Assembly: GCF_002210425.1 (NCBI RefSeq)
Contig: NZ_MWQK01000004.1
Coordinates: 62,001-126,000 of the forward strand
Source of the DNA: Fibrobacter sp. UWB2
GTDB taxonomy: Bacteria; Fibrobacterota; Fibrobacteria; Fibrobacterales; Fibrobacteraceae
Length of the DNA: 64,000 bases
Reading direction: 5' to 3'
The notes below the pieces were generated by a model that was not told the origin of the DNA, did no database searches, and was given only the letters and a program-made list of their open reading frames with translations. A program made the position numbers and the translations under genes. The first letter of the stretch is position 1, and each line of letters starts with the position of its first letter. Positions 1 through 64,000 of the stretch are shown in pieces.

Positions 1-156
1 CCGTGGGAAGCGCAATGCGAAAACTACAAAACCTACTCCGACGGCATCAAACGCCCCACCATTTTCCGCGCTGTATGGAAAAACAAAGACAGCGACTTCG
101 TCTATTTCGACGGAGAAATCAGCAAAGTGAATGGAGCTAAGGTAAAAGCAGAATAA
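1..156 (+). CDS. C-terminal fragment of a DUF6544-like protein
   Basis: Frame 1 is open from the first base to a TAA, giving the last 51 residues of a protein whose start lies upstream of the window. The fragment begins PWEAQCENYK and continues with a short beta-rich stretch ending in KVNGAKVKAE. The pattern of PWE, then a Y/G/I-R-P segment, then an aromatic-rich strand resembles the C-terminus of DUF6544 (formerly DUF6920) proteins, whose function is unknown. The family call rests on memory of that pattern and on only 51 residues, so it is tentative. A small membrane protein gene follows after 17 bases on the same strand. Confidence 0.5.
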   Translation, partial: PWEAQCENYKTYSDGIKRPTIFRAVWKNKDSDFVYFDGEISKVNGAKVKAE

Positions 157-173
157 TTACTAGATTTTAGACA

Positions 174-338
174 ATGAACAAAATATTTTTCTATTCACTA
201 TATGCTTTTAGTGCGATTCTTTTTATCGTTGGTTTGTTCCTGCCGCCAACGCCGTCCTTTTGCTTTGTTTTGCCAGCCATTGGGTTGGTATCGGTTTTGA
301 CAAGCTTGTGGGACTTTGTTGTGATGGGTATTTCTTAG
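174..338 (+). CDS. small hydrophobic membrane protein (54 aa)
   Basis: An ATG-to-TAG frame of 54 codons. The product starts MNKIFFYSLYAF, and about residues 5-24 and 28-53 are almost entirely hydrophobic, interrupted by a PPTP turn, so two membrane helices are likely. It lies 17 bases after the preceding stop and 33 bases before a lipoprotein gene, so it may share their transcript. No Shine-Dalgarno site is obvious before the ATG (TAGATTTTAGACA). I do not recognise a family. The call depends on hydrophobicity and spacing, so it may not be expressed. Confidence 0.45.
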   Translation: MNKIFFYSLYAFSAILFIVGLFLPPTPSFCFVLPAIGLVSVLTSLWDFVVMGIS

Positions 339-371
339 GCCGCTCAAAGAAGCAAACATAAGGTTGTCTGT

Positions 372-1010
372 ATGCTCAGAAATATTTTATTCTTTTCTAT
401 ATCCATTCTGCTGTCTTCGTGTTTTTATCCTGTTATAGAAGGAATGATGGCGTATTATGATGATGCTGAAAAATTAGATATTTACGGGATTCTAGATGGT
501 CCTCTTAAGTTTACTGAAAAATATGTGCTGGAATACACTATCAATGGAAAGGAACAAAAGGATATTTCCTATAGTCAAAATGATTCAAATTATAAACAAA
601 CTTGGAGCGGAAGTTTGAAATTTTATGCTGCAAGTTACTGCAATGTTTATATTGGTGGGGATGTTTTCCCGTGCAGGCGTCATCTAAGAAAAGCTGCTGA
701 TGTAGAAATCTATATAAAACGTAAATCGGGAGGTGGGCGACAATTGCTAGCCCAAAAGACGGTTGATATAAGGGACTTTCATCAATCACTCTTGCTGACG
801 CAGGTGCATTTCGGTTCCGATAAAGAACAATATAAAACCAGAAGCAGATTAAATTTTGATTGGGACAGAGCAGAACCAATTGTACTAGACGGGACAAACG
901 ATACGATTTATCACTATACAGTATGGTATTGGGATAAAAATAATTACAAGGAATCTAATACCATTAAAGATGAGCTTCTCATTGAGATTCCGAGTTCTTA
1001 TAAACAATAA
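372..1010 (+). CDS. predicted lipoprotein of unknown function (212 aa)
   Basis: The protein starts MLRNILFFSISILLSSCFYPV, a lipoprotein signal peptide with lipobox LSSC, so the mature N-terminus is probably lipidated Cys17. The rest is a polar, aromatic-rich beta-type sequence of about 190 residues with two further cysteines near residues 90 and 100 (SYCNVY, FPCRR). I recognise no domain. The gene is A+T-richer than most of the window and sits in a run of small genes of unknown function, as often seen in accessory spots. Start chosen at the ATG that begins the signal peptide; no strong Shine-Dalgarno site is visible. Confidence 0.7.
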   Translation: MLRNILFFSISILLSSCFYPVIEGMMAYYDDAEKLDIYGILDGPLKFTEKYVLEYTINGKEQKDISYSQNDSNYKQTWSGSLKFYAASYCNVYIGGDVFPCRRHLRKAADVEIYIKRKSGGGRQLLAQKTVDIRDFHQSLLLTQVHFGSDKEQYKTRSRLNFDWDRAEPIVLDGTNDTIYHYTVWYWDKNNYKESNTIKDELLIEIPSSYKQ

Positions 1011-1038
1011 ACAACACCCATATACATCTTTATTCCCC

Positions 1039-1221
1039 ATGACACTTCTTTTAGGCATTCTTTTCTTAGCACTTTTCATAAGCGCGATTGTCCGCGGTAA
1101 GTTCACGTACGGTCAAGCCGATTACGATTTTCATGAGCATCCAATACAGTTCGTGATCGTACTCATCTTTATTCTCGGCGTTTCTGCACTTTGTTTTTAC
1201 CGATTTATCGTAGAACTATAA
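1039..1221 (+). CDS. small two-helix membrane protein (60 aa)
   Basis: From ATG 1039 the product starts MTLLLGILFLALFISAIVRG, a first membrane helix, followed by a polar loop with FHEHP and a second helix (about residues 38-55). The frame is also open upstream to an ATG at 970, inside the preceding gene, which would give 83 residues with a basic leader. I prefer 1039 because the upstream part reads like out-of-frame lipoprotein sequence, but neither start has a good ribosome binding site. Function unknown. Confidence 0.45.
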   Translation: MTLLLGILFLALFISAIVRGKFTYGQADYDFHEHPIQFVIVLIFILGVSALCFYRFIVEL

Positions 1222-1286
1222 ATAAGACTTTTTAAAGAGTTTGTTATATTAATGACATCTGTAGACAACAGAACAAAAGGGACTTT

Positions 1287-1985
1287 ATGAGCGAAGAAAA
1301 TATTACTTCTGGTTGCAATGCTGAAGATGTTAAAGCCATCACAAAGAGATGCGCAGAATCCTGGATGAAGCGAATCCGCAATTTTGCAGGTTTCTTAGGG
1401 ATGATCCTCCCGTGGATTGCGCTCGCCGGAGCAGCCATCATTGCCAAAGTTCAGCCCGCAAAAATTCCCGACGATTTTTGGACAACACTCTCCATCTCGG
1501 CTACATATTACTTGACCCCAGCACTTGCAGGCATTTTGACAACGGCAGCAGTCGTTCTGATTTGCTACAAGGGCTACGACTGGCGCGATGAACTTGTCGC
1601 AACAGCCTCAGGCATATTCGGCTTGATGATTGTCATTTTCCCTTGTGACTGTTCCGCTGCAGACGGCAAAATCGTTGGATTTTTCCAATTGCCTATAGCC
1701 GTTTCTAACGTCATCCACTTAACATCGGCAGTTATCTTCTTTATACTTTTGGCCATCAACAGCCTATTTCTTTTCACTCTTGGCGAAAGCGACACCAAGC
1801 AAAAAAGAATCCGCAACATCATTTACAGAGTCTGCGGCATCGGCATGTTCTGCACTTTGTTCCTGCTTGTTTTACCGATTCAATTCCCTGCAAAGATTTT
1901 CATCGTTGAAGCGATTGCGCTCACGTTCTTCGGCGTAAGCTGGCTTGTGAAAGGTCAAATTTTCGGTCTGCTCAAAGACAAATAA
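1287..1985 (+). CDS. multi-pass inner membrane protein, unknown function (232 aa)
   Basis: A short charged N-terminus (about 36 residues) precedes roughly six hydrophobic segments, with starts near residues 36, 73, 104, 134, 182 and 203. A CDC motif lies after the third segment. Topology and length recall DUF998/Frag1-like six-helix membrane proteins, but I see no diagnostic motif and leave it unnamed. The start is supported by AAAAGGGA 6-13 bases upstream of the ATG. It ends three bases before the stop of a convergent gene on the other strand. Confidence 0.7.
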   Translation: MSEENITSGCNAEDVKAITKRCAESWMKRIRNFAGFLGMILPWIALAGAAIIAKVQPAKIPDDFWTTLSISATYYLTPALAGILTTAAVVLICYKGYDWRDELVATASGIFGLMIVIFPCDCSAADGKIVGFFQLPIAVSNVIHLTSAVIFFILLAINSLFLFTLGESDTKQKRIRNIIYRVCGIGMFCTLFLLVLPIQFPAKIFIVEAIALTFFGVSWLVKGQIFGLLKDK

Positions 1986-1988
1986 GAG

Positions 1989-2540
1989 CTAGAACGCAAA
2001 TGCTAGTGCTGCTCCGCCCTGAGGGGTCGGAGCAATTTTTATTTGCAAGCTAGTATCGTAGCCTAGGCTCTTGTTATAAATTTCAACAGCCGACGTCATG
2101 TGGTTCCCAGAAATTCCACCGAGCACTATCGCGAAAATGGCCACAGCACCGCCACCAATCGTAAGCGGCTTACCACCACTGATATCATCAACCCAGAAAC
2201 AGACTCCCAAACCTAATGCAGCACCACCAACTGCAGAAAGCACCAAAGCACGCTTATATAGTGTTTTTCCTCTTTGTAACTCAGCGGCCGCATCAGGGTT
2301 TGTACTTACGAGCGATTCCATTTCGCTATCGCTTATTTTTCGGGTACCCGCATACCAGCTCCCGTAACTATAGGCAATCTTTTCCAGCCGAGGCCTTGAA
2401 TACATCGATTCATTTGGGGATATTTCAGGCTCATTCTTTACAATAGGCGTAGACCCCTTAGGCGGATACTGATCCCAGACACTTTGGGCAAAAGACATAT
2501 TGGCAAGCACAAGCAATACAGTAAAAAGAAATAAGCGCAT
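1989..2540 (-). CDS. exported protein with glycine-rich membrane hairpin, unknown function
   Basis: The 183-residue product starts with a signal peptide (MRLFLFTVLLVLANMSFAQS, cleavage probably after SFA). A polar region follows, then a hydrophobic, Gly/Ala-rich hairpin of two segments around residues 92-150 (AVGGAALGLG and IFAIVLGGISG), and a short tail ending AALAFAF. This arrangement of a leader, a region containing SDSEMESL, a glycine hairpin and an NKSLG motif fits envelope proteins of unknown function. The start has AGGGAG at good spacing. The promoter lies inside the 3' end of priA. Confidence 0.65.
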   Translation of the reverse strand: MRLFLFTVLLVLANMSFAQSVWDQYPPKGSTPIVKNEPEISPNESMYSRPRLEKIAYSYGSWYAGTRKISDSEMESLVSTNPDAAAELQRGKTLYKRALVLSAVGGAALGLGVCFWVDDISGGKPLTIGGGAVAIFAIVLGGISGNHMTSAVEIYNKSLGYDTSLQIKIAPTPQGGAALAFAF

Positions 2541-2571
2541 ATTTTCTCCCTAATTACAAACGACGTTTGTT

Positions 2572-2602
2572 CAAATATAGAACAAATTTTATTCTAGTTC
2601 AA
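2572..2602 (-). promoter_or_regulatory. promoter for the 1989-2540 gene
   Basis: On the minus strand TTGAAC (2602-2597), a 17-base spacer and TATATTTG (2579-2572) form a well spaced promoter. The predicted start is about 25 bases upstream of the coding start and leaves room for its Shine-Dalgarno site. The -35 part lies within the last codons of priA. Confidence 0.55.
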
Positions 2603-4643
2603 CTTTGATTTCAACGTTTGGCACCCAGGCCTTGGGCGCATTCAAAATGGGAGCAAGTACCTTACGCACTGCCGCAAGGTTTTGCGTTTTAATGTAGAGC
2701 TTTACCCAGAACACGTTCTGCACTTTCGGTACAAACGCATCGACTGGTCCAAGCACTGTCATCGAAGATTCTTTGCGCAAAATACTTTCAAGGCGGTTCA
2801 CCGTATCGCGAAGCAGATTTTCATCGCGTGAGCCACAACTGATTTCCACAAGCTTGCAGAACGGCGGATAAAAAGCCATCTGGCGGTTCGATGATTCAGT
2901 CTCAGCAAAGCCATCAAAATCATGGCGAATAGCGTACTGCATCACAGGTTCTGTCGGATTAAGCGTCTGGATAAACACGCGGCCACCGCTACCAGCACGT
3001 CCCGCGCGTCCCGCCGTCTGGCTCAACAGCTGATATAAGCGTTCCGTCGAACGAAAATCAGGAATGCCAAGGCCCGAATCAGCTCCAACAATCCCTACAA
3101 GCTTCACGCCCGGGAAATCGTGACCTTTCGCGACCATCTGCGTTCCAAGCAAAATGTTGTATTCACGATTCCTAAACGATGTCAAGATTTTTTCAACAGC
3201 GCCCACGTTCTGCGTTGTATCGCGATCCATGCGGATTACTTTCGCATCGGCCACCCATTCGTGAATTTCTTCTTCGAGCTTTTCAATTGCACCGCCGACA
3301 AACTCATACGTTTCGGCACCGCATGTTGGGCACGGAGTATTCACCGGATAAAGCGCAGCACAGTAATGGCACATCAGCGCATTGTACTGTTTATGATACA
3401 CGAGCGGGATATGGCAATGTTTGCAGTAAAGCGTTTCACCGCATTCAGAACAAACTCTAATCTTAGAGTAACCACGACGATTCATGAGAATAATCGCCTG
3501 GTCGCCACCGGCAATGCAATCCGAAAGCGCTTCGCGCAATGCAGGAGACATAAGCACGCCTTTTTGCTGGCGCACCTTGCCCATATCAATCACTTTTACT
3601 TCGGGGAGCGGAGCCGCAGTCGCACGGTTCTTGAGTGTCAACAGTTTGAGGTTCCCCGCCTTTGCATTGCGGAATGTTTCAAGGCAAGGCGTTGCAGAGC
3701 CAAGCACTACAAGTGCTCCGTACTTTTGCGCCAAGTGGAAAGCCAAATCACGCGTATGGTAACGCGGAGCCGGGTCCTGTTGCTTAAACGAAGAATCATG
3801 TTCTTCGTCCAAAATAACAACATCAAAATCAAACGGCAAAAGAATGGCGCTGCGCGTCCCAAGCACCACTTTTGCAGAGCCATCTAGCACAGCCAAATAA
3901 CCCGCACGTTTTTGCGGAGCCGAGAGCGCCGAATGCAGCACCACGACAGGTACTTTCAAATAATCTTCAAAACGCGACGCCGTCTGCGGAGTAAGCCCAA
4001 TTTCAGGCACCAAAATAAGCACGCGCTTATTGCGCTTAAGCGCTTCGCGCACCAATTCCTGATAAACTCTCGTTTTACCACTGCCAGTCACACCATGCAG
4101 GAGCGTTCCTCGAAAACCATCCTTATCCAAATCTTCAACAAGACTAGCTAGTGCAGTCTCTTGTTCGCCTGTCAAGGGGGGCAGGTCCGAACAGACCTCC
4201 ATTTCAGGTCCATTCGAGGAAGCCTCGCCCCGAGGTTCAGATTTTTCAGCCAGCAAGGCATCGAGAAACTTGTCAAAATCAGCGGGCCAAAACACGTTCA
4301 GAGTGCGCATGGGCGAGCTTATATAATACTTAGACACCCACTCCAGCGATTCCATATAACGTTCAGAAAACACATACCCCGACTCATGCGGACACGCATA
4401 CCGAACGTCAAATGACGGTTTATCGCTATGGACACGGCTCACCAAGGCAAGCGTAGGCTTACGGCGGGCAAGCTGCACCCAAACGACACTCCCCCGCTGA
4501 ATATCCGCTCCTTCCGGCACCCCGTAAGTAAAAACCGATGGGGACAACGGGATGTAAACCTCGCAAAAACGCGACAGAAGCGCCGAATTACAGCGTTCCT
4601 TGACCATCTCCGGAGCTGACGTTTTGGGAATTCTTTTTGCCAC
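2589..4643 (-). CDS. priA: primosomal replication restart helicase PriA
   Basis: PriA recognises stalled or repaired forks and unwinds the lagging-strand arm so that the replicative helicase can be reloaded. The 684-residue product has the full plan: an N-terminal 3'-DNA-binding domain (FCEVYIPL, FTYGVPEG), Walker A GVTGSGKT near residue 185, the DEEH box (VILDEEHDSSF), motif III LGSATP, a zinc-binding insert with eight cysteines in four CxxC pairs (CSEC, CKHC, CHYC, CPTC), helicase motifs V/VI (GTQMVAKGHDFP, QTAGRAGRAG) and the C-terminal PriA domain. Length is close to the family's usual 700-730. The first codon is GTG, six bases after TATCTT, with no Shine-Dalgarno site. Divergent from the DUF349 gene. 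Confidence 0.97.
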   Translation of the reverse strand: MAKRIPKTSAPEMVKERCNSALLSRFCEVYIPLSPSVFTYGVPEGADIQRGSVVWVQLARRKPTLALVSRVHSDKPSFDVRYACPHESGYVFSERYMESLEWVSKYYISSPMRTLNVFWPADFDKFLDALLAEKSEPRGEASSNGPEMEVCSDLPPLTGEQETALASLVEDLDKDGFRGTLLHGVTGSGKTRVYQELVREALKRNKRVLILVPEIGLTPQTASRFEDYLKVPVVVLHSALSAPQKRAGYLAVLDGSAKVVLGTRSAILLPFDFDVVILDEEHDSSFKQQDPAPRYHTRDLAFHLAQKYGALVVLGSATPCLETFRNAKAGNLKLLTLKNRATAAPLPEVKVIDMGKVRQQKGVLMSPALREALSDCIAGGDQAIILMNRRGYSKIRVCSECGETLYCKHCHIPLVYHKQYNALMCHYCAALYPVNTPCPTCGAETYEFVGGAIEKLEEEIHEWVADAKVIRMDRDTTQNVGAVEKILTSFRNREYNILLGTQMVAKGHDFPGVKLVGIVGADSGLGIPDFRSTERLYQLLSQTAGRAGRAGSGGRVFIQTLNPTEPVMQYAIRHDFDGFAETESSNRQMAFYPPFCKLVEISCGSRDENLLRDTVNRLESILRKESSMTVLGPVDAFVPKVQNVFWVKLYIKTQNLAAVRKVLAPILNAPKAWVPNVEIKVELE

Positions 4644-4649
4644 GCGGCA

Positions 4650-4655
4650 AAGATA
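4650..4655 (-). promoter_or_regulatory. -10-like hexamer abutting the priA GTG start
   Basis: TATCTT (followed by TGCCGC and then GTG) ends six bases before the priA start, so the predicted transcript begins at the start codon. Part of the leaderless-type pattern described in the findings. Confidence 0.4.
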
Positions 4656-4773
4656 GTATTGTTACAAGCTTAAATGGGCATAAATTCGCACTGTTTTTCC
4701 TGACTATAATATTTTTTTAGTTAGATTATGCTATACGGAGCTGAGGAAGCCCCGCCTACCTATTGGAGATATT

Positions 4774-7683
4774 ATGAGCATTTTTGACGCATTTAAACCG
4801 AAATGGCAAAATTCCAACCCCGCAAAGCGCATTGAAGCAATTGCAGACTTGGATGAACTCACTAGTCAAGATATTGTCGAACGAGTGGCCCTTTCTGATG
4901 ATAATGTCGAAGTGCGAATGGCTGCAGTTAAGAAACTTGCAATTATTAAGACACTTCAGGATATTTCGACAAAAGACAGCGATGCCGGCGTACGCCGTTT
5001 GGCAGAATCGAGAGCTTTCGAAGAAATCGTCAAAAAGCTGAAAAACTTTAACGAATCCGCTCTGAATAGCGAAGTCCTCGGTTACATCGAAGCCATCAAG
5101 GACACTCGCTATACCGAAGATGTCCTCAAGGCAACAGACAACGTAAATCTGAAGAGAGAACTTGTCAAGCAGTGCAGCAAGCAGTCCCTGCTCGCCCAGA
5201 TCGCTACCCGCGATTCCAGCGAAGAAATCGCACTGCAAGCCGCAGACCGCGTCACGTCTGAATCATTGCAGGCCGACCTCATCAAGAGCTCCAAGCACAC
5301 GTCCGTCCGCAAGAAGATTTCGGATAAAGTTCGTGCAAAGAAAGAAGCCGAAGACAATGGCAGAAAGGCAGCCGAACTCTTGCAGAGCAAGCGCGAAGCC
5401 CTCATCAAGCAGGCTCACTTCCTCGCCGCCCAAAAGGACGCTTTCGCCACCAAGCCGCAGTTCGACGACTTGATGAACGAAGCTAACGCACTTGGCATGG
5501 GCGAATCTGCCGCAAAGCTCAATGAAATTTACGAAAGCTTCAACAAGTTCTACGACGAAGCTAACGCCGCAAAGAAGGCTGCAGAAAACGCCGAAGCCGA
5601 AAAGCAGGCAAAGATTGCACGCCTCACGGAATCGCTCACTGAACTCGAAGGTTTTGTCGAAGCAGGCACGACCGAAGAAAACGCTGACCGCGTAAATGCC
5701 ATCATCCAGGAATGGAACGAAGGCAAGTCCCTTATGGACGCAGCCTTGATCAAGCGATTCAACAACGCCTACTTCAAGTCTCAAGAAGCAAAGAAGATTG
5801 AAATTCCGACCGCAGAATCTGAAAACGCAAGCGAAGAAGAAATTGCCATCCGCAAGAGCCTTCTCGAACGTCTCCAGGCTCTCTCCGAAACGGAGATCGA
5901 TGAAAACACGGGCAAGCACTTGCATGCCATCGTCCGCGAATGGGAAAAGCTCGCCCTCCTCGAAGGCGACGATCCGATTCTCCAGGCTTATAACGCACTC
6001 CGCACCAAGCTCAGCGAACTCATCGGTGCATTCAACGAAAAGGCCCAGAAGGTCATCGAAGAAAATTCCAAGAAGCTCCGCGGTCTCATTGAACGTATCC
6101 AGAACATCGATGAGAACCAGGAATTCCGCGAAATCCACAAGATTCTCCGCGACACTTATCAGGAATGGAAGGAAATCGTTGGCGAACAGAAGTTCAAGTA
6201 CCACGATCTCTGGCAGGAATACAAGATTGCCACCTCCCGTTTCCAGGAAATGCAGCAGTGGGAAAACTGGCACAACGAAAAGGACCGCGACACCATCATC
6301 GAAGAAATGGACGCGCTCTCCAAGGAAACTCCGAGCCAGGCCGTACTTGCCAAGTTCCGCGAACTCTGCGGCAAGTGGCGTGAAATCGGACCGATTTCTG
6401 CAGCCAAGTTCCAGGACTACCGCGACCGTTTCCAGGCCCTCGTAGACAAGGTCAAGGAAAACTGCGCTCCGTTCATCGAAGAACAGAACGCCGAACGCCA
6501 GAAGAACCTCGTCGACAAGGAAGCCCTCTGCCAGAAGGTCGAAGACCTCGTCGCTAACGCTGAAATTTTCTGGAAGGACAAGTTCAAGTCCGTGCAGGAA
6601 ATCCAGGAAAACTGGAAGAACATCGGCATGGTCCCGAAGGAAGCCTTTGCAGCCCTCAACAAGCGCTTCAAGGACGCCGTGAACGCCTTCTATGCCCAGC
6701 ACAAGGAAAACGTAAAGCTCGAAGACGAAAGCCGCGAAGCCAACTACGAAAAGAAGGTCGCCCTCTGCATCGAAGCCGAAGCCATCAAGGATTCGACCGA
6801 TTGGAACGCCACCTCCACCAAGCTCAAGCAGTTGCAGGACGCATGGAAGGCAACAGGCCCAGTGCCGAAGAGCAAGTCCGACGAAATTTGGACTCGTTTC
6901 CGCACCGCTTGCGATTCCTTCTTCGAAAAGAAGCGCAACCACTTTGAAGAAATGGATGCCGCCAAGCAGAAGAACCTCGAACAGAAGCAGGCCCTCTGCG
7001 AAAAGCTCGAAGCTCTCGACATCGCCAATATCACTCCAGAAGTCATCGAAGCTTACAAGGCCATCGATGCTGAATGGAAGACGATTGGCATGGTCCCGAA
7101 GGACGCTGTAGAATCCATCAACGAACGCTTCAACGCAATCGTCAATAAGATTGTCGCCAAGATGGCTGAATCTGACCCGGAACTCCAGGCCAAGATTGCA
7201 GACATCAAGAAGAAAAAGCAGGAAATGATCGAAAAGGTCCGCCAGTTTGCCGAAAGCGCAGGCTCCAACCAGCTCGCCGATGCCGTTCGCGACATCCAGA
7301 AGGAATGGGTCACGCTCGGTTCTTGCGGTAACGACGACGATGAACTCCGCAAGGCATTCCGCGATGTCTGCGACGACTTCTTCACCCGCCGCCGCGACCA
7401 GCTCGACATTCAGGAACAGGCTCGCCAGAACAACCTCCAGAAGAAGATTCTCCTCTGCGAACAGGCCGAAGACTTGCTCACTGACTTGAACGATCAGACG
7501 GTCGTTGCCTCGATGAACAAGGTCAAGCATTTCCGCCGCCTCTGGAAGGAAGTCGGTGCAGTTCCTCGTGAACACTCCGAAAAAATCTGGAAGCGCTTCA
7601 ATTCCGCTTGCGACCAGGTGTTTGCCTTCGGCCGCAAGGACGAAAAGAAGGAAGAAGCTCCGGCAGCAACAACCGAAGCTTAA
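4774..7683 (+). CDS. large DUF349-repeat protein with HEAT-like N-terminus (969 aa)
   Basis: Residues about 15-200 look like short HEAT-type helical repeats (for example VRMAAVKKLA and VRRLAESRAF). The rest is almost wholly helical and charged, with about eight or nine copies of the DUF349 unit, recognised by a W-K/R-x-I/V-G-x-V/I-P core followed by a helix (WREIGPIS, WKNIGMVPK, WKATGPVPK, WKTIGMVPK, WVTLGSCG, WKEVGAVPR). DUF349 proteins are widespread in the FCB group and their role is not established. Codon use is strikingly uniform (GAA, AAG, CTC), suggesting strong expression. The start has GGAG seven bases upstream. An A+T-rich promoter zone of 130 bases separates it from divergent priA, and a strong hairpin terminator follows. 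Confidence 0.9.
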   Translation: MSIFDAFKPKWQNSNPAKRIEAIADLDELTSQDIVERVALSDDNVEVRMAAVKKLAIIKTLQDISTKDSDAGVRRLAESRAFEEIVKKLKNFNESALNSEVLGYIEAIKDTRYTEDVLKATDNVNLKRELVKQCSKQSLLAQIATRDSSEEIALQAADRVTSESLQADLIKSSKHTSVRKKISDKVRAKKEAEDNGRKAAELLQSKREALIKQAHFLAAQKDAFATKPQFDDLMNEANALGMGESAAKLNEIYESFNKFYDEANAAKKAAENAEAEKQAKIARLTESLTELEGFVEAGTTEENADRVNAIIQEWNEGKSLMDAALIKRFNNAYFKSQEAKKIEIPTAESENASEEEIAIRKSLLERLQALSETEIDENTGKHLHAIVREWEKLALLEGDDPILQAYNALRTKLSELIGAFNEKAQKVIEENSKKLRGLIERIQNIDENQEFREIHKILRDTYQEWKEIVGEQKFKYHDLWQEYKIATSRFQEMQQWENWHNEKDRDTIIEEMDALSKETPSQAVLAKFRELCGKWREIGPISAAKFQDYRDRFQALVDKVKENCAPFIEEQNAERQKNLVDKEALCQKVEDLVANAEIFWKDKFKSVQEIQENWKNIGMVPKEAFAALNKRFKDAVNAFYAQHKENVKLEDESREANYEKKVALCIEAEAIKDSTDWNATSTKLKQLQDAWKATGPVPKSKSDEIWTRFRTACDSFFEKKRNHFEEMDAAKQKNLEQKQALCEKLEALDIANITPEVIEAYKAIDAEWKTIGMVPKDAVESINERFNAIVNKIVAKMAESDPELQAKIADIKKKKQEMIEKVRQFAESAGSNQLADAVRDIQKEWVTLGSCGNDDDELRKAFRDVCDDFFTRRRDQLDIQEQARQNNLQKKILLCEQAEDLLTDLNDQTVVASMNKVKHFRRLWKEVGAVPREHSEKIWKRFNSACDQVFAFGRKDEKKEEAPAATTEA

Positions 7684-7713
7684 GCAATAGGCGAAAGCCT
7701 TCGCAACCTTGTC

Positions 7714-7746
7714 ATGCCCGCCTCCGAGCGGGCATCTCCTTTTTAT
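7714..7746 (+). terminator. rho-independent terminator after the DUF349 gene
   Basis: A perfect 8-base stem ATGCCCGC / GCGGGCAT with loop CTCCGA, followed after four bases by a run of five T. Confidence 0.75.
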
Positions 7747-7758
7747 ACGCTAGAGACT

Positions 7759-7789
7759 GGAGATTCCCGGTCAAGCCGGGAATGACAAA
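7759..7789 (+). repeat. palindromic repeat family A, copy 1 (intergenic)
   Basis: GGAGATTCCCGG, then TCAAG, then CCGGGAATGACAA. The inverted halves pair as TTCCCGG with CCGGGAA. The same element recurs at 12460 and 24168. Here it lies between a terminator and the Sua5 promoter. Confidence 0.75.
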
Positions 7790-7813
7790 TAGACTAAATC
7801 CTTCTGCATTTTC

Positions 7814-7819
7814 TATTTT
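7814..7819 (+). promoter_or_regulatory. -10-like hexamer abutting the Sua5 start
   Basis: TATTTT ends seven bases before ATG 7827. No Shine-Dalgarno site is present between them. Confidence 0.35.
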
Positions 7820-7826
7820 TTATTTC

Positions 7827-8789
7827 ATGAAATTCCCACCATGGACAAGTGTAAGCGAAGCCGCCCGCCTCCTCAAGGAAGGCGAAGTCGTCGCCATCCC
7901 GACAGAAACGGTTTACGGCCTCGCCGGTAACGCTTTCGAGCCCAAAGCTCTCGCCAAGATTTTCGCAGCCAAAGAACGCCCGACGTTCGACCCGCTGATT
8001 GTCCATATCGCAGACATTGCACAACTCACCGACATCGCGAAGGACATTCCCGATAGCGCCTACAAGCTCGCCGAAGCCTATTGGCCGGGCCCGATGACCA
8101 TCATCCTCCCCAAGAAGGATTGCATCCCCGACCTTTGCACAAGCGCCCTCCCCTCCGTGGCGGTGCGCTTCCCAAGCCATCCGATTGCACAGGCAATCAT
8201 CAAGGAATCAGGACTCCCGCTTGCCGCCCCGAGCGCAAACCTCTTTAAGCACGTGAGCCCCACGACCGCTGAACATGTTGCGGCACAGCTCGCTGACCGC
8301 ATCGCAGGCATTGTCGATGGCGGCCCCTGTTCCGTCGGTGTCGAAAGTTCGATTATTTCCCTTGTTGGCGAACCGACCGTCATGCGTCCAGGCGCCATCA
8401 CGCCTGAAATGTTCAAGGCCATCCTCGGTGAAGTAAAAATCAAGGAATCTACATCCAAGCCGGGCCAGCCGATGCTTGCCCCCGGCCAGTGCGATACACA
8501 TTACCGCCCACAAGTCCCGCTTTACTACGGCGAAGTTCCAGCAGGCTACCCGCTCCCAGAGCATACCGTGCGCATTGCATTCGGTACACAGCAAGGCCCT
8601 GTTCCTGCAACTGTAAATTTGTCAGCAACAGGCGACATGGTCGAAGCGACCTCCAAGCTTTACGCCTACATGCACGACCTAGATACGCCCGATTACGACT
8701 TGATACTCGTCGATCCCATCCCGAACACAGGCGTCGGCATGGCACTCAACGACCGTCTCAAGCGTGCCAGCATCAAGACACTGCCGTAA
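7827..8789 (+). CDS. L-threonylcarbamoyladenylate synthase (Sua5/TsaC type)
   Basis: The enzyme makes threonylcarbamoyl-AMP from threonine, bicarbonate and ATP, the first step of t6A37 modification of ANN-decoding tRNAs. The N-terminal YrdC domain (about residues 10-200) shows IPTETVYGLAG, the substrate-binding KERP and FDPLIVHI, WPGPMTIIL, VAVRFPSHP, LAAPSANLF and SSIISLVG. A C-terminal domain of about 110 residues makes this the longer Sua5 type (320 residues) rather than short TsaC. The frame is open upstream to 7608, through the preceding gene and a repeat. I place the start at MKFPPW because the YrdC domain begins there and a -10-like element sits just upstream. Confidence 0.93.
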   Translation: MKFPPWTSVSEAARLLKEGEVVAIPTETVYGLAGNAFEPKALAKIFAAKERPTFDPLIVHIADIAQLTDIAKDIPDSAYKLAEAYWPGPMTIILPKKDCIPDLCTSALPSVAVRFPSHPIAQAIIKESGLPLAAPSANLFKHVSPTTAEHVAAQLADRIAGIVDGGPCSVGVESSIISLVGEPTVMRPGAITPEMFKAILGEVKIKESTSKPGQPMLAPGQCDTHYRPQVPLYYGEVPAGYPLPEHTVRIAFGTQQGPVPATVNLSATGDMVEATSKLYAYMHDLDTPDYDLILVDPIPNTGVGMALNDRLKRASIKTLP

Positions 8790-8801
8790 ATACAAGATTA
8801 A

Positions 8802-8832
8802 AGTTACCATGGGCGGCATCGCCGCAGTAACT
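8802..8832. terminator. hairpin between convergent genes
   Basis: Outer stem AGTTAC / GTAACT encloses a GGCG / CGCC inner stem, in the 49-base gap between the convergent Sua5 and dipeptidase genes. No strong T-run on either side, so its role as a terminator is inferred from position. Confidence 0.4.
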
Positions 8833-8838
8833 CTTAAC

Positions 8839-9567
8839 TCAAATAGGGAACAGCGGGTAGTGTTCCTTGGTATAGGCTCGCGTGAAAGCGTTGAAATGCC
8901 ACCATTCACTAGAGAGCATCACCCACCCCGCACGCTTCATGATATTGCGGAGCAAGTTGCGGTTATCGATTTGCAGTTGAGTTAGGCGCCCAGACTTTAA
9001 AGCATCAGCCTCGCCCACTGCACCCGCACAACGTTCAAACGAATCAAAGTCGGCGCCCATATCCAGCAAATTGCCAGTGCTATCGGCAATTCCCAAATCA
9101 AGCGCAAGCCCGTAATTGTGGAGCCCGCCCGTCTTGCCCGACGAAACGAAATGGCTGTAAGGCGTTCCCGCCACAGATTGTTTTAGAACCGACTGCGCAT
9201 ACATCGGGCGCGCCGCATCAAAAATCACAAGCGTATATCCCGGTAATTCCTTGGCGATAATCGAGAGCGCACGTTTGAGCTTTGGCAAACCGTCTTTATG
9301 GATAAATGCACGCTGTATACCGCAATACATATCATGACCGGTCACGTTGTTAAATGTGGCATAGCGCAGGTCCATGCGGAGCCCGCGCATATATGTAATT
9401 TCAACCAAATTAGAATCGTGACTGGCGTAATCCACCCATTGCTTTGCCGAAGAGCAATAACGCAAAGGTTTCGCTGGCTTCGGCGGCACAAACAAGCTAT
9501 CCGTCACATGCGCAAACGAAAGAACTGCAGAAAACGCAATTATCAAAAGAATAGATTGCTTCGTCAC
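8839..9567 (-). CDS. D-alanyl-D-alanine dipeptidase, VanX/DdpX family (M15D)
   Basis: A signal peptide (about residues 1-19, ending SFAHV) precedes a peptidase M15D domain. Visible motifs are YMRGLRMDLRYAT near the N-terminus, the catalytic region FDAARP, the zinc motif HNYGLALDLG (first His and Asp ligands) and EWWHF, which supplies the catalytic Glu and third zinc ligand His. The family hydrolyses D-Ala-D-Ala; VanX serves in vancomycin resistance, while chromosomal exported copies are usually thought to salvage the dipeptide from peptidoglycan. No vanH/A neighbours are present, so resistance is not implied. The GTG start has GAGGATCG upstream, which overlaps a repeat-like sequence. Confidence 0.9.
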   Translation of the reverse strand: MTKQSILLIIAFSAVLSFAHVTDSLFVPPKPAKPLRYCSSAKQWVDYASHDSNLVEITYMRGLRMDLRYATFNNVTGHDMYCGIQRAFIHKDGLPKLKRALSIIAKELPGYTLVIFDAARPMYAQSVLKQSVAGTPYSHFVSSGKTGGLHNYGLALDLGIADSTGNLLDMGADFDSFERCAGAVGEADALKSGRLTQLQIDNRNLLRNIMKRAGWVMLSSEWWHFNAFTRAYTKEHYPLFPI

Positions 9568-9628
9568 TTCGATCCTCGCAATGACAACTAGCGCAACTTC
9601 CTACAGTCTACTTCCTACCGCCTACTCA

Positions 9629-11980
9629 TTAAATTCCCAGCTGCACTTCTACACCGAACTGGAAGTAAAGGCCCATGCCCTTTGCAATAAACGGCACGAG
9701 GTCATAGCCATTCGCGGTATTCTTGTCATTATCACGAGCAACCCAAGAACGTTCACGTCCATTTTCGGAACCGAGGAACTTAAGCGCAGCAACATCGAGC
9801 TTCGAGAAGATGTTGTCGAGTTCAAGATAGAACCTTGCATGCCTAAAGAATCCCTTGGACCTTGTCAAATCCAAATTCACGCGCAAGTCGGTTCTGTACA
9901 GATCCGTAAACTTGTTGTAATCCTTGAGTTCTCGAGTTCCGTTCTTTTCATTCGTAGCAGGCTTAATCGCATAGTAGTAAAGCGGTCTGTGCCATGCCGC
10001 ATGGTGCGTCAAGATGACAGACACAATCGAGTCCTTGCGCGGATAATATCTAAAATGCGACACAACGTCCAAACGGGAATTAGCTTCCCACGGCAACGAC
10101 TTTCCGCCCTTCAATTCGTATTCACCGTAAACAGAGCTTGCATTCATCGCCATCGAGAAGTGGTGCGACGTCTTCCATTCAAGAGAACCCGATGCGCCCG
10201 AAACCCAAGCGTAGTCCACCGGAGTTACATCTTCATAATTTGCAAAAGCTTTCGGCAACGGGAGTAGCGGATCAAAGTAGAAACGTCCAAAGCCCGAGAA
10301 CTGCGCAACCAAGTACTTAGAGCGGTAGCCAAGTCCAAGCTTAAGAGACGTTCCCGATTCCAAGCGGCCCGTCAAGTCGCCATCGTCAAAATAATGTTTC
10401 CAGTCGGCACGGTAAGCGGCATTACCAAAGAGTCTCCAGTAAGCAGAATCCGTTTTGGACAAATTGCGTTCCATATCGAACGAGGCCGTTGGCAATGCCT
10501 TATGGTCTGCCGCATCGGCAACAGCACCCACGGAGATGATGTGCTCAGAAAATTCATTCTTCCAGTCAAGCGTTACAGCACCCGACAGAACCCCCGTCTG
10601 GTAATCGCTACTTTCTTCGCCACCAGGAATCGGATAGCTGCGTTCAACCATGTGATGTTCATAAAGAACTGCACCACGAAGGCCTGCACCAAAGATATCC
10701 GCATTGAAGTCCTTATCTGCACCGGCACTAAGCGTCGTATGCGTCTGGCTATAGCCATCAATAAACGTTCTTGCCGATTCTTCCGAGAGCTTGCCCGAAC
10801 GGAACCCCGTCGTATCACGCAACGTATCGCTCAGGTGTTCACGCACAAGACCTGCATGGAAGCTAGCTCCGAACTTCGAAGCGTATTCGGCACCGATAAC
10901 CAAATAGCTTTGGCTACCTTCAATAATATCAATCGAATTGACCGCACCGTACGTAGACGAAGTATCCTGGCTGACCTTATATTCGTCGGAACTGTACAAC
11001 GTACGCAAAGCCCAAGTCTTGTTGCCAAGCGAATCAGAACCGTTCAACTGCGCATAGATGTCAAACGCAGTAAGGTCAAACGGATCCGAAGACTTCACCT
11101 TGCAGTCGTCAGAGCAATCGTCATCGCGCTTGCGGAATTCCGTAAAGAACTTTTCGCCCAGATTCTTGAGCATTTCGCCATCGAGACGACGGAACGCAAA
11201 GCGGAAGCTATCCCAAATAAAGAATGGAGCATCAAGTACAACTTCCTGCACGGTAAGCCCAGCAGAACCTCTCAAGCCCCACTCGCCCTTCGTCTGTTCC
11301 GGAATGTACTGGATCGAGGTTGCAAGTCCCTGGCCCACCGGACCTTGTCCATAATGGTCATGAACTTCGATACCGCTCAACGTATGCGGATTTATAATAG
11401 AAAGGTTGCCCGGGAAACCGACATCCAGGTGGCGCATGTTCGGGATACGGAGACGGCCCAAATGATAAGCAACGTCGCCTGCACGAGAACCGTCATAGTA
11501 AAGGGCACTGCTAAAATCCTTCTGTCCTGAAATACCGGGCATCTGGCTCAAGTGTTCCGTCAAGTCAAAACGCATGCCCGCAGCATCTTCGAGCTTTTCA
11601 AGTTTCACCGTACGTTCGACTTCCCACTTGACCGGCTCGCCATCACCGATAATCGTGCTTGCCCCGAGATTCGTGACATTCGTGCTAAGCGTTATCACCA
11701 TGTCCAGAAGGTCAGCATAGTCCTGCAAGTCCACAAAGACGCTATCGAAGCCCTCTTTCTTGAACACGAGCGTCGCATTCTTGGAATCCACAGACAGTTC
11801 AAAACGGCCTCGGGAATCAGTCTCCCCGATCCGCTTGCCGGACTTATAAGAAACGGCGACATCCTTGACTGGCAAATCGGATTCCGCTTCAAGGACAACA
11901 CCAATAATCGTTGTCGGGGATGCAGCGAGAGCCCCAACGACAAGGAACAGGATAAAACAGAAAATTAGGCGAAACTTCAT
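9629..11980 (-). CDS. TonB-dependent receptor-like outer membrane protein
   Basis: 783 residues with a signal peptide (cleavage near GALAAS). A carboxypeptidase-regulatory-like beta-sandwich follows (about 22-110; IGVVLEAESDLPVKDVAV), then a plug-like region (EHLSQMPGISG, YYDGSRAGD, INPHTLSGIEV) and a long barrel rich in alternating aromatic residues ending FQFGVEVQLGI. This is the layout of TonB-dependent receptors with an N-terminal extension, which move chelates or oligosaccharides across the outer membrane using energy from TonB. No substrate can be inferred and no SusD-like partner adjoins it. The ATG lies exactly six bases after TATTTT, with no Shine-Dalgarno site. Upstream and divergent is the amidase gene. 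Confidence 0.8.
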   Translation of the reverse strand: MKFRLIFCFILFLVVGALAASPTTIIGVVLEAESDLPVKDVAVSYKSGKRIGETDSRGRFELSVDSKNATLVFKKEGFDSVFVDLQDYADLLDMVITLSTNVTNLGASTIIGDGEPVKWEVERTVKLEKLEDAAGMRFDLTEHLSQMPGISGQKDFSSALYYDGSRAGDVAYHLGRLRIPNMRHLDVGFPGNLSIINPHTLSGIEVHDHYGQGPVGQGLATSIQYIPEQTKGEWGLRGSAGLTVQEVVLDAPFFIWDSFRFAFRRLDGEMLKNLGEKFFTEFRKRDDDCSDDCKVKSSDPFDLTAFDIYAQLNGSDSLGNKTWALRTLYSSDEYKVSQDTSSTYGAVNSIDIIEGSQSYLVIGAEYASKFGASFHAGLVREHLSDTLRDTTGFRSGKLSEESARTFIDGYSQTHTTLSAGADKDFNADIFGAGLRGAVLYEHHMVERSYPIPGGEESSDYQTGVLSGAVTLDWKNEFSEHIISVGAVADAADHKALPTASFDMERNLSKTDSAYWRLFGNAAYRADWKHYFDDGDLTGRLESGTSLKLGLGYRSKYLVAQFSGFGRFYFDPLLPLPKAFANYEDVTPVDYAWVSGASGSLEWKTSHHFSMAMNASSVYGEYELKGGKSLPWEANSRLDVVSHFRYYPRKDSIVSVILTHHAAWHRPLYYYAIKPATNEKNGTRELKDYNKFTDLYRTDLRVNLDLTRSKGFFRHARFYLELDNIFSKLDVAALKFLGSENGRERSWVARDNDKNTANGYDLVPFIAKGMGLYFQFGVEVQLGI

Positions 11981-11986
11981 GCTTTC

Positions 11987-11992
11987 AAAATA
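11987..11992 (-). promoter_or_regulatory. -10-like hexamer abutting the receptor start
   Basis: TATTTT, then GAAAGC, then ATG at 11980. The six-base gap predicts a transcript starting at the ATG. Confidence 0.4.
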
Positions 11993-12034
11993 GATATTTT
12001 ACGCAGAAAAAATCACGACAAGCATTCAACATCT

Positions 12035-12040
12035 TATATT
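12035..12040 (+). promoter_or_regulatory. -10-like hexamer abutting the amidase start
   Basis: TATATT, then ATACGC, then ATG at 12047. No Shine-Dalgarno site. Divergent from the similar element at 11987. Confidence 0.45.
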
Positions 12041-12046
12041 ATACGC

Positions 12047-12889
12047 ATGCTTAAAGTTTATTTAGTCCAGTTCGATAGCGCCAAAGGCAACAAAACCGAA
12101 AATCTAGCACGCGCAAAGAAGATGATTCTCGACGCAAAGCCCGATGCAGGGAGCCTCGTGCTCCTTCCCGAGATGTTTGCCACAGGGTATGTCCCCGCCG
12201 ATCTGGACGATGCCGCCGAAGACTTCAGTTCAAACGAGTCTAGCGAAACATCACGCACGCTCTCCGAAGTTTCCACAGCGACCGGCTGTACCATCATGGG
12301 GGCAGGCATCACCCGCGCAAGCGACGGTTTTTACAACCACGTGAGCATCTACAAGCCGCGCGAAACCAAGGAATTCTGCGGCTACAACAAGATGAACCTG
12401 TTCTTCCCGGAAAAGGAAAGCTTTAAAGCCGGCGAAAATATTAATTTATTTAAATTAAAGGAGATTCCCGATCAAGTCGGGAATGACAATAAGGCAGAAT
12501 CTGTAAGCTGGACAATAGCTTCGTTCATCTGCTACGACCTGCGATTCCCAGAAATCTTCCGCGAAGCGACCAAAAAAGGCGCAAATTTCATCACGATCCA
12601 AGCGGCGTGGCCCGCCAAGAGACGCGCCCACTGGGAAACGCTCATCAAGGCACGAGCCATCGAAAACCAGGTCTATATCGCCGCCGTGAACGCCGTCAGC
12701 GAAAGTAGCGACCAAAAGCTCCCGCTTGCGGGCACCTCCCTCATCATTTCGCCAAATGGAGACGTTCTCGCCGAAGGCCCAACCCAACGCGAAATGGTCA
12801 TTTCGGCCGAGCTAGACCGTGAGGCCGAACGTGATTACCGCAAAAACTTTCCCGTTCTGGATGGTATTGTCCCCCCGGAATTTTTATAA
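12047..12889 (+). CDS. carbon-nitrogen hydrolase (nitrilase superfamily, omega-amidase-like)
   Basis: The catalytic triad is Glu42 (LLPEMF), Lys115 (YNKMNLFFPE) and Cys162 (FICYDLRFPE), with the family motif RAIENQVYIAAVN further on. The family hydrolyses non-peptide C-N bonds; the FPE and CYDLRFPE context is like the omega-amidase/YafV branch, which deaminates alpha-keto-glutaramate-type substrates. Substrate is inferred only. At 280 residues it is somewhat long for this branch. The excess is explained in part by residues 138-148 (KEIPDQVGNDN), encoded by a copy of the intergenic palindromic repeat inserted in frame in what should be a surface loop. No stop or frameshift results, and all catalytic residues are intact. 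Confidence 0.9.
   Translation: MLKVYLVQFDSAKGNKTENLARAKKMILDAKPDAGSLVLLPEMFATGYVPADLDDAAEDFSSNESSETSRTLSEVSTATGCTIMGAGITRASDGFYNHVSIYKPRETKEFCGYNKMNLFFPEKESFKAGENINLFKLKEIPDQVGNDNKAESVSWTIASFICYDLRFPEIFREATKKGANFITIQAAWPAKRRAHWETLIKARAIENQVYIAAVNAVSESSDQKLPLAGTSLIISPNGDVLAEGPTQREMVISAELDREAERDYRKNFPVLDGIVPPEFL
12460..12490 (+). repeat. palindromic repeat family A, copy 2 (in frame inside the amidase gene)
   Basis: GGAGATTCCCGA, TCAAG, TCGGGAATGACAA. It differs from copy 1 at only a few positions, with compensatory changes that keep the stem (TTCCCGA / TCGGGAA). Translated as part of amidase residues 138-148. Confidence 0.8.
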
Positions 12890-13025
12890 TCTCGCCCACC
12901 TTAGTGAATTGAATCACACCGCCGTCCATAAGCCCATGGACATCTAGTCAATCCTAATTCGTTGACCATCAATGTGTTACAGAACACAATTTTTATATAT
13001 TTGCCGAAAAATTTTCTTTCCGGTA

Positions 13026-13061
13026 TTGACATTTTTACCACAGAAAGATTATTTTTATATT
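13026..13061 (+). promoter_or_regulatory. possible promoter of the 13089-13591 pair
   Basis: TTGACA at 13026 is followed after 17 bases by TTATTT, and a TATATT lies a little further on at 13056. Which hexamer serves is unclear. The rest of the preceding 140-base gap holds nothing else I can identify. Confidence 0.35.
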
Positions 13062-13088
13062 ACGTCTTTTAAGAAAAAGAGGCTTAAT

Positions 13089-13226
13089 ATGGCAACAACA
13101 AGTAAAATTGACGAAGCAAAAGAGCTCATCAAAGCAGGGCTCAAGCGCGAGCTGATTTTAAAGATCACCTCCATTTCGGAATACGAGTACAGCCTTATCC
13201 AGCGCGAACTCCTCGCCACGGCATAG
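13089..13226 (+). CDS. small helical protein, HTH-like (45 aa)
   Basis: Starts MATTSKIDEAKELIKAG and ends RELLATA. The whole sequence is predicted helical, with a spacing (EAKELIKAGL, LILKITSIS, YSLIQREL) that resembles a two-to-three-helix turn as in short helix-turn-helix proteins; DNA binding is a guess. AAGAGG eight bases upstream supports the start. Its TAG is only two bases before the TTG start of the next gene, so the two are probably translated together. Confidence 0.6.
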   Translation: MATTSKIDEAKELIKAGLKRELILKITSISEYEYSLIQRELLATA

Positions 13227-13228
13227 GT

Positions 13229-13591
13229 TTGCAACTCATTTTAAACATACCCGCCCAAAAAGCAACCGACGGCGCTTCACGCAAGGCCGCCGTTATCGCC
13301 TGTTACAAAGACGGGAGTCTCTTGCTCGACGCAAGGGACAATCTCAAGCCGGCCAGGTTCACCATGCACCCCACTGATAAATTTCCGTGGAGTGAATTCA
13401 TCGAAAAACTGCTTGCCGCATGGCAACTCTGCGATTACAGCGATGTTCCAGAAGCTTTCAAGCCCGTGAAGCAGATTCCTCCCTTCGTCATTGAAGGTCT
13501 TCCACGCGAACCCGTCCCGCAACAGCTAAAAGTCCTAGCTTCGTTGCGATCTCAGGGGTATTTTGCCCCGCTCACAAGTCCCGGAAAATAA
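13229..13591 (+). CDS. protein of unknown function (120 aa), TTG start
   Basis: The frame opens with TTG two bases after the upstream stop, with no other plausible start before the conserved-looking part; translational coupling would explain the weak start. The product (MQLILNIPAQ onward) is a mixed, soluble-looking sequence with FPWSEFIEKLLAAWQLC in its centre and a proline-rich second half. No family recognised. A terminator hairpin follows directly. Confidence 0.6.
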   Translation: MQLILNIPAQKATDGASRKAAVIACYKDGSLLLDARDNLKPARFTMHPTDKFPWSEFIEKLLAAWQLCDYSDVPEAFKPVKQIPPFVIEGLPREPVPQQLKVLASLRSQGYFAPLTSPGK

Positions 13592-13613
13592 AAAAAAGCG
13601 TATAAAAAAAGAA

Positions 13614-13657
13614 GAAAGCGCCCCCTAATCCAAATCGAAGGCACTTTCTTTATTTTT
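13614..13657 (+). terminator. rho-independent terminator
   Basis: GAAAGCGCC pairs with GGCACTTTC (one mismatch) and is followed by TTTATTTTT. Confidence 0.65.
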
Positions 13658-13755
13658 CCAAGGAGAATCCACCCTTCCATCTCCTACGTTTAATATTATA
13701 TATTATTTTGGTCAAATGGTTTATTATTTAAAAAATATTTTCTGGTCAAAAATTA

Positions 13756-13761
13756 TATATT
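13756..13761 (+). promoter_or_regulatory. -10-like hexamer abutting the kinase start
   Basis: TATATT, then CGGACT, then ATG at 13768. No Shine-Dalgarno site. Confidence 0.45.
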
Positions 13762-13767
13762 CGGACT

Positions 13768-14952
13768 ATGAACCTTATCAAGTATTTTAGCAAACAACGT
13801 TGGTTCATGGGAAAAAACAGGACCATCACCCGCGTCGACCAAATTGATTCCACAGAAGCTGGCGGTACGCGCATTCGACTTATCAAGGTTTCGTTTGACG
13901 ACGGAGAAAGCGATATCTATACCGTCATTGACGATGAAAACGCGGCCGGGAAGATTCTCGAAGACGCATTCCTCGATGGTTCCCAACAGTCCGTTTTCGC
14001 AGGCGACTCCGGATTTTTCTCGTTTAGAATTACATCGCCATTTTCTAGGGCGGCCCTCACGAGCATCAAGCCCGTATCAAAGGAGCAGAGCAACTCCGCA
14101 TTTTGCGCGCCCGGCAAGTTTTTCTTCAAGCTATACCGCAGGCTAGAACCGGGGTTACATCCCGAAGCCGAAATTCTAGAAGCGATGAACAAGGCCGACA
14201 GCAGCCGCGTCCCGAGACTTTACGCCGTCTGCAATTACAAGGCCAAAGGCGGTGAAGTTTACACGTGGGGAATCCTCGAAGAACATTTCCCGAACGCACT
14301 TGACGCCTGGAGCGAATTCTGCAACAACATGGATAGCACAGACGCCTTCCAGCTCGGGATGTCCACCGCGCAGATGCACGAAAGCCTCAAGCGTTTAAGC
14401 GGTCCCAAGTACAGCGGCATCGAGCCGCCATTCGACCGATTGCAACAGTTGCTCCAAAACTCCACGGATACCGAGTACGCTCCGCAACTGCGTGAAAAGC
14501 TCCCAGAACTGCGCATCCGCTACAGTGACTTGCTCCGCGAGACGTTCAGCGACAAGACTATCAAAAAGCAGCGCATCCACGGGGATTACCACCTCGGGCA
14601 AGTGCTGATTACGCAAAGTGCAAATGGCACCAAGCATTTCGAGATTATCGACTTTGAAGGGGAACCCACGCGAAGCCTCGACTACAGGCGCACTATCCGC
14701 TCCCCCGCCGTCGATATCGCCGGGATGTTGCGCAGCTTTGCCTATGCAGGCGCCGTCGCGAAGACCGACCCGGCCGAAGCGCAAAAAGCATTTGTCACAG
14801 GGTACTCCAAGGTTTCCGGGATTTCTACCGAAGAAATCGAGAAGGAATCCAAGCCCTACATTCTCGCAAAAGCCATCTACGAAGCCTGCTACGAGCTAGA
14901 ATTCCGCCCCGACTGGTTCTGGATTCCCGCCAAAGCATTGCTAGAGTTATAA
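13768..14952 (+). CDS. maltokinase-like phosphotransferase
   Basis: 394 residues. The N-terminal cap begins KYFSKQRWFMGKNR, like the RWF-GGK start of maltokinases. The kinase core carries the catalytic loop HGDYHLGQVL and metal-binding IDFEGEP, followed by RSPAVDIAGMLRSFAYA, which is diagnostic of the maltokinase/trehalose-synthase-associated branch of the aminoglycoside phosphotransferase fold. The enzyme phosphorylates maltose to maltose-1-phosphate, the donor for the GlgE glucan pathway. No treS or glgE is adjacent. It is shorter than typical maltokinases (about 440-460), so the substrate might differ. Confidence 0.8.
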   Translation: MNLIKYFSKQRWFMGKNRTITRVDQIDSTEAGGTRIRLIKVSFDDGESDIYTVIDDENAAGKILEDAFLDGSQQSVFAGDSGFFSFRITSPFSRAALTSIKPVSKEQSNSAFCAPGKFFFKLYRRLEPGLHPEAEILEAMNKADSSRVPRLYAVCNYKAKGGEVYTWGILEEHFPNALDAWSEFCNNMDSTDAFQLGMSTAQMHESLKRLSGPKYSGIEPPFDRLQQLLQNSTDTEYAPQLREKLPELRIRYSDLLRETFSDKTIKKQRIHGDYHLGQVLITQSANGTKHFEIIDFEGEPTRSLDYRRTIRSPAVDIAGMLRSFAYAGAVAKTDPAEAQKAFVTGYSKVSGISTEEIEKESKPYILAKAIYEACYELEFRPDWFWIPAKALLEL

Positions 14953-14990
14953 GAAAAGCAAATAGGCCCGCGCCGCGGTCACATATTTTT

Positions 14991-14996
14991 TATATT
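14991..14996 (+). promoter_or_regulatory. -10-like element TATATTTGG upstream of cysE
   Basis: TATATTTG fits the TAnnTTTG form known for Bacteroidota. It ends about ten bases before the cysE ATG, so the mRNA leader would be about three bases or none. Confidence 0.4.
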
Positions 14997-15006
14997 TGGC
15001 GTCATC

Positions 15007-15795
15007 ATGACACCAGAAGAAATGGAACAGTTACTCCGCAAGGACGCAGCAGAGCTCGTCAAGACCGAGCCGCTTTCGAAGTTGATGCTCGAAGAGCAAA
15101 TCCTTAACCGCAAGAACTTTGCGGATATGCTTGGAGTAACCCTCGCCTGTCAGCTCGCCGGTGAAGTCATCGACCGCGCAGAACTCGAGAAGATGTTCCG
15201 CGTCATGTACGAAAAGTATCCCAACTTGCTCATTTGCGCGACAAAGGACTTGCACGCAACGGTCCTCCGCGACCCCGCTTGCACGGGCCCCCTCGAACCT
15301 CTACTGTTCTTCAAGGGTTTCCAAGGATTGCAAGCCTACCGCGTAGCCCATATCCTTTATGAAGAAGGCCGCCACTTCCCGGCCAAGATGCTCCAGAGCA
15401 TCATCAGCCGCAAGTTCGGCATGGACATCCACCCGGCTGCAAAGATTGGCCACGGACTTTTGGTGGACCACGCCACAAATATCGTCATCGGTGAAACAGC
15501 AACCGTCGGCAACAACGTGAGCTTTTTGCACGGCGTGACCTTGGGTGGAACCGGTAACGAAATCGGCGACCGTCACCCGAAAATCGGAAACGGCGTGATG
15601 CTCGGCGCACACGCTCAGTTGCTCGGCAACATCCACATCGGAGACGGCGCAAAGATTGGCGCTGGCGCCGTGGTGCTTTGCGATGTTCCTGCTCACACGA
15701 CTTATGCAGGCGTCCCGGCCGTTCAAGTGGGCCACCCGCACGACGACATGCCGAGCTTCAACATGCAGCAAGACTTTACGCGCGACAAAAACTAA
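15007..15795 (+). CDS. cysE: serine O-acetyltransferase
   Basis: Transfers acetyl from acetyl-CoA to L-serine, giving O-acetylserine for cysteine synthesis. Residues about 1-140 form the helical N-terminal domain (RVAHILYEEGRHFPA near its end). The left-handed beta-helix follows with hexapeptide repeats: DIHPAAKIGHG, VDHATNIVIGE, SFLHGVTLGGTG, HPKIGNGVMLGA, NIHIGDGAKIGAGAVV, and the closing VPAHTTYAGVPA. The catalytic His lies in FLHGVT and the Asp-His pair in VDHAT. 262 residues is normal. No sulfur genes adjoin; nth follows after 54 bases. Confidence 0.95.
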   Translation: MTPEEMEQLLRKDAAELVKTEPLSKLMLEEQILNRKNFADMLGVTLACQLAGEVIDRAELEKMFRVMYEKYPNLLICATKDLHATVLRDPACTGPLEPLLFFKGFQGLQAYRVAHILYEEGRHFPAKMLQSIISRKFGMDIHPAAKIGHGLLVDHATNIVIGETATVGNNVSFLHGVTLGGTGNEIGDRHPKIGNGVMLGAHAQLLGNIHIGDGAKIGAGAVVLCDVPAHTTYAGVPAVQVGHPHDDMPSFNMQQDFTRDKN

Positions 15796-15849
15796 ACGGA
15801 AGAACGCCCAAGGGCTACAGACGAAAGACGAGAGCGCAGGGGGCATCGC

Positions 15850-16476
15850 ATGAAGAAAAGCGACAAAATCAAATTCATTGGCGATAAGCTGGACGAACTA
15901 TACCCTAGTCCACCCATCCCGCTAGATTTTACAAGCCCATTCACGCTCCTCGTGGCCGTTGTATTAAGCGCTCAATGTACAGACATCCGCGTAAACCAGG
16001 TGACTGCGGTCCTCTTCAAAGAAGCAAACACTCCCGCCAAGATGATCAAGCTCGGTGTAGACCGCATTGCCGAAATCATCAAGCCTTGCGGTTTCTTTAA
16101 CACCAAAAGCGTAAACATTTTCAAGCTCTCGCAAGCGCTCGTCGAAAAGTTCAAAGGCGAAGTCCCGCACACATTCGAAGAACTCGAAAGCCTCCCTGGA
16201 GTCGGACATAAGACGGCGAGCGTCATCATGAGTCACATCTTTAAGCTCCCAGCATTCCCGGTCGACACGCACATTCATCGCCTCGCTGAACGCTGGGGAT
16301 TAAGCGACGGTTCAAGTGTTGAAAAGACCGAAGAAGATTTAAAAAAAGCTTTTCCCAAAGAAGAATGGGAAAAGCGTCATTTGCAAATCATTTATTTTGG
16401 GCGCAACTACTGCAAAGCGCGCGGGCATAAAGATGAAGAATGCCCAATTTGCTCTGTAGTGAAAAAGCGCGGATAG
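15850..16476 (+). CDS. nth: endonuclease III
   Basis: A bifunctional DNA glycosylase/AP lyase that removes oxidised pyrimidines. The helix-hairpin-helix LPGVGHKTA carries the catalytic Lys, and VDTHIHR the catalytic Asp. The C-terminal iron-sulfur region reads NYCKARGHKDEECPICS and then stops seven residues later. Only three of the usual four cysteines (spacing C-x6-C-x2-C-x5-C in E. coli) are present, with C-x9-C-x2-C spacing, so the cluster is altered or bound differently. The same strand and a 54-base gap link it to cysE. 208 residues is typical. Confidence 0.93.
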   Translation: MKKSDKIKFIGDKLDELYPSPPIPLDFTSPFTLLVAVVLSAQCTDIRVNQVTAVLFKEANTPAKMIKLGVDRIAEIIKPCGFFNTKSVNIFKLSQALVEKFKGEVPHTFEELESLPGVGHKTASVIMSHIFKLPAFPVDTHIHRLAERWGLSDGSSVEKTEEDLKKAFPKEEWEKRHLQIIYFGRNYCKARGHKDEECPICSVVKKRG

Positions 16477-16505
16477 GATTGCGGCAATTCCGCCCCGAGA
16501 TAGCC

Positions 16506-17552
16506 TTACCTTCTACGCGATGGAGGCGGAGGAGGCGCATTACGCGGACGATCGGAACGGCGCGAATTCCAACGTTTGTCCTCATCATCGTTCGAGCTAG
16601 AAGCCTGCGGCGGAGGTGGTGCCGGGCGCTTGTAATTCGGCGGTGGCGGAGGCGCCGGTCGAGAATTATTCGAAGATGCCTGAACTGAAGGCGATGATTT
16701 TCTCAAGACATTTGACTGCTGAGGAGCAGCTGTCGCAGAGCGCCAGTTGTTAGAAGGCGGCATTGGCGCAGGAGACGAAGAATGCCAGGTTCCATTGCGC
16801 GGACGCGGAGGAGGCGGATTGTTAAAACGCGGCCCCGTAGCAGGTCTTGCCCTTACACGGTGACGCGGAGGCGGTGCATAACGGTGCGGATGGCGGTAAT
16901 GCGGGCGGCGGTGTACCCAATCGTAATAGAACGGATCCCAGCCCCAGTAAACGAGACCGGCCCCAGTCCAAACGCCATTCACATAGCGCAAGCGGAAACT
17001 ACCGTCCGAAACAACGTAATAGACAACACGCGGGTCGTATTCCGGAACGTACACATATTCTTCGCGAACCGGCTGAATCGACACGTTATCATCAACCTTC
17101 ACAGCAATCTTATCATCACTATTCAAATAGCCATTCTTGTGGGCAACCTTGCGCATTCTCTGCACAGCATCCATCACATCGGCTTTTTGCATTTCGACCG
17201 CTTCGCCGAGCTGGTTTGCCCACGTCGCATATTTTGCAAGCTTGCGGAGGACATCCGGGAACGGGATAAGCGCAATCACCGACTCATCGTAATCGAGTTC
17301 GGCTCGTTCAATTGCAGCCGCCAAATCATCACCCTTCAAATGGCGATTTGCAGTTGCAAATGCAGATGCACTTGGAAGGTCTTCGCCATGCGTTGTCGCA
17401 TCCAATACGTGCACCAAGAGCGGGTCCGGATAAAGCGCAATCGTCGAAACGAGCGTATCCAGTTCCGAAGGCGTATAGCGCGTCTGGGCGTTCGCCAATC
17501 CTGCCAAAAGAAACACCAATGGCAGAACGTATTTTAACGTCTTTTTAAACAT
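16506..17552 (-). CDS. exported DUF3300 protein with Pro/His/Arg-rich tail
   Basis: Start placed at MFKKTLKY, which begins a signal peptide (cleavage near LANAQT) and has a perfect AAGGAGG site upstream; the frame is open 24 codons further. Residues about 24-170 match the DUF3300 pattern (SELDTLVSTIALYPDPLL, WANQLGEAVEMQK, MDAVQRMR, EYVYVPEYDPRVVYY). The C-terminal 150 residues are low-complexity, rich in Pro, His and Arg. Function of the family is unknown; such proteins are secreted or envelope-bound. It is convergent with nth. Confidence 0.8.
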   Translation of the reverse strand: MFKKTLKYVLPLVFLLAGLANAQTRYTPSELDTLVSTIALYPDPLLVHVLDATTHGEDLPSASAFATANRHLKGDDLAAAIERAELDYDESVIALIPFPDVLRKLAKYATWANQLGEAVEMQKADVMDAVQRMRKVAHKNGYLNSDDKIAVKVDDNVSIQPVREEYVYVPEYDPRVVYYVVSDGSFRLRYVNGVWTGAGLVYWGWDPFYYDWVHRRPHYRHPHRYAPPPRHRVRARPATGPRFNNPPPPRPRNGTWHSSSPAPMPPSNNWRSATAAPQQSNVLRKSSPSVQASSNNSRPAPPPPPNYKRPAPPPPQASSSNDDEDKRWNSRRSDRPRNAPPPPPSRRR

Positions 17553-17627
17553 AGGAACCTCCTTATCCTTAAAATACATCTTATTAGATGCCGCCGACCA
17601 CCCCTTGGTTTCAAGATTATCCAAAAA

Positions 17628-18620
17628 CTACTTTTGATTTGCCCAAATCAAGTAATCCTTGAGGCCCTCGATTTGCTTTTTATCCAACTGGAACGATGCT
17701 GTCGGATAATCCAGAAGGAGCATATCGTAAAAAACGAATTCATCCAACTTATCCGCTTCAATAACCTTAACAAGCCTTTTCAGTACGTCAACGGAATCTA
17801 CAAGAGCCTTATCGCCTATAAACGGAAGGAACCCCATCAAGCATTCCCTATACATTGCTTGAGGCATTGAATACTTTTTTGCCTTCGCCTTATACACGGG
17901 TTCATAAAACCATGCCGCTTGAACAAATGCATAATACGACCAAATCGAGTCGGCAACAATATTCACATTCCCCGTAACAGAATCCCTGGACATCCTTACC
18001 TGTGGGTTAAAAGTCCAATTCTTAATATTCAAGCCATTTAATCCGTAAATTTCCTTGCGCAACGCTTCCAATCGCGGGTTATTGCGGTTCAGGACTTTTG
18101 CAATAGAAATTTCATCAAGAGCTTTTTCCTTTTGGCCCTTGATTTTATAGACATCGGCAAGCAACCAGTGTGCGAGAAAATCCACATAGTTTGCCTCAAT
18201 CGCCTTTTTATACCAAAGTTCAGCCTTGTCCCAATTTTCTTCGATCCCGTAAGTCTGACCAATATAGGTTATAGCGCTATACAATTTCGGATCCTCTTGC
18301 AAAGCGAGCGTGTAGGCATCACGAGCCTTGGCATACTGATGGGACCCAAAATAATTTTCAGCCTTGTCGAGTAATTTTTTAGCCTCGCCCGTAGCCTTAA
18401 TCGCTTTCACATCATAGCTATCGCCCTTTTTCTCACGGTAGACCGGGTAGTTTATCAGCCGACTTCGATCAGGCACTGGAATTGGTTTTTCCAAATATTT
18501 TAACGAGTAAAGAGTTTTTGACTCTTTAATGATTTCCATCGCCTCTTGCAAAGGATTTTCATCTTTGGCAAATGAAAGCGCCACAAGCGCACATATCAAA
18601 ATCAGAATTTTACTTTTCAT
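17628..18620 (-). CDS. exported TPR-repeat protein (330 aa)
   Basis: Signal peptide MKSKILILICALVALSFAKD. Three to four tetratricopeptide-type repeats occupy about residues 85-205 (for example AENYFGSHQYAKARDAYTLA, AELWYKKAIEANY, HWLLADVYKIKGQKEKALDE), so it probably binds protein partners in the periplasm. The C-terminal 120 residues are unlike anything I recognise. AAGGA 9 bases before the ATG supports the start. It lies 75 bases upstream of the DUF3300 gene on the same strand, so co-transcription is possible. Confidence 0.75.
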   Translation of the reverse strand: MKSKILILICALVALSFAKDENPLQEAMEIIKESKTLYSLKYLEKPIPVPDRSRLINYPVYREKKGDSYDVKAIKATGEAKKLLDKAENYFGSHQYAKARDAYTLALQEDPKLYSAITYIGQTYGIEENWDKAELWYKKAIEANYVDFLAHWLLADVYKIKGQKEKALDEISIAKVLNRNNPRLEALRKEIYGLNGLNIKNWTFNPQVRMSRDSVTGNVNIVADSIWSYYAFVQAAWFYEPVYKAKAKKYSMPQAMYRECLMGFLPFIGDKALVDSVDVLKRLVKVIEADKLDEFVFYDMLLLDYPTASFQLDKKQIEGLKDYLIWANQK

Positions 18621-18675
18621 AGATCACATTCCTTCTTAGTTTAGTCTACTAAAACAAAATACAAAATAATCACAA

Positions 18676-18707
18676 TAAAACAAAAGACCCCGGCGATTAA
18701 GCCGAGG
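18676..18707 (-). terminator. rho-independent terminator of glnS
   Basis: On the minus strand CCTCGGC / GCCGGGG (one mismatch) is followed by TCTTTTGTTTT. Confidence 0.6.
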
Positions 18708-18715
18708 TACTTAAT

Positions 18716-18757
18716 GGATCCCCTACGCTTCGCTTCGAGGATGACGTCCAAGGACGT
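18716..18757. repeat. repeat family B (GGATCC...GAGGATGACG), copy 1
   Basis: Holds GGATCCCC, a CGCTTCG pair, GAGGATGACGTCC and the palindrome GACGTCCAAGGACGTC, between the glnS stop and its terminator. The same GATCC and AGGATGACG ends occur at 26001-26033. Confidence 0.5.
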
Positions 18758-18760
18758 CAA

Positions 18761-20428
18761 TTACTTTGTCGGGTTGAAGCTGTCCTTCAAACCAACAGTT
18801 CTGTTGAACACGAGGTGACCCGGCTTGGAGTCTTCGCTATCGAGGCAGAAGTAGCCCTGACGCATGAACTGGAAGCGGTCTTCGAGCTTGGCGTCGGCGA
18901 GAGCGGGTTCCACCTTGGCCTGCTTCACGACCATGGAATTCGGGTTCAGGTAATCGTGCCAATCTTCGCCTTCCGGGACCTGAGCAGGATCTTCGAGCGT
19001 GAACAAGTTATCAATGAGGCGCACTTCGGCATCCACAGCGTGTGCTGCAGAGACCCAGTGGATCGTGCCCTTGACCTTGCGGCCATCCGGAGATTCGCCA
19101 CCCTTGCTGAGCGGGTCATAGACGCAGTGGATTACCTTGACCTTGCCGTCTGCATCCTTTTCGACGCTCTTGCAAGTGACAAAGTAAGCGCCCTTGAGGC
19201 GGACTTCGCCTTCCGGCTTCAAGCGGAAGTACTTCTTCGGCGGTTCCTCCATAAAGTCGTCTGCTTCGATGTAGAGTTCACCGCTGAACGGCACCTTGCG
19301 GGTTCCTGCGTTCGGGTCGTTCGGGTTGTTCTCGACTTCGATCATTTCGACCTTGTCTGCTTCCCAGTTGTCAATCACGAGCTTGACCGGATCAATCACG
19401 GCCATCACGCGGTTAGCGGTCTGGTTCAATTCTTCGCGGATGCAGAAGTAAAGGAGGTTCACATCGACCATGGAGTCGGCCTTGGAAACACCGATGCGGC
19501 TGCAGAACTCGCGGATGGAGCTCGGGGTAAAGCCACGGCGACGGAAACCACAAACGGTCGGCATACGCGGGTCGTTCCAGCCAAGCACAGCCTTTGTCTG
19601 CACAAGTTCGAGGAGCTTCCTCTTACTCATCATCGTGTACGTGAGGTTCAAGCGAGCAAATTCAATCTGCTGCGGACGGTTCTGCAAACCAAGTTCAATG
19701 AGGAACCAGTCATAAAGCGGACGGTGGGCTTCGAACTCGAGCGTGCAGATGGAGTGCGTGATGCCTTCGATCCAGTCGCTGATCGGGTGGGCAAAGTCGT
19801 ACATCGGGTAGATGCACCACTTGTCGCCAGTGCGATGGTGCGTGCAATGCTTGATGCGGTAAATGACCGGGTCGCGCATGTTCATGTTCGGGCTTGCGAG
19901 GTCGACCTTGGCACGGAGGCACTTTTCACCGTCGGCGTACTTGCCGTCGCGCATTTCGTGGAAGAGCTTCATGTTCTCTTCGACGCTGCGGTCGCGGTAG
20001 GGGCTCGGGCGAGAAGGCTTACCGGCATCGTTGCCACGGTATTCCTGCATTTCGTCGCGAGTCAAATCTTCGACGTAAGCCTTGCCCATTTCAATCATCT
20101 TTTCGGCAAAGGCGTAAATCTGGTCGTAGTAGTCGCTTGCGAAAAATTCTTCTTTCCATTCAAAGCCGAGCCACTTCACGTCTTCGCGGATGGAATCGAC
20201 GTATTCCACATCTTCCTTGGTCGGGTTCGTGTCGTCGAAGCGGAGGTTCGTAAAGCCGCCGAACTTTTTAGCAGTGCCGAAGTTCAAGCAGATGGACTTG
20301 GCGTGTCCAATGTGAATATAGCCGTTCGGTTCGGGCGGGAAACGCGTCAGCACGTGATCGCGCTTGCCGGTCTGGAGGTCGTTAACGATAATGTCCTGAA
20401 TAAAATTCGAAGATTCGGGGATTTCCAT
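18761..20428 (-). CDS. glnS: glutaminyl-tRNA synthetase
   Basis: 555 residues, typical for bacterial GlnRS. The class I signatures are [16 protein letters not shown] (HIGH motif) and TMMSKRKL (KMSKS-like). [15 protein letters not shown], the GlnRS-specific catalytic-core segment, separates it from non-discriminating GluRS. The C-terminal half is the two-barrel anticodon-binding domain ([19 protein letters not shown]). Its presence means Gln-tRNA(Gln) is made by direct charging. AAAGGA upstream gives a good Shine-Dalgarno site. A terminator follows. The long open frame on the opposite strand is a codon-bias shadow. Confidence 0.97.
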
Positions 20429-20471
20429 AACAGGGTCCTTTTAAAATTTTACGAGGGAAATTTAGAAAATA

Positions 20472-20499
20472 GACGAGAGACGAGAGACGAGAGACGAGA
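20472..20499. repeat. four tandem copies of a 7-base unit GACGAGA
   Basis: Four perfect head-to-tail copies between glnS and the InlB-repeat gene. Related sequence occurs in reverse at 55519-55545 and imperfectly at 15823-15833. Confidence 0.8.
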
Positions 20500-20619
20500 G
20501 GAAATAGTGGCAATATAAGGTTATAGAGCAAGTTTTTTTTAAAATACACCTCCATCAGCGTACAACTTGCAATTCCATATAAATGATGAATTTTACATCC
20601 GCTAAAACTATTTAATGAT

Positions 20620-20625
20620 TATATT
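20620..20625 (+). promoter_or_regulatory. -10-like hexamer abutting the InlB-repeat gene
   Basis: TATATT, then AAAGAT, then ATG at 20632, with no Shine-Dalgarno site. Confidence 0.45.
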
Positions 20626-20631
20626 AAAGAT

Positions 20632-23226
20632 ATGAAGTGTTTGTATTCCATGTTATTGCTGTTGTCTTTAGGGGGATTCGGCTTTGCCGCAGTAGGCGAC
20701 ACACGGACCATCACCTATAACTTGAACGGGGGTGTAAACAACCCTGCGAACCCGGATAGCTACGTTGTCGTAAAGGACACGAGTAGCGACTTTTACTCAT
20801 CCGTAATATCAGACACATGCAAGATTACACTCCTCGAGCCGATCCGCGAAGGTTCCCGGTTTCTGGGCTGGTTTAAAGAAGCTTCCACCGGTATTTTTTA
20901 CGACGCTCCCCAAAAAAGTATATCCCGTTGCAGTGGAGACCAATACACGCTAACAGCGCTTTGGGCCCCTGCAGTCAAGGAACCCCAGTTAAGTGTTGAC
21001 AGCTGTTACCAAATCACCTCCAAGGAGGAACTTTACGCCATCCCCAAACTTTCCACCTTTGCTTGCATAGAACTCCAGAACGATATCGTGGTCAATGAAA
21101 ATCTGCTGGATGCGGAAGGGAACCCAGACTCCACCCGCAATGACATCATGTACTGGCAGCCTTTTGCATTTGGCGGAATAATTGAGGGCAACGGCCACAC
21201 CATTTCGGGGCTTTATACAAAAAAACAGTATGAAGCCGGGTTTTTCTCTAAGCTTTATGAAGGCGCCGGCAAGCCCCCCGTCGTAAGGAACTTGGGTATT
21301 AAGGATTCCTATTTTGAAGGTACCCGTTATGCAGGAGGTATTGTCGGCTATATAGACCAGTCGGCGCTTCTTGTCAATGTTTTTAGCGAGGCGACGGTTG
21401 TCGCGCGCGGTAACGCCGGCGGCATTGCCGGTGCAATTATAAGCGAGGAAGACTGGTCGTGCCTTTGTGCTCCGCCTCCCTTGTCAAAGCCTGCCCTAGC
21501 AAAGCCCGAATGGCCCACTATGACCCCGAGTAACGTGACTCAGATTATCAACGCCTACAATGCGGGCCGCATTACCGGTGAATCTAGTTATAAGGACGGA
21601 GTCGGAGGTATTGTCGGGGAAGCGCAGGATTTTATCCTCGAGAACGTATTTAACGTTGGAACCATTTCTGACAGAGGCGATGCTATTTTTGGTTTCCAAA
21701 ATCTTCAAAGGTGTTTCTACGACAGTTCCCGCCACCATGTTGAAATCAAGAACGCCTACTATGCCGGCGATGCGACTGCCAAATACGGTGGATCAAAAGC
21801 GACAGCGAACGAATTCAAGGACGGGACCGTTCTAGGAAAATTGCAGGAGGGTTCCTATGGCGCCGCATGGGAACAAAACATAGGCATGGATCCGCATCCT
21901 GTTTTAAGTTCCAAAGTGAAGTATTACCTTGACTATAAACTGAACGGTGGCACGAACAGCGATAAAAACCCCAAGTATTACACAAACGATTCCGCTGTTA
22001 TTTTGGCAAGCCCCACAAAGCAGGGCGACACCTTTGAAGGATGGTTCACCGACAATCTGTATAAAGAAAGAATCGATACAATTAAGGTTGGAACAAAAAA
22101 ATACTACACCCTTTACGCCAAGTGGGAAAGCGAGTACTTTGTGACCTATGTAGCCAATGGTAGCTTAAATTTTGGAATCAATCCCTTGCGCTGGTCCGCG
22201 GATTCTGCGACCTATACATTAAAGGGACTAGAAAAAATAGGATACACTTTTGACGGCTGGTATGCCGATTCCACGTTTAAAACGCCTGTGAAGGAACTTA
22301 CACCGGATCGCCACGATGATATTACATTATACGCAAAGTGGGTGGCGAACAACTATAAAATCACTTACCATTTGAATGGCGGGGTGAATAACACCGACAA
22401 TCCGGCGACATTTAATTTTGATGTCATCACGACCTTAAAAGAACCAACTCGTGAAGGCTTTGTTTTTGTAGGCTGGTTTGATAAACTCACCTATGCTAAT
22501 GAAATAAAAGATTTCCCGCAAACGGACTACTTCAGCCGCGATTTCGACCTTTATGCACATTGGTACCCTGAACCCAAGAAACCCGCCACAAATGAAAGTG
22601 GTTGTTACATCATCTCGGATCGCAATGAGTTGTACTGGTTTGCGCTGTATACGAGCAAAAAGCTCGATAGCGCCAAAGTTACAGAAACCCACCCCTGCGC
22701 CTGGCAAAAAAACGATATTGTCGTGAACGAATCCCTCTTGGACGGGAGCGGCAATTGGGTGGACGGAATTGTACTGTGGCAGCCCATTGGTGTGCTGAGC
22801 AGAGGCGAAACGACTCCTGTTTACTATGCCAACAACCATAGTATTTCGGGACTATTCATCAACGATTATTACAGCCAAGGCGTATGGGAGGAATTCTTCT
22901 GGCCGGCGGAGAATAAAGGCACATATCCAAAATTCTTAAATAGTTGCGTCAACACAAACAATGGAACCATCTGGTCGGAAAGAATTGGAAGGAAATCGCT
23001 TCGCGCGATTTCCAAGGGACCGTCGTTCGGTGTCAAAGTCGCAGGTCGGACATTGCAAGTCTATGGCGCCAAGACAGGCGCAAAGGGAAACGTTTTCGAC
23101 ATGCAGGGCCGGGTCATTTACAATAGGCAGGTGAATGCAACCGGAAATGTTGCGTTCGAAATGCGTCGTGCCGGCAATTATCTGGTTCAAGCGGGTAATC
23201 AAGTGCACAGAATCAATGTAAAATAG
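20632..23226 (+). CDS. secreted InlB B-repeat (Listeria-Bacteroides repeat) protein
   Basis: 864 residues. The signal peptide ends GFGFAAV. At least five InlB B-type repeats can be seen, each with a Y-x-LNGG or equivalent start, a GY/GD-TF-x-GWF/Y turn and a final LYAKW (copies around residues 27-110, 430-500, 505-560, 575-640). Two copies of a second module (CYQITSKEELY with NDIVVNENLLD; CYIISDRNELY with NDIVVNESLLD) flank them, and a GLUG-like stretch (AYNAGRITG, VGGIVGEAQ) lies between. The last 75 residues (VYGAKTGAKG, VFDMQGRVIYN, GNYLVQAG) form a C-terminal sorting-type domain. Probably surface-exposed, with an adhesion-type role. Confidence 0.8.
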   Translation: MKCLYSMLLLLSLGGFGFAAVGDTRTITYNLNGGVNNPANPDSYVVVKDTSSDFYSSVISDTCKITLLEPIREGSRFLGWFKEASTGIFYDAPQKSISRCSGDQYTLTALWAPAVKEPQLSVDSCYQITSKEELYAIPKLSTFACIELQNDIVVNENLLDAEGNPDSTRNDIMYWQPFAFGGIIEGNGHTISGLYTKKQYEAGFFSKLYEGAGKPPVVRNLGIKDSYFEGTRYAGGIVGYIDQSALLVNVFSEATVVARGNAGGIAGAIISEEDWSCLCAPPPLSKPALAKPEWPTMTPSNVTQIINAYNAGRITGESSYKDGVGGIVGEAQDFILENVFNVGTISDRGDAIFGFQNLQRCFYDSSRHHVEIKNAYYAGDATAKYGGSKATANEFKDGTVLGKLQEGSYGAAWEQNIGMDPHPVLSSKVKYYLDYKLNGGTNSDKNPKYYTNDSAVILASPTKQGDTFEGWFTDNLYKERIDTIKVGTKKYYTLYAKWESEYFVTYVANGSLNFGINPLRWSADSATYTLKGLEKIGYTFDGWYADSTFKTPVKELTPDRHDDITLYAKWVANNYKITYHLNGGVNNTDNPATFNFDVITTLKEPTREGFVFVGWFDKLTYANEIKDFPQTDYFSRDFDLYAHWYPEPKKPATNESGCYIISDRNELYWFALYTSKKLDSAKVTETHPCAWQKNDIVVNESLLDGSGNWVDGIVLWQPIGVLSRGETTPVYYANNHSISGLFINDYYSQGVWEEFFWPAENKGTYPKFLNSCVNTNNGTIWSERIGRKSLRAISKGPSFGVKVAGRTLQVYGAKTGAKGNVFDMQGRVIYNRQVNATGNVAFEMRRAGNYLVQAGNQVHRINVK

Positions 23227-23255
23227 AGCCTTGATTTCTAACTTTCTCACCCGAG

Positions 23256-24194
23256 ATGGCAAATATTGGATATAGTTTTTTAATGGTACTGGCGGCATTT
23301 CTGTGGGGTTCCACATTTGTCGCCCAAATCGAAGGCAACGACGTCGGTCCGTTCGCATTCGTGTGCATGCGAAATTTCATCGCGACAGGTGTCCTTTTCG
23401 GACTGGCGAAGGTATTGGACAAATTCAACAAAAGCCCTAGAAAGCCGAAAACGAAAGAAGAAAATCGAGCTCTCTGGAAGGCGGGCCTGATTTGTGGACT
23501 TACGCTTTTCTTTGGGATGAACTTGCAACAGACGGGGCTTTTTCTCGGATGTTCCGCCGGAAAGGCGGGGTTCCTCACCGCGTGCTACATCATTTTCGTC
23601 CCGATTCTAAGCACATTTTTCGGCAAGAAGATTTCCCCCAAGATTTGGCTTTGCGTTGCCATTACGCTTGAAGGGCTTTACCTGCTCTGCATCAAAGAAG
23701 ATTTTACCATCCAGCCATCCGATATTATCCTATTGCTTTGCGCGCTCGCCTTTGCGGCTCACATTCTCGTCGTCGGAAAGTACGGCCCTTACATGGACAA
23801 TGTGAGACTTTCAGCAATACAGTTTCTCGTGGTCGCAACACTTTCCATTTTCCCGATGTTTTTCGTGGACTTGAAAGGAAATTTTGCGGGGTTTGGCACG
23901 GTGATAGACGTCTATTCGCATTTCAAGCCGTGGATTCCGCTTTTGTACGCCGCCATCCTTTCGAGCGGTGTGGCGTTCACATTGCAAATTGTCGCGCAAA
24001 ACAAATTAAGGCCCACCATAGCATCGCTATTGATGAGCCTTGAATCTGTATTTTCCGTGATTTCTGGATGGGTGATGCTCGGTGAGCGATTCACCCTTCA
24101 AGAAGGAATCGGATGCGTGCTAATGTTCACCGCCGTCATCCTGGCACAAGTCAATATAAAACGCAAAGGAGATTCCCGATTAAATCGGGAATGA
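23256..24194 (+). CDS. EamA/DMT-family transporter
   Basis: 312 residues with about ten hydrophobic helices in two EamA halves (first starting FLMVLAAFLWGSTFVAQ, second ending ASLLMSLESVFSVISGWVMLGE). The family exports metabolites such as amino acids; substrate unknown. An unusual loop of charged residues (NKSPRKPKTKEENR) follows the second helix. The last nine residues (KGDSRLNRE) and the TGA stop are encoded by palindromic repeat copy 3, so the native C-terminus has been replaced or extended. The start is taken at ATG 23256, where GAG precedes closely; it is not firmly fixed. Confidence 0.88.
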   Translation: MANIGYSFLMVLAAFLWGSTFVAQIEGNDVGPFAFVCMRNFIATGVLFGLAKVLDKFNKSPRKPKTKEENRALWKAGLICGLTLFFGMNLQQTGLFLGCSAGKAGFLTACYIIFVPILSTFFGKKISPKIWLCVAITLEGLYLLCIKEDFTIQPSDIILLLCALAFAAHILVVGKYGPYMDNVRLSAIQFLVVATLSIFPMFFVDLKGNFAGFGTVIDVYSHFKPWIPLLYAAILSSGVAFTLQIVAQNKLRPTIASLLMSLESVFSVISGWVMLGERFTLQEGIGCVLMFTAVILAQVNIKRKGDSRLNRE

Positions 24195-24199
24195 CAAAT
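24168..24199 (+). repeat. palindromic repeat family A, copy 3 (forms a gene end)
   Basis: GGAGATTCCCGAT, TAA, ATCGGGAATGACAAAT. Extends the stem by one pair relative to copies 1 and 2. Contains the TGA of the EamA gene and touches the last codon of the convergent NhaC gene. Confidence 0.8.
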
Positions 24200-25719
24200 T
24201 ATTCACCATCCTTCTTGGCACGCTTTTTAATCATCACGAGCGTACCAAAAGTCAGCAGAAAACCGAATAGCAGCGAAAGTACTGCGCTGCGTGTAAAGCC
24301 TGCGACAATGTAGGTGACAAATGAAATTGCGGCTACGACAAGCACGTACGGGATTTGCGTATTGACGTGATTCACGTGATTGCATTCTGCACCCGCACTT
24401 GCCATAATCGTCGTATCCGAAATCGGAGAGCTGTGGTCTCCGCAAACGGCACCCGCCATACAAGCCGAAATCGAGATGACCATGAGGCTATAATCCACAC
24501 CGCCAAATGCCGCTACGACAATCGGGATGAGGATGCCGAACGTGCCCCAAGAAGTTCCCGTTGCAAAAGCGAGGAAAGCAGCAATCACAAAGATAATCGC
24601 CGGCATGAAGTTCATAAACCCTGCGGCGCCGCCCTTTACAAGGCCAGCCACAAATTCCTTTGCGCCGAGCGCATCGGTCGTGCCCTTGAGTGTCCATGCC
24701 AAAGCCAAAATCAAAATTGCAGGTACCATTGCCTTGAAGCCATCCGGCAAGCAAGCCATGCTATGACTGAAGCGCAACACACGGCGGCTCATGTAGAAGC
24801 AAACGGTAAAGACAAATGCGCCAAACGAACCAATCGCAAGACCGACAGACGCATCGCTAGAAGCGAACGCATCGACAAAGCCTTTCGCCGCATCGCCTGA
24901 AGCAAAATAACCGCCCGTATAAATCATGCCAAGCACGCAGAACACAATCAAAGATGCAATTGGCATGACAAGATCCAGGACTCCGCCTTTCGTCGATGTA
25001 AAATTCATTTCTTCCAGGTTTCCGCCAACAGCGTTTGTATGCATTTCATACTTTTTCATCGGGCCGATATTCACATTCCAGATAACAACCAGAAAAAGCG
25101 TAAGGATCGTCAAGAGGGCATAAAAGTTAAACGGAATTGCCTTGATGAAAAGCGTAAGGCCATCCTCTCCTTCCACGAATCCCGAAACTGCAGCGGCCCA
25201 AGAGCTGATAGGTGCAATGATGCAAATCGGAGCGGCCGTCGAATCGATCAAGTATGCAAGCTTTTCGTGGCTCACCTTATAACGATCCGTCACCGGGCGC
25301 ATCACACTACCGACCGTGAGACAGTTGAAATAGTCATCGATAAAAATCAAGATGCCAAAGCAAACCGTTGCAATCTGCGCACCGACTTTTGACTTGATGT
25401 GCGCCTTGGCCCAGTTGCCAAACGCGGCAGAACCACCCGCTCTGTTCATGAGCGCCACCATTGCACCCAACATAACAAGGAATATGAGAATGCCCACGTT
25501 ATAAGGGTCTGCGACCTTTGCAATCAAGCCATTTTTGAAAACGGCATCGAAGAATCCCGAGCCTGTTCCTTGGCAAAGAAGAAGTCCACCGACAATGACG
25601 CCCACAAAAAGCGACGAGTAAACTTCTTTACTGACAAGGGCGAGAATAATCGCGACAAGAGCCGGCACGAGAGCCCAGAAAGTTCCATAAGCCATTATTG
25701 TATTTGTGGCCTGTTCCAT
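24199..25719 (-). CDS. NhaC-family Na+/H+ antiporter
   Basis: 506 residues, about 11-12 membrane helices. Recognisable NhaC motifs are YSSLFVGVIVGGLL, MLGAMVALMNRAGG, the conserved FIDDYFNCLTVGSVMRP and ICIIAPISSWAA, and in the second half FATGTSWGTFGILIPI and CGDHSSPISDTTIMASAGAEC. The protein exchanges sodium (or, in relatives, malate/lactate or amino acid) against protons at the inner membrane. A small gene lies three bases upstream on the same strand and is probably co-transcribed. Confidence 0.92.
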   Translation of the reverse strand: MEQATNTIMAYGTFWALVPALVAIILALVSKEVYSSLFVGVIVGGLLLCQGTGSGFFDAVFKNGLIAKVADPYNVGILIFLVMLGAMVALMNRAGGSAAFGNWAKAHIKSKVGAQIATVCFGILIFIDDYFNCLTVGSVMRPVTDRYKVSHEKLAYLIDSTAAPICIIAPISSWAAAVSGFVEGEDGLTLFIKAIPFNFYALLTILTLFLVVIWNVNIGPMKKYEMHTNAVGGNLEEMNFTSTKGGVLDLVMPIASLIVFCVLGMIYTGGYFASGDAAKGFVDAFASSDASVGLAIGSFGAFVFTVCFYMSRRVLRFSHSMACLPDGFKAMVPAILILALAWTLKGTTDALGAKEFVAGLVKGGAAGFMNFMPAIIFVIAAFLAFATGTSWGTFGILIPIVVAAFGGVDYSLMVISISACMAGAVCGDHSSPISDTTIMASAGAECNHVNHVNTQIPYVLVVAAISFVTYIVAGFTRSAVLSLLFGFLLTFGTLVMIKKRAKKDGE

Positions 25720-25722
25720 AAA

Positions 25723-25896
25723 TTACTGTTCCTCTGGATTTAAGGATTTGAGCGGATTTTTAATTCCTGCATTTTCCAATTTTTGCAAGACTTCAATAAC
25801 ATAATCAATCGCATCCAAAGAATGCGAACTCGCGTACATTCTCAAGTCAGAAAGTGCATAGATAGCCCTCTGGTTGTTCATTTCTTTTTCCGACAT
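25723..25896 (-). CDS. small soluble helical protein upstream of the antiporter (57 aa)
   Basis: Start set at MSEKEMNNQ, which has AAAGGAGAA seven bases upstream; the frame is open eight codons further. The product is two amphipathic helices (RAIYALSDLRMY, LDAIDYVIEVLQKLENAG) and an acidic tail. It is separated from the NhaC gene by three bases, so it may act with the antiporter; function unknown. Confidence 0.65.
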   Translation of the reverse strand: MSEKEMNNQRAIYALSDLRMYASSHSLDAIDYVIEVLQKLENAGIKNPLKSLNPEEQ

Positions 25897-26000
25897 AAAA
25901 TTCTCCTTTGCATTTTTCAAAAAAATACCTAAAAAATCTAATTATTGCACGAGAATAAAATGGCGTGAACGACGCAATTCATACTACTTTTAGAAATAAC

Positions 26001-26033
26001 TCGATCCTTCGGGCATTCGCCCTCAGGATGACG
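26001..26033. repeat. repeat family B, copy 2
   Basis: TCGATCCTTCGGGCATTCGC then CCTCAGGATGACG, with GGGC / GCCC and ATCCT / AGGAT inverted arms. It lies just upstream of the thiC promoter. Confidence 0.5.
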
Positions 26034-26045
26034 TTGCAAATGTTC

Positions 26046-26051
26046 TATATT
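26046..26051 (+). promoter_or_regulatory. -10-like hexamer upstream of the thiC riboswitch
   Basis: TATATT ends seven bases before the first G of the aptamer's P2 strand, predicting an RNA that starts at about 26055-26058. Confidence 0.4.
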
Positions 26052-26054
26052 ATA

Positions 26055-27750
<1,696 letters not shown>

Positions 27751-27791
27751 ACTGAAACTCACCAAACCACTCGAGAGAATTGGAGGTGTCC

Positions 27792-29564
27792 ATGGAAAAC
27801 GGAAAGAAAATTCTTAACGACTTCGTAAAGAGCAAATTCGCCGACCAGAATGAACTGAAGAAGGCTTTGTTCCAAGCAGGCGTTGCCGCGCTTGACGAAG
27901 GCTGGACGTTCATGGACGCCACATTCCAGCTCGGTGGCAAAGCTCGCGACGAGGGGCTCTCGGCAGACGATGTCGAGAAGATTTTGCGCAACGCCTTCTC
28001 TGAAGAAAAACGCCGTACCGAACGCGAAGCCGAACAAAAGGCAGCCGCTCAAGCCGCAGCGCAACCCGCACAAGCTCCACAGGCCCAAGCCGCCCAAGCC
28101 CAGCCGGGCATGGCTCCAGGCTATGCCGCCATGGGCCCAACCGTCATCTCACCCATTTCGGCAACAATGATGCAGCAGATGATTGCGCTCGGTCTCGACA
28201 ACCAGTCTCTTGAGCTGTTGCAGAACTTCAAGATTGACCCCGAAGCTCTCTCGATTCCATGGCCCGCCCCTGACTGGCGCAAAGACTTTGCAAAGCTCTT
28301 GGCGGCAACGTTCAAGCCCGACGAAACAGTTGAATTCAAGATTTCGAACACGCCATCAGGTTCTCGCGAAATAGTCTCGAAGATTATCGCGCAAGACGAA
28401 GCGCTCAAGAAAATCATGAAGCAGCTCGACGGTCCGGACGGAGCGCTCCTCACGATTAACGCAGTGAAAGGCGGCGCCGACGCGACCGACGAAAGCTGGC
28501 ATTACCGTTACGTTGTCGTAGACAACCCGAAGATGACGCTCGCGAAACAGCTCGCTTACTACAAGGCCTTGAATCTCCCCTGCGCCGCCCTTGTAAACAC
28601 GGGCGCAAACTCCGTGCAGGCCTGGATCAAGATTGAAGCGCATGACCAGGAAGAATACAAAGAACGCGTAGACTTCCTTTTCCAGACGCTTGAATCGCAA
28701 GGCTTTAAAGTCGATGACGGCAACCGCAATCCAAACCAGATGGTCCGCATGCCAGGCGTGCTCCGCAACGGCAAGCAACAGTACCTCATCACACTGGAAC
28801 AAGGCGCCAAGAATTTCACGGAATGGCGCGAATGGGCGGAATACTCACTTGACGGAAAGCCGCTTGTAGAACTTGCTAGCGATAGCGAAGAAGCCCCGAA
28901 AAAAGACGTTACCATTATCGAGAACGTGCTCCGCGCTGGTGAATTTTTCTTGTTCACAGCCCCGCCGAAAAGCGGAAAGTCGCTTGCACTCATGGACATG
29001 GCGCTTTCCATTTGCCACGGCGAAGACTGGCTCGGCAACACGACAAATGCAAACGACGTTCTGTACATCAACTTGGAACTCACCAAGTCCGTGTTCTTGA
29101 ACCGTCTCTTTTTGCTTGGCGAAAAACGCAACCTCCAGCCGAACACGCCCAAATTCGGTTTCTTGAACCTCCGCGGCACAGCGCTTACACCGCTTGAAAT
29201 CGCACAGCTCATCGCAAAGCGCATCCAAGGCGCCAAGAAGCTCGAAAATCACGATTACAAGGTCGTCGTGATTGACCCGATATCTGCCGTTTTGCACAAC
29301 CCGAAGTCTTCAAGACTCAGCGGCTCCCCGCACCAGATTCTGATGCAAATGGTCGATTCGATTATCGCCCTCACAGGTTGCGCCGTCGTGACTTCCACGA
29401 ACATAGGCGAATACCCCTACCTCGAATCCCGCGCCGATAGCGTCATTTCGCTCACGCCGGTTGAAGGTAGCCTGAACACGTACCAGATTAAAGGCTCGTT
29501 CCGCGAATTCCCGAAGACTCTCGCCCGCGAATGCTCCTGGATTTATCCTAGATTTATAGTTTAA
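27792..29564 (+). CDS. RepA-like ATPase fused to a degenerate PrimPol/RepB-type primase domain
   Basis: 590 residues; start at the ATG with GGAGG nine bases upstream (a TTG four codons earlier is less likely). Residues 1-75 are a small helical domain, followed by an Ala/Gln/Pro linker (about 78-115). Residues about 165-355 resemble the primase domain of plasmid/phage primases: LPCAALVNTGANS, RNPNQMVRMPGV. However, motif I reads VVVDN at about residue 244, where relatives have an acidic pair, and motif II reads SVQAW with Gln276 instead of the usual His. Residues 375-590 are a RecA/AAA_25 ATPase: Walker A PPKSGKS (about 391-397), LYINLEL, Walker B VVVIDP. ATPase likely active, priming doubtful. 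A TrmA-like gene follows 21 bases later. Confidence 0.6.
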   Translation: MENGKKILNDFVKSKFADQNELKKALFQAGVAALDEGWTFMDATFQLGGKARDEGLSADDVEKILRNAFSEEKRRTEREAEQKAAAQAAAQPAQAPQAQAAQAQPGMAPGYAAMGPTVISPISATMMQQMIALGLDNQSLELLQNFKIDPEALSIPWPAPDWRKDFAKLLAATFKPDETVEFKISNTPSGSREIVSKIIAQDEALKKIMKQLDGPDGALLTINAVKGGADATDESWHYRYVVVDNPKMTLAKQLAYYKALNLPCAALVNTGANSVQAWIKIEAHDQEEYKERVDFLFQTLESQGFKVDDGNRNPNQMVRMPGVLRNGKQQYLITLEQGAKNFTEWREWAEYSLDGKPLVELASDSEEAPKKDVTIIENVLRAGEFFLFTAPPKSGKSLALMDMALSICHGEDWLGNTTNANDVLYINLELTKSVFLNRLFLLGEKRNLQPNTPKFGFLNLRGTALTPLEIAQLIAKRIQGAKKLENHDYKVVVIDPISAVLHNPKSSRLSGSPHQILMQMVDSIIALTGCAVVTSTNIGEYPYLESRADSVISLTPVEGSLNTYQIKGSFREFPKTLARECSWIYPRFIV

Positions 29565-29585
29565 ACATTCAACACGATTATAAAG

Positions 29586-30980
29586 ATGTACAAACAGAAC
29601 AATCGTTTTTCACGCCGCTCCGAAGGGAGCATTGCCCGTAACACCATGGGCAACAGAATCGGCAAACCCCTCGCCGGAGGCAAGTTCCACGCTTCCAGAA
29701 AATCCGATGTCCGCAAGGACGATGAACTCGAAGAAAAGAAGGCAAAGGCCGAAAAGCCTGTTGTCCGCAAAATTCTTTCGTTCGACGACATCAAGACCCA
29801 AGTTGCCGCATGGATGGAAAACGACCGCATTCCGGGAAAGTTGCAAGCCTGGTTCACCGCTGATGCAACTCCTGAGAATTCCGACTGGAGAATCGTCAAG
29901 GAATACCACGGCGCCCAGGAAAACCTGGTCATCGACGCTCCGTCCCGCGACATGAAGCCGATTGAGCTCGTGAGCCGCGTCTTGGAACAGCTCCACAAGG
30001 AACATTTGCGCATTTTCAAAAAGGCATTGCGCCAAATCTGGTTCCGCGCCACAGGCGACGGACGCTTTGCGCTCCTCGTACAAGTGAACGTCAAAGGCAA
30101 GATTTCGGCACACGGCTACAAGACATTCGTCGACTTTATCGAACGCAACTGCCCCGAAGTTATCAGCTGCCACCAGATCCAGTGCTTGCCGGACCGTCTC
30201 TTTGACCCTGCCGATGCCCAGGGCATGAAGGTCGAAGCCAAGTGTTCCTTCGGCAGTAGCTTTATGCCGATTGCATCGACCGGCTTTAGTATGCACGTTC
30301 TCGACTGGACGCCGCGCATCAAGGATGCATGGCTCAACCTCCCTGTTCGCATCAAGGACGCCATCCACCCGAACCGCGAAGACCGTTTCTTTGAATTCTG
30401 CTCCGGCTCCTCTTACGTTTCGGCATCGCTCGCCCCATTCTTCAAGCAAGTCGAATCGCTCGACTGCCGCGAAGTGGCGATGCAGTCTTCCAAGCTGAAC
30501 ATCCGCAATGTCGCAACGCAAAACATGCGTTTCCACCGTAGCCACCTGGACGCCAATTTCGTCTCGAAATTCTTCTCAAAGAGCGATAACGCCGAAGGCC
30601 GCTGGACGTTCTACCTCAATCTGAGCGCAAACGACACGTTGACATCGGAAATGATCCTCACGCTCGCCGGTTCCCGCCCCGAACGCATCCTTTTGCAGAC
30701 CGGGAATCTCGAAACCGCCTCCAAGGCCATCAAGGCTTTCCGTAACGAGGGCTATATGCTCCGCAAGAACATCCCGCTCTACATGGAACCGGGCCGTGGC
30801 ACCTTCGAAATTCTCTTCTTGTTCGTGCCGGATAGAGTAGGCATTTTGGGCCAGAACCCCGCCCTTGCACACCGTTCTCGCAATATCCAGCGTCCGAAAG
30901 AACGCCCCATGCGCTCGAATTCGTCGGATATTCCGCATTTTGTGCAAAAAACGCCCTCTTTTAAGCAAAGAAAAGATTAA
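29586..30980 (+). CDS. TrmA/RlmD-like methyltransferase homologue lacking the catalytic cysteine
   Basis: 464 residues. A basic, disordered N-terminus (about 1-60) leads to a domain with LRQIWFRATGDGRFALLVQV, like the central domain of RNA m5U methyltransferases. A Rossmann fold follows: FEFCSGSSYVSASLAPFF (residues 269-) stands where TrmA has the SAM-binding LYCGNGNFT..., and SLDCREVAMQSSKLNIRN where TrmA has the next motif. Where TrmA has VDPPR and ISCNPET (nucleophile Cys), this protein has NLSAND and LLQTGNLET, so the nucleophile position is Thr372/Gly373. C-terminal YMLRKNIPLYMEPG keeps the fold's end. It is therefore a probable pseudoenzyme or RNA-binding protein. RBS is weak; likely co-transcribed with the upstream ATPase. 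Confidence 0.55.
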   Translation: MYKQNNRFSRRSEGSIARNTMGNRIGKPLAGGKFHASRKSDVRKDDELEEKKAKAEKPVVRKILSFDDIKTQVAAWMENDRIPGKLQAWFTADATPENSDWRIVKEYHGAQENLVIDAPSRDMKPIELVSRVLEQLHKEHLRIFKKALRQIWFRATGDGRFALLVQVNVKGKISAHGYKTFVDFIERNCPEVISCHQIQCLPDRLFDPADAQGMKVEAKCSFGSSFMPIASTGFSMHVLDWTPRIKDAWLNLPVRIKDAIHPNREDRFFEFCSGSSYVSASLAPFFKQVESLDCREVAMQSSKLNIRNVATQNMRFHRSHLDANFVSKFFSKSDNAEGRWTFYLNLSANDTLTSEMILTLAGSRPERILLQTGNLETASKAIKAFRNEGYMLRKNIPLYMEPGRGTFEILFLFVPDRVGILGQNPALAHRSRNIQRPKERPMRSNSSDIPHFVQKTPSFKQRKD

Positions 30981-31019
30981 ATTATTTAACAAATACCAAA
31001 ATTTTGCTTAGGGAATAGT

Positions 31020-32177
31020 ATGCGATTTTTAAAATGTGCTTCGATCTGTCTTGGTCTTTCGGCTCTGATTGCATCTGCCTACGTGGTTAAAAAAGGCGAT
31101 ACCCTCTGGGACTTGAGCGCCGAGTTTTTAAACGATCCGTTCGCATGGCCGGACCTCTGGGAAAACAATAGGCACATTGAAGACCCGCACTGGATTTATC
31201 CGGGCGACTCCATCTATTTAGGCGAGGGCATCAAGGACGACGGTTACCGTCTCCCGAAAACAAGACCGTGCGAAGGTGCGGTTGCCGATTCCAACTTGCC
31301 CAAGGGTATTACCTCTGTCGGTTGTGACGAACGTGACGCCCGCAACGGAGACTTCGAGAACATGCTCGGCAACCTCCGCGACAAGGACAAGAAGCACAAG
31401 ACGAAAAAGGCCGCAGACACTTACCTTTACAAGAAGCGCCCGGCTCCGAAGATTTTCAACGGCTACTACCAGATTTTGGCCCCAGAAATCTACTCCATTG
31501 ATTCCATCAAGAAGGACCAGCGTTTCTTCTCCATCCGCTCCGGAGAAAAGAAGGAACCCATCATCCACATTCCTGAATCCGAAGTCATCGTAGGCATTGG
31601 CAGCAAGACAAACGCAAGCCTCAAGAAGGGTGACCTTGTCGAAATTTTGGAAGCACGAGCCATTGAAGTCCCGACCCACAAGGGCAAGAGCTTTGACAAC
31701 TACGCACTGGTAAGGCTTACCGGTTATGCAAAGATTACCGCCATTGGCGATACTCTTTCCAGAGCAAAAATTGTCCAGAGCTTCAGGGAAATCAAGATGG
31801 ACCATTCCAAGGCCCGCTTAAAGCAGCCCCTCAACATTTTGAACGTCACTGGTTACACCGCAGTCCCAGAAGCCAAGATCGAAGAAATGGCAATGCTCCG
31901 CTATACCATGGACCCGATGCTCATCATTGGCGCTTACGCCTACGTTCTAGTCGACAAGGGCGAAAACCAGGGCTTCAACACGGGTAACGCCATTGCCATC
32001 TGGGAAGAAGACAAGTCCGATGCAAGCCTCCCGCCGAGACTCCTTGGCCGCGGTATCATTGCAAGAGCTACCCCGAATGAATCTACGGTTCTCGTTCGCG
32101 AAGTCTATTCGAACAGCCGCCGTATTGAAGTTGGACACAAGGTATCCATAACACATCAGGCAAACTTGGCACAGTGA
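31020..32177 (+). CDS. exported LysM-domain protein (385 aa)
   Basis: Signal peptide [21 protein letters not shown] LysM domain follows at once ([25 protein letters not shown] and [12 protein letters not shown]), placing the protein at peptidoglycan. The remaining 300 residues contain a charged linker ([11 protein letters not shown]) and a beta-rich region with no family I recognise. TAGGGA eight bases upstream supports the start. The stop overlaps the GTG start of a tiny membrane peptide, followed closely by a histidine kinase, so the five genes 31020-37593 look like one operon linking cell-wall binding to signalling. Confidence 0.85.
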
Positions 32178-32290
32178 CTAAGAACTTATTGATTATCATC
32201 GGTGTTGCGATTTCACTTTTGGCCATTCTCATGGCAGGAAGTGTTCTTATACTGATTTTTCCTGAATTGTCGGCGCATATTCCATTTTAA
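32174..32290 (+). CDS. 38-residue single-helix membrane peptide
   Basis: GTG start inside the LysM gene's stop (GTGA overlap) and a TAA 14 bases before the histidine kinase. The product is [15 protein letters not shown]... followed by more hydrophobic residues and a short tail PELSAHIPF: one membrane helix with the N-terminus probably inside. The overlap suggests translational coupling. The position between a wall-binding protein and a membrane sensor kinase is suggestive of a kinase accessory peptide, but that is inference, and it has no strong ribosome site of its own. Confidence 0.5.
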
Positions 32291-32304
32291 GGAAATGGAC
32301 GCCA

Positions 32305-34353
32305 ATGCGGATATCTCGTAGCAATCTTCTCTTTCTTTCCTTTTTTGCAGGGGGAATTGTCCTACCCACGGCAATTCTCTCGTTCTTGAGCGTTAGAAAC
32401 ATCCAGAACGAAGCGTTCCTTGCACAAAAGAACTTCAGCGAAAGCGTTGCGACTTTCCGCGAGCAATGCGAATCGACCATCAGCAAGGAACAGAGCAAGA
32501 TTTTCCAGGAAGTCAAGTCGGCATCGCTGTACCTTTATGAACAGCCCCATAGCCTTTTGGACTTCGGAAACGCAACGCAGTTCAAGACCGTAAACGGCAT
32601 CGAGGCGATGTTCCTGTACAACAATGGGACCCTCATCTACCCCGACATTTCGTCCAAGCACTTTTCAAAGACTTCGGACTTTTCGAACAGTATCGCAAGT
32701 TCGTTCGAACGGATGCTGTTCCGTGAAGAAGTCACATCGGCTATGCCTCAGCCGGTGAGCCTCTCGCGGTCGGCACGCCAGCTGCATTTTTCGTTTGAGT
32801 CCATCGACGACCAGATCCAGAACATCCTTGGACTTGTGCGCATCGCTTACAAGACCAAGGACTACGACGAAGCACTCCGCCTCTTGAACATTCTCGAGGA
32901 GCACCCGCACCAGCAGGGCTACCTCCACTCGGACCTCACGCGTTCGGTCAACTTGTTGCACTTCGAGATTCTCGTCGCGCAAAAGAAGCACAAAGAAGCC
33001 GAAGACTACACGCTCGCCGTGTTAAACCAGTTTTTGCAGAGCGAAAACATCGAGAATCTGCCATCGGCAAGATTCTTCTTCGAAACGGCATTCACTCAAA
33101 TTCTCTCCTTTGAAAACTTGAGCCAGGAAAAACGCGAAGCGTTCTGGAACTTGCGCGAGAACTTCAACCGCCAGCTCGGTTACATGGACATATTCTTCAA
33201 CAACAAGGAAATTGTCCAATCGCTCCTGAATAAAGAAACGACGTCCAAGAACGGCATCGACATCATGAGCGACAACAAGTCGACATTCATCAAGATGAGC
33301 TACCCAATCCTTTCGGGCGACCAGGTCGTGCTTGCCAAGGTGAACATCGAAGAATACCGCGAACGCATGCGTTCCAAGCTCAAGACATCGGCCCAAGGCT
33401 GGAAAGGCATTCCCTATTCCATTACCGAAGGTCCCGACAAGGCGCTTATTCTGGGGCATGTTTCGGACAGTTCCGCAGTCCTCACGCAAGTCACTCTAGA
33501 CAAAGTTATTTCATGGAACTTGACCTTGTACGAGAAAGGCTTAAGCGAAATCAAGAAGGATACCCGCAAGCGCATGTTCCTCATGTACGGGCTTCTGTCG
33601 TTCTCGCTCATTACCGTGTTGCTCGGTTCCATCGTGATGTTTAGATTCCTCACGCAAGAACACAAGCTTTTAGCCATGAAGGCGAACTTCCTTTCGAGCG
33701 TGTCGCATGAGCTCAAGACTCCGCTTACCTCCATCAAGATGTTTGCCGAAATGATGGCCCGCGGGCGCGTGCAAAAAGTCGAAAAAGTGCAGGAATACTC
33801 AGGCCTTATCGGCAAAGAAGCGACCCGCCTCGAAAACCTCATTGGCGCTATCCTGAACTACACGCGCATGGAACACGGCAAGGGCGGTTTCCATTGGGAA
33901 AAGCTCGACTTCTCGGCTTGCGTGCAGAAGGTTTTTGACAACGTAGAAGACATCGGCGTAGAAAAGGGCCTGATATTCCATACAAAAATTGAGCCAAGCT
34001 TGTTTATAATTGGCGATTACACAGCCCTTTACAGCTTGGTGCAAAACCTTATCGAAAACGCGATTAAGTACACAAACGCTCCAGGCGACATCACCATAAC
34101 AGTCGCCCCCGACGAAGACAGAGTCGTTTTCTCCGTGGCAGATACCGGCATAGGCATCCCGTCTTCGGAACAAAAAAATATATTTAATGATTTTTATAGA
34201 GTCGGTGACGAAATGACTCGCAGCACAAAAGGCTCCGGGCTTGGGCTTGCAATCGTGAAGCGCGTTGCAGAAACGCACAAGGCAACCATTTCACTCACCA
34301 GTAAGCCCGGCAAGGGCTCCACTTTCACCGTACGATTCAAAAAGGCAGAATGA
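32305..34353 (+). CDS. membrane sensor histidine kinase
   Basis: 682 residues. The first membrane helix is at about 8-27 (FLSFFAGGIVLPTAILS), then a periplasmic domain of nearly 400 residues that includes a helical TPR-like part (ALRLLNILEEHPH, LHFEILVAQKKHKEA). The second helix lies at about 423-447. There is no HAMP domain. HisKA carries His468 in SSVSHELKTPLTS; the HATPase has N-box NLIENAIKYT, G1 VADTGIGIP and G2 GSGLGLAIVKR. It is followed with a 4-base overlap by its response regulator. AAGGA upstream supports the ATG. Signal unknown; the LysM neighbour hints at envelope status. Confidence 0.95.
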   Translation: MRISRSNLLFLSFFAGGIVLPTAILSFLSVRNIQNEAFLAQKNFSESVATFREQCESTISKEQSKIFQEVKSASLYLYEQPHSLLDFGNATQFKTVNGIEAMFLYNNGTLIYPDISSKHFSKTSDFSNSIASSFERMLFREEVTSAMPQPVSLSRSARQLHFSFESIDDQIQNILGLVRIAYKTKDYDEALRLLNILEEHPHQQGYLHSDLTRSVNLLHFEILVAQKKHKEAEDYTLAVLNQFLQSENIENLPSARFFFETAFTQILSFENLSQEKREAFWNLRENFNRQLGYMDIFFNNKEIVQSLLNKETTSKNGIDIMSDNKSTFIKMSYPILSGDQVVLAKVNIEEYRERMRSKLKTSAQGWKGIPYSITEGPDKALILGHVSDSSAVLTQVTLDKVISWNLTLYEKGLSEIKKDTRKRMFLMYGLLSFSLITVLLGSIVMFRFLTQEHKLLAMKANFLSSVSHELKTPLTSIKMFAEMMARGRVQKVEKVQEYSGLIGKEATRLENLIGAILNYTRMEHGKGGFHWEKLDFSACVQKVFDNVEDIGVEKGLIFHTKIEPSLFIIGDYTALYSLVQNLIENAIKYTNAPGDITITVAPDEDRVVFSVADTGIGIPSSEQKNIFNDFYRVGDEMTRSTKGSGLGLAIVKRVAETHKATISLTSKPGKGSTFTVRFKKAE

Positions 34354-35072
34354 TTATGCAACAACACAGAATTCTCATTGTTGAAGACGAAGAAATCATC
34401 CGGCTTGGGCTCCAGGACAACTTCGAGCTCGAAAACTACGAAGTCGAAACGGCATGCGACGGCGAAGAAGCTATCGCAAAGACAGATTCGTTCCAGCCGC
34501 ACCTCATCTTGCTGGACGTGATGCTCCCCAAGAAGAGCGGTTTTGAAGTCTGCCGAATCATCCGCAAGAAGCATCCGGAATGCATCATCATCATGCTCAC
34601 CGCCAAGACCGAAGAAACGAGCAAGGTCGCAGGGCTTGATATGGGCGCCGATGACTACGTGACTAAGCCGTTCTCGATTCTGGAACTTTTAGCACGCGTG
34701 AAGGCGTTCCTCCGCCGAATTGACTTGCAGGCACAAGCAACACCGACAAAGCAACTCGCCTCCGTCGACGCCATTGACTTTGCCGACATCCACCTGGATT
34801 TCAAGAAGTTCATCGCCACCAAGGGCGGAGTTCCGCTGGAACTTTCCACAAGGGAATTCCAAATTCTCAAATATTTCTGGCAGCGCCGTGGCGAAGTCGT
34901 CTTGCGCGAAGACCTGTTACAAGACCTCTGGGGCTATACCCCCGAAAACATGCCGTCCACCCGCACGATTGACAACCACATCGTGAATCTGAGACGCAAG
35001 CTGGAAGACGACCAGGCAAACCCGAAAATCATCCTTTCTATCCGCGGAGCAGGCTACAAGTTCGATGCGTAA
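34350..35072 (+). CDS. OmpR/PhoB-family response regulator
   Basis: 240 residues. Receiver domain with acidic pair in VEDEE, phospho-acceptor Asp56 in LLDVMLP, Thr in MLTAK and Lys in YVTKPFS. The C-terminal winged-helix DNA-binding domain starts at about residue 140 (LELSTREFQILKYFWQRRGEVVLREDLL) and ends IRGAGYKFDA. ATGA overlap with the kinase gene marks them as a pair. A second ATG two codons on is also possible. Target promoters cannot be told from the sequence. Confidence 0.96.
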   Translation: MIMQQHRILIVEDEEIIRLGLQDNFELENYEVETACDGEEAIAKTDSFQPHLILLDVMLPKKSGFEVCRIIRKKHPECIIIMLTAKTEETSKVAGLDMGADDYVTKPFSILELLARVKAFLRRIDLQAQATPTKQLASVDAIDFADIHLDFKKFIATKGGVPLELSTREFQILKYFWQRRGEVVLREDLLQDLWGYTPENMPSTRTIDNHIVNLRRKLEDDQANPKIILSIRGAGYKFDA

Positions 35073-37593
35073 TACTTGGCAAAAAGAAAACGTTTTCAAG
35101 GCGTGGATTATTACAGTCCTCGCCCTCTGTTCGCTGTTTTCTAGCCAAGCTTTTGCAAGCAAGATGGCCTCCCAGCTTCAGGAAGCCATCTACCTTTTCG
35201 AAATGAAAGGTGAAGTTGACGAATCGATTCGCCAGCTCGAAAAGATTTCGCGCCAAGGCGATGACGACGACAAGGAAGCCGCATTTTTCTATCTCGGGAA
35301 AATTTACGACCTTGCCAACAACAGGGCTCAGTCAAACCATTTCTACAGCCGTAGCCAAGGTTTTACCCATAACACGAGCAAGGCCTATTGGCTTGCAGGC
35401 CGTGACGCCGCCACAAACTACGCCCCGGAAAGGCTCCTGCAAAAAGTTATCCCGCTCCGTAGTCCCATCCGCAAGTTCTTCCCAGGCAAAAACGCCAACA
35501 TTCTTTTCGAAAACGGCCACATCGCCAAAATCGAAAGCGGGATGGTCATCGAAATTGCAGCAAAGCTGAAAGAAGGAAGCCACCTGCTGCACATCAATTC
35601 CGATGGAATGTGGTACCAGAATTCTTCGCGCGATTCCGTCTTTTTCAAGCCCCACAACTCCCCGAATCAGATTATCTCGTTCGAGGTCAAGAACATTTCG
35701 CAATTTACATCCGTAAACGGAACCGCCATAGCCATTAACGAAAAAGGCTTCTACATCCTTGACCGTAAAGGCTCCATAATCAAAGGCAACACCGACTATA
35801 CCTCTTGCCAGTTGCAAAACGAACAATTCATCAACGACAACTTTATCGTCAACTGCACCGATAACGCGCTCCACTTTATTTCGGCAAGTTCAGCCACCGA
35901 ATCGTTTACCATCGCGCAGTACGACATCATCCAAAAGTCATTTGTTTACAAGAACAACATCTATCTTGTCTCCGGAAACGAACTGTTCTGCTATTCGCTA
36001 CAAAACATCAAGTCCCCGCTCTGGAAAGTTGCCATCGGGAACATCGAAAGCATTCAGGCGTTCGAGAACAACATCGTCACGCTTGAAGCCTCCGGAAAAA
36101 TCACCTTATATGACAGGAATACAGGCGCCATACTTTCAAGCGTTCGCGCAAACGCCTCAAACATTTACTCGCTCGCCCAAGGGACGCTCGGACTTTTTTC
36201 GAACGAAGGTTCGGTCATCACGGTCGACACGCTACTCCGCCCGCTATGGGGATTCAACCTGGCGAAAGCTCCCATGACAGAGCCCATCGCCAAAAGTCGC
36301 TTTATCTACATTCCCTTCGATAATAAAAAGATTTACGCCATCGATGCGCACTACTACGGTCAACGCCCGCTGTACTCCAGCAAGCTTGCATCACAGGCAG
36401 TGCACATGGCAAAGCGAAAGCAGTGGGATAACATTTCTCCCATTCTCGATTCCATCATCAAGAACGAGCCCGGTAACGCCGAAGCGCATTTTTTAAAAGC
36501 GTTCAGCCTGGAACAACATGAAGTTTCAGAAAAAGAACGGCAAAAAGCATGGGCAGAAGCCGTGAGACTCTCCACCGGCAGCCCTCAAATTGCACGCATC
36601 GTCTTAAAGTATTACAGCAGGGTCATCGGCGCAAGCTTTGCAAGCCAGCTAAACGTTTCGCCCAAGACTATGTACCCGCAACTGTTCGGTTCAAAAAAGA
36701 ACCTGTACACAGTTGACCCCGCCACAGAACAACTCATCTGCATCAATGTCGAAACAGGCAAACAGCGCTGGAGCAAGCACATCGGAAAAATCGGCAACGC
36801 ACCCGTCATCCAGTCCGATGAAAATTCCATCGTCATTTCGACCGGCTATCAAATGAACATCTACGACATGAACAAAGACTTGTTCAACAAGCCGCTCCAA
36901 CTCCCAGGCAAGGCGTTCAACTTCACGATGACCGGAGACTTCATTTACGCCTCGACGTGGAACGGATTCTTGCTCAAGATTTCCCGTACGACAAACAACA
37001 TCGTCTGGTCACGCAAAGTCTATTCCATGCCTTTCCATGTCGTCAAAATCAACCGTAGCCTCCAGCTGTGCAATCTCGATGGAGAACTCATGCGCCTCAA
37101 TGACGACAACGGGCAAACCATCGATTACTCGACAAACAAGGTTCAAGTCAACATTACCGCAATGGACGGGATCGATTCTACGCTGGTGCTCGTCTCTAGC
37201 ACAAACAAGTTATTCCTGCAAAACACCAAGCGCAAGGACTTCAGCCCAACCCAGGTGCTTATGGAAAATCCCATCGTCTCGATGCAGGTATTCCGCGACC
37301 AGAATGAAGACAAAATCATCATCTCGCTTTCGGACCAGTCCATTCTCCTTTATTCAAGCATAGGCACGCCGCTCTGGAAGTTCCCAGGAAAGAAGTCCAT
37401 TTTCTCCAAGCCGTTTATCTATGACGGTAAAGCCTGGATTGACCAAGGAAACGAAATCATTGCGATCTCTATAAAGACTGGCAAGGTCGTAAAGACGTTC
37501 AACACGCCCGGCGGAGCAGGAACCCCGTTTATCCTGAACCACACATTGTTTAGCGCCTCCCCCAAGCGCGTTCTCTATGGTTTTCCGCTATAA
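35065..37593 (+). CDS. exported PQQ-like beta-propeller protein (842 aa)
   Basis: Overlaps the regulator gene by eight bases. The signal peptide ends SSQAFASK. An N-terminal helical part (about 35-100, LQEAIYLFEMKGEVDESIRQL) looks TPR-like. Two long stretches of beta-propeller sequence follow (about 150-430 and 515-842), with recurrent GxxxLYDRNTG, LICINVETGKQRWSKHIG and ISIKTGKVVKTF motifs typical of PQQ/BamB-like blades, separated by a TPR-like helical block (about 440-500, EPGNAEAHFLKAFSLEQHE). No PQQ-binding or catalytic residues are evident, so a scaffolding role in the envelope is more likely than enzyme activity. Third member of the signalling operon. Confidence 0.8.
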   Translation: MRNTWQKENVFKAWIITVLALCSLFSSQAFASKMASQLQEAIYLFEMKGEVDESIRQLEKISRQGDDDDKEAAFFYLGKIYDLANNRAQSNHFYSRSQGFTHNTSKAYWLAGRDAATNYAPERLLQKVIPLRSPIRKFFPGKNANILFENGHIAKIESGMVIEIAAKLKEGSHLLHINSDGMWYQNSSRDSVFFKPHNSPNQIISFEVKNISQFTSVNGTAIAINEKGFYILDRKGSIIKGNTDYTSCQLQNEQFINDNFIVNCTDNALHFISASSATESFTIAQYDIIQKSFVYKNNIYLVSGNELFCYSLQNIKSPLWKVAIGNIESIQAFENNIVTLEASGKITLYDRNTGAILSSVRANASNIYSLAQGTLGLFSNEGSVITVDTLLRPLWGFNLAKAPMTEPIAKSRFIYIPFDNKKIYAIDAHYYGQRPLYSSKLASQAVHMAKRKQWDNISPILDSIIKNEPGNAEAHFLKAFSLEQHEVSEKERQKAWAEAVRLSTGSPQIARIVLKYYSRVIGASFASQLNVSPKTMYPQLFGSKKNLYTVDPATEQLICINVETGKQRWSKHIGKIGNAPVIQSDENSIVISTGYQMNIYDMNKDLFNKPLQLPGKAFNFTMTGDFIYASTWNGFLLKISRTTNNIVWSRKVYSMPFHVVKINRSLQLCNLDGELMRLNDDNGQTIDYSTNKVQVNITAMDGIDSTLVLVSSTNKLFLQNTKRKDFSPTQVLMENPIVSMQVFRDQNEDKIIISLSDQSILLYSSIGTPLWKFPGKKSIFSKPFIYDGKAWIDQGNEIIAISIKTGKVVKTFNTPGGAGTPFILNHTLFSASPKRVLYGFPL

Positions 37594-37684
37594 ACCACCG
37601 CTATAGCTATTAGTAAACTAAATTTTAGTGGTCACTTTTTTAAAAACTCACTAAATTTACCCAATCAAGTTGTTCAGGGAAACT

Positions 37685-39466
37685 ATGAGTGTTCATTTTA
37701 AGAAATTAACTTCTTTGTGCTACCTATCCATAGCGGTTGCGTTTATGGCAGCAGGTTGCAAGGACGAAGTTTCTAAAAATCCCAAGCCTCAAGTTTCCGA
37801 TTATCCTCGTAACGAAACGCTTTATATCGGCGGTTTTGACTGGGCTCCCCCCACGACGTTCAATCCGCTCGATCCAGACCCGAACTTCCCTTCTGACGGC
37901 AACATCCGCCTGATGTACGAGTCGCTCCTCGCCTATAACCAGCTCACGGGAAATCTAGACCCGATGCTAGCCGATTCGTACAGCCAGACCGATTCGAGCA
38001 TTACCGTGCACCTGGACACAAGGGCCAAGTGGAACAACGGAGAACCAGTCACTCCTGAAGATGTCATTTATTCGTTCAGGATAGATTCAATCCTCCCGAC
38101 ATCCCACCACAACAACTGGAAGCACATCAAGACCATCTCCGCCGACAGCGAAAACCACATCACGTTCCATCTCGCCGCGAACAGGAACCCGCTCATGGTC
38201 CTGAACGCCATCACCGAGACATCAATCCTCCCCAAGTCGGTCTTTGAACCGTTAATCAAGTCTGCCAAGACCGGAAAGACCTACAACATGGAGAAGATTT
38301 TAATTTTCAAGAACGAGAACAAGCCCATCGCTTCGGGACCATACATCCTCAAAAACTACGCCCCCGACCAGATTGTGCTCGAACGCGTTGAAAATTACTG
38401 GCGTACAAGCAAGTACGGAGGCAAGAAACCCGCCCCCAAGTACATCATCCACCCGATTTACGACGGGAACGACAATTTCAACAATGCGATGGTCCGCGGG
38501 AATCTCGACGTATCCTCCATTTATCTCCCGAGAATCTGGGAAAAGACAAAGGACAGCATCCGCGCCTGGAGCCGTGTCGAGCCGTACCACCTTCCATCAA
38601 CGATAACGGCCCTAGTCATCGCCACCACAAAGGAACCGTTCAACAACGTAAACTTTAGACGCGCCCTCGCCCACGCTATCGACTTCGAAAAAATCAAGGC
38701 ACGCGCCGTTTCGAACTACACCCCGCCCATACAGCCTGGGTTCATCCTCCCCTTCGGTCCCGAAAAGAAGTACTTCTATAAGGAAGATGCCGACGAGTTC
38801 GGTTACGGTTACAACACCGAAAAGGCTCGCGAGATTCTCGCAGAAGCAGGTTTCTCCTGGAACGAAGAAGGTAAGCTCCTCGACAAGAAGAAAAAGCCCG
38901 TCCGGAGCCTCTCCATTGAATGCCCGCAAGGCTGGACAGACTGGATTGAAGCCATTAACGTCATTATCGAATCCTTCGAAGAAATTGGCATTACCGCCGT
39001 CCCCAAGATTGTCGATTACGGGATTTGGGACATGGACCTCCGCCGTGGCACATTTGACCTAGCCATGAAGACTCCGCCATCCGAGAACTCGATCGCTAAT
39101 CCGTGGAACAGGTTCTACCAGATGCTTAACAGCACAGCAAGCAAGCCTGTCGGCGAAGAATCTTACGCAAACCAGGGACGCTTCCAAGATGACGAAATCA
39201 ACCAGCTTTTAAACGACATTCCGACCATTTCGGACGAAGATTCCCTCACGCAGGCCTACCGCGAGCTCAACAAGCTGTTTATGCAGACAGTCCCTGTGCT
39301 CCCCCTCATGTACAGGCCCGCAACATTCTATCAGTTCTCGACCAAGCACTGGACAAACTTTCCGACTGAAGAAAACCCGTATGCCCCACCCAACAACCTG
39401 ATTGTTGCGACCGGGGTGAGCGCCCTATGGGAAATTGTACCTGTCAAACCACAGGGTAATCAATAA
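37685..39466 (+). CDS. peptide/solute-binding lipoprotein (SBP family 5)
   Basis: Start at MSVHFKKL with AGGGA upstream; a frame extension of five codons is ignored. The lipobox is MAAGC (Cys near residue 25). The rest matches family 5 extracellular binding proteins (DppA/OppA): LYIGGFDWAPPTTFNPLDP, the signature region WNNGEPVTPEDVIYSFR, NFRRALAHAIDFEKI, and VPVLPLMYRPATFYQFS near the C-terminus. It captures peptides or similar solutes for an ABC importer, but no permease or ATPase genes adjoin, so it either shares a distant importer or acts as a sensor partner. A TAAATTTA element 33 bases upstream may give it its own promoter. Confidence 0.9.
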   Translation: MSVHFKKLTSLCYLSIAVAFMAAGCKDEVSKNPKPQVSDYPRNETLYIGGFDWAPPTTFNPLDPDPNFPSDGNIRLMYESLLAYNQLTGNLDPMLADSYSQTDSSITVHLDTRAKWNNGEPVTPEDVIYSFRIDSILPTSHHNNWKHIKTISADSENHITFHLAANRNPLMVLNAITETSILPKSVFEPLIKSAKTGKTYNMEKILIFKNENKPIASGPYILKNYAPDQIVLERVENYWRTSKYGGKKPAPKYIIHPIYDGNDNFNNAMVRGNLDVSSIYLPRIWEKTKDSIRAWSRVEPYHLPSTITALVIATTKEPFNNVNFRRALAHAIDFEKIKARAVSNYTPPIQPGFILPFGPEKKYFYKEDADEFGYGYNTEKAREILAEAGFSWNEEGKLLDKKKKPVRSLSIECPQGWTDWIEAINVIIESFEEIGITAVPKIVDYGIWDMDLRRGTFDLAMKTPPSENSIANPWNRFYQMLNSTASKPVGEESYANQGRFQDDEINQLLNDIPTISDEDSLTQAYRELNKLFMQTVPVLPLMYRPATFYQFSTKHWTNFPTEENPYAPPNNLIVATGVSALWEIVPVKPQGNQ

Positions 39467-39525
39467 AAAAGCTACATTTCGCCGTAAAAAAATTATCTTT
39501 AGCAGACCAACTCAAGGAGTATATC

Positions 39526-40323
39526 GTGGGAAAATTACGTTTTGTTTTGCCAAATACTTTTACTAGCCTGAACTTTTTGCTCGGTGTATTTTCCATCTGC
39601 TGGACAACCGGTGCATTCAGTTCTTTTAGTTCGGCAGACCAAATCCGCATGGGTGCCTACTTTGTCATGTTGTGTGCCCTTTTTGATAAGCTCGATGGCT
39701 TTGCCGCCCGCCTCGTGAACGCCAGTTCCGAATTCGGCGCTCAGTTCGATAGCCTTGCTGACTTGGTGGCTTTCGGCCTCGCCCCTGCATTCTGCGTTTT
39801 CTTCACCTACAAGATTTACGCACCGGAATGGTTCCAGAACCATGGGCTCCTGATGACGGTTGCACTTGCCGTTTACGTACTCTGTGCAGCCATGCGCCTC
39901 GCCAAGTACAACGCTTGCGACTCTGACACGTACCACCACCATTTCTCCGGCCTCCCTTCCACCTTTGCAGGCATGGTCAATGCAACTCTCATCGTGTTCC
40001 TCATGACCAAGGGCGTTTTCACAGACTCCAGCACGTTCCTCTTCTGGCTCCCGATTATCGTGTTTGTAGCCACAGGATTTTTGATGGTAAGCCCGTTGTT
40101 CCTCCCGAAACTCCAGCCGCGCAAGAACAAGGCATTCAACATTTTCCAGATTGTGCTGATTTTGCTCACCTACGTTGCCGGTATCCTCTTCTACAACCCG
40201 AAGGTGCCGTTCATTCTTGAATACTTACTGATTCTTGGCGGTAGCTACATGGTGATTGGTTTTGCCGTAGGCATCATCTACCGCAAGCAGATTATCGAAG
40301 AAGCTAAGGCCTCTAAGAAGTAG
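39526..40323 (+). CDS. pssA: CDP-diacylglycerol-serine O-phosphatidyltransferase
   Basis: Makes phosphatidylserine, the precursor of phosphatidylethanolamine, at the inner membrane. The CDP-alcohol phosphotransferase signature D-G-x2-A-R-x8-G-x3-D-x3-D is exact (DGFAARLVNASSEFGAQFDSLAD). TSLNFLLGVFSI at the N-terminus and about seven membrane segments fit the Gram-positive/FCB type of PssA. The start codon is GTG with CAAGGAG six bases upstream. TATCTTTA at 39494 is a likely -10. A short hairpin terminator follows. No psd gene adjoins. Confidence 0.93.
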   Translation: MGKLRFVLPNTFTSLNFLLGVFSICWTTGAFSSFSSADQIRMGAYFVMLCALFDKLDGFAARLVNASSEFGAQFDSLADLVAFGLAPAFCVFFTYKIYAPEWFQNHGLLMTVALAVYVLCAAMRLAKYNACDSDTYHHHFSGLPSTFAGMVNATLIVFLMTKGVFTDSSTFLFWLPIIVFVATGFLMVSPLFLPKLQPRKNKAFNIFQIVLILLTYVAGILFYNPKVPFILEYLLILGGSYMVIGFAVGIIYRKQIIEEAKASKK

Positions 40324-40368
40324 TGTTAGTCGCTAGTCACTGGTCTCTAGCCTTTAGTTTGAATTTAT

Positions 40369-40396
40369 GCCCGCCGCGAGCGGGTTTTTCTTTTTG
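40369..40396 (+). terminator. rho-independent terminator of pssA
   Basis: CCCGC / GCGGG with loop CGCGA, then TTTTTCTTTTT. The 45 bases before it (40324-40360) contain degenerate TAGTC/CTAG repeats. Confidence 0.6.
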
Positions 40397-40413
40397 GAGA
40401 TTATAGAAGCGTT

Positions 40414-41112
40414 TTAGAGCGACGACTGATGTTCCAAGAATTCCGCGAACGTACGACCATAGCGGTCAAACAGTTGCTCGAGAGACATGCGCGGGAGTTC
40501 TAGCGTCACGCATTCCAAGTTTCGTTCACCGCACCACGTCCCGAAGCTCCCCGGCGTCTTGTACCCAATATCCGGCAACCAAGGCAAGTTAAATGCCTCC
40601 ATCACGCCTTCAACAAGCGTTGTCTTTTGCGGAGCATCAACGCAGCCCATCGGAGCATGCATCGCAAGCACGCTCACAGGCTTCAGCTTTTCAATTAACG
40701 CAACAAGCGCTTGCGTTTCCGGTTCGCTCCCCGCAAATGCACCCGGCGATAAAAGCGTATCGCGAGGCGCTTCGAGAATCGAGCGCGAACCGACCTTTTC
40801 CGTCGAGAAGTTTTGCGTCTTGAAATTGCGGTTCAAGTCCACGCCATTGGCGTTCCCACGCGTTCCAAGAGCGACACCATCCGGATTGGCGCACAAAATA
40901 AAAGCAATAGAATCAAAAGGTTCATCAAAAGCACGGAGCACGCGACTCAGGAGGAACGTCGTCTCCGGCTCTTCGCCGTGAATCCCCGCCATTACAAGCA
41001 ACTTGCATTCGCTCTTGCACGGGTAGTACAGCAGCGGAGCGCCCAACACAGAGCGCCCATATTCAAGAGAAGGCAACCGGATAATACCGCGGGATTCGGG
41101 AGATAGAAACAT
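40414..41112 (-). CDS. MpaA-like murein peptide amidase (M14 family)
   Basis: 232 residues, no signal peptide, so cytoplasmic. Zinc ligands are in IHGEEPE (His and Glu) and LAMHAP (His), and catalytic Glu in CVTLELP. The strand NPDGVALGTRGNANGVDLNRNF (shown here as the family landmark DGV...GVDLNRNF) is characteristic of MpaA, which cuts gamma-D-Glu-mDAP in recycled murein peptides. The adjacent VanY-like peptidase gene on the same strand, 50 bases upstream, supports a peptidoglycan role. No clear Shine-Dalgarno site. Confidence 0.85.
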   Translation of the reverse strand: MFLSPESRGIIRLPSLEYGRSVLGAPLLYYPCKSECKLLVMAGIHGEEPETTFLLSRVLRAFDEPFDSIAFILCANPDGVALGTRGNANGVDLNRNFKTQNFSTEKVGSRSILEAPRDTLLSPGAFAGSEPETQALVALIEKLKPVSVLAMHAPMGCVDAPQKTTLVEGVMEAFNLPWLPDIGYKTPGSFGTWCGERNLECVTLELPRMSLEQLFDRYGRTFAEFLEHQSSL

Positions 41113-41162
41113 AATAGGAACCGTAAGTTACTAGTAACTCAGAACTGCGGCAAAGCCGTTCA

Positions 41163-41843
41163 TCAAACAAAGTAAGGATAGATATATTCCTCCGCAAGCT
41201 GCGGGAGATTCGCCAACACAACGCGTTTGCATTCCATGTCCGAGCGTTCATAAATGCTTCGCAGCGTGTCTAGCGAGAAATGTTCCAAGCGCTTACGCGA
41301 TGTCGGCAAGTGCGCAATGTGCCAGCCTTCAGGCTTGATTTTCCCGCGTCCGGGAATGAACACACGACTAAAGCCAAACGATGTTCCAGACTCCATCCGA
41401 GACGTCAAAAACGCATGGAACTTTGCAAACATGCCACTGCACTCCACGGGCGTGAGCTGCACTTCGTAGCCCTCCGGGCACGCAGCTCCATCGACCACGT
41501 CGATGTCCGTCCCCAAATGGTGACGGCTCGCCCCCGGCAATGCCGACCATGTGAGAATTGCATACATCAGTTCTTCTTCGTCTTTCGGGCGTTCCATCGG
41601 CTCGCCCTTTTCATTCAAGAGCTTGAGTTCGCCACGAGCCTTGCGGTTCCAAATCGAAAGTTGCTTTTCAAACGAGCGGTACGCCGATTCAATACGCAAC
41701 TCAAAACCGTTCGCCTGGGCTTCGTTTGACAGAGCACGTAAATCATCCACAATTTCGCGGTCTACAAAGTATCCCGGCTGGAACTCCACCAAGTCCGGCG
41801 TTCCTAGGCCGTAGGGCAACAAATCCTGAGACAAGTCCGTCAT
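41163..41843 (-). CDS. VanY/LdcB-like D,D- or L,D-carboxypeptidase (M15B)
   Basis: 226 residues. M15B motifs: ESAYRSFEKQLSIWN, ALPGASRHHLGTDIDVV (zinc His and Asp within SxHxxGxxxD) and EGWHIAH (Glu and His). The enzyme trims the terminal D-Ala from muropeptides. No signal peptide is visible, so it may work on recycled peptides in the cytoplasm, consistent with neighbouring MpaA. The ATG overlaps the ruvC stop by four bases, so ruvC and this gene are translationally coupled. Confidence 0.85.
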   Translation of the reverse strand: MTDLSQDLLPYGLGTPDLVEFQPGYFVDREIVDDLRALSNEAQANGFELRIESAYRSFEKQLSIWNRKARGELKLLNEKGEPMERPKDEEELMYAILTWSALPGASRHHLGTDIDVVDGAACPEGYEVQLTPVECSGMFAKFHAFLTSRMESGTSFGFSRVFIPGRGKIKPEGWHIAHLPTSRKRLEHFSLDTLRSIYERSDMECKRVVLANLPQLAEEYIYPYFV

Positions 41844-42409
41844 TGAATCGTCCCTCCCATTTTTTCAATCAAGTCTTTCCACTGTTGCACCGTCGTTTTC
41901 TTCTTGGGTTTCGACTTTTTACCCAAAAGCGACTGCGCCAACGGAGCCGGGTTTGCATGAGTCCACGCAATCGCAAGCGCATCTGAAGCATCCAGCGGAA
42001 GCTCCCCGCCTACAATTCCCAAATGCGCAAAAATCATATTCGCCACATGTTCCTTCGAGGCGGCGCCATTGCCTGTCACAGCCTGCTTCACGACTTTTGG
42101 CGGGTATTCCTCGTACGTCATTCCGCGACGATGGCACGCCACAAGAATCGCCCCACGGATATGCCCAAGCACCAATGCGCTCTTCACGTTCTTTGCAAAG
42201 AACACGCCTTCCATCGCAAGCGCATCCGGGTGGTAATGATCCAGGCGTTTTTCGAGCTCCGTCACGATATGCACAAGCCTATCTTCGAGATTTTTAGTGG
42301 CGTTCGCATGGAACGTGCCATATTCCAGCACCTGAATTTGGTTGCCAGTCTTTTTCAAGAACGCATATCCGGTCGTAATCGAGCCCGGGTCAATACCAAG
42401 AATAACCAT
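41840..42409 (-). CDS. ruvC: Holliday junction endonuclease RuvC
   Basis: Resolves four-way junctions together with RuvAB. 189 residues. The catalytic acidic residues are visible: Asp7 in GIDPGS, Glu in LAMEGVFFAKN and the Asp pair in LDASDALAIA. RGAILVACHR and YPPKVVKQAVTGNGAASKEHV are also typical. A lysine-rich tail (KKSKPKKKTT) is a little longer than usual. The ATG lies seven bases after TATTTT, and there is no Shine-Dalgarno site. No ruvAB nearby. Confidence 0.96.
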   Translation of the reverse strand: MVILGIDPGSITTGYAFLKKTGNQIQVLEYGTFHANATKNLEDRLVHIVTELEKRLDHYHPDALAMEGVFFAKNVKSALVLGHIRGAILVACHRRGMTYEEYPPKVVKQAVTGNGAASKEHVANMIFAHLGIVGGELPLDASDALAIAWTHANPAPLAQSLLGKKSKPKKKTTVQQWKDLIEKMGGTIQ

Positions 42410-42416
42410 AATCCAA

Positions 42417-42422
42417 AAAATA
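42417..42422 (-). promoter_or_regulatory. -10-like hexamer abutting the ruvC start
   Basis: TATTTT followed by TTGGATT and ATG at 42409. Confidence 0.38.
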
Positions 42423-42499
42423 GATAAAATTGCTTTTTTTTCAAAAAAAACGCATTTACGGGAGCGTACTTTATTAGATTTCTCTTATAGGAGGCCGCA

Positions 42500-44383
42500 A
42501 TGCTGATTGATCAAGAACATGCAGAGTATATGAGAACTAAAGCTCACCCGAGGCAGTTGGGAATTCCCCTGAGCCGTTGGGGGCGTAACCTTATCGCCTG
42601 CTGTCCGTTCCACGCTCCAGAAGAAACATCGCTGTTTTTCTACGATGCGCTAGGTTACTGGCGCTATCGCTGTCTCCAATGCGGTGCAGAAGGCGACTTG
42701 GTCGATTTTTTGATGAAGAGCCGCTTCAACGGCATGGACGAGCAGACCGCCCGTTCCGAAGCCTTTGAATTCCTCGGCGCACTCGACAAGGACCTCGCGA
42801 ACAACCAGGATAGCGAACACCCGTGGGTCAAGGAAGTCGGTGGCGAAAAATCCAAGGTCCTCGAATGCTTTGTGCGTTACTGCCACTGGGCTGCCTGCAA
42901 GAGCCCCTCTTCGGCAAAGTTCCTCGAAGCCCGCGGCTGGAGCATTGGCCAAGCCCAACTTTACGGTCTCGGTTACTACAGCGGCGACCCGGAACCGTTC
43001 ATCAGCTACTGCATGCTCTCCGGCATCGAACGCCACCAGATCAGTTTTTACCTCGACAACCTCGAAGCGTACCACGAACCGCGAATTACCATTCCGGCCC
43101 GCAATTCCAAGGGATTTATCCATTCCGTTTACGGTAGACTCATCGACGATAACGAAAAGAGCCATACCTACATCACGTATGCTTCTGGTCCGACCGTCAT
43201 TCCGTTCAACATCCAAGCCGATAGCGAAAACCCCATTATCGTACAGGGATTCTTTGACGCGCTCACCGCTGACCTCGCCGGCATCCCAGGCGTTGTCTCC
43301 ACGATGTTCCAGGAACTGAACGTCAACCACCTGTACAAACTCAAGGCTTGCGGAGCCGAATCATTCACGGTCATCTTGCGCCGCGAAGAAGATCGCCGCA
43401 ATCAGGAACTCAAGATCCAGAAGTACTTGAAACTCGCCGAACAGATGCACATGAGTCTCAAGTCCATTGTACTGCCGAAGGACGAATCCGTTGATACGTT
43501 TGTCCGCAAGAACGGTGCCGACCAGCTTATTGACCTCATCGCCAATACCGAAGTCGATACTATTCATTCGCACCGCCGCTCCATGCTGTTGCAGGACATC
43601 AAGGAAAACTTCGATACCGCAATGGCTTGTCCGCCAGACCAAAGCGTGGGCTACAAGCTCAGCACATTCCCGAAGCTCACCAAGGAAATCGACGGCGTTC
43701 AGTCGGGATGCTTCTTTGTATCGTCTCAGCCATTCGGCCTCAAGACATTCTTGCTTTCGAGCCTTACGCTCGACCTTATCGAGAGCAACCCGAACCTCAA
43801 GGTCATTTACGTCGCTTATGAAACGCCGCGCCGCCAAATCTTTGACCGCCTTGTTTCCATGATTATCGGCGAATCGATTTTGAACGTCCGCAAGCAGAAT
43901 GCAGACAACGAAATCAACAAAAAGATTACGGAAGCAACGCGCGACCTGATGGCTTACGTACGCAACAATCGTCTCGAAATTTGGGACGACATGCCTTCGC
44001 TCGACTTTAACGACTTGCTCAAGACACTTAGCCAGGAACTCAAGGACCATCCGGACTTGATTCTCGTGATTGACGGTATCGACCACATGAAGATTACCGA
44101 CCGCCCGGAACTCCCGGACATCCACGAGAAGCGTTCGTCCATCATGCTCGACTTGTACAAGGCTCTCGACATCCCGATATTCCTCGGTGGCGAACTCATC
44201 GATTCCAACATGGGACTCCTTGGCCCGCGTGCATACCTCCGCGATTCTGACGCCATTTACTGGCTTACCGAAAAGGATGGCGCATTGAATCTCTCCGTAG
44301 ATTCCAAGCGCATGGGCACAAGCCGCGTGTACGAAGACAAGATTTTGATTGACCCACAATCTAGCCGCATGAAAGAAGCTTAA
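42500..44383 (+). CDS. primase-helicase-like protein (CHC2 zinc finger, Toprim-like and RecA-like domains)
   Basis: 627 residues with the order of T7 gp4/Twinkle proteins. A CHC2-type zinc finger (CCPFH, residues 34-38; CLQC, about 58-61) is followed by the DnaG-like linker and a Toprim-like domain (IIVQGFFDALTADLAG), then a DnaB-type RecA domain. Several key positions differ: the Toprim glutamate (VEG in DnaG) is Gln249, the D-x-D motif region reads LRREED (293-298), and the Walker A is QPFGLKT (410-416), where DnaB has P-x-M-GKT. Walker B LVIDGID (Asp525) remains. AGGAGG precedes the start. The stop shares one base with the following glycosyltransferase ATG. Confidence 0.65.
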   Translation: MLIDQEHAEYMRTKAHPRQLGIPLSRWGRNLIACCPFHAPEETSLFFYDALGYWRYRCLQCGAEGDLVDFLMKSRFNGMDEQTARSEAFEFLGALDKDLANNQDSEHPWVKEVGGEKSKVLECFVRYCHWAACKSPSSAKFLEARGWSIGQAQLYGLGYYSGDPEPFISYCMLSGIERHQISFYLDNLEAYHEPRITIPARNSKGFIHSVYGRLIDDNEKSHTYITYASGPTVIPFNIQADSENPIIVQGFFDALTADLAGIPGVVSTMFQELNVNHLYKLKACGAESFTVILRREEDRRNQELKIQKYLKLAEQMHMSLKSIVLPKDESVDTFVRKNGADQLIDLIANTEVDTIHSHRRSMLLQDIKENFDTAMACPPDQSVGYKLSTFPKLTKEIDGVQSGCFFVSSQPFGLKTFLLSSLTLDLIESNPNLKVIYVAYETPRRQIFDRLVSMIIGESILNVRKQNADNEINKKITEATRDLMAYVRNNRLEIWDDMPSLDFNDLLKTLSQELKDHPDLILVIDGIDHMKITDRPELPDIHEKRSSIMLDLYKALDIPIFLGGELIDSNMGLLGPRAYLRDSDAIYWLTEKDGALNLSVDSKRMGTSRVYEDKILIDPQSSRMKEA

Positions 44384-45564
44384 TGTTTACCATTGTCGAT
44401 TTTAACAACTTCTGGAGTCCGTCAGGAGGCGGAGTCCGCCGTTACCATTTGCAGAAAATGGCGTTTTACGAACGCCAAAATGAAGTCCTTTCCGTATTCG
44501 TGATGCCCTCGGCGAGCACTTATACAGAAAAGCGAAGCGATGGTTTAATTATCGAACATGTAGAAGCTTTCCGATTCCCTGGCAACTGGGAATACCGCTT
44601 TATGTGGAAGTCCAAACAGATTCGTCCGATTCTCGAGAAGTACAAGCCGGATGTGATTGAAGTGGGTTCACCCTACATTTTGCCCTCGGCCGTGCGCAGC
44701 ATTGCAAAAAAAGTTGTTCCCAATGCGGCACTGTTCAGCTTTTGGCATGCCGACTTCCCCGTAACTTACGTGGGCCGACCCATCGCCAAAAAATTCGGCG
44801 CAAGCGTTGGCGTTCTTTCCCGCAAAATTGCTTTCTGGTACGCCAAACAGGAATTTAAAAACTACGATTGCGTACAAGCGTCTTCAAAAGAAGCGATGGC
44901 TCGCCTCAAGAAGAACGGACTCCCCGACCCGCGTTGGATTCCGCTCGGTTGTGACATTGATACATTCTCGCCAAGCCGCCGTGACGAAGCACTCGTGAAC
45001 GAACTCAAGGATGGCGATCCGAACCGCCTCACGATATTCTTCCCGCACAGGCATTGCAACGAAAAAGGCATTGACCTTGTTCTTGGCGCTTACGACATCT
45101 TAGCGCAAAAACTCGGACACGAGCCCGCCATCGTCTTTGCAGGCACAGGTCCAAGTCTCCCGCTCGTGCAAGAAGCCGCCGCAAAATACAAGCACGTCAG
45201 CTATATCGGTTTTGTGAATTCCATCGACGAAATGGCTCGTTATTACGCAAGTGTCGACATGGGACTTGCACTCTCTGGCTGGGAAACTTTTGGACTTTCA
45301 ATTCTAGAAAGCATGGCAAGCGGGAACGCACTCGTCGGAGCTGCCGCCGGGGCCGCATTCGAACACGTCACGGAATCGGGCGCAGGCACAATTCTCAAGG
45401 AACGCACGCCCGAAGCGTTGGCAGATGCGATTGTCGAGCTCTACCATTCCGACCTCACCGACAAGAAGATTAAAGCTCGTAAATACGCTGAAAAGTTCAG
45501 CTGGAATGATTGCTTCAAGCGCCAGCTCGATTTGTACAAAGAAATTTCTGGAAATAAGAAATGA
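44383..45564 (+). CDS. GT4-type glycosyltransferase
   Basis: 393 residues, GT-B fold. The N-terminal domain starts FTIVDFNNFWSPSGGGVRRY, a glycine-rich acceptor-side loop. The C-terminal donor-binding domain has IFFPHRHCNEKGIDLVLGAY, FAGTGPSLPLVQ and GWETFGLSILESMASGNALVGA, the last being the E-x7-E retaining-glycosyltransferase motif with GLSILE. It transfers a sugar from an NDP donor to a lipid or glycan; acceptor unknown. It overlaps both neighbours by a few bases, so it belongs to the operon with the LTA-synthase-like gene, suggesting an envelope glycolipid or polymer. Confidence 0.88.
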   Translation: MFTIVDFNNFWSPSGGGVRRYHLQKMAFYERQNEVLSVFVMPSASTYTEKRSDGLIIEHVEAFRFPGNWEYRFMWKSKQIRPILEKYKPDVIEVGSPYILPSAVRSIAKKVVPNAALFSFWHADFPVTYVGRPIAKKFGASVGVLSRKIAFWYAKQEFKNYDCVQASSKEAMARLKKNGLPDPRWIPLGCDIDTFSPSRRDEALVNELKDGDPNRLTIFFPHRHCNEKGIDLVLGAYDILAQKLGHEPAIVFAGTGPSLPLVQEAAAKYKHVSYIGFVNSIDEMARYYASVDMGLALSGWETFGLSILESMASGNALVGAAAGAAFEHVTESGAGTILKERTPEALADAIVELYHSDLTDKKIKARKYAEKFSWNDCFKRQLDLYKEISGNKK

Positions 45565-47558
45565 AAAACTTTATACAGAAAATTGCCAAGTTCTTAGAGC
45601 CGTCCAAGAACTTGGTTTTAATCTCGCTCGCATTCTGGGTCACGCACATTTTGCTGCGCGTTATGCTCTTGTTCCGCAGCAACCCTTACGGATTCCCGTT
45701 TGTATCTAAGCCAGACTGGTTCATTTTCCACGCAGTTTGCATCGACTTTATGTGGATTTGCAATGCGCTCGTGGTGTTTATGATTCTCGGCGGGATCGCC
45801 GCAAAGTTTAATAAAACAAAAGTCACGACAATTGCCTACACGGTTTTTCATAGCGTCATTCTGCTCTTTACGCTCCTCGATAACGAAGTGATGCGTTTCC
45901 TCGGCGGACATTTAAGCTTTGGGCTTATGGACACGTACAAAGACACTTCGTCCATCGCCATGTTCTACGACTACGTGGCAAACGACTTGTCCGTTCCGTA
46001 CTTGCAGTTCGTCGTACTTGTGCTGATGCTCCCGCTGACCTATAGTCTTTACAAACTCTTGTACAAGCATTACCACACGCCTGACGGACTGCGCATGAAA
46101 AAGTCCGTCATTGCGATGGTCATTTTCTACATCGCTTCGTATCTGTTCGTTTATTTTATCTGGACTGGAAACGCCCGCATGGCAAAGCTCCGTCCAGTCG
46201 TATCGCTCGTCTACAACGATTTATTTGTCACGAAAAAAGTTGCAGGTCTTACAGAAAAAGAGCTTGCCACCTACCGAACCTCCTACCAGAATTTGTGGCA
46301 ACGCGTTGAAGGCGATAGCCTTTGGAAATTCTCGGACGCCAAGGAAGGCCACGGTCTCCCGCTTTACCGAGTCCCAACCGCAGAACTCCAGAACAGCGAA
46401 AAACTTGCCGTCCAACGCAAAATGAAGCCGAACTTTATCCTCGTGCTTATGGAATCGCATCGCGGGCTCAACACGGGCTACATGAATCCGCAGATTCAGC
46501 CCTCGCCCACGCCGTTCCTCGATTCGCTCGCCGCCAATTCACACGTGTGGATGCGCATGCACACCAGCGGCGTTCCGACCACAGGCGGCGTCCTTTCGAC
46601 GCACCTCGGCATCCCGCACCACTCCAGACTCGCGCAAGCCACCGATCTTGCACATGTGACACTCCCGAGTTTCGTCTCGGTGCTAACCGAGAATGGCTAC
46701 AGCACGCATTACATGTCTGCCGCAGACCCCGCCTGGGATAACCTTGGCGTCTGGATGGCAAAATGGTACACCGCCGAACATTACAATCGCGAACGCGAAG
46801 ACGATTCGACCTTCATGGACCACGCCGCAGAATTCGTACGCGACACACTCTCCAAGGGAGGCAAGCCGTTCCTCGCCACGCTAATGACGCGCTCCAATCA
46901 TTACCCGTTCAACTTTGCAGCCGGCATGACCGAAGAAGAAAAAGCGCGCCCGTTGCAGGAACGCATCAACGTCACGATGAATTACGCCGACAGGCAGCTC
47001 GCCCGATTCATCCGCGCCATCCAAAACGAAGAATGGTACAAGAACACCTACGTCATTATCATGGCTGACCACGGATTCCCCTTGGGTGAAAACGGCGTTT
47101 CGACCATGAACGGCGGCGGATTCTCGAACATCAGCTGGATTCCGTTCTTTATCCACGGCAAAGGACTCGACGCAACACGCGACACGACGACAGCCGCTCA
47201 AATCGACATCGCCCCCACCGTGCTTGAACTCGCTGGCTACGCGGTTCCGAACATTTTCATGGGACACAACTTGCTGCGCGACACAGAAACCATTTTCAAT
47301 GCAGATAGCACGAGCGTTAAAAAGGAACGCGCAGGACTCTCGCTAGGCGCTTACTCGGGCTACTCCGCACTCGGTCTCGATAACTACCGCGTCGTCTCAA
47401 AGACCGCTAGCAACGACGAAGTCTATCTCTTTAACGATGGAGACATGCGCCAGGAACACGACCTCGCCAAAACAGAAGCCGAACGCACTGCAAAAATGCA
47501 CGCTACGCTCGACACGCTCATCAAGATTTCGGATTACTCACTCGAACACGGGCTGTAA
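45561..47558 (+). CDS. LTA-synthase-type phosphoglycerol transferase (sulfatase fold)
   Basis: 665 residues. About five membrane helices (within residues 15-205) precede an extracytoplasmic sulfatase-fold domain. Metal and catalytic residues stand out: FILVLMESHRG (Glu ligand), GVPTTGG, with the nucleophilic Thr, and YVIIMADHGFPLGE (Asp-His pair). Lipoteichoic acid synthase and its relatives move phosphoglycerol or phosphoethanolamine from a phospholipid to an acceptor outside the inner membrane. In a gram-negative this more likely decorates a glycan or lipid. ATGA overlap with the GT gene. The downstream terminator hairpin follows 42 bases after the stop. Confidence 0.88.
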   Translation: MKNFIQKIAKFLEPSKNLVLISLAFWVTHILLRVMLLFRSNPYGFPFVSKPDWFIFHAVCIDFMWICNALVVFMILGGIAAKFNKTKVTTIAYTVFHSVILLFTLLDNEVMRFLGGHLSFGLMDTYKDTSSIAMFYDYVANDLSVPYLQFVVLVLMLPLTYSLYKLLYKHYHTPDGLRMKKSVIAMVIFYIASYLFVYFIWTGNARMAKLRPVVSLVYNDLFVTKKVAGLTEKELATYRTSYQNLWQRVEGDSLWKFSDAKEGHGLPLYRVPTAELQNSEKLAVQRKMKPNFILVLMESHRGLNTGYMNPQIQPSPTPFLDSLAANSHVWMRMHTSGVPTTGGVLSTHLGIPHHSRLAQATDLAHVTLPSFVSVLTENGYSTHYMSAADPAWDNLGVWMAKWYTAEHYNREREDDSTFMDHAAEFVRDTLSKGGKPFLATLMTRSNHYPFNFAAGMTEEEKARPLQERINVTMNYADRQLARFIRAIQNEEWYKNTYVIIMADHGFPLGENGVSTMNGGGFSNISWIPFFIHGKGLDATRDTTTAAQIDIAPTVLELAGYAVPNIFMGHNLLRDTETIFNADSTSVKKERAGLSLGAYSGYSALGLDNYRVVSKTASNDEVYLFNDGDMRQEHDLAKTEAERTAKMHATLDTLIKISDYSLEHGL

Positions 47559-47600
47559 TTCACAAAACGCGCGCATTAAATGCGCGCAGACCTTAACACA

Positions 47601-47629
47601 AAAAAGACTCGTCAATGACGAGTCTTTTT
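47601..47629. terminator. bidirectional terminator
   Basis: AAAAAGACTCGTC, AAT, GACGAGTCTTTTT: an 8-base perfect stem extended by A/T tails on both sides. It ends the operon on the plus strand and tRNA-Pro on the minus strand. Confidence 0.85.
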
Positions 47630-47631
47630 AG

Positions 47632-47705
47632 TCGGGATGACTGAATTCGAATCAGCGACCTCTTGAACCCCATTCAAGCGCTCTACCAGGCTGAGCTACA
47701 TCCCG
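47632..47705 (-). tRNA. tRNA-Pro (anticodon GGG)
   Basis: On the minus strand the acceptor stem CGGGATG / CATCCCG, D-arm GCTC...GAGC, anticodon stem CTTGA / TCAAG with loop ATGGGGT, and T-loop TTCGAAT fold well. Discriminator is A; the CCA end is not encoded. Reads CCC/CCU proline codons. Confidence 0.95.
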
Positions 47706-47822
47706 AGGTCTCTTACAAGAGTATGCCAAAGTTAGTTAAACCACGATATTTTTTCAAGGCAAGCTGCCGAAAAAAGCAATAATTAGCCCATTCCGGCAGT
47801 TCTAGTCCTTTCTAAAATATCA

Positions 47823-48557
47823 CTAGTCCTTCCAGTAGCCAATAATCAGCACTTCGGGCGTTGCCTTCGGGAATTTTTTACTCTTGAAGCCCACAATCTT
47901 GCGGATGCTCTTTTGCTTGAGTTCCCAGCCTGTGCGTGTAAGCCCAGAAGTCGAAAGCGTGACCTTGATGCCAGGCACCTTACCGCCTTCCTTGATCTTG
48001 CCCATGTCATCAACATTGAGCATCACGTTCTTGGTCTTGAGTTTAAAATCCTTCTGGGAGTTTTCGTCAAGCGCCAGGTCCGGGCGCGTCTTCTTGTCCG
48101 TACCCCAAACGTAGAACGTCCATTCACGCTTTTCGTTTGCGGCATAATAGCCCGTATCAAAGAGCTTTTCGCCAAAGAAAATCGGATTTTTCACATAGCC
48201 GTCGAGCTGTGCGGCATACGACTTACCCTGATTATCGACCATCACCACAACCGGGTTGATTTGGCCGTCCATGCCCGCAAAATCCATATCGAATTCAATC
48301 GTCACCGGAGCATTCGGCGCAATTTTCGTCGGATACTTGAAGTTCGACATGCCAATGCCCTGACCCATCACAGTTTCAAGGACAATTTCTTTATTTGTAA
48401 TATTTGCACCCTTGATAACGATATGGCGCACATCGCCCTGATCCGCATAACCAATCGGGTACGGGTCCGGCACAAAACGGATAATATCTTCAGCCATGAC
48501 AGTCGCCGAAAAAGCGAGAGCCGCTGCAAAAACAGATTTAAAAATTTTAGACATCAT
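47823..48557 (-). CDS. exported beta-sandwich protein, possibly DUF1573-like (244 aa)
   Basis: Signal peptide ends ATVMAED. Residues about 25-140 contain HIVIKGANITNKEI, PTKIAPNAPVTIEFDMDF and VVMVDNQGKSYAAQLDGYV, a pattern like the ASH/DUF1573 beta-sandwich domain found in FCB envelope proteins, though the usual Cys-Thr motif is missing. The C-terminal half is lysine-rich and unassigned. The start is exactly six bases after TATATT, with no Shine-Dalgarno site. Confidence 0.6.
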   Translation of the reverse strand: MMSKIFKSVFAAALAFSATVMAEDIIRFVPDPYPIGYADQGDVRHIVIKGANITNKEIVLETVMGQGIGMSNFKYPTKIAPNAPVTIEFDMDFAGMDGQINPVVVMVDNQGKSYAAQLDGYVKNPIFFGEKLFDTGYYAANEKREWTFYVWGTDKKTRPDLALDENSQKDFKLKTKNVMLNVDDMGKIKEGGKVPGIKVTLSTSGLTRTGWELKQKSIRKIVGFKSKKFPKATPEVLIIGYWKD

Positions 48558-48563
48558 AAAATG

Positions 48564-48569
48564 AATATA
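48564..48569 (-). promoter_or_regulatory. -10-like hexamer abutting 47823-48557 gene
   Basis: TATATT, CATTTT, ATG (minus strand). Confidence 0.45.
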
Positions 48570-48591
48570 GTAAATAGTTGTTCGTTATTAG

Positions 48592-48864
48592 TCATTTGCG
48601 TTTCAAACGATCCTGACACACATACAGAGCCTCTTCATGGCATTGCGCTTCGACATCGGGATTCTGCGCATTCACATACCTGCTGAGGCAAGAATCGTAT
48701 TTTTCTTGATCAAGGCATTTTGCATTTTTCTGATTCATCGAGTCACCATCCGTCGGTCCGTACCATTCCTCGGCGCAATGATCTGTAGACGCACAACTAC
48801 ACGCCAACAAGAACGTGCACGAAAACGCAAGTACAGCCAAGATACAAAACCGATGGAAATGCAT
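48592..48864 (-). CDS. small cysteine-rich lipoprotein (90 aa)
   Basis: Start set at MHFHRF, where the signal peptide begins; the frame is open further upstream but into the opposite gene's start. The lipobox is LLAC (Cys near residue 22), immediately followed by CSCAS. The mature part holds five more cysteines (HCAEEW, KCLDQ, SCLSR, QCHEE, VCQDR), suggesting disulfides. It lies 34 bases upstream of the 47823 gene on the same strand. No family recognised. The ATG is six bases after TATATT. Confidence 0.65.
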   Translation of the reverse strand: MHFHRFCILAVLAFSCTFLLACSCASTDHCAEEWYGPTDGDSMNQKNAKCLDQEKYDSCLSRYVNAQNPDVEAQCHEEALYVCQDRLKRK

Positions 48865-48870
48865 AGCTTG

Positions 48871-48876
48871 AATATA
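48871..48876 (-). promoter_or_regulatory. -10-like hexamer abutting the small lipoprotein gene
   Basis: TATATT, CAAGCT, ATG on the minus strand. Confidence 0.45.
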
Positions 48877-48885
48877 TAAAATTTC

Positions 48886-48891
48886 TAAATT
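48886..48891 (+). promoter_or_regulatory. -10-like hexamer abutting the HAD gene
   Basis: TAAATTTGGCGCC then ATG at 48899. Divergent from the element at 48871 with only nine bases between them. Confidence 0.42.
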
Positions 48892-48898
48892 TGGCGCC

Positions 48899-49687
48899 AT
48901 GACTTCACTCGACGAAATCAAGGCTCTCATCGCGCAAAAAGAACTGTTCATTTTTGATTTGGACGGCACGCTGTTCAATACGCTTGGCGATTTGGCACCA
49001 GCCGTAAACTACGCGATGACGCAATTCGGCCTGCACACGCATTCAAACGACGACGTGCGCACATTCATCGGAAACGGTTCCATGAACTTGATCCGTCGAG
49101 CAGTCGCTGCAAATTTCATTCCCGTCGCAAGCACCCGCGACATGGCAAAAGTCGCCGAAACGCTCGCTCGCGAAAACTACAGCGAAGAGAAAATCAAAGA
49201 AATCCATAAAGTTTATTCAGATTTTTACTGGGAGCATTGTACTGAAAATACGGAACCATACGAAGGCGTTATAGAACTCGTGCAACGAATCGCCACAAAC
49301 AATCGCTATGGGGATTGCAAGACAAGTAATGGAAACTGCGCCGAGACAAGATGCGCAGCTATGCTCACAAACAAGCCGGTCGCTCCCGCGCAAAAGATTC
49401 TCAAAAAATTCAGTCTTGAAAATTCTTTCGCCACATACCTCTGCGGCGACACCACGCCCGAACGCAAGCCAAGCCCCGCCGGCATTAACGAGATTCTCCG
49501 CCAGACAGGAATCGCCCCCGAAAAAGCGATTATGATTGGAGACGACACTCCCGACGTTCTAGCCGCAAAGAACGCAGGCATTGACTGTATCACGCTTTTC
49601 GAAGGCTTCGGCAAAGCAGAAAACTTGCTTCCGCTTGAGCCCCGCTACACCGCAGGCCACATCAAAGACTTCGCCGAGTTCATTTAA
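48899..49687 (+). CDS. HAD-family phosphatase, phosphoglycolate phosphatase-like
   Basis: 262 residues. HAD motif I is FIFDLDGTLFNT (nucleophile and acid Asp), motif II MLTNKP (Thr), Lys before the last helices in ERKPSP, and motif III MIGDDTPDVLAAKNAG. The cap with FIGNGSMNLIRRA is typical of the Gph branch, which clears 2-phosphoglycolate, but HAD substrate calls are uncertain. An unusual insert (NNRYGDCKTSNGNCAETRCA) precedes motif II and holds three cysteines. No Shine-Dalgarno site; leaderless-type start. Confidence 0.85.
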   Translation: MTSLDEIKALIAQKELFIFDLDGTLFNTLGDLAPAVNYAMTQFGLHTHSNDDVRTFIGNGSMNLIRRAVAANFIPVASTRDMAKVAETLARENYSEEKIKEIHKVYSDFYWEHCTENTEPYEGVIELVQRIATNNRYGDCKTSNGNCAETRCAAMLTNKPVAPAQKILKKFSLENSFATYLCGDTTPERKPSPAGINEILRQTGIAPEKAIMIGDDTPDVLAAKNAGIDCITLFEGFGKAENLLPLEPRYTAGHIKDFAEFI

Positions 49688-49728
49688 CCGCAGAAGGCAC
49701 CTCCCAATTTTCTATCTTTTTGATAGTT

Positions 49729-50850
49729 ATGTCCTATTTCGACTACACGGCAAACACCCCGGCATGCGAAGAAGCCTTGCAACGATTCTGCGAAGTTGAA
49801 CGCAGGTTTACCGGCAACGCCAATTCGAATCACGAAGCAGGACATGCAGCAAAAGCTTTCCTCGCCCAAGTGACCGATTCCATCGCGAAACTTTTGGACG
49901 TAAACCCCGACGAAATCATTTACACCTCGGGCGCAAGCGAAAGCAACAACACCGCCATCCGCGGCATCGTCCAGGCCAAGCGCCATGTGGGCAAGCACAT
50001 CATCACGAACCCGCTGGAACATTCTTCGGTAAGCGCCACGCTCACGGCTCTGCAAGAAGCAGGCTACGAAATCGATATGGTAAAAATCGGTACCGACGGG
50101 AAAATCGACCTGGAAGACTTACGCAGCCTGCTCCGTAAAGATACGGTGCTCGTAACAGTGAATGCAGTCGATAGCGAACTCGGGACCGTGCAGCCGCTGG
50201 AATCCATCAACAAGATTGTCCGCGAGTTCCCGAACTGCAGCCTTCACGTGGATGCAACGCAGGCCATCGGGAAAACGCCCATAAACCTGAATTTGTCAGA
50301 CACGGCAAGCATCGGCGCGCACAAGTTCTACGGGCTTTCGGGCAGCGGGCTTTTGTACAAAAAAAGCGGAATCGCCATGGAACCGCTCATTTACGGCGGC
50401 GCCAGCACCACCATTTACCGCAGCGGCACCCCGACACTCGCGTTGGACGCATCCCTCGAAACGGCACTGTCGCTTGCCGTGGAGCATTTCGAAGAGCGAT
50501 TTGCCCGCGTCAAGGAACTGCGAACGATTTTGCAAGAAAAACTCTGCGGCTATCCGAAAGTCCGCATCAATTCCCCCGCAGACGCTGTTCCGCACATTTT
50601 GAACCTGAGTGTCGCGGGAGCCCGCGGGAACATTTTCCAGAAAGCTCTTTCGGACAAAGGAATTTACGTGTCGGTCAAGTCCGCCTGCAGCGTAGATGCG
50701 CTCCCCTCCCGCGCCGTTTTTGCCGTCAGCCGCGACCGCAAAAATGCTTTGAACTCCTGGCGTATAAGCCTTTCGCACCTCACCACCGAAAAAGAAATCG
50801 ACGAATTCATGGCCGCATTCGACAGCTGCTACAAGGAACTTTGCAAATAA
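49729..50850 (+). CDS. cysteine desulfurase (NifS/IscS-like)
   Basis: PLP enzyme that takes sulfur from cysteine as a protein-bound persulfide. Start at MSYFDYTANTP (a TTG three codons earlier is less likely). Motifs: NPDEIIYTSGASESNN, NPLEHSSV, VNAVDSELGTVQPL, VDATQAIGK, PLP-binding Lys in SIGAHKFYG and catalytic Cys in VKSACSVDA. 373 residues. The last ten bases overlap the frame of the next gene, a TtcA-like thiolase, whose sulfur it probably supplies. No IscU or other cluster genes adjoin, supporting a tRNA-thiolation role. Confidence 0.9.
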   Translation: MSYFDYTANTPACEEALQRFCEVERRFTGNANSNHEAGHAAKAFLAQVTDSIAKLLDVNPDEIIYTSGASESNNTAIRGIVQAKRHVGKHIITNPLEHSSVSATLTALQEAGYEIDMVKIGTDGKIDLEDLRSLLRKDTVLVTVNAVDSELGTVQPLESINKIVREFPNCSLHVDATQAIGKTPINLNLSDTASIGAHKFYGLSGSGLLYKKSGIAMEPLIYGGASTTIYRSGTPTLALDASLETALSLAVEHFEERFARVKELRTILQEKLCGYPKVRINSPADAVPHILNLSVAGARGNIFQKALSDKGIYVSVKSACSVDALPSRAVFAVSRDRKNALNSWRISLSHLTTEKEIDEFMAAFDSCYKELCK

Positions 50851-50870
50851 ACGCAAAAAAGGTAATGAAA

Positions 50871-51731
50871 ATGGCAAGAGAACTTTCATTTGTCCAAAGC
50901 GTAGAACGGAGCATTTCGAAAACATACCGCGAAAGGCTCTGGACGCCATTCATTACCGCCATCAAGAACTACAAGCTCATCGAAGAAGGCGACAAAATCG
51001 CCGTCTGCATCTCTGGCGGCAAGGATTCCATGCTCATGGCGAAGCTCATCCAGATGCTTCACCGCCACAGCGACGTGAAATTTGACGTGGAATACCTGGT
51101 GATGGACCCCGGTTACAACGAAATCAACCGCCAGAAAATCGAAAGCAATGCGAAGCTTCTGGAAATCCCCATCACCGTTTTCGAGACGAACATTTTCGAC
51201 GTGGCGAACAACACCGAACGTTCCCCCTGCTACGTCTGCGCCAAGATGCGCCGTGGCCACCTCTACCACAAGGCAAAGGACCTGGGCTGCAATAAAATTG
51301 CGCTAGGTCACCACCTCTCCGACGTCATCGAGACCACCGTCATGGCGATGTTCTACGGCTCGCAACTGCAGGGCATGATGCCCAAGCTCCACAGCCTGAA
51401 TTTCGGCGGCATGGAACTCATCCGCCCCATGTATTGCATCAACGAGCAAGACATTATCAACTGGAAAAACTACAACGGGCTGCAGTTTATCCAGTGCGCC
51501 TGTCGCTTTACCGAAAGCTGCACCGTCTGCGACAACGGCGGTGGTGGAAGCAAGCGTCAAGAAATCAAGGCGCTCATCAAACGCCTCAAGCGCGAAAACC
51601 CGAATATTGAAAAGAGCATCTTCAACAGCCTGCACTCCGTCTGCATCGAGACATTCCCCGGATTCAAGGCCGGCGGTGAACCGCATTCTTTCCTAGAAGA
51701 TTACGAAAATCGCGAACCGCAAAAAGGATAG
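50871..51731 (+). CDS. TtcA-like tRNA thiolation protein (PP-loop ATPase)
   Basis: Start at MARELS, which puts AAAAGG eight bases upstream. The PP-loop SGGKDS (residues about 53-58) adenylates the target base. CYVCAKMRRG (CxxC) and the later CRFTESCTVC supply iron-sulfur ligands. LGHHLSDVIETTVMAMFYGSQL is typical of the TtcA/TtuA family. TtcA adds sulfur to cytidine 32 and TtuA to uridine 54; which base is modified here cannot be settled by eye, though the TtcA branch fits better. Directly follows the desulfurase gene. Confidence 0.85.
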   Translation: MARELSFVQSVERSISKTYRERLWTPFITAIKNYKLIEEGDKIAVCISGGKDSMLMAKLIQMLHRHSDVKFDVEYLVMDPGYNEINRQKIESNAKLLEIPITVFETNIFDVANNTERSPCYVCAKMRRGHLYHKAKDLGCNKIALGHHLSDVIETTVMAMFYGSQLQGMMPKLHSLNFGGMELIRPMYCINEQDIINWKNYNGLQFIQCACRFTESCTVCDNGGGGSKRQEIKALIKRLKRENPNIEKSIFNSLHSVCIETFPGFKAGGEPHSFLEDYENREPQKG

Positions 51732-51745
51732 AACTTCACGACAAG

Positions 51746-52447
51746 CTACTTGTTCTTTATTGAAGACGAATCATCAAACATCGATGGTTGCGGAAGCATC
51801 ATGTAAAATGAAATCGGGAACGAGAATGTCGCCCCGTTTTTCGATTTCGGAAACACCCAATGGCTGACAGATTCCTTGACATCTTCATTAATAGCGCTAA
51901 AGGGGCTATTTTCGGCAATTGTAGTCGATTTAATTTGAACATTTTCAACATCGCCGCTTGAAGCAATTTTCAAAGTCAAGACTATTCTTCCTTCAAATTC
52001 ACTTGCTAAATCTGATCGACGCCTTACATTCTTATCGAAGATAAAGCGTAAACCATGAACTCGTTGGCGATAAACCTTTAAAAAAGTCTGAACATCAATA
52101 TCACGACCTTCAACGACAACGTTTTTTGCAGACAAAGGCTTAATACGGCATCTAGGGACCACCTTGCCATCACCCCCTTTGTGAACAACATCCGGAAGGA
52201 CACCATAAAGAGCCACAGTTTGATTTTGCATAAATCCACCCAAGTCGGGTTTTAGCGTTTTTACAGGAATACTATCACGATAAATTTTAGAGAGTTCACC
52301 CTTTTTCAACTTTATCGGATTAACAATCGACTTTGTATCTGATTTAGGATCCTCCGCCTTTTTATCAGAATCGTTACAAGCCGCCCACAACGTTGCAGCG
52401 GTCATCAAAGCGATTTTGCCAAGAAATTTGCTAAAGTTTTTTGCCAT
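51746..52447 (-). CDS. AgmX/PglI (TonB-like) C-terminal domain lipoprotein, copy 1
   Basis: 233 residues. The signal is MAKNFSKFLGKIALMTAATL with lipobox LWAAC. A Lys/Asp-rich linker follows. The last 110 residues match the TonB-like AgmX/PglI domain (GRIVLTLKIASSGDVENVQIKSTTI, VKESVSHWVFPK). It shares its leader sequence and C-terminal domain with the gene at 54424, so the two are paralogues. TATTTA lies six bases before the ATG. Function unknown; the fold binds partner proteins in envelope machines. Confidence 0.75.
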   Translation of the reverse strand: MAKNFSKFLGKIALMTAATLWAACNDSDKKAEDPKSDTKSIVNPIKLKKGELSKIYRDSIPVKTLKPDLGGFMQNQTVALYGVLPDVVHKGGDGKVVPRCRIKPLSAKNVVVEGRDIDVQTFLKVYRQRVHGLRFIFDKNVRRRSDLASEFEGRIVLTLKIASSGDVENVQIKSTTIAENSPFSAINEDVKESVSHWVFPKSKNGATFSFPISFYMMLPQPSMFDDSSSIKNK

Positions 52448-52469
52448 ACATCATAAATAACAAAATTAT

Positions 52470-53750
52470 CTACTTCAGTCGTTCTTTCAGCGCTTCGATT
52501 TCGCTCTTTTCCATCCCGAGCGCAAGCAAATACTTTTCTGTAGCGGACGCTAAATCTGCATTTTCGAAATCAGAGATGTCAACACCAGCCGTTTTGAACG
52601 AATTCTGCATAAGTCTTACAATAATCGCCTGAAGCAGCTCAACCTGCTTTGTTGTTAAATCAACATGTTTACCATCGACCACGTTATAAAAATTCTTGTG
52701 AGTCGTGGCGTAATCCGCCTTGATTTCACCAGCGGTTGCCCCCATCAGCGCTTCGAGCACAGCAATCGTAAATCCAGTTCGGTCCATACCATACGTGCAA
52801 TGCACTAGATACGGGCCGTCATGCTCTATCATATAGCGCAAGCCTTTGACAAGCCCTTCCTTGAACGGCGAATTCGCAAAAGCAGGTTCCACATTAAGAT
52901 AAACCACATTCTGCGTTGCATAATAAGAATCTGCAAAGCCTTTGTATTCTTCGGCATATTGTAATTCATCTGCAAGGTTCACAAAAGTCTTGACGCCAGC
53001 CACTTTCGCCAATGAATCCGCAATGGCATTGCGATAAATCGCAGGATCAATCGGACTTGAAGATCGATAAAGCACCCCCTCGCCCATTCCGGTTGTATGC
53101 ACCATTCTAAAATTCGCAAACTCCTCAATAGACAAATCAGGATAAGCCCCCGGATAATTCGCAATTGAAAGCGACTTCAAATTTTCAAGATGGTCAACAT
53201 AGCCACCCTTTTCCTTCATCTGCACAACAACATCTATCGGGAATTTCAAATCGCGCCCGAGACCAACGACCTCAGCCATTTGGCCGTAACGAGCCTCAAG
53301 CTTGATATAGTTCAACCCCTCGGAGACATACAAAAAGAATTCACCAGGAAAAACATATCCGTAACCCGCAACTACAGGAACATCCACCGTATCGTACCCC
53401 GCAATCATCACCGTCACGACATCGCCATAATCAAACTTTGTCAGGAACGAATCCGCAACAACGTCAAGTTTCACACCCCCAAATGCAAATATTTCAAGCG
53501 TATCCTCCATAACAGTCGTTGAAATCGAAACTAACCCATCCGCGGAAGAGCTCGATGCAACAACAGACGAGGACAACGCGTAATCCGAAGAACTTGATTC
53601 TTCAATGGCAGCGCAACTTTCGCCACCTATAGGATTCACCGAAGTCGTGTCAAAGTGGTCGTCGCTACAAGCGGCAAAAAGCAGCGCAAAGGCTAGCGCG
53701 CAAAACGCCGCCATCTTTTTATCTAAAGCTTTAACCCAAAAACCAACCAT
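52470..53750 (-). CDS. lipoprotein tyrosine phosphatase (Tyr_phosphatase_3 family)
   Basis: 426 residues. The lipobox is in LLFAACSDD. A Ser-rich linker (EESSSSDYALSSSVVASSSS) precedes a beta-rich domain (about 85-185), then the phosphatase domain. The P-loop C-x5-R is HCTYGMDRTG, with LYRSSSPIDP and KTFVNLADELQ as other family landmarks. Enzymes of this type act on phosphotyrosine or phosphoinositides. Exported copies are unusual, because few phosphotyrosine proteins are known outside the cytoplasm. Start chosen at first ATG (TAGATT six bases upstream); MAAFCAL twelve codons later is possible. Confidence 0.85.
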   Translation of the reverse strand: MVGFWVKALDKKMAAFCALAFALLFAACSDDHFDTTSVNPIGGESCAAIEESSSSDYALSSSVVASSSSADGLVSISTTVMEDTLEIFAFGGVKLDVVADSFLTKFDYGDVVTVMIAGYDTVDVPVVAGYGYVFPGEFFLYVSEGLNYIKLEARYGQMAEVVGLGRDLKFPIDVVVQMKEKGGYVDHLENLKSLSIANYPGAYPDLSIEEFANFRMVHTTGMGEGVLYRSSSPIDPAIYRNAIADSLAKVAGVKTFVNLADELQYAEEYKGFADSYYATQNVVYLNVEPAFANSPFKEGLVKGLRYMIEHDGPYLVHCTYGMDRTGFTIAVLEALMGATAGEIKADYATTHKNFYNVVDGKHVDLTTKQVELLQAIIVRLMQNSFKTAGVDISDFENADLASATEKYLLALGMEKSEIEALKERLK

Positions 53751-53766
53751 AATTTAAATCTATTTC

Positions 53767-54378
53767 TTAAGTTTCTAATTTGCGGAACTTTTTAACATTC
53801 AAACAAATTAAAACAGAAATGGTCGCCCCGATAAGGCACATGAACATATCTGTCTGCGTATCCCAAATGTAACCTTGCGTTCCCAAGAACGCTTCCGTAT
53901 CCGTCGGATTACTGAGCGATGCTAGCCACTCAATAATTTCATAAAGCGCAGAAATTGCCTCGGCCACGCACACCGACAAAAATCCCGTCCAGCCCGCCGT
54001 CTTGATCGGAGTCGTGCGGCGCAAAAGTTCAATCATCACAAGTGCAGGAGTAACGCCCTGCATCAAATGCCCAATTTTATCGTAGTTGTTGCGCATAAAA
54101 CCGAACCAATCTTCCATCCAGAATCCAAGCGGAACCTTCGCATACGAATAGTGCGCCCCCACCAAAAGCACCGCCATGTGGAGCGCCATTACCACGTAAA
54201 GATACGTGGGCATCCTGAACTTTTTGTAGGTAAATACAAGGACCAACAGCCCGACAATCGCGGGAGCCGCTTCAAGAATCCAAGTGAGGTAAGTATCTTC
54301 GACTCCGATAACAGACCAAATCGTCGTCAGGAGAACAAAAGCAAGCAAGAATAAATGAGATTTTGCAATATTATTCAT
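53767..54378 (-). CDS. YjdF/DUF2238 membrane protein
   Basis: Start at MNNIAKSH (six bases after TATTTT); a TTG five codons upstream is less likely. 203 residues, six membrane helices. The DUF2238 signatures are HYSYAKVPLGFW, RNNYDKIGHLMQGVTPAL, EAISALYEIIEWL and GYIWDTQTDMFMCLIGA. Role unknown. Same strand as the phosphatase gene, 17 bases away. Confidence 0.88.
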   Translation of the reverse strand: MNNIAKSHLFLLAFVLLTTIWSVIGVEDTYLTWILEAAPAIVGLLVLVFTYKKFRMPTYLYVVMALHMAVLLVGAHYSYAKVPLGFWMEDWFGFMRNNYDKIGHLMQGVTPALVMIELLRRTTPIKTAGWTGFLSVCVAEAISALYEIIEWLASLSNPTDTEAFLGTQGYIWDTQTDMFMCLIGATISVLICLNVKKFRKLET

Positions 54379-54384
54379 GCTTAG

Positions 54385-54390
54385 AAAATA
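54385..54390 (-). promoter_or_regulatory. -10-like hexamer abutting the YjdF gene
   Basis: TATTTT, CTAAGC, ATG on the minus strand. Confidence 0.4.
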
Positions 54391-54423
54391 CAAATTTTTA
54401 TTTAGACGGTGCGAAGGCTAGGC

Positions 54424-55347
54424 TTATTCATAAAAACGAATGGGGATATAAACAACAGTCGTCCCTGATTTAACCTTAGGGAACGTCCATTGACTTACAG
54501 CTTTTCTTATCTCTTCATCAAATTCTTTAACACCCGTAGTCGATCCCTTTATTGACGATTTTTTTACTCTTCCATCAGCAGCAATCGTTAACTTTAAAGT
54601 AATTACGCCATCAAATGTATTATTTGGATTTTTCTTGATGAATTTTCTGTATATGTGCTTTAGGCCGGGACTTCTTTGTTGAAAAACACGTTTAACTCTA
54701 GAAACCATATCTTGATTAACAGTTTGTTTGTCTGCGAATTCAATATTTTTATAAAGAACTTTCAGAGTCCATTTAGACGGAAACACATTCGAATTACCCA
54801 ATAACGATTGAAGAATAGACCTACCATCTACAGAAGAATTTCCAGTACCATCATTAAATCCAACTTTAAAGTCATCTTTAGAGCCAAGACGAGGACGTGG
54901 TTTATACCTATCTACAATAACACCATAATAACACATAACAGAGCCCAAATCTGATCTAGCTTTCAAAATCGAATCACGATTTTTTGCAAAAATCATAAGA
55001 GCATTTTGATATACGTCTTTCTTTTTTTCTACATCATTCCATTCAATCGGGAAATAAGCCTTCATCAAGCTATCTATAGTCCGCTGCTTTTCAAGCAGTT
55101 TCGCGGAATCCAGCAATACGACTGTTTGGGCGTTCGCATCAAGTGAATCTTTGAGAATTTCACTCACAAGAGAATCGTCTTTTTCCGTTACATTCTGCAA
55201 CGCCGCAGAATCAGACGATTCAACAGGGCCATTACTTACCGACTTTTCATTTTTCGAATCTTTATCAACATTACCGCAGCCAGCCCACAGCACCGCTGTA
55301 GCCATCAATGCGATTTCACTAAAATATTTGCTAAAGAAGTTTGCCAT
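54424..55347 (-). CDS. AgmX/PglI (TonB-like) C-terminal domain lipoprotein, copy 2
   Basis: Start set at MANFFSKYF by alignment with the paralogue at 51746 (MAKNFSKFL); further in-frame ATG/TTG codons lie 2 and 5 codons upstream. Lipobox LWAGC. About 150 residues of unique sequence in the middle are absent from copy 1. The C-terminal 110 residues (GVITLKLTIAADGRVKKSSIKGS, IRKAVSQWTFPKVKSG) match the AgmX/PglI domain. More A+T-rich than its neighbours. Function unknown. Confidence 0.75.
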   Translation of the reverse strand: MANFFSKYFSEIALMATAVLWAGCGNVDKDSKNEKSVSNGPVESSDSAALQNVTEKDDSLVSEILKDSLDANAQTVVLLDSAKLLEKQRTIDSLMKAYFPIEWNDVEKKKDVYQNALMIFAKNRDSILKARSDLGSVMCYYGVIVDRYKPRPRLGSKDDFKVGFNDGTGNSSVDGRSILQSLLGNSNVFPSKWTLKVLYKNIEFADKQTVNQDMVSRVKRVFQQRSPGLKHIYRKFIKKNPNNTFDGVITLKLTIAADGRVKKSSIKGSTTGVKEFDEEIRKAVSQWTFPKVKSGTTVVYIPIRFYE

Positions 55348-55518
55348 GGCCATAAATAACAAAATTCAGAACAAACAATCAATGAAAAAAGATTTCTTTT
55401 ACAATTTTTTTCACATCGTTTTGGCTTAAAGTTTTTTAGAACTTGCCATTAAGATTATAAGATTTTCGCATTTTCCGCATATTCGAGCAGCAACATCCGC
55501 CATTTGCGCCATTTATCC

Positions 55519-55545
55519 CTCGTCTCTCGTCACTCATCTCTCGTC
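55519..55545. repeat. reverse copies of the GACGAGA repeat (imperfect)
   Basis: CTCGTCTCTCGTC, then ACTCA, then TCTCGTC: at least three reverse-complement units, one interrupted. Confidence 0.6.
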
Positions 55546-55638
55546 TAAAAAACTATCTTGGCACGCTTCGCGTGCATTTAGTACGGCTCGGACATGCTCG
55601 TTCAAGCAAGCTTGACTCGCGCGTCGCTCGCCTTTTAC

Positions 55639-55644
55639 TAAATT
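55639..55644 (+). promoter_or_regulatory. -10-like hexamer abutting miaB
   Basis: TAAATTTGGCCGC then ATG at 55652, nearly the same 13 bases as before the HAD gene. Confidence 0.42.
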
Positions 55645-55651
55645 TGGCCGC

Positions 55652-56974
55652 ATGAAAAAATACCACTTGGCCACATACGGCTGCCAGATGAACGAATACG
55701 ACTCCGCGATGATTGCGCAGGAGTTAGACATGTGCGGTTGCGTCGAGACGAACAACCAGGAAGATGCCGACATCATCATCGTAAACACCTGCAGCGTGCG
55801 TGAAAAGGCCGAGGAAACAGCCATCGTCAACATCAGCAAGCTCAAGTACTTGCGCAAGAAAAATCCCGACGTGAAAGTCGTCGTGTGCGGTTGCATGGCC
55901 AAGAATCGCGGGCCGGAACTGCTCAAGCGCCTCAAGAACGTAAACTACATCGTAGGCCCGGACCAGTACCGCAAAATTCCAGAACTCTTGTTCGGGGATG
56001 CCCAGAGCCCGCTGCACAAGACGCACCACAAGATGTTCATCGACGAAGACCGCGACGAGAACTACCTCGGCGAATACGCCAAGCTGCAGAATGACGTGAG
56101 CGCATTCGTCGCGATCCAGCGTGGTTGCAACAAGCGCTGCAGCTACTGCATCGTGCCGTACCTCCGTGGTCCCGAGAAATACCGCGACATGGACGACGTG
56201 CTGACAGAAGTCAAGCGAGCCGCCGACAAGGGCATCACCGAAGTGATGTTACTCGGCCAGACGGTGAATGCCTACAAGACGCCAAACGCAGACTTCACGA
56301 CATTACTGACAAAAGTTTCCGAAATCGGTGGTATCAAGCGCATCCGCTTTACAAGCCCGCACCCGCGCCATTATACAAACGAACTCATTGACGTTCTCTT
56401 GAACAATCCGAAGGTCTGCCATTACGCGCACATTCCGCTCCAGAGCGGCTCCGACGCAATTCTCAAGAAAATGCGCCGCCAGCACAACATGGATCAGTAC
56501 ATGACCGTCATCGAGCAGTTGCGCAGCAAGGATCCGTACTACGCCATTTCGACAGACGTGATTTGCGGATTTGTCGGCGAAACCGACGAAGATTTCGAAC
56601 AGACGATCAAGGCGTTCGAAGCTTGCCAATTTGACACGGCATACATGTTCATCTACAGCCCGCGCAAAGGCACTGAATCCTTCAACGAAGCCGAAATTCT
56701 CACGCCCGAAGAAAAGTCGGCTCGCCATTCGCGCCTCGTGGAACTCCAGAACGCCATCACGCTCAAACGCAACCAGATGATGATTGGCCGCACCGAAGAA
56801 ATCCTCGTCGAACACGGCTCCACCCGCGACAAGACAGAACTCGTCGGCAAGACGGACAACTTCAAGAAGGTCATTTTCAAGCCGGAAGAAGGTCGCATCA
56901 TCAAGCCGGGCGATTACGTCAAGGTGAAAATCGACGATATCCGAGGCTGGACGCTCCGCGGCACCCTCGTGTAA
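55652..56974 (+). CDS. miaB: tRNA-2-methylthio-N6-dimethylallyladenosine synthase MiaB
   Basis: Adds methylthio to i6A37 in tRNAs reading UNN codons. 440 residues. The N-terminal UPF0004 domain has three cluster cysteines (YGCQMN, VNTCSVRE, VCGCMA). The radical-SAM motif is CNKRCSYC, with the typical YLRGPEKYR after it, and SPHPRHYTNELI and HIPLQSGSDAILKKM. A C-terminal TRAM domain ends the protein (GYV-like VEHGSTRDKTELVGKTDN). Leaderless-type start. It is the third tRNA-sulfur gene in the neighbourhood, with the desulfurase and TtcA-like genes. Confidence 0.97.
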   Translation: MKKYHLATYGCQMNEYDSAMIAQELDMCGCVETNNQEDADIIIVNTCSVREKAEETAIVNISKLKYLRKKNPDVKVVVCGCMAKNRGPELLKRLKNVNYIVGPDQYRKIPELLFGDAQSPLHKTHHKMFIDEDRDENYLGEYAKLQNDVSAFVAIQRGCNKRCSYCIVPYLRGPEKYRDMDDVLTEVKRAADKGITEVMLLGQTVNAYKTPNADFTTLLTKVSEIGGIKRIRFTSPHPRHYTNELIDVLLNNPKVCHYAHIPLQSGSDAILKKMRRQHNMDQYMTVIEQLRSKDPYYAISTDVICGFVGETDEDFEQTIKAFEACQFDTAYMFIYSPRKGTESFNEAEILTPEEKSARHSRLVELQNAITLKRNQMMIGRTEEILVEHGSTRDKTELVGKTDNFKKVIFKPEEGRIIKPGDYVKVKIDDIRGWTLRGTLV

Positions 56975-57015
56975 CGCACCTCAAAACCACAGACCGCACA
57001 CCCTAGTCGAGTTTA

Positions 57016-57044
57016 CGTAACTCGTGGAATATCAACGAGTTACG
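57016..57044. other. perfect 10-base inverted repeat downstream of miaB
   Basis: CGTAACTCGT, then nine bases, then ACGAGTTACG. There is no T-run after it, so it could be an operator or attenuator for the next gene as well as a terminator. Confidence 0.5.
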
Positions 57045-57110
57045 CATTCAAAGCAAGCCATTTTGTAAAAATATTTATATCTTTACTCTTGAGGGTAACT
57101 AGAGGGTAAT

Positions 57111-58082
57111 ATGGCTAAATATTTTATTCACAATTTGGTTATTACAGGCGCACTGTGCGCGTTTGCCACCACAGCATCTTTTGCTGAGGCCGCACCGACT
57201 CTCGCCACCGCCCAAAAAGCTTACGTCAACGGCAACTGGAAAGTCGCCGCCGCCGCATACGAACAGGTCTGTCCGAACGAACCTGAAAACACTCGTACCG
57301 AATGCTATTTATGGAACGTGCTAGCCCTTTCCCAAACGGGCATCGCCGCTGATTTCAGCAAGGCTGGCAAGCGTCTCGACAGTCTCATCGACAAGACGAA
57401 CCCGCAACAAGCCATTTACGCGGACCTCATGATGACCAAGGCCCAGTTCCAAATGTACCTTGGCCGCTACAACAAGGCCGCCGAATCTCTCGTACACGCT
57501 ATTGAAACATCGCAGCCGCATCAAGTGACCGTGCTGCAAAAAGTCTGCGTCGCCGTCCAAGACCGCGCCCACAGCGAAGATTTGAACGAAGCCTGCAAAA
57601 ACCTCGGCAATCCCGAAGCCATGAAGCAAGCCGCCGCCAAGAGGGAACAAGCTCAGGCCGAGCAAGTCAAGGCTGAACAGGCCGCAAGCGCCGCTCCGCA
57701 AGCAAGCACAACGCCATCAGCAAATAATGACGCCGCTAAAGCCACAGAATCAAAGACATCAGCCCCCGCAACAACAGTCGCTACAGCTGAACCCGCGCAA
57801 ACAAAGGCTCCCGAAGCAAAGCCTGCCGAAGCCAAATCCGCATGGCAACTGCAATTGGGCGCATTTGGCGTCAAGTCCAACGCCGATTTACTCGTAGACA
57901 ATCTCAAAAAGCGCAACATCGCCTGCACCATCAGCCAGAACACGCTTGAAAGCGGCAAAGTCCTCTATATCGTGCGCACCGGTCCATTTGATACAAAGGA
58001 AAGTGCAGTGGACTATGGCGCCAAAAAACTGGCCCCGCTCAATGTGGAATTCAGGCCGATGCTCGTAAAACAGGCCCTTTAA
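57111..58082 (+). CDS. exported SPOR-domain protein
   Basis: 323 residues. The signal peptide ends TTASFAEA. A helical, TPR-like region spans about 28-170 (ATAQKAYVNGNWKVAAAAYEQV, MMTKAQFQMYLGRYNKAAE). An Ala/Glu/Lys-rich disordered linker follows, then the C-terminal SPOR domain (WQLQLGAFGVKSNADLLVDNLKK, YIVRTGPF). SPOR domains bind denuded septal peptidoglycan, so this is probably a division- or wall-associated protein. AGAGGG before the ATG and TATCTTTA at 57078 provide site and promoter. Confidence 0.85.
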   Translation: MAKYFIHNLVITGALCAFATTASFAEAAPTLATAQKAYVNGNWKVAAAAYEQVCPNEPENTRTECYLWNVLALSQTGIAADFSKAGKRLDSLIDKTNPQQAIYADLMMTKAQFQMYLGRYNKAAESLVHAIETSQPHQVTVLQKVCVAVQDRAHSEDLNEACKNLGNPEAMKQAAAKREQAQAEQVKAEQAASAAPQASTTPSANNDAAKATESKTSAPATTVATAEPAQTKAPEAKPAEAKSAWQLQLGAFGVKSNADLLVDNLKKRNIACTISQNTLESGKVLYIVRTGPFDTKESAVDYGAKKLAPLNVEFRPMLVKQAL

Positions 58083-58179
58083 GCAAACAAAATTATACTC
58101 GAAAAAATTTTTTACAGATTTTAGCGCCTAAAACATGCGTTTTTTTGCTTTATACCTACAAAAAAAGCAAAAATAGTGC

Positions 58180-58187
58180 TATATTTG
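58180..58187 (+). promoter_or_regulatory. -10-like element TATATTTG of tRNA-Leu
   Basis: Ends 12 bases before the mature tRNA, predicting a short 5' leader. Confidence 0.45.
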
Positions 58188-58199
58188 TTGTGCTCCCCC

Positions 58200-58283
58200 G
58201 CCGGGGTGGTGAAATTGGTAGACGCGCTGGACTCAAAATCCAGTACTCGCGAGAGTGTGAGGGTTCGATTCCCTCCCCCGGCA
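58200..58283 (+). tRNA. tRNA-Leu (anticodon CAA)
   Basis: Acceptor GCCGGGG / CCCCGGC, anticodon stem CTGGA / TCCAG with loop CTCAAAA, a variable arm (TACTCGCGAGAGTGT) as expected for type II tRNA, and T-loop TTCGATT. Discriminator A; CCA not encoded. Reads UUG. Confidence 0.96.
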
Positions 58284-58308
58284 TTAAACGTTTAAGAAAG
58301 AGATCAAA

Positions 58309-59040
58309 ATGAGTAACATGTTCAAAGTGCTTTCTGCTGTTCTTTTCGCGGGCTCACTAGCGTTTGCTCAGTCTGACGACCTCTTCTCTGACGATTTCCA
58401 GGATGCTGCTACTGCAGATTCCATTGCTCAGGCTAATGCCGAAGCATCAACTCAAGCTAACATTGGTAATGCACAGGCCGTCGGTGGCCAGTGGGAAGGC
58501 TTCAAGTACGAAGACATGGGCCTTACTCAGTGGGAATACCAGCAGGCTAAGGAACAGGGCGTCTCTCGTGAAAAGTTGACGAAGCTCGTCGAACTTGGCA
58601 TCCGCCCGACAGAATACCTCCAGAAGCCATGGAACAGACTCGGCGTGAGCGAAGAAGATTGGCTCAGCCAGCGTGCCGAAGGCATGGAAGATGCAGACAT
58701 CGACCGTTCTTATCGCTATCGCAATGGTGATCAGGGCAGTGCCTATATTTCCCTTTTGATTCCATCTTACTATCAGTGGAAAACAAAACAGACTGCCAAG
58801 GCAACCTTTATGGATGTCCTCGAAATCGGCAGTATCGCCACAACAGTGGTTCTCTATGTTCAGGACAAGAGCTATTGGTGGTACGGATTCCTCGGAATCG
58901 CAGCCGCTCATCTTTGGTCCTTTGCAGATGCATTCATCACCACTCAGTGGGATAGCAATCCAGACGCAAACCGCTTCAGCTTTGGCGTTATTCCGACTCC
59001 GGACCAGGGCGTTGCAAGCTTCTTCAATGTCAAGTTCTAA
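58309..59040 (+). CDS. exported protein of unknown function (243 aa)
   Basis: Signal peptide MSNMFKVLSAVLFAGSLAFAQ. A polar region of about 125 residues (with QWEYQQAKEQGVS and EEDWLSQRAEGMED) precedes a hydrophobic part with two probable membrane segments (VLEIGSIATTVVLYV, YGFLGIAAAHLWSFADAFI) and ends VASFFNVKF. No family recognised. It begins 25 bases after tRNA-Leu, with only AGAAAGAG between, so the tRNA and this gene may share a transcript. panD follows after six bases. Confidence 0.65.
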   Translation: MSNMFKVLSAVLFAGSLAFAQSDDLFSDDFQDAATADSIAQANAEASTQANIGNAQAVGGQWEGFKYEDMGLTQWEYQQAKEQGVSREKLTKLVELGIRPTEYLQKPWNRLGVSEEDWLSQRAEGMEDADIDRSYRYRNGDQGSAYISLLIPSYYQWKTKQTAKATFMDVLEIGSIATTVVLYVQDKSYWWYGFLGIAAAHLWSFADAFITTQWDSNPDANRFSFGVIPTPDQGVASFFNVKF

Positions 59041-59046
59041 GCAGCA

Positions 59047-59403
59047 ATGCAGCTAGAATTACTTAAAGCCAAAATTCATCGCGCTACAGTTACTGATGCA
59101 AACCTCAACTACGAGGGTTCCATCACTATAGCTCGCGATTTGATGGATGCAGCAGGCATCCTCCCCTTCGAAAAAGTCGGCGTCCTTGACGTCAATAATG
59201 GTTCCCGCCTTGATACTTATGTAATCGAGGGCAAAGCCGGTTCTGGCGTGATTTGCCTGAACGGTGCGGCTGCGCGCTTGGTACAGCCGGGCGACCTCGT
59301 GATTATCGTGGCTTATGCAACGATGTCTCCAGAAGAAGCCAAGACCTGGAAACCGACCGTTATCCGCGTCAACGGCAAAAACGAAATCATCGAAAAAATC
59401 TAA
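59047..59403 (+). CDS. panD: aspartate 1-decarboxylase
   Basis: Forms beta-alanine for pantothenate and CoA. A pyruvoyl enzyme made as a proenzyme: the self-cleavage site Gly24-Ser25 is present in NYEGSIT. Also [42 protein letters not shown] and the Thr/Tyr region of the active site. 118 residues is normal. It has no own ribosome site and sits six bases after the preceding gene, so translation is probably coupled. Terminator follows. Confidence 0.95.
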
Positions 59404-59429
59404 CAGCACAAATACATGCGTATAAAGTT

Positions 59430-59453
59430 CCCGGCTTCGCCGGGCTTTTTTTT
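59430..59453 (+). terminator. rho-independent terminator of panD
   Basis: CCCGGC-TTC-GCCGGG followed by C and nine T. Confidence 0.85.
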
Positions 59454-59532
59454 ATAAAAAAATTTACGTTTTGGCAGTTTATGACAATGTAAATGTTGTA
59501 TATTAAAGGTAAACTAAAATAACGAGGTTTTA

Positions 59533-61047
59533 ATGCCAGATAATATCCTTTACATTGCCATTGCATCGGCAATACTTTTACTTATCATCATCTTCGTGAT
59601 GTCTTACATCAAGGCCGCCCCTGATGAAGCCATCATCGTATCCGGTATCCAAAAACAGCCTAGAGTCATCATCGGCCGTGCAGGGCTTCGCATTCCGTTC
59701 TTCGAACGCGCCGACCACCTTTCACTTCAACTGATCCAGATTGACGTGAAGACAGGCAGCCCAGTCCCCACCAAGGACTACATCAACGTTTCCGTCGATG
59801 CTGTCGTGACCGCCAAGATTTCGGACAATCCGGACCGCCTCAAATCTTCTGCACAAAACTTCTTGAACAAGAAACCCGAAGACATCCGCGCTATGATCGT
59901 TGACATTCTCGAAGGTAACATGCGTGAAATTGTTGGCCGTATGCAGCTCGTGGATCTCGTGGGTGACCGCAAGCAGGTTTCTGAACTCGTGCTCGAAAAT
60001 GCCATCCCGGACCTTGAAAAGCTCGGCATTGTTGTGCAGACGTTCAACATCCAGAATTTTGAAGACGCCAACGGCGTGATTGAAAACCTCGGTGTCGATA
60101 AGACATCTGCCATCCGCAAGGCAGCTGCCATTTCCAAGGCGAATGCCGAACGCGATATCAGCGTGGCTCAATCGCAGGCCAAGAAAGAAGCAAACGATGC
60201 AGCCGTTGCCGCAGAACTCGAAATTGCCCAGAAGCAGAACGACCTCGCCGTGAAAAAGGCCAACTTGCAGAAGATTTCTGATACCGAAAAGGCAATTGCT
60301 GATGCCGCTTACGAAATCCAGAAGCAGACGCAGCAGAAGGAAATCAATGTTGCCCAAGCCGAAGCAGAAGTCGCCAAGCAAGAAAAGGAAATTGAAATTC
60401 GCGAACGCATGGTCATGGTGACCGAAAAGGAACTTAAGGCTCAAATCGAAAAGAAAGCAGAAGCCGAACGCCAGGCACAAATCCAGCGTTCCGAAGCCGA
60501 ACTCTTCCAGCAGCAAAAAGACGCTGAAGCCGTCCGCTACAAGGAAGAACAGCGCGCCAAGGCCATCAAGCAGATTGCTGACGCCGAAAAGGAAAAGGCA
60601 TTCGCTGAAGCCGAAGCTACAAAGGCAAAGGCACTCGCCGAAGCTGAAGCTACAAAGGCAAAAGGCTTAGCCGAAGCAGAAGCAATCAAGGCTCAAGGTC
60701 TTGCCGAGGCAGAAGCGCTCAACAAGAAGGCCGAAGCCATGAAGCTCTATGGTGACGCAGCCCGTCAGGAAATGCAGCTCAAAACCATTGAAAAGTACTT
60801 CGAGCAGATGCCTCAAATTGCAGCCGCCATTGCAAAGCCGATGGAAAAAATTGGCAATATCACCATGTACGGCGAAGGCAATACGGCAAAGCTCACCGGC
60901 GATATCACCAAGACGCTCACACAGGTCACGAATGGCCTCACGGATTCGCTCGGCATTGACCTCCGTACAGTTCTTGGCTCCATGTTCGGGGCAAAACTCG
61001 CTGGAGTCACCAAGAGCGACGACTCCAAGACCGACAATAACAAATAA
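59533..61047 (+). CDS. flotillin-like SPFH-domain membrane protein
   Basis: 504 residues. One N-terminal membrane helix (about 5-24), the SPFH domain (about 25-200; EAIIVSGIQKQPRVIIGRAGLRIPFFERAD in part) and a long Ala/Glu/Lys-rich coiled coil (about 205-420) with repeats EAEATKAKALAE, EAEATKAKGLAE, EAEAIKAQGLAE. Flotillins form oligomeric rafts at the inner membrane and organise membrane proteins. No NfeD partner gene adjoins. TATATT at 59499 gives a leader with CGAGG before the ATG. A terminator follows. Confidence 0.93.
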   Translation: MPDNILYIAIASAILLLIIIFVMSYIKAAPDEAIIVSGIQKQPRVIIGRAGLRIPFFERADHLSLQLIQIDVKTGSPVPTKDYINVSVDAVVTAKISDNPDRLKSSAQNFLNKKPEDIRAMIVDILEGNMREIVGRMQLVDLVGDRKQVSELVLENAIPDLEKLGIVVQTFNIQNFEDANGVIENLGVDKTSAIRKAAAISKANAERDISVAQSQAKKEANDAAVAAELEIAQKQNDLAVKKANLQKISDTEKAIADAAYEIQKQTQQKEINVAQAEAEVAKQEKEIEIRERMVMVTEKELKAQIEKKAEAERQAQIQRSEAELFQQQKDAEAVRYKEEQRAKAIKQIADAEKEKAFAEAEATKAKALAEAEATKAKGLAEAEAIKAQGLAEAEALNKKAEAMKLYGDAARQEMQLKTIEKYFEQMPQIAAAIAKPMEKIGNITMYGEGNTAKLTGDITKTLTQVTNGLTDSLGIDLRTVLGSMFGAKLAGVTKSDDSKTDNNK

Positions 61048-61070
61048 TTCCTGAAAAATCAATCTCAACC

Positions 61071-61107
61071 AGGAGACTTCGTTTTATACCGAAGCCTCCT
61101 TTTTTTA
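61071..61107 (+). terminator. rho-independent terminator of the flotillin gene
   Basis: AGGAGACTTCG pairs with CGAAGCCTCCT (one mismatch), then seven or more T. The T-run merges with the TATATT of the next gene. Confidence 0.8.
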
Positions 61108-61111
61108 TATT
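61106..61111 (+). promoter_or_regulatory. -10-like hexamer abutting the 61118 gene
   Basis: TATATT, CATGAT, ATG at 61118. Its first base is the last T of the terminator tail. Confidence 0.42.
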
Positions 61112-61117
61112 CATGAT

Positions 61118-61693
61118 ATGCGATCCATGTGTTTTACAGTGTTATTTCTAGCAGCGTTCACCTTTGCCGCCGCAGCAAAGGCAGATTCTACCGCGCTCTC
61201 GGAAACACTCGTTGCAGCACAAGACACCATAGTCGATACAATCTACGTCATTCAAGAAAGCGGCATACCTTGGAACCGAGAGCACTTCGACCCCGAACGC
61301 CTCGTCCGTCACGATACATTCGACCCTGCTTTGAAAGTCGCATACACTTATTCCGTGAGCTTTATCGGCGGTTCATTCGGATCGTTTGCCCAGCAAAGCT
61401 TTATGGCTCATTTCGCTTACGAGTTCACCCCTAATTTACACTTGTACGCAAACGTTGGGCTATGGATGCCGCTCTATTCAAGCCTCCACTTCGGCAATCG
61501 CATTGCCCGCGAAGATGTAAAGCAAGGGAACGTGGGGGTCTTGATTCCAGACATCGCGCTTGAATACAAGCCTAGTGACAAAGTTTCCCTAAGAATCTTG
61601 TACGTCAACGAAAGAGATGCATTCAGAGCCTATGGACCACACCGTTATTTCTACGATGACTGTCCATGGAGCAGTTCTTTTTATTGCAGATAA
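61118..61693 (+). CDS. exported protein, tandem paralogue 1 (191 aa)
   Basis: Signal peptide to about residue 22 (TFAAAAKADS). The mature part contains SGIPWNRE, VRHDTFDPALKVAYTYS, GGSFGSFAQQS and AHFAYEFTPNLHLYANVGLWMP, then IPDIALEYKPS and a C-terminal pair of cysteines (DDCPWS...YC). Alternating beta-type residues suggest a small outer membrane or periplasmic beta protein. The next gene is a close paralogue. No family name recognised. Confidence 0.7.
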   Translation: MRSMCFTVLFLAAFTFAAAAKADSTALSETLVAAQDTIVDTIYVIQESGIPWNREHFDPERLVRHDTFDPALKVAYTYSVSFIGGSFGSFAQQSFMAHFAYEFTPNLHLYANVGLWMPLYSSLHFGNRIAREDVKQGNVGVLIPDIALEYKPSDKVSLRILYVNERDAFRAYGPHRYFYDDCPWSSSFYCR

Positions 61694-61956
61694 AAACTGA
61701 ATAAAATCTTTTTTAAACGCAAAGAGCACGTCATGCGGGCGGGGCCCCAGCTCGGAGTTGACGCCTACGGCGTCAGCGGCTTCACTCGGTCATGTGCGCC
61801 TGCAAGCAGTCGCCCGCGACTCTCGTTTTGCACGCTACTGCGAAGACAATACCTTGGCCGACGCCTCCATTCTCGCGACGATCTATCATAATCCTTAAAT
61901 TATATAGTCTCTTTTCTCGCTTTTTTCTATACACGTTTTTTTGTATATTCGTTTTT
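61694..61956. other. 263-base gap with a G+C-rich, hairpin-forming insert
   Basis: No gene of its own is seen. Bases 61730-61880 are much richer in G+C than the flanks and hold GGGGCCCC, the hairpin GACGCC-TAC-GGCGTC, and GCGGGCG / CGCCCGC arms about 80 bases apart. Frames through it are open but look non-coding. Confidence 0.45.
61944..61949 (+). promoter_or_regulatory. -10-like hexamer abutting the 61957 gene
   Basis: TATATT, CGTTTTT, ATG at 61957. Confidence 0.42.
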
Positions 61957-62514
61957 ATGAAACGAATTATTTTATCTGCTCTTTGCATATCAACGCTTGC
62001 CTTCGCAAACGTCACAACAAACATCGAACCGTCCGAAATGGCCTCCCAAGTCATTGCCGAGGCCAATTACGAATTTCGAAACGATGGCATCCCCTGGAAC
62101 CGCGAATTTGATTCTGACCGCATGGTCCGTCACCAGACATTCGATCCGGCCTTAAAAGTCGCATACTCCTATTCGCTCAATTTCGTTGCAGGAAGTTTCG
62201 GGTCGTTCGCTAACCAAAGCCTTATGGGACATTTCGCCTACGAGTTCACACCGATTCTTCACTTGTACGCAAATATCGGTCTTTGGATGCCAATCTACGC
62301 AAACATTAGCAATGGTAGCCGCATCGCAAGAGAGGACCTACGCCAAGGCAATGTTAATGTGTTGATTCCAGATGTTTCTCTAGAATACAAGCCAAGCGAA
62401 AACACATTGATAAGAATTTCCTACGTCAATGAACGAGACGCCCTGAAAGCCTACGGCCCACGCAGTTTCTTCCACAGCGAATGCCCTAGCCGAAGTTCCA
62501 TTCTCTGCCAGTAA
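61957..62514 (+). CDS. exported protein, tandem paralogue 2 (185 aa)
   Basis: Start at MKRIILSA, where the signal peptide begins (cleavage near LAFANV); the frame is open 55 codons upstream through the G+C-rich insert. Closely parallels the 61118 product: DGIPWNRE, VRHQTFDPALKVAYSYS, AGSFGSFANQS, GHFAYEFTPILHLYANIGLWMP, LIPDVSLEYKPS and final cysteines (SECPSRSSILC). Function unknown. A terminator follows. Confidence 0.72.
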   Translation: MKRIILSALCISTLAFANVTTNIEPSEMASQVIAEANYEFRNDGIPWNREFDSDRMVRHQTFDPALKVAYSYSLNFVAGSFGSFANQSLMGHFAYEFTPILHLYANIGLWMPIYANISNGSRIAREDLRQGNVNVLIPDVSLEYKPSENTLIRISYVNERDALKAYGPRSFFHSECPSRSSILCQ

Positions 62515-62536
62515 GCACATCTATTCTATATTGCCA

Positions 62537-62563
62537 CCCCGGATTTATTTCGGGGGCTTTTTA
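62537..62563 (+). terminator. rho-independent terminator
   Basis: CCCCG / CGGGG with loop GATTTATTT, then G, C and five T. Confidence 0.65.
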
Positions 62564-62587
62564 TTTTTCTAAATTTTACGGCAAAGA

Positions 62588-63037
62588 ATGTTCCGCAACT
62601 ATTCTAAAGCGCTCCACCTGAACTTTGCCGTAGGAGTTTCTTCGGCTGTTTTTGCCGCATTCCTTTTGGCAGGCTGTGAAGAAGAAAAGCCAGCCCCCGT
62701 CGTTCGCGAAGTTCGCCGCATCAAGGGCGAAGTCGAAGTGCTAAACAGCTGCAGCATGAAGGGTGCCGCCGTCAAGATGCGCACCTTCTTACGCGACAAC
62801 GGTTTTGATGTCGTCCATATCGACAACGAACGCCTCCAGAATTACGACGAAACGATTATCGTGCTCAGGAACCCGGAATGGGAAGGCGCACAGGCGCTCG
62901 CCGCAACCTTAAAAACAAAGAACATTCTTGTACTCCAGAACAAGAACGCCACGGTCGATGCCGTCGTACACACCGGAAGAGATTTTCAACAAATAATAGA
63001 ACCCGATCAGGGAGAAAAAAATGACAGCAACAAATAA
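62588..63037 (+). CDS. LytR_C-domain lipoprotein
   Basis: 149 residues. The lipobox is LLAGC (Cys about residue 30). The rest is a LytR C-terminal-type domain: VEVLNSCSMKGAAVKMRTFLRDNGFDVVHIDN and IIVLRNPEWEGAQALAATL. The domain occurs beside LCP enzymes of wall-polymer attachment and also alone. It overlaps rsfS by 17 bases. A LytR-type gene next to rsfS is a recurring neighbourhood in other phyla, supporting the assignment. Confidence 0.82.
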   Translation: MFRNYSKALHLNFAVGVSSAVFAAFLLAGCEEEKPAPVVREVRRIKGEVEVLNSCSMKGAAVKMRTFLRDNGFDVVHIDNERLQNYDETIIVLRNPEWEGAQALAATLKTKNILVLQNKNATVDAVVHTGRDFQQIIEPDQGEKNDSNK

Positions 63038-63440
63038 CCAAGATTTTTCTGAAACCGTTAAGCTTGGTGCAGGTATCCTTTTTGAACTTCGCGCCCAGAA
63101 CGTGCAGCTCATCGACCTCCGCGGCGTCAAAAACGAAGCGGACTATTTCCTCATCGCCACTTGCGAAAGTGAAGCCCAGATGCAGGCCATTTTGAATGAA
63201 CTCACCAAGGAATTCAAGGCTCGCAAGCTCCACTATGTCGGCGTTGAATACAAGGAAGGTGTGCGTTGGGCCATCTTCGATGCTGGTCTTGACCTGATGG
63301 TTCACCTCTTCGAAGAAGAAAAGAGAAACGAAATTTCCTTCGACCGCCTCTATGCAGACGGCAAACTCATGAACCTCGACGAACACGACTTCATCCGCGA
63401 AGACGCCAAGAAGTCTGGAGACGACAATGAACTCATTTAA
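63021..63440 (+). CDS. rsfS: ribosome silencing factor RsfS (Iojap)
   Basis: Binds ribosomal protein L14 and blocks subunit joining in starvation. 139 residues. Motifs: NVQLIDLRGVKNEADYFLIATCES, LHYVGVEYKEGVRWAIFDAGLDLMVHLFEEE and the aromatic-poor acidic tail. AGGGAG upstream within the LytR_C gene fits ATG 63021. Its last 14 bases overlap argS. Confidence 0.93.
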   Translation: MTATNNQDFSETVKLGAGILFELRAQNVQLIDLRGVKNEADYFLIATCESEAQMQAILNELTKEFKARKLHYVGVEYKEGVRWAIFDAGLDLMVHLFEEEKRNEISFDRLYADGKLMNLDEHDFIREDAKKSGDDNELI

Positions 63441-64000
63441 TGCAGAAATCGCAAAGGCACTTGCTGCAACTGGAGCTTTTGACGAAGAAGCCGCATTGAA
63501 ACTTATTTCCGTACCGCCTGATACAAGTCATGGCAACTACACCATCCCGTGCTTTTCGCTTGCAAAGACTCTCCGCAAGGCACCGAAGCTCATTGCCGAA
63601 GATTTAGCCGCCAAGGTTCAGCTCCCGGCAGGTCTTTCTAAAGTTGAAGCCGTAAACGGTTACCTCAACTTCTTCATCGACCGCGGATTCCTCGCCAAGT
63701 CTACCCTCGACGAAATCGCCGCCAAGGGTTTGGAATACGGCCACGCCGCATCGAATGGCAAGGTTGTCTGCATCGACTACAGCTCACCGAACATCGGTAA
63801 GGAACTCGCCTTCCACCATTTGCGCTCCACCATGATTGGTAACTCGCTCGCCCGCATTTACAAGGCCGCCGGTTACAAGGTCGAACGCATCAACCACTTG
63901 GGCGACTGGGGTACCGCATTCGGGAAGCTCATCGTGATGTACCTCCGCGAAAAGCTCCCGACCGACGAAGCAACTTTGAACGCCCTCACCGTGAAGGAAC
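63427..64000 (+). CDS. argS: arginyl-tRNA synthetase, N-terminal part (cut by window end)
   Basis: Open from ATG 63427 to the end of the window (191 codons). An N-terminal Arg-tRNA recognition domain (about 1-85; SHGNYTIPCFSLAK, VNGYLNFFIDRGF) leads into the class I catalytic domain: VCIDYSSPNIGKELAFHHLRST corresponds to the HIGH-containing region (SPNIxKxFHxGHLRST), here with HHLRST, and INHLGDWGTAFGKLI follows. The change of the HxGH to AFHH is seen in a distinct branch of ArgRS. AATGAA overlaps rsfS. Confidence 0.93.
   Translation, partial: MNSFNAEIAKALAATGAFDEEAALKLISVPPDTSHGNYTIPCFSLAKTLRKAPKLIAEDLAAKVQLPAGLSKVEAVNGYLNFFIDRGFLAKSTLDEIAAKGLEYGHAASNGKVVCIDYSSPNIGKELAFHHLRSTMIGNSLARIYKAAGYKVERINHLGDWGTAFGKLIVMYLREKLPTDEATLNALTVKE

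Follow-up and report, generated by a model that had tools for sequence, protein, structure and literature searches.

Background

Prokaryotic REPs fall into two superfamilies, GTAG and CGTC (Di Nocera et al. 2013, PMC3733652). Members of the CGTC superfamily have an unpaired end reading CGTC (or TGTC/CCTC), an 8–9 bp stem starting with AT, a loop of 4–5 nt and a short unpaired tail that is mostly CCA; their dimers are mainly head-to-head, they lie mostly between convergent or unidirectional genes with some copies intragenic, and they have no associated transposase gene, being stated to lack a dedicated transposase (PMC3733652). The superfamily includes dRS3 of Neisseria (CGTC-1) as well as RPE-4 and RPE-6 of Rickettsia (PMC3733652). 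The CGTC survey covered five phyla, Fibrobacterota not being among them, and left open whether these REPs still move, and how (PMC3733652). Our search of the literature on palindromic repeats in Fibrobacter, and on template switching at REPs, found nothing pertinent.

A hairpin repeat family in Fibrobacter

The window analysed here is a 64,000-nt stretch (C4:62001–126000) of a rumen-type Fibrobacter genome (G000; 3,528,394 bases in 15 contigs). An earlier note on this DNA had described a palindromic repeat with copies at 7759, 12460 and 24168, the second lying in frame inside an amidase gene. All three copies are present as described, the amidase reading frame stays open and the repeat is dispersed genome-wide; the repeat at the amidase site, which had been placed at 12460–12490, has a 28-bp core that ends at 12487. 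On the + strand the core at 12460–12487 (GGAGATTCCCGATCAAGTCGGGAATGAC) reads GGAG-ATTCCCGA-TCAAG-TCGGGAAT-GAC, where GGAG is the tail end and TGTC, on the other strand, the tag end. Folding and stem-pairing analysis place the left stem arm ATTCCCGA at 12464–12471 (+) and the right arm TCGGGAAT at 12477–12484 (+), and the core folds as DNA with −7.7 kcal/mol (z −5.0). The consensus of the hairpin is GGAG-AT[T/G/C]CCCG-loop-CGGG[A/G/C]ATGACA.

The strict pattern GGAGATNCCCGN{2,14}CGGGNATGAC finds 113 copies in the 3.53-Mb genome and none when reversed, and a covariance model built from 34 copies gives at least 150 matches. Within the window GGAGATTCCCG with at most one mismatch occurs 7 times against 1.17 expected, a count attained by 0 of 100 shuffles. 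The reversed-pattern control and the shuffles together rule out a chance origin of the repeat. Rfam returned only two tRNAs from the window. Among 101 Fibrobacterota genomes the strict pattern occurs in 52, every one of this genus; a shorter pattern without GGAG is also found in small numbers in seven other genera.

The stem has 8 bp, AT-N-CCCG-N. Since GGAGAT, CCCG, CGGG and ATGAC are set by the search pattern, the informative stem columns are the two variable (N) pairs, and with this reading stem pairs are 100% standard in 32 distinct copies, with 23 double changes, no single change and no G-T. The base after GAC is A in 98% of 42 sampled copies, giving the TGTC tag (GAC itself being imposed by the pattern), and the unpaired tail reads CTCC, the other strand of the likewise imposed GGAG. 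Loops in aligned copies are of 4, 5 and 6 nt, with long nested loops besides. Most copies are single; 8 of the 42 have an inverted upstream partner, all of them head-to-head (0 TT, 0 HT). As to context, 17 of the 42 lie between convergent and 14 between unidirectional genes, none between divergent genes and 6 within called genes.

These positions, together with a T-rich run that follows the CTCC tail (an A-rich stretch before GGAG on the other strand), are what would be expected if the palindrome were kept for an RNA function, such as termination or mRNA stability, and its place within a gene were incidental. We consider this improbable as an account of the family, since the 23 compensatory changes occur without a G-U intermediate, pointing to copying or correction at the DNA level, and the filled, empty and altered sites described below look like those of a mobile or recombining repeat. 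The more specific reading as an intrinsic terminator is set aside because 4 nt part the predicted stem from the T-rich run. Some copies may nevertheless have such an RNA function.

Comparison with described REPs

Read on the other strand (TGTC-AT...AT-CTCC), the Fibrobacter repeat fits most criteria of the CGTC-tagged REP superfamily. It shares the TGTC variant of the N-GTC tag, an 8-bp stem starting with AT, an unpaired tail, dimers that are head-to-head only, the bias towards convergent and unidirectional intergenic sites, intragenic copies and, as far as the Y1 and RAYT types covered here are concerned, the lack of a dedicated transposase. It differs in having a CTCC rather than a CCA tail, in its many loops of 6 nt or far longer (nested) against the 4–5 nt of the class, in that its copies are mostly singletons, and in its phylum, which is absent from the survey. 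The core of dRS3 reads ATTCCC...GGGAAT, and its likeness to the Fibrobacter element is one of description only.

The earlier note had drawn an analogy with Rickettsia palindromic elements. This is apt at the superfamily level, because RPE-4 and RPE-6 are CGTC REPs (PMC3733652) and the Fibrobacter element fits most of the criteria of that class. Both combine a CGTC-type hairpin with in-frame insertion in genes (in Fibrobacter the amidase, tilS and an oppD-like gene, as read from DNA alone). Sequence and host are different, the two being likened by class description and not by sequence alignment, and in the 3.5-Mb Fibrobacter genome the copies are mostly intergenic. The GTAG REPs that occur with RAYT (REPtrons; PMC2817692, PMC3733652) are likewise short hairpins scattered through genomes; they carry an unpaired tetranucleotide on one side and sometimes lie inside genes. 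The Fibrobacter element differs from them in having GGAG (imposed by the pattern) instead of GTAG, and also in that 0 of 61 Fibrobacter genomes pass the RAYT cut-off and no copies adjoin the Y1 genes examined.

An in-frame insert in a predicted amidase loop

The ORF at 12047–12889 (+) encodes a nitrilase-superfamily amidase (CN_hydrolase, Pfam E 1.9e-37), with Glu42, Lys115 and Cys162 invariant in the alignment made. Aligned to the empty orthologues G046, G050 and G044, it carries 45 nt of extra DNA at about 12460–12504 (+; ends uncertain by a few bases), consisting of the REP and a 3′ extension (12488–12504) for which the REP itself does not account. The extra peptide thus has 15 residues (about 138–152) where 11 (138–148) had been proposed. 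In an AlphaFold2 model from a five-sequence alignment (mean pLDDT 74, pTM 0.81), residues 140–152 have pLDDT below 50 and fall between strands 134–138 and 154–160. The model places the insert in a low-confidence turn of the predicted nitrilase fold, just before the strand with the catalytic Cys, in agreement with the loop location suggested earlier. By its insertion phase and orientation the insert gives a stop-free 15-residue peptide in a predicted β-turn, so the enzyme probably tolerates it, and the amidase presumably still works.

That one turn is repeatedly occupied by different peptides could be taken as a sign that selection favoured the inserted peptide because it gave the amidase a new function. 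We regard this as highly improbable: the peptides vary in length and sequence, tracking whichever repeat is present, and the tilS and oppD-like genes behave alike.

The four codons before the insertion (12440–12451 in the window, ATT AAT TTA TTT) show a near-fixed DNA pattern across orthologues (L031–L060); the Leu codon there is TTA or TTG in every one of the 17 orthologues counted, a form taken by 29% of the remaining Leu codons of these genes. The sequences are related and do not amount to 17 independent cases.

Filled, empty and altered amidase sites

Three close orthologues, G046, G050 and G044, lack these 45 nt and continue without a break. The same short turn is found in 16 of 17 Fibrobacter orthologues that are more distant, the exception (L044) having an unrelated longer stretch. 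The extra peptide is therefore absent from close orthologues, the outcome that the earlier note had said would indicate a recent insertion; the opposite pattern it had named, the same residues encoded by unrelated DNA, occurs in 0 of 30 orthologues examined. As judged from these alignments, the insert in the amidase is real and derived. A search of named genomes with the amidase gave matches in two MAGs, one of Fibrobacter succinogenes (87% identity) and one of a Fibrobacter sp. from yak (71%).

Of the 13 orthologues more than 70% identical, G000, G001, G043, G026 and G006 have a filled site, as does G037 with another sequence; the site is empty in seven (G046, G050, G044, G004, G052, G018 and G038). 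In G043 and G006 similar arms enclose a nested GGTTCGACA[G/A]GCTCACCAACC palindrome, and G026 has a short CCTGCG centre.

The copy in G001 was probably acquired by recombination on a tract of about 80–95 nt, as the distribution of sequence matches suggests. Just upstream of the gene, over 10.5–12.05 kb, G001 is 98–100% identical to the insert-free G046, while every informative position in 12436–12514 (+) matches G000, with 12430 and 12526 again matching G046. Both G001 and G043 are MAGs, so chimerism in the consensus may explain part of the G001 tract, and the rest of the G001 amidase is also mosaic. Insertion as such is borne out; its description as a recent event is too simple, given the patchy occupancy, the distant species in which this codon carries REPs with other loops and the probable recombination into G001.

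A single old entry of a REP in the ancestor of the clade, followed by repeated loss and remodelling, would account for extra residues that begin at the same amidase codon in G043, G026, G006 and G037, and for the similar 3′ extensions of equal length in G000 and G043. The short turn in the close sisters and in 16 of 17 outside orthologues speaks against it. Parsimony requires 5–6 changes at the site on either tree, and the pattern is accounted for just as well by repeated insertion or by recombination. We hold such an old entry to be possible, if on balance the poorer bet; it is compatible with the identity of the insert as a REP. That the insert is a CGTC-type REP, lying in frame in a loop of the amidase that tolerates it, we consider likely, a judgement that excludes the mechanism of copying.

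Other copies and their remodelling

The copy at 7759–7786 (+), identified by sequence, syntenic alignment and folding, is the right half of a head-to-head dimer, whose left half is a fourth, inverted copy at 7711–7739 (−) beyond the three of the earlier note. The dimer (7711–7786) can fold as one, with an outer stem TTGTCA/TGACAA and an inner stem CTCC/GGAG. In syntenic stretches it occurs in G000, G001, G044 and G050 but not in G046; in G050 the loop of the left copy is 21 nt larger, and in G044 the right copy has a 53-nt insertion. The copy at 24168–24195 (+) was thought to be intergenic. It is a genuine copy, but lies over the 3′ end of an EamA transporter ORF (23256–24194, +; ORF and domain search), to which it supplies the C-terminus (GDSRLNRE*) and the TGA stop codon, and it is found only in G000 and G001 among the genomes compared. 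Copies at C4:155561 and C4:304045 also differ between species. At about 13764 in the window, a REP of G001, G046, G044 and G050 is missing from G000 with its immediate flanks (about 49 nt).

Six of the 42 sampled copies fall in called genes, as called by a simple dicodon score rather than a published gene finder. Four are convincing (the amidase, tilS, the oppD-like gene and the Ser-rich linker of a lipoprotein); the other two are doubtful, being in dubious N-terminal extensions. The genome being mostly coding, intragenic copies are in clear deficit by informal comparison, as expected if selection removes most such insertions. Those that persist would do so chiefly at sites where a loop tolerates them and the reading frame is unbroken.

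In tilS and the oppD-like gene the in-frame copies are at loops that vary between species. At loop 2 of tilS the flanks and arms of G000 and G044 match. One of the two has a centre of 7 nt; the other has a long nested centre, similar in type to the 53-nt insertion at the G044 dimer site. The oppD-like orthologues carry a short REP in G000 and longer ones in G001, G050, G052 and G018. The arms and site of a REP can thus persist while its centre changes. Nested insertion explains the long centres, and changed ones could also plausibly arise by template switching between arms.

Several further observations concern these loops. The G044 dimer site (L084, about 8500–8780) and the G044 tilS gene (L131) carry the same type of nested hairpin of about 53 nt (TCCCCATACGCGGATCATG...CAAAGA), which enters two different REPs at the same point, after CCC. 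Three loops of the TilS proteins of the clade (L005, L130–L142) vary among almost all the species and seem to be assembled from several types of repeat, for example SRSFDFAQDD and REP peptides. In L008 (about 1501–1528) a lipoprotein-like ORF has a REP in its Ser-rich linker, and close by is a second peptide copy that looks degenerate. At L156 and L157 (G000 C4:304045 and C2:121546) the REPs have a single left arm and two right arms, with 9 nt of 3′ flank common to both loci. As a donor for the REP-into-REP copy at C4:304045, this single other locus with its 9 nt of common flank was too weak to use.

Mobility

How the copies were made was considered by the earlier note in terms of RAYT, a hijacked transposase or replication slippage. 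Slippage as sole source is rejected because the copies are dispersed, not tandem. A REP mobilised by RAYT, in which a Y1 transposase recognises GGAG and the hairpin and copies the element in trans, draws on the position of GGAG 5′ of the hairpin, which resembles that of GTAG in RAYT REPs, and on Y1 transposases in 20 of 61 Fibrobacter genomes. We think this very unlikely. G000 has no Y1_Tnp hit despite 113 or more copies; roughly 100 copies or more are present in G044, G018 and G050, none of which has a Y1 hit, and G009 and G020 have two Y1 each and no strict copies. The three congener Y1 proteins scanned score as IS200 (139–148 bits) and under the RAYT cut-off, and none of the 61 genomes is above that cut-off (NF047646). 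At 10 Y1 loci no REP copy adjoins the gene, two of the loci having one more than 1 kb away. Copy number and the presence of Y1/IS200-type transposases do not track. In a search covering the Y1/RAYT classes only, the absence of Y1 from G000 and of proteins above the RAYT cut-off agrees with the published absence of a dedicated transposase for CGTC REPs (PMC3733652). A lost RAYT, or IS200 acting in trans, may still have been the mover.

We suggest that a CGTC-type REP, a non-coding DNA hairpin of about 30 bp with a TGTC tag and a CTCC tail, entered the amidase gene in frame, after which homologous recombination would have both spread and removed alleles, and nested palindromes or template switching between the hairpin arms would have reshaped them in place. 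For the first copying step we slightly favour replication-associated copying of hairpin single strands, to which we give not quite an even chance; some trans-acting transposase is a serious candidate that we likewise put below even. Both are judgements rather than measurements. More speculatively, CGTC-type REPs may still be mobile in Fibrobacter in the absence of a dedicated transposase, through replication-linked template switching between arms, with fixed loops (amidase, TilS, OppD-like) serving as insertion points at which species swap peptides in the manner of cassettes; we think this rather unlikely.

Implications

The amidase insert is ordinary in kind and unusually informative in detail: an orthologous site may hold the repeat, lack it or be filled in another way. 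The range of CGTC REPs, and of palindromes inserted in frame, is extended here to Fibrobacterota, which the published survey did not cover (PMC3733652). Pairs of species that differ in the state of such a site make the question of mobility testable in Fibrobacter strains. In this genus a protein loop rich in indels can consist of repeat DNA and not of evolved sequence.
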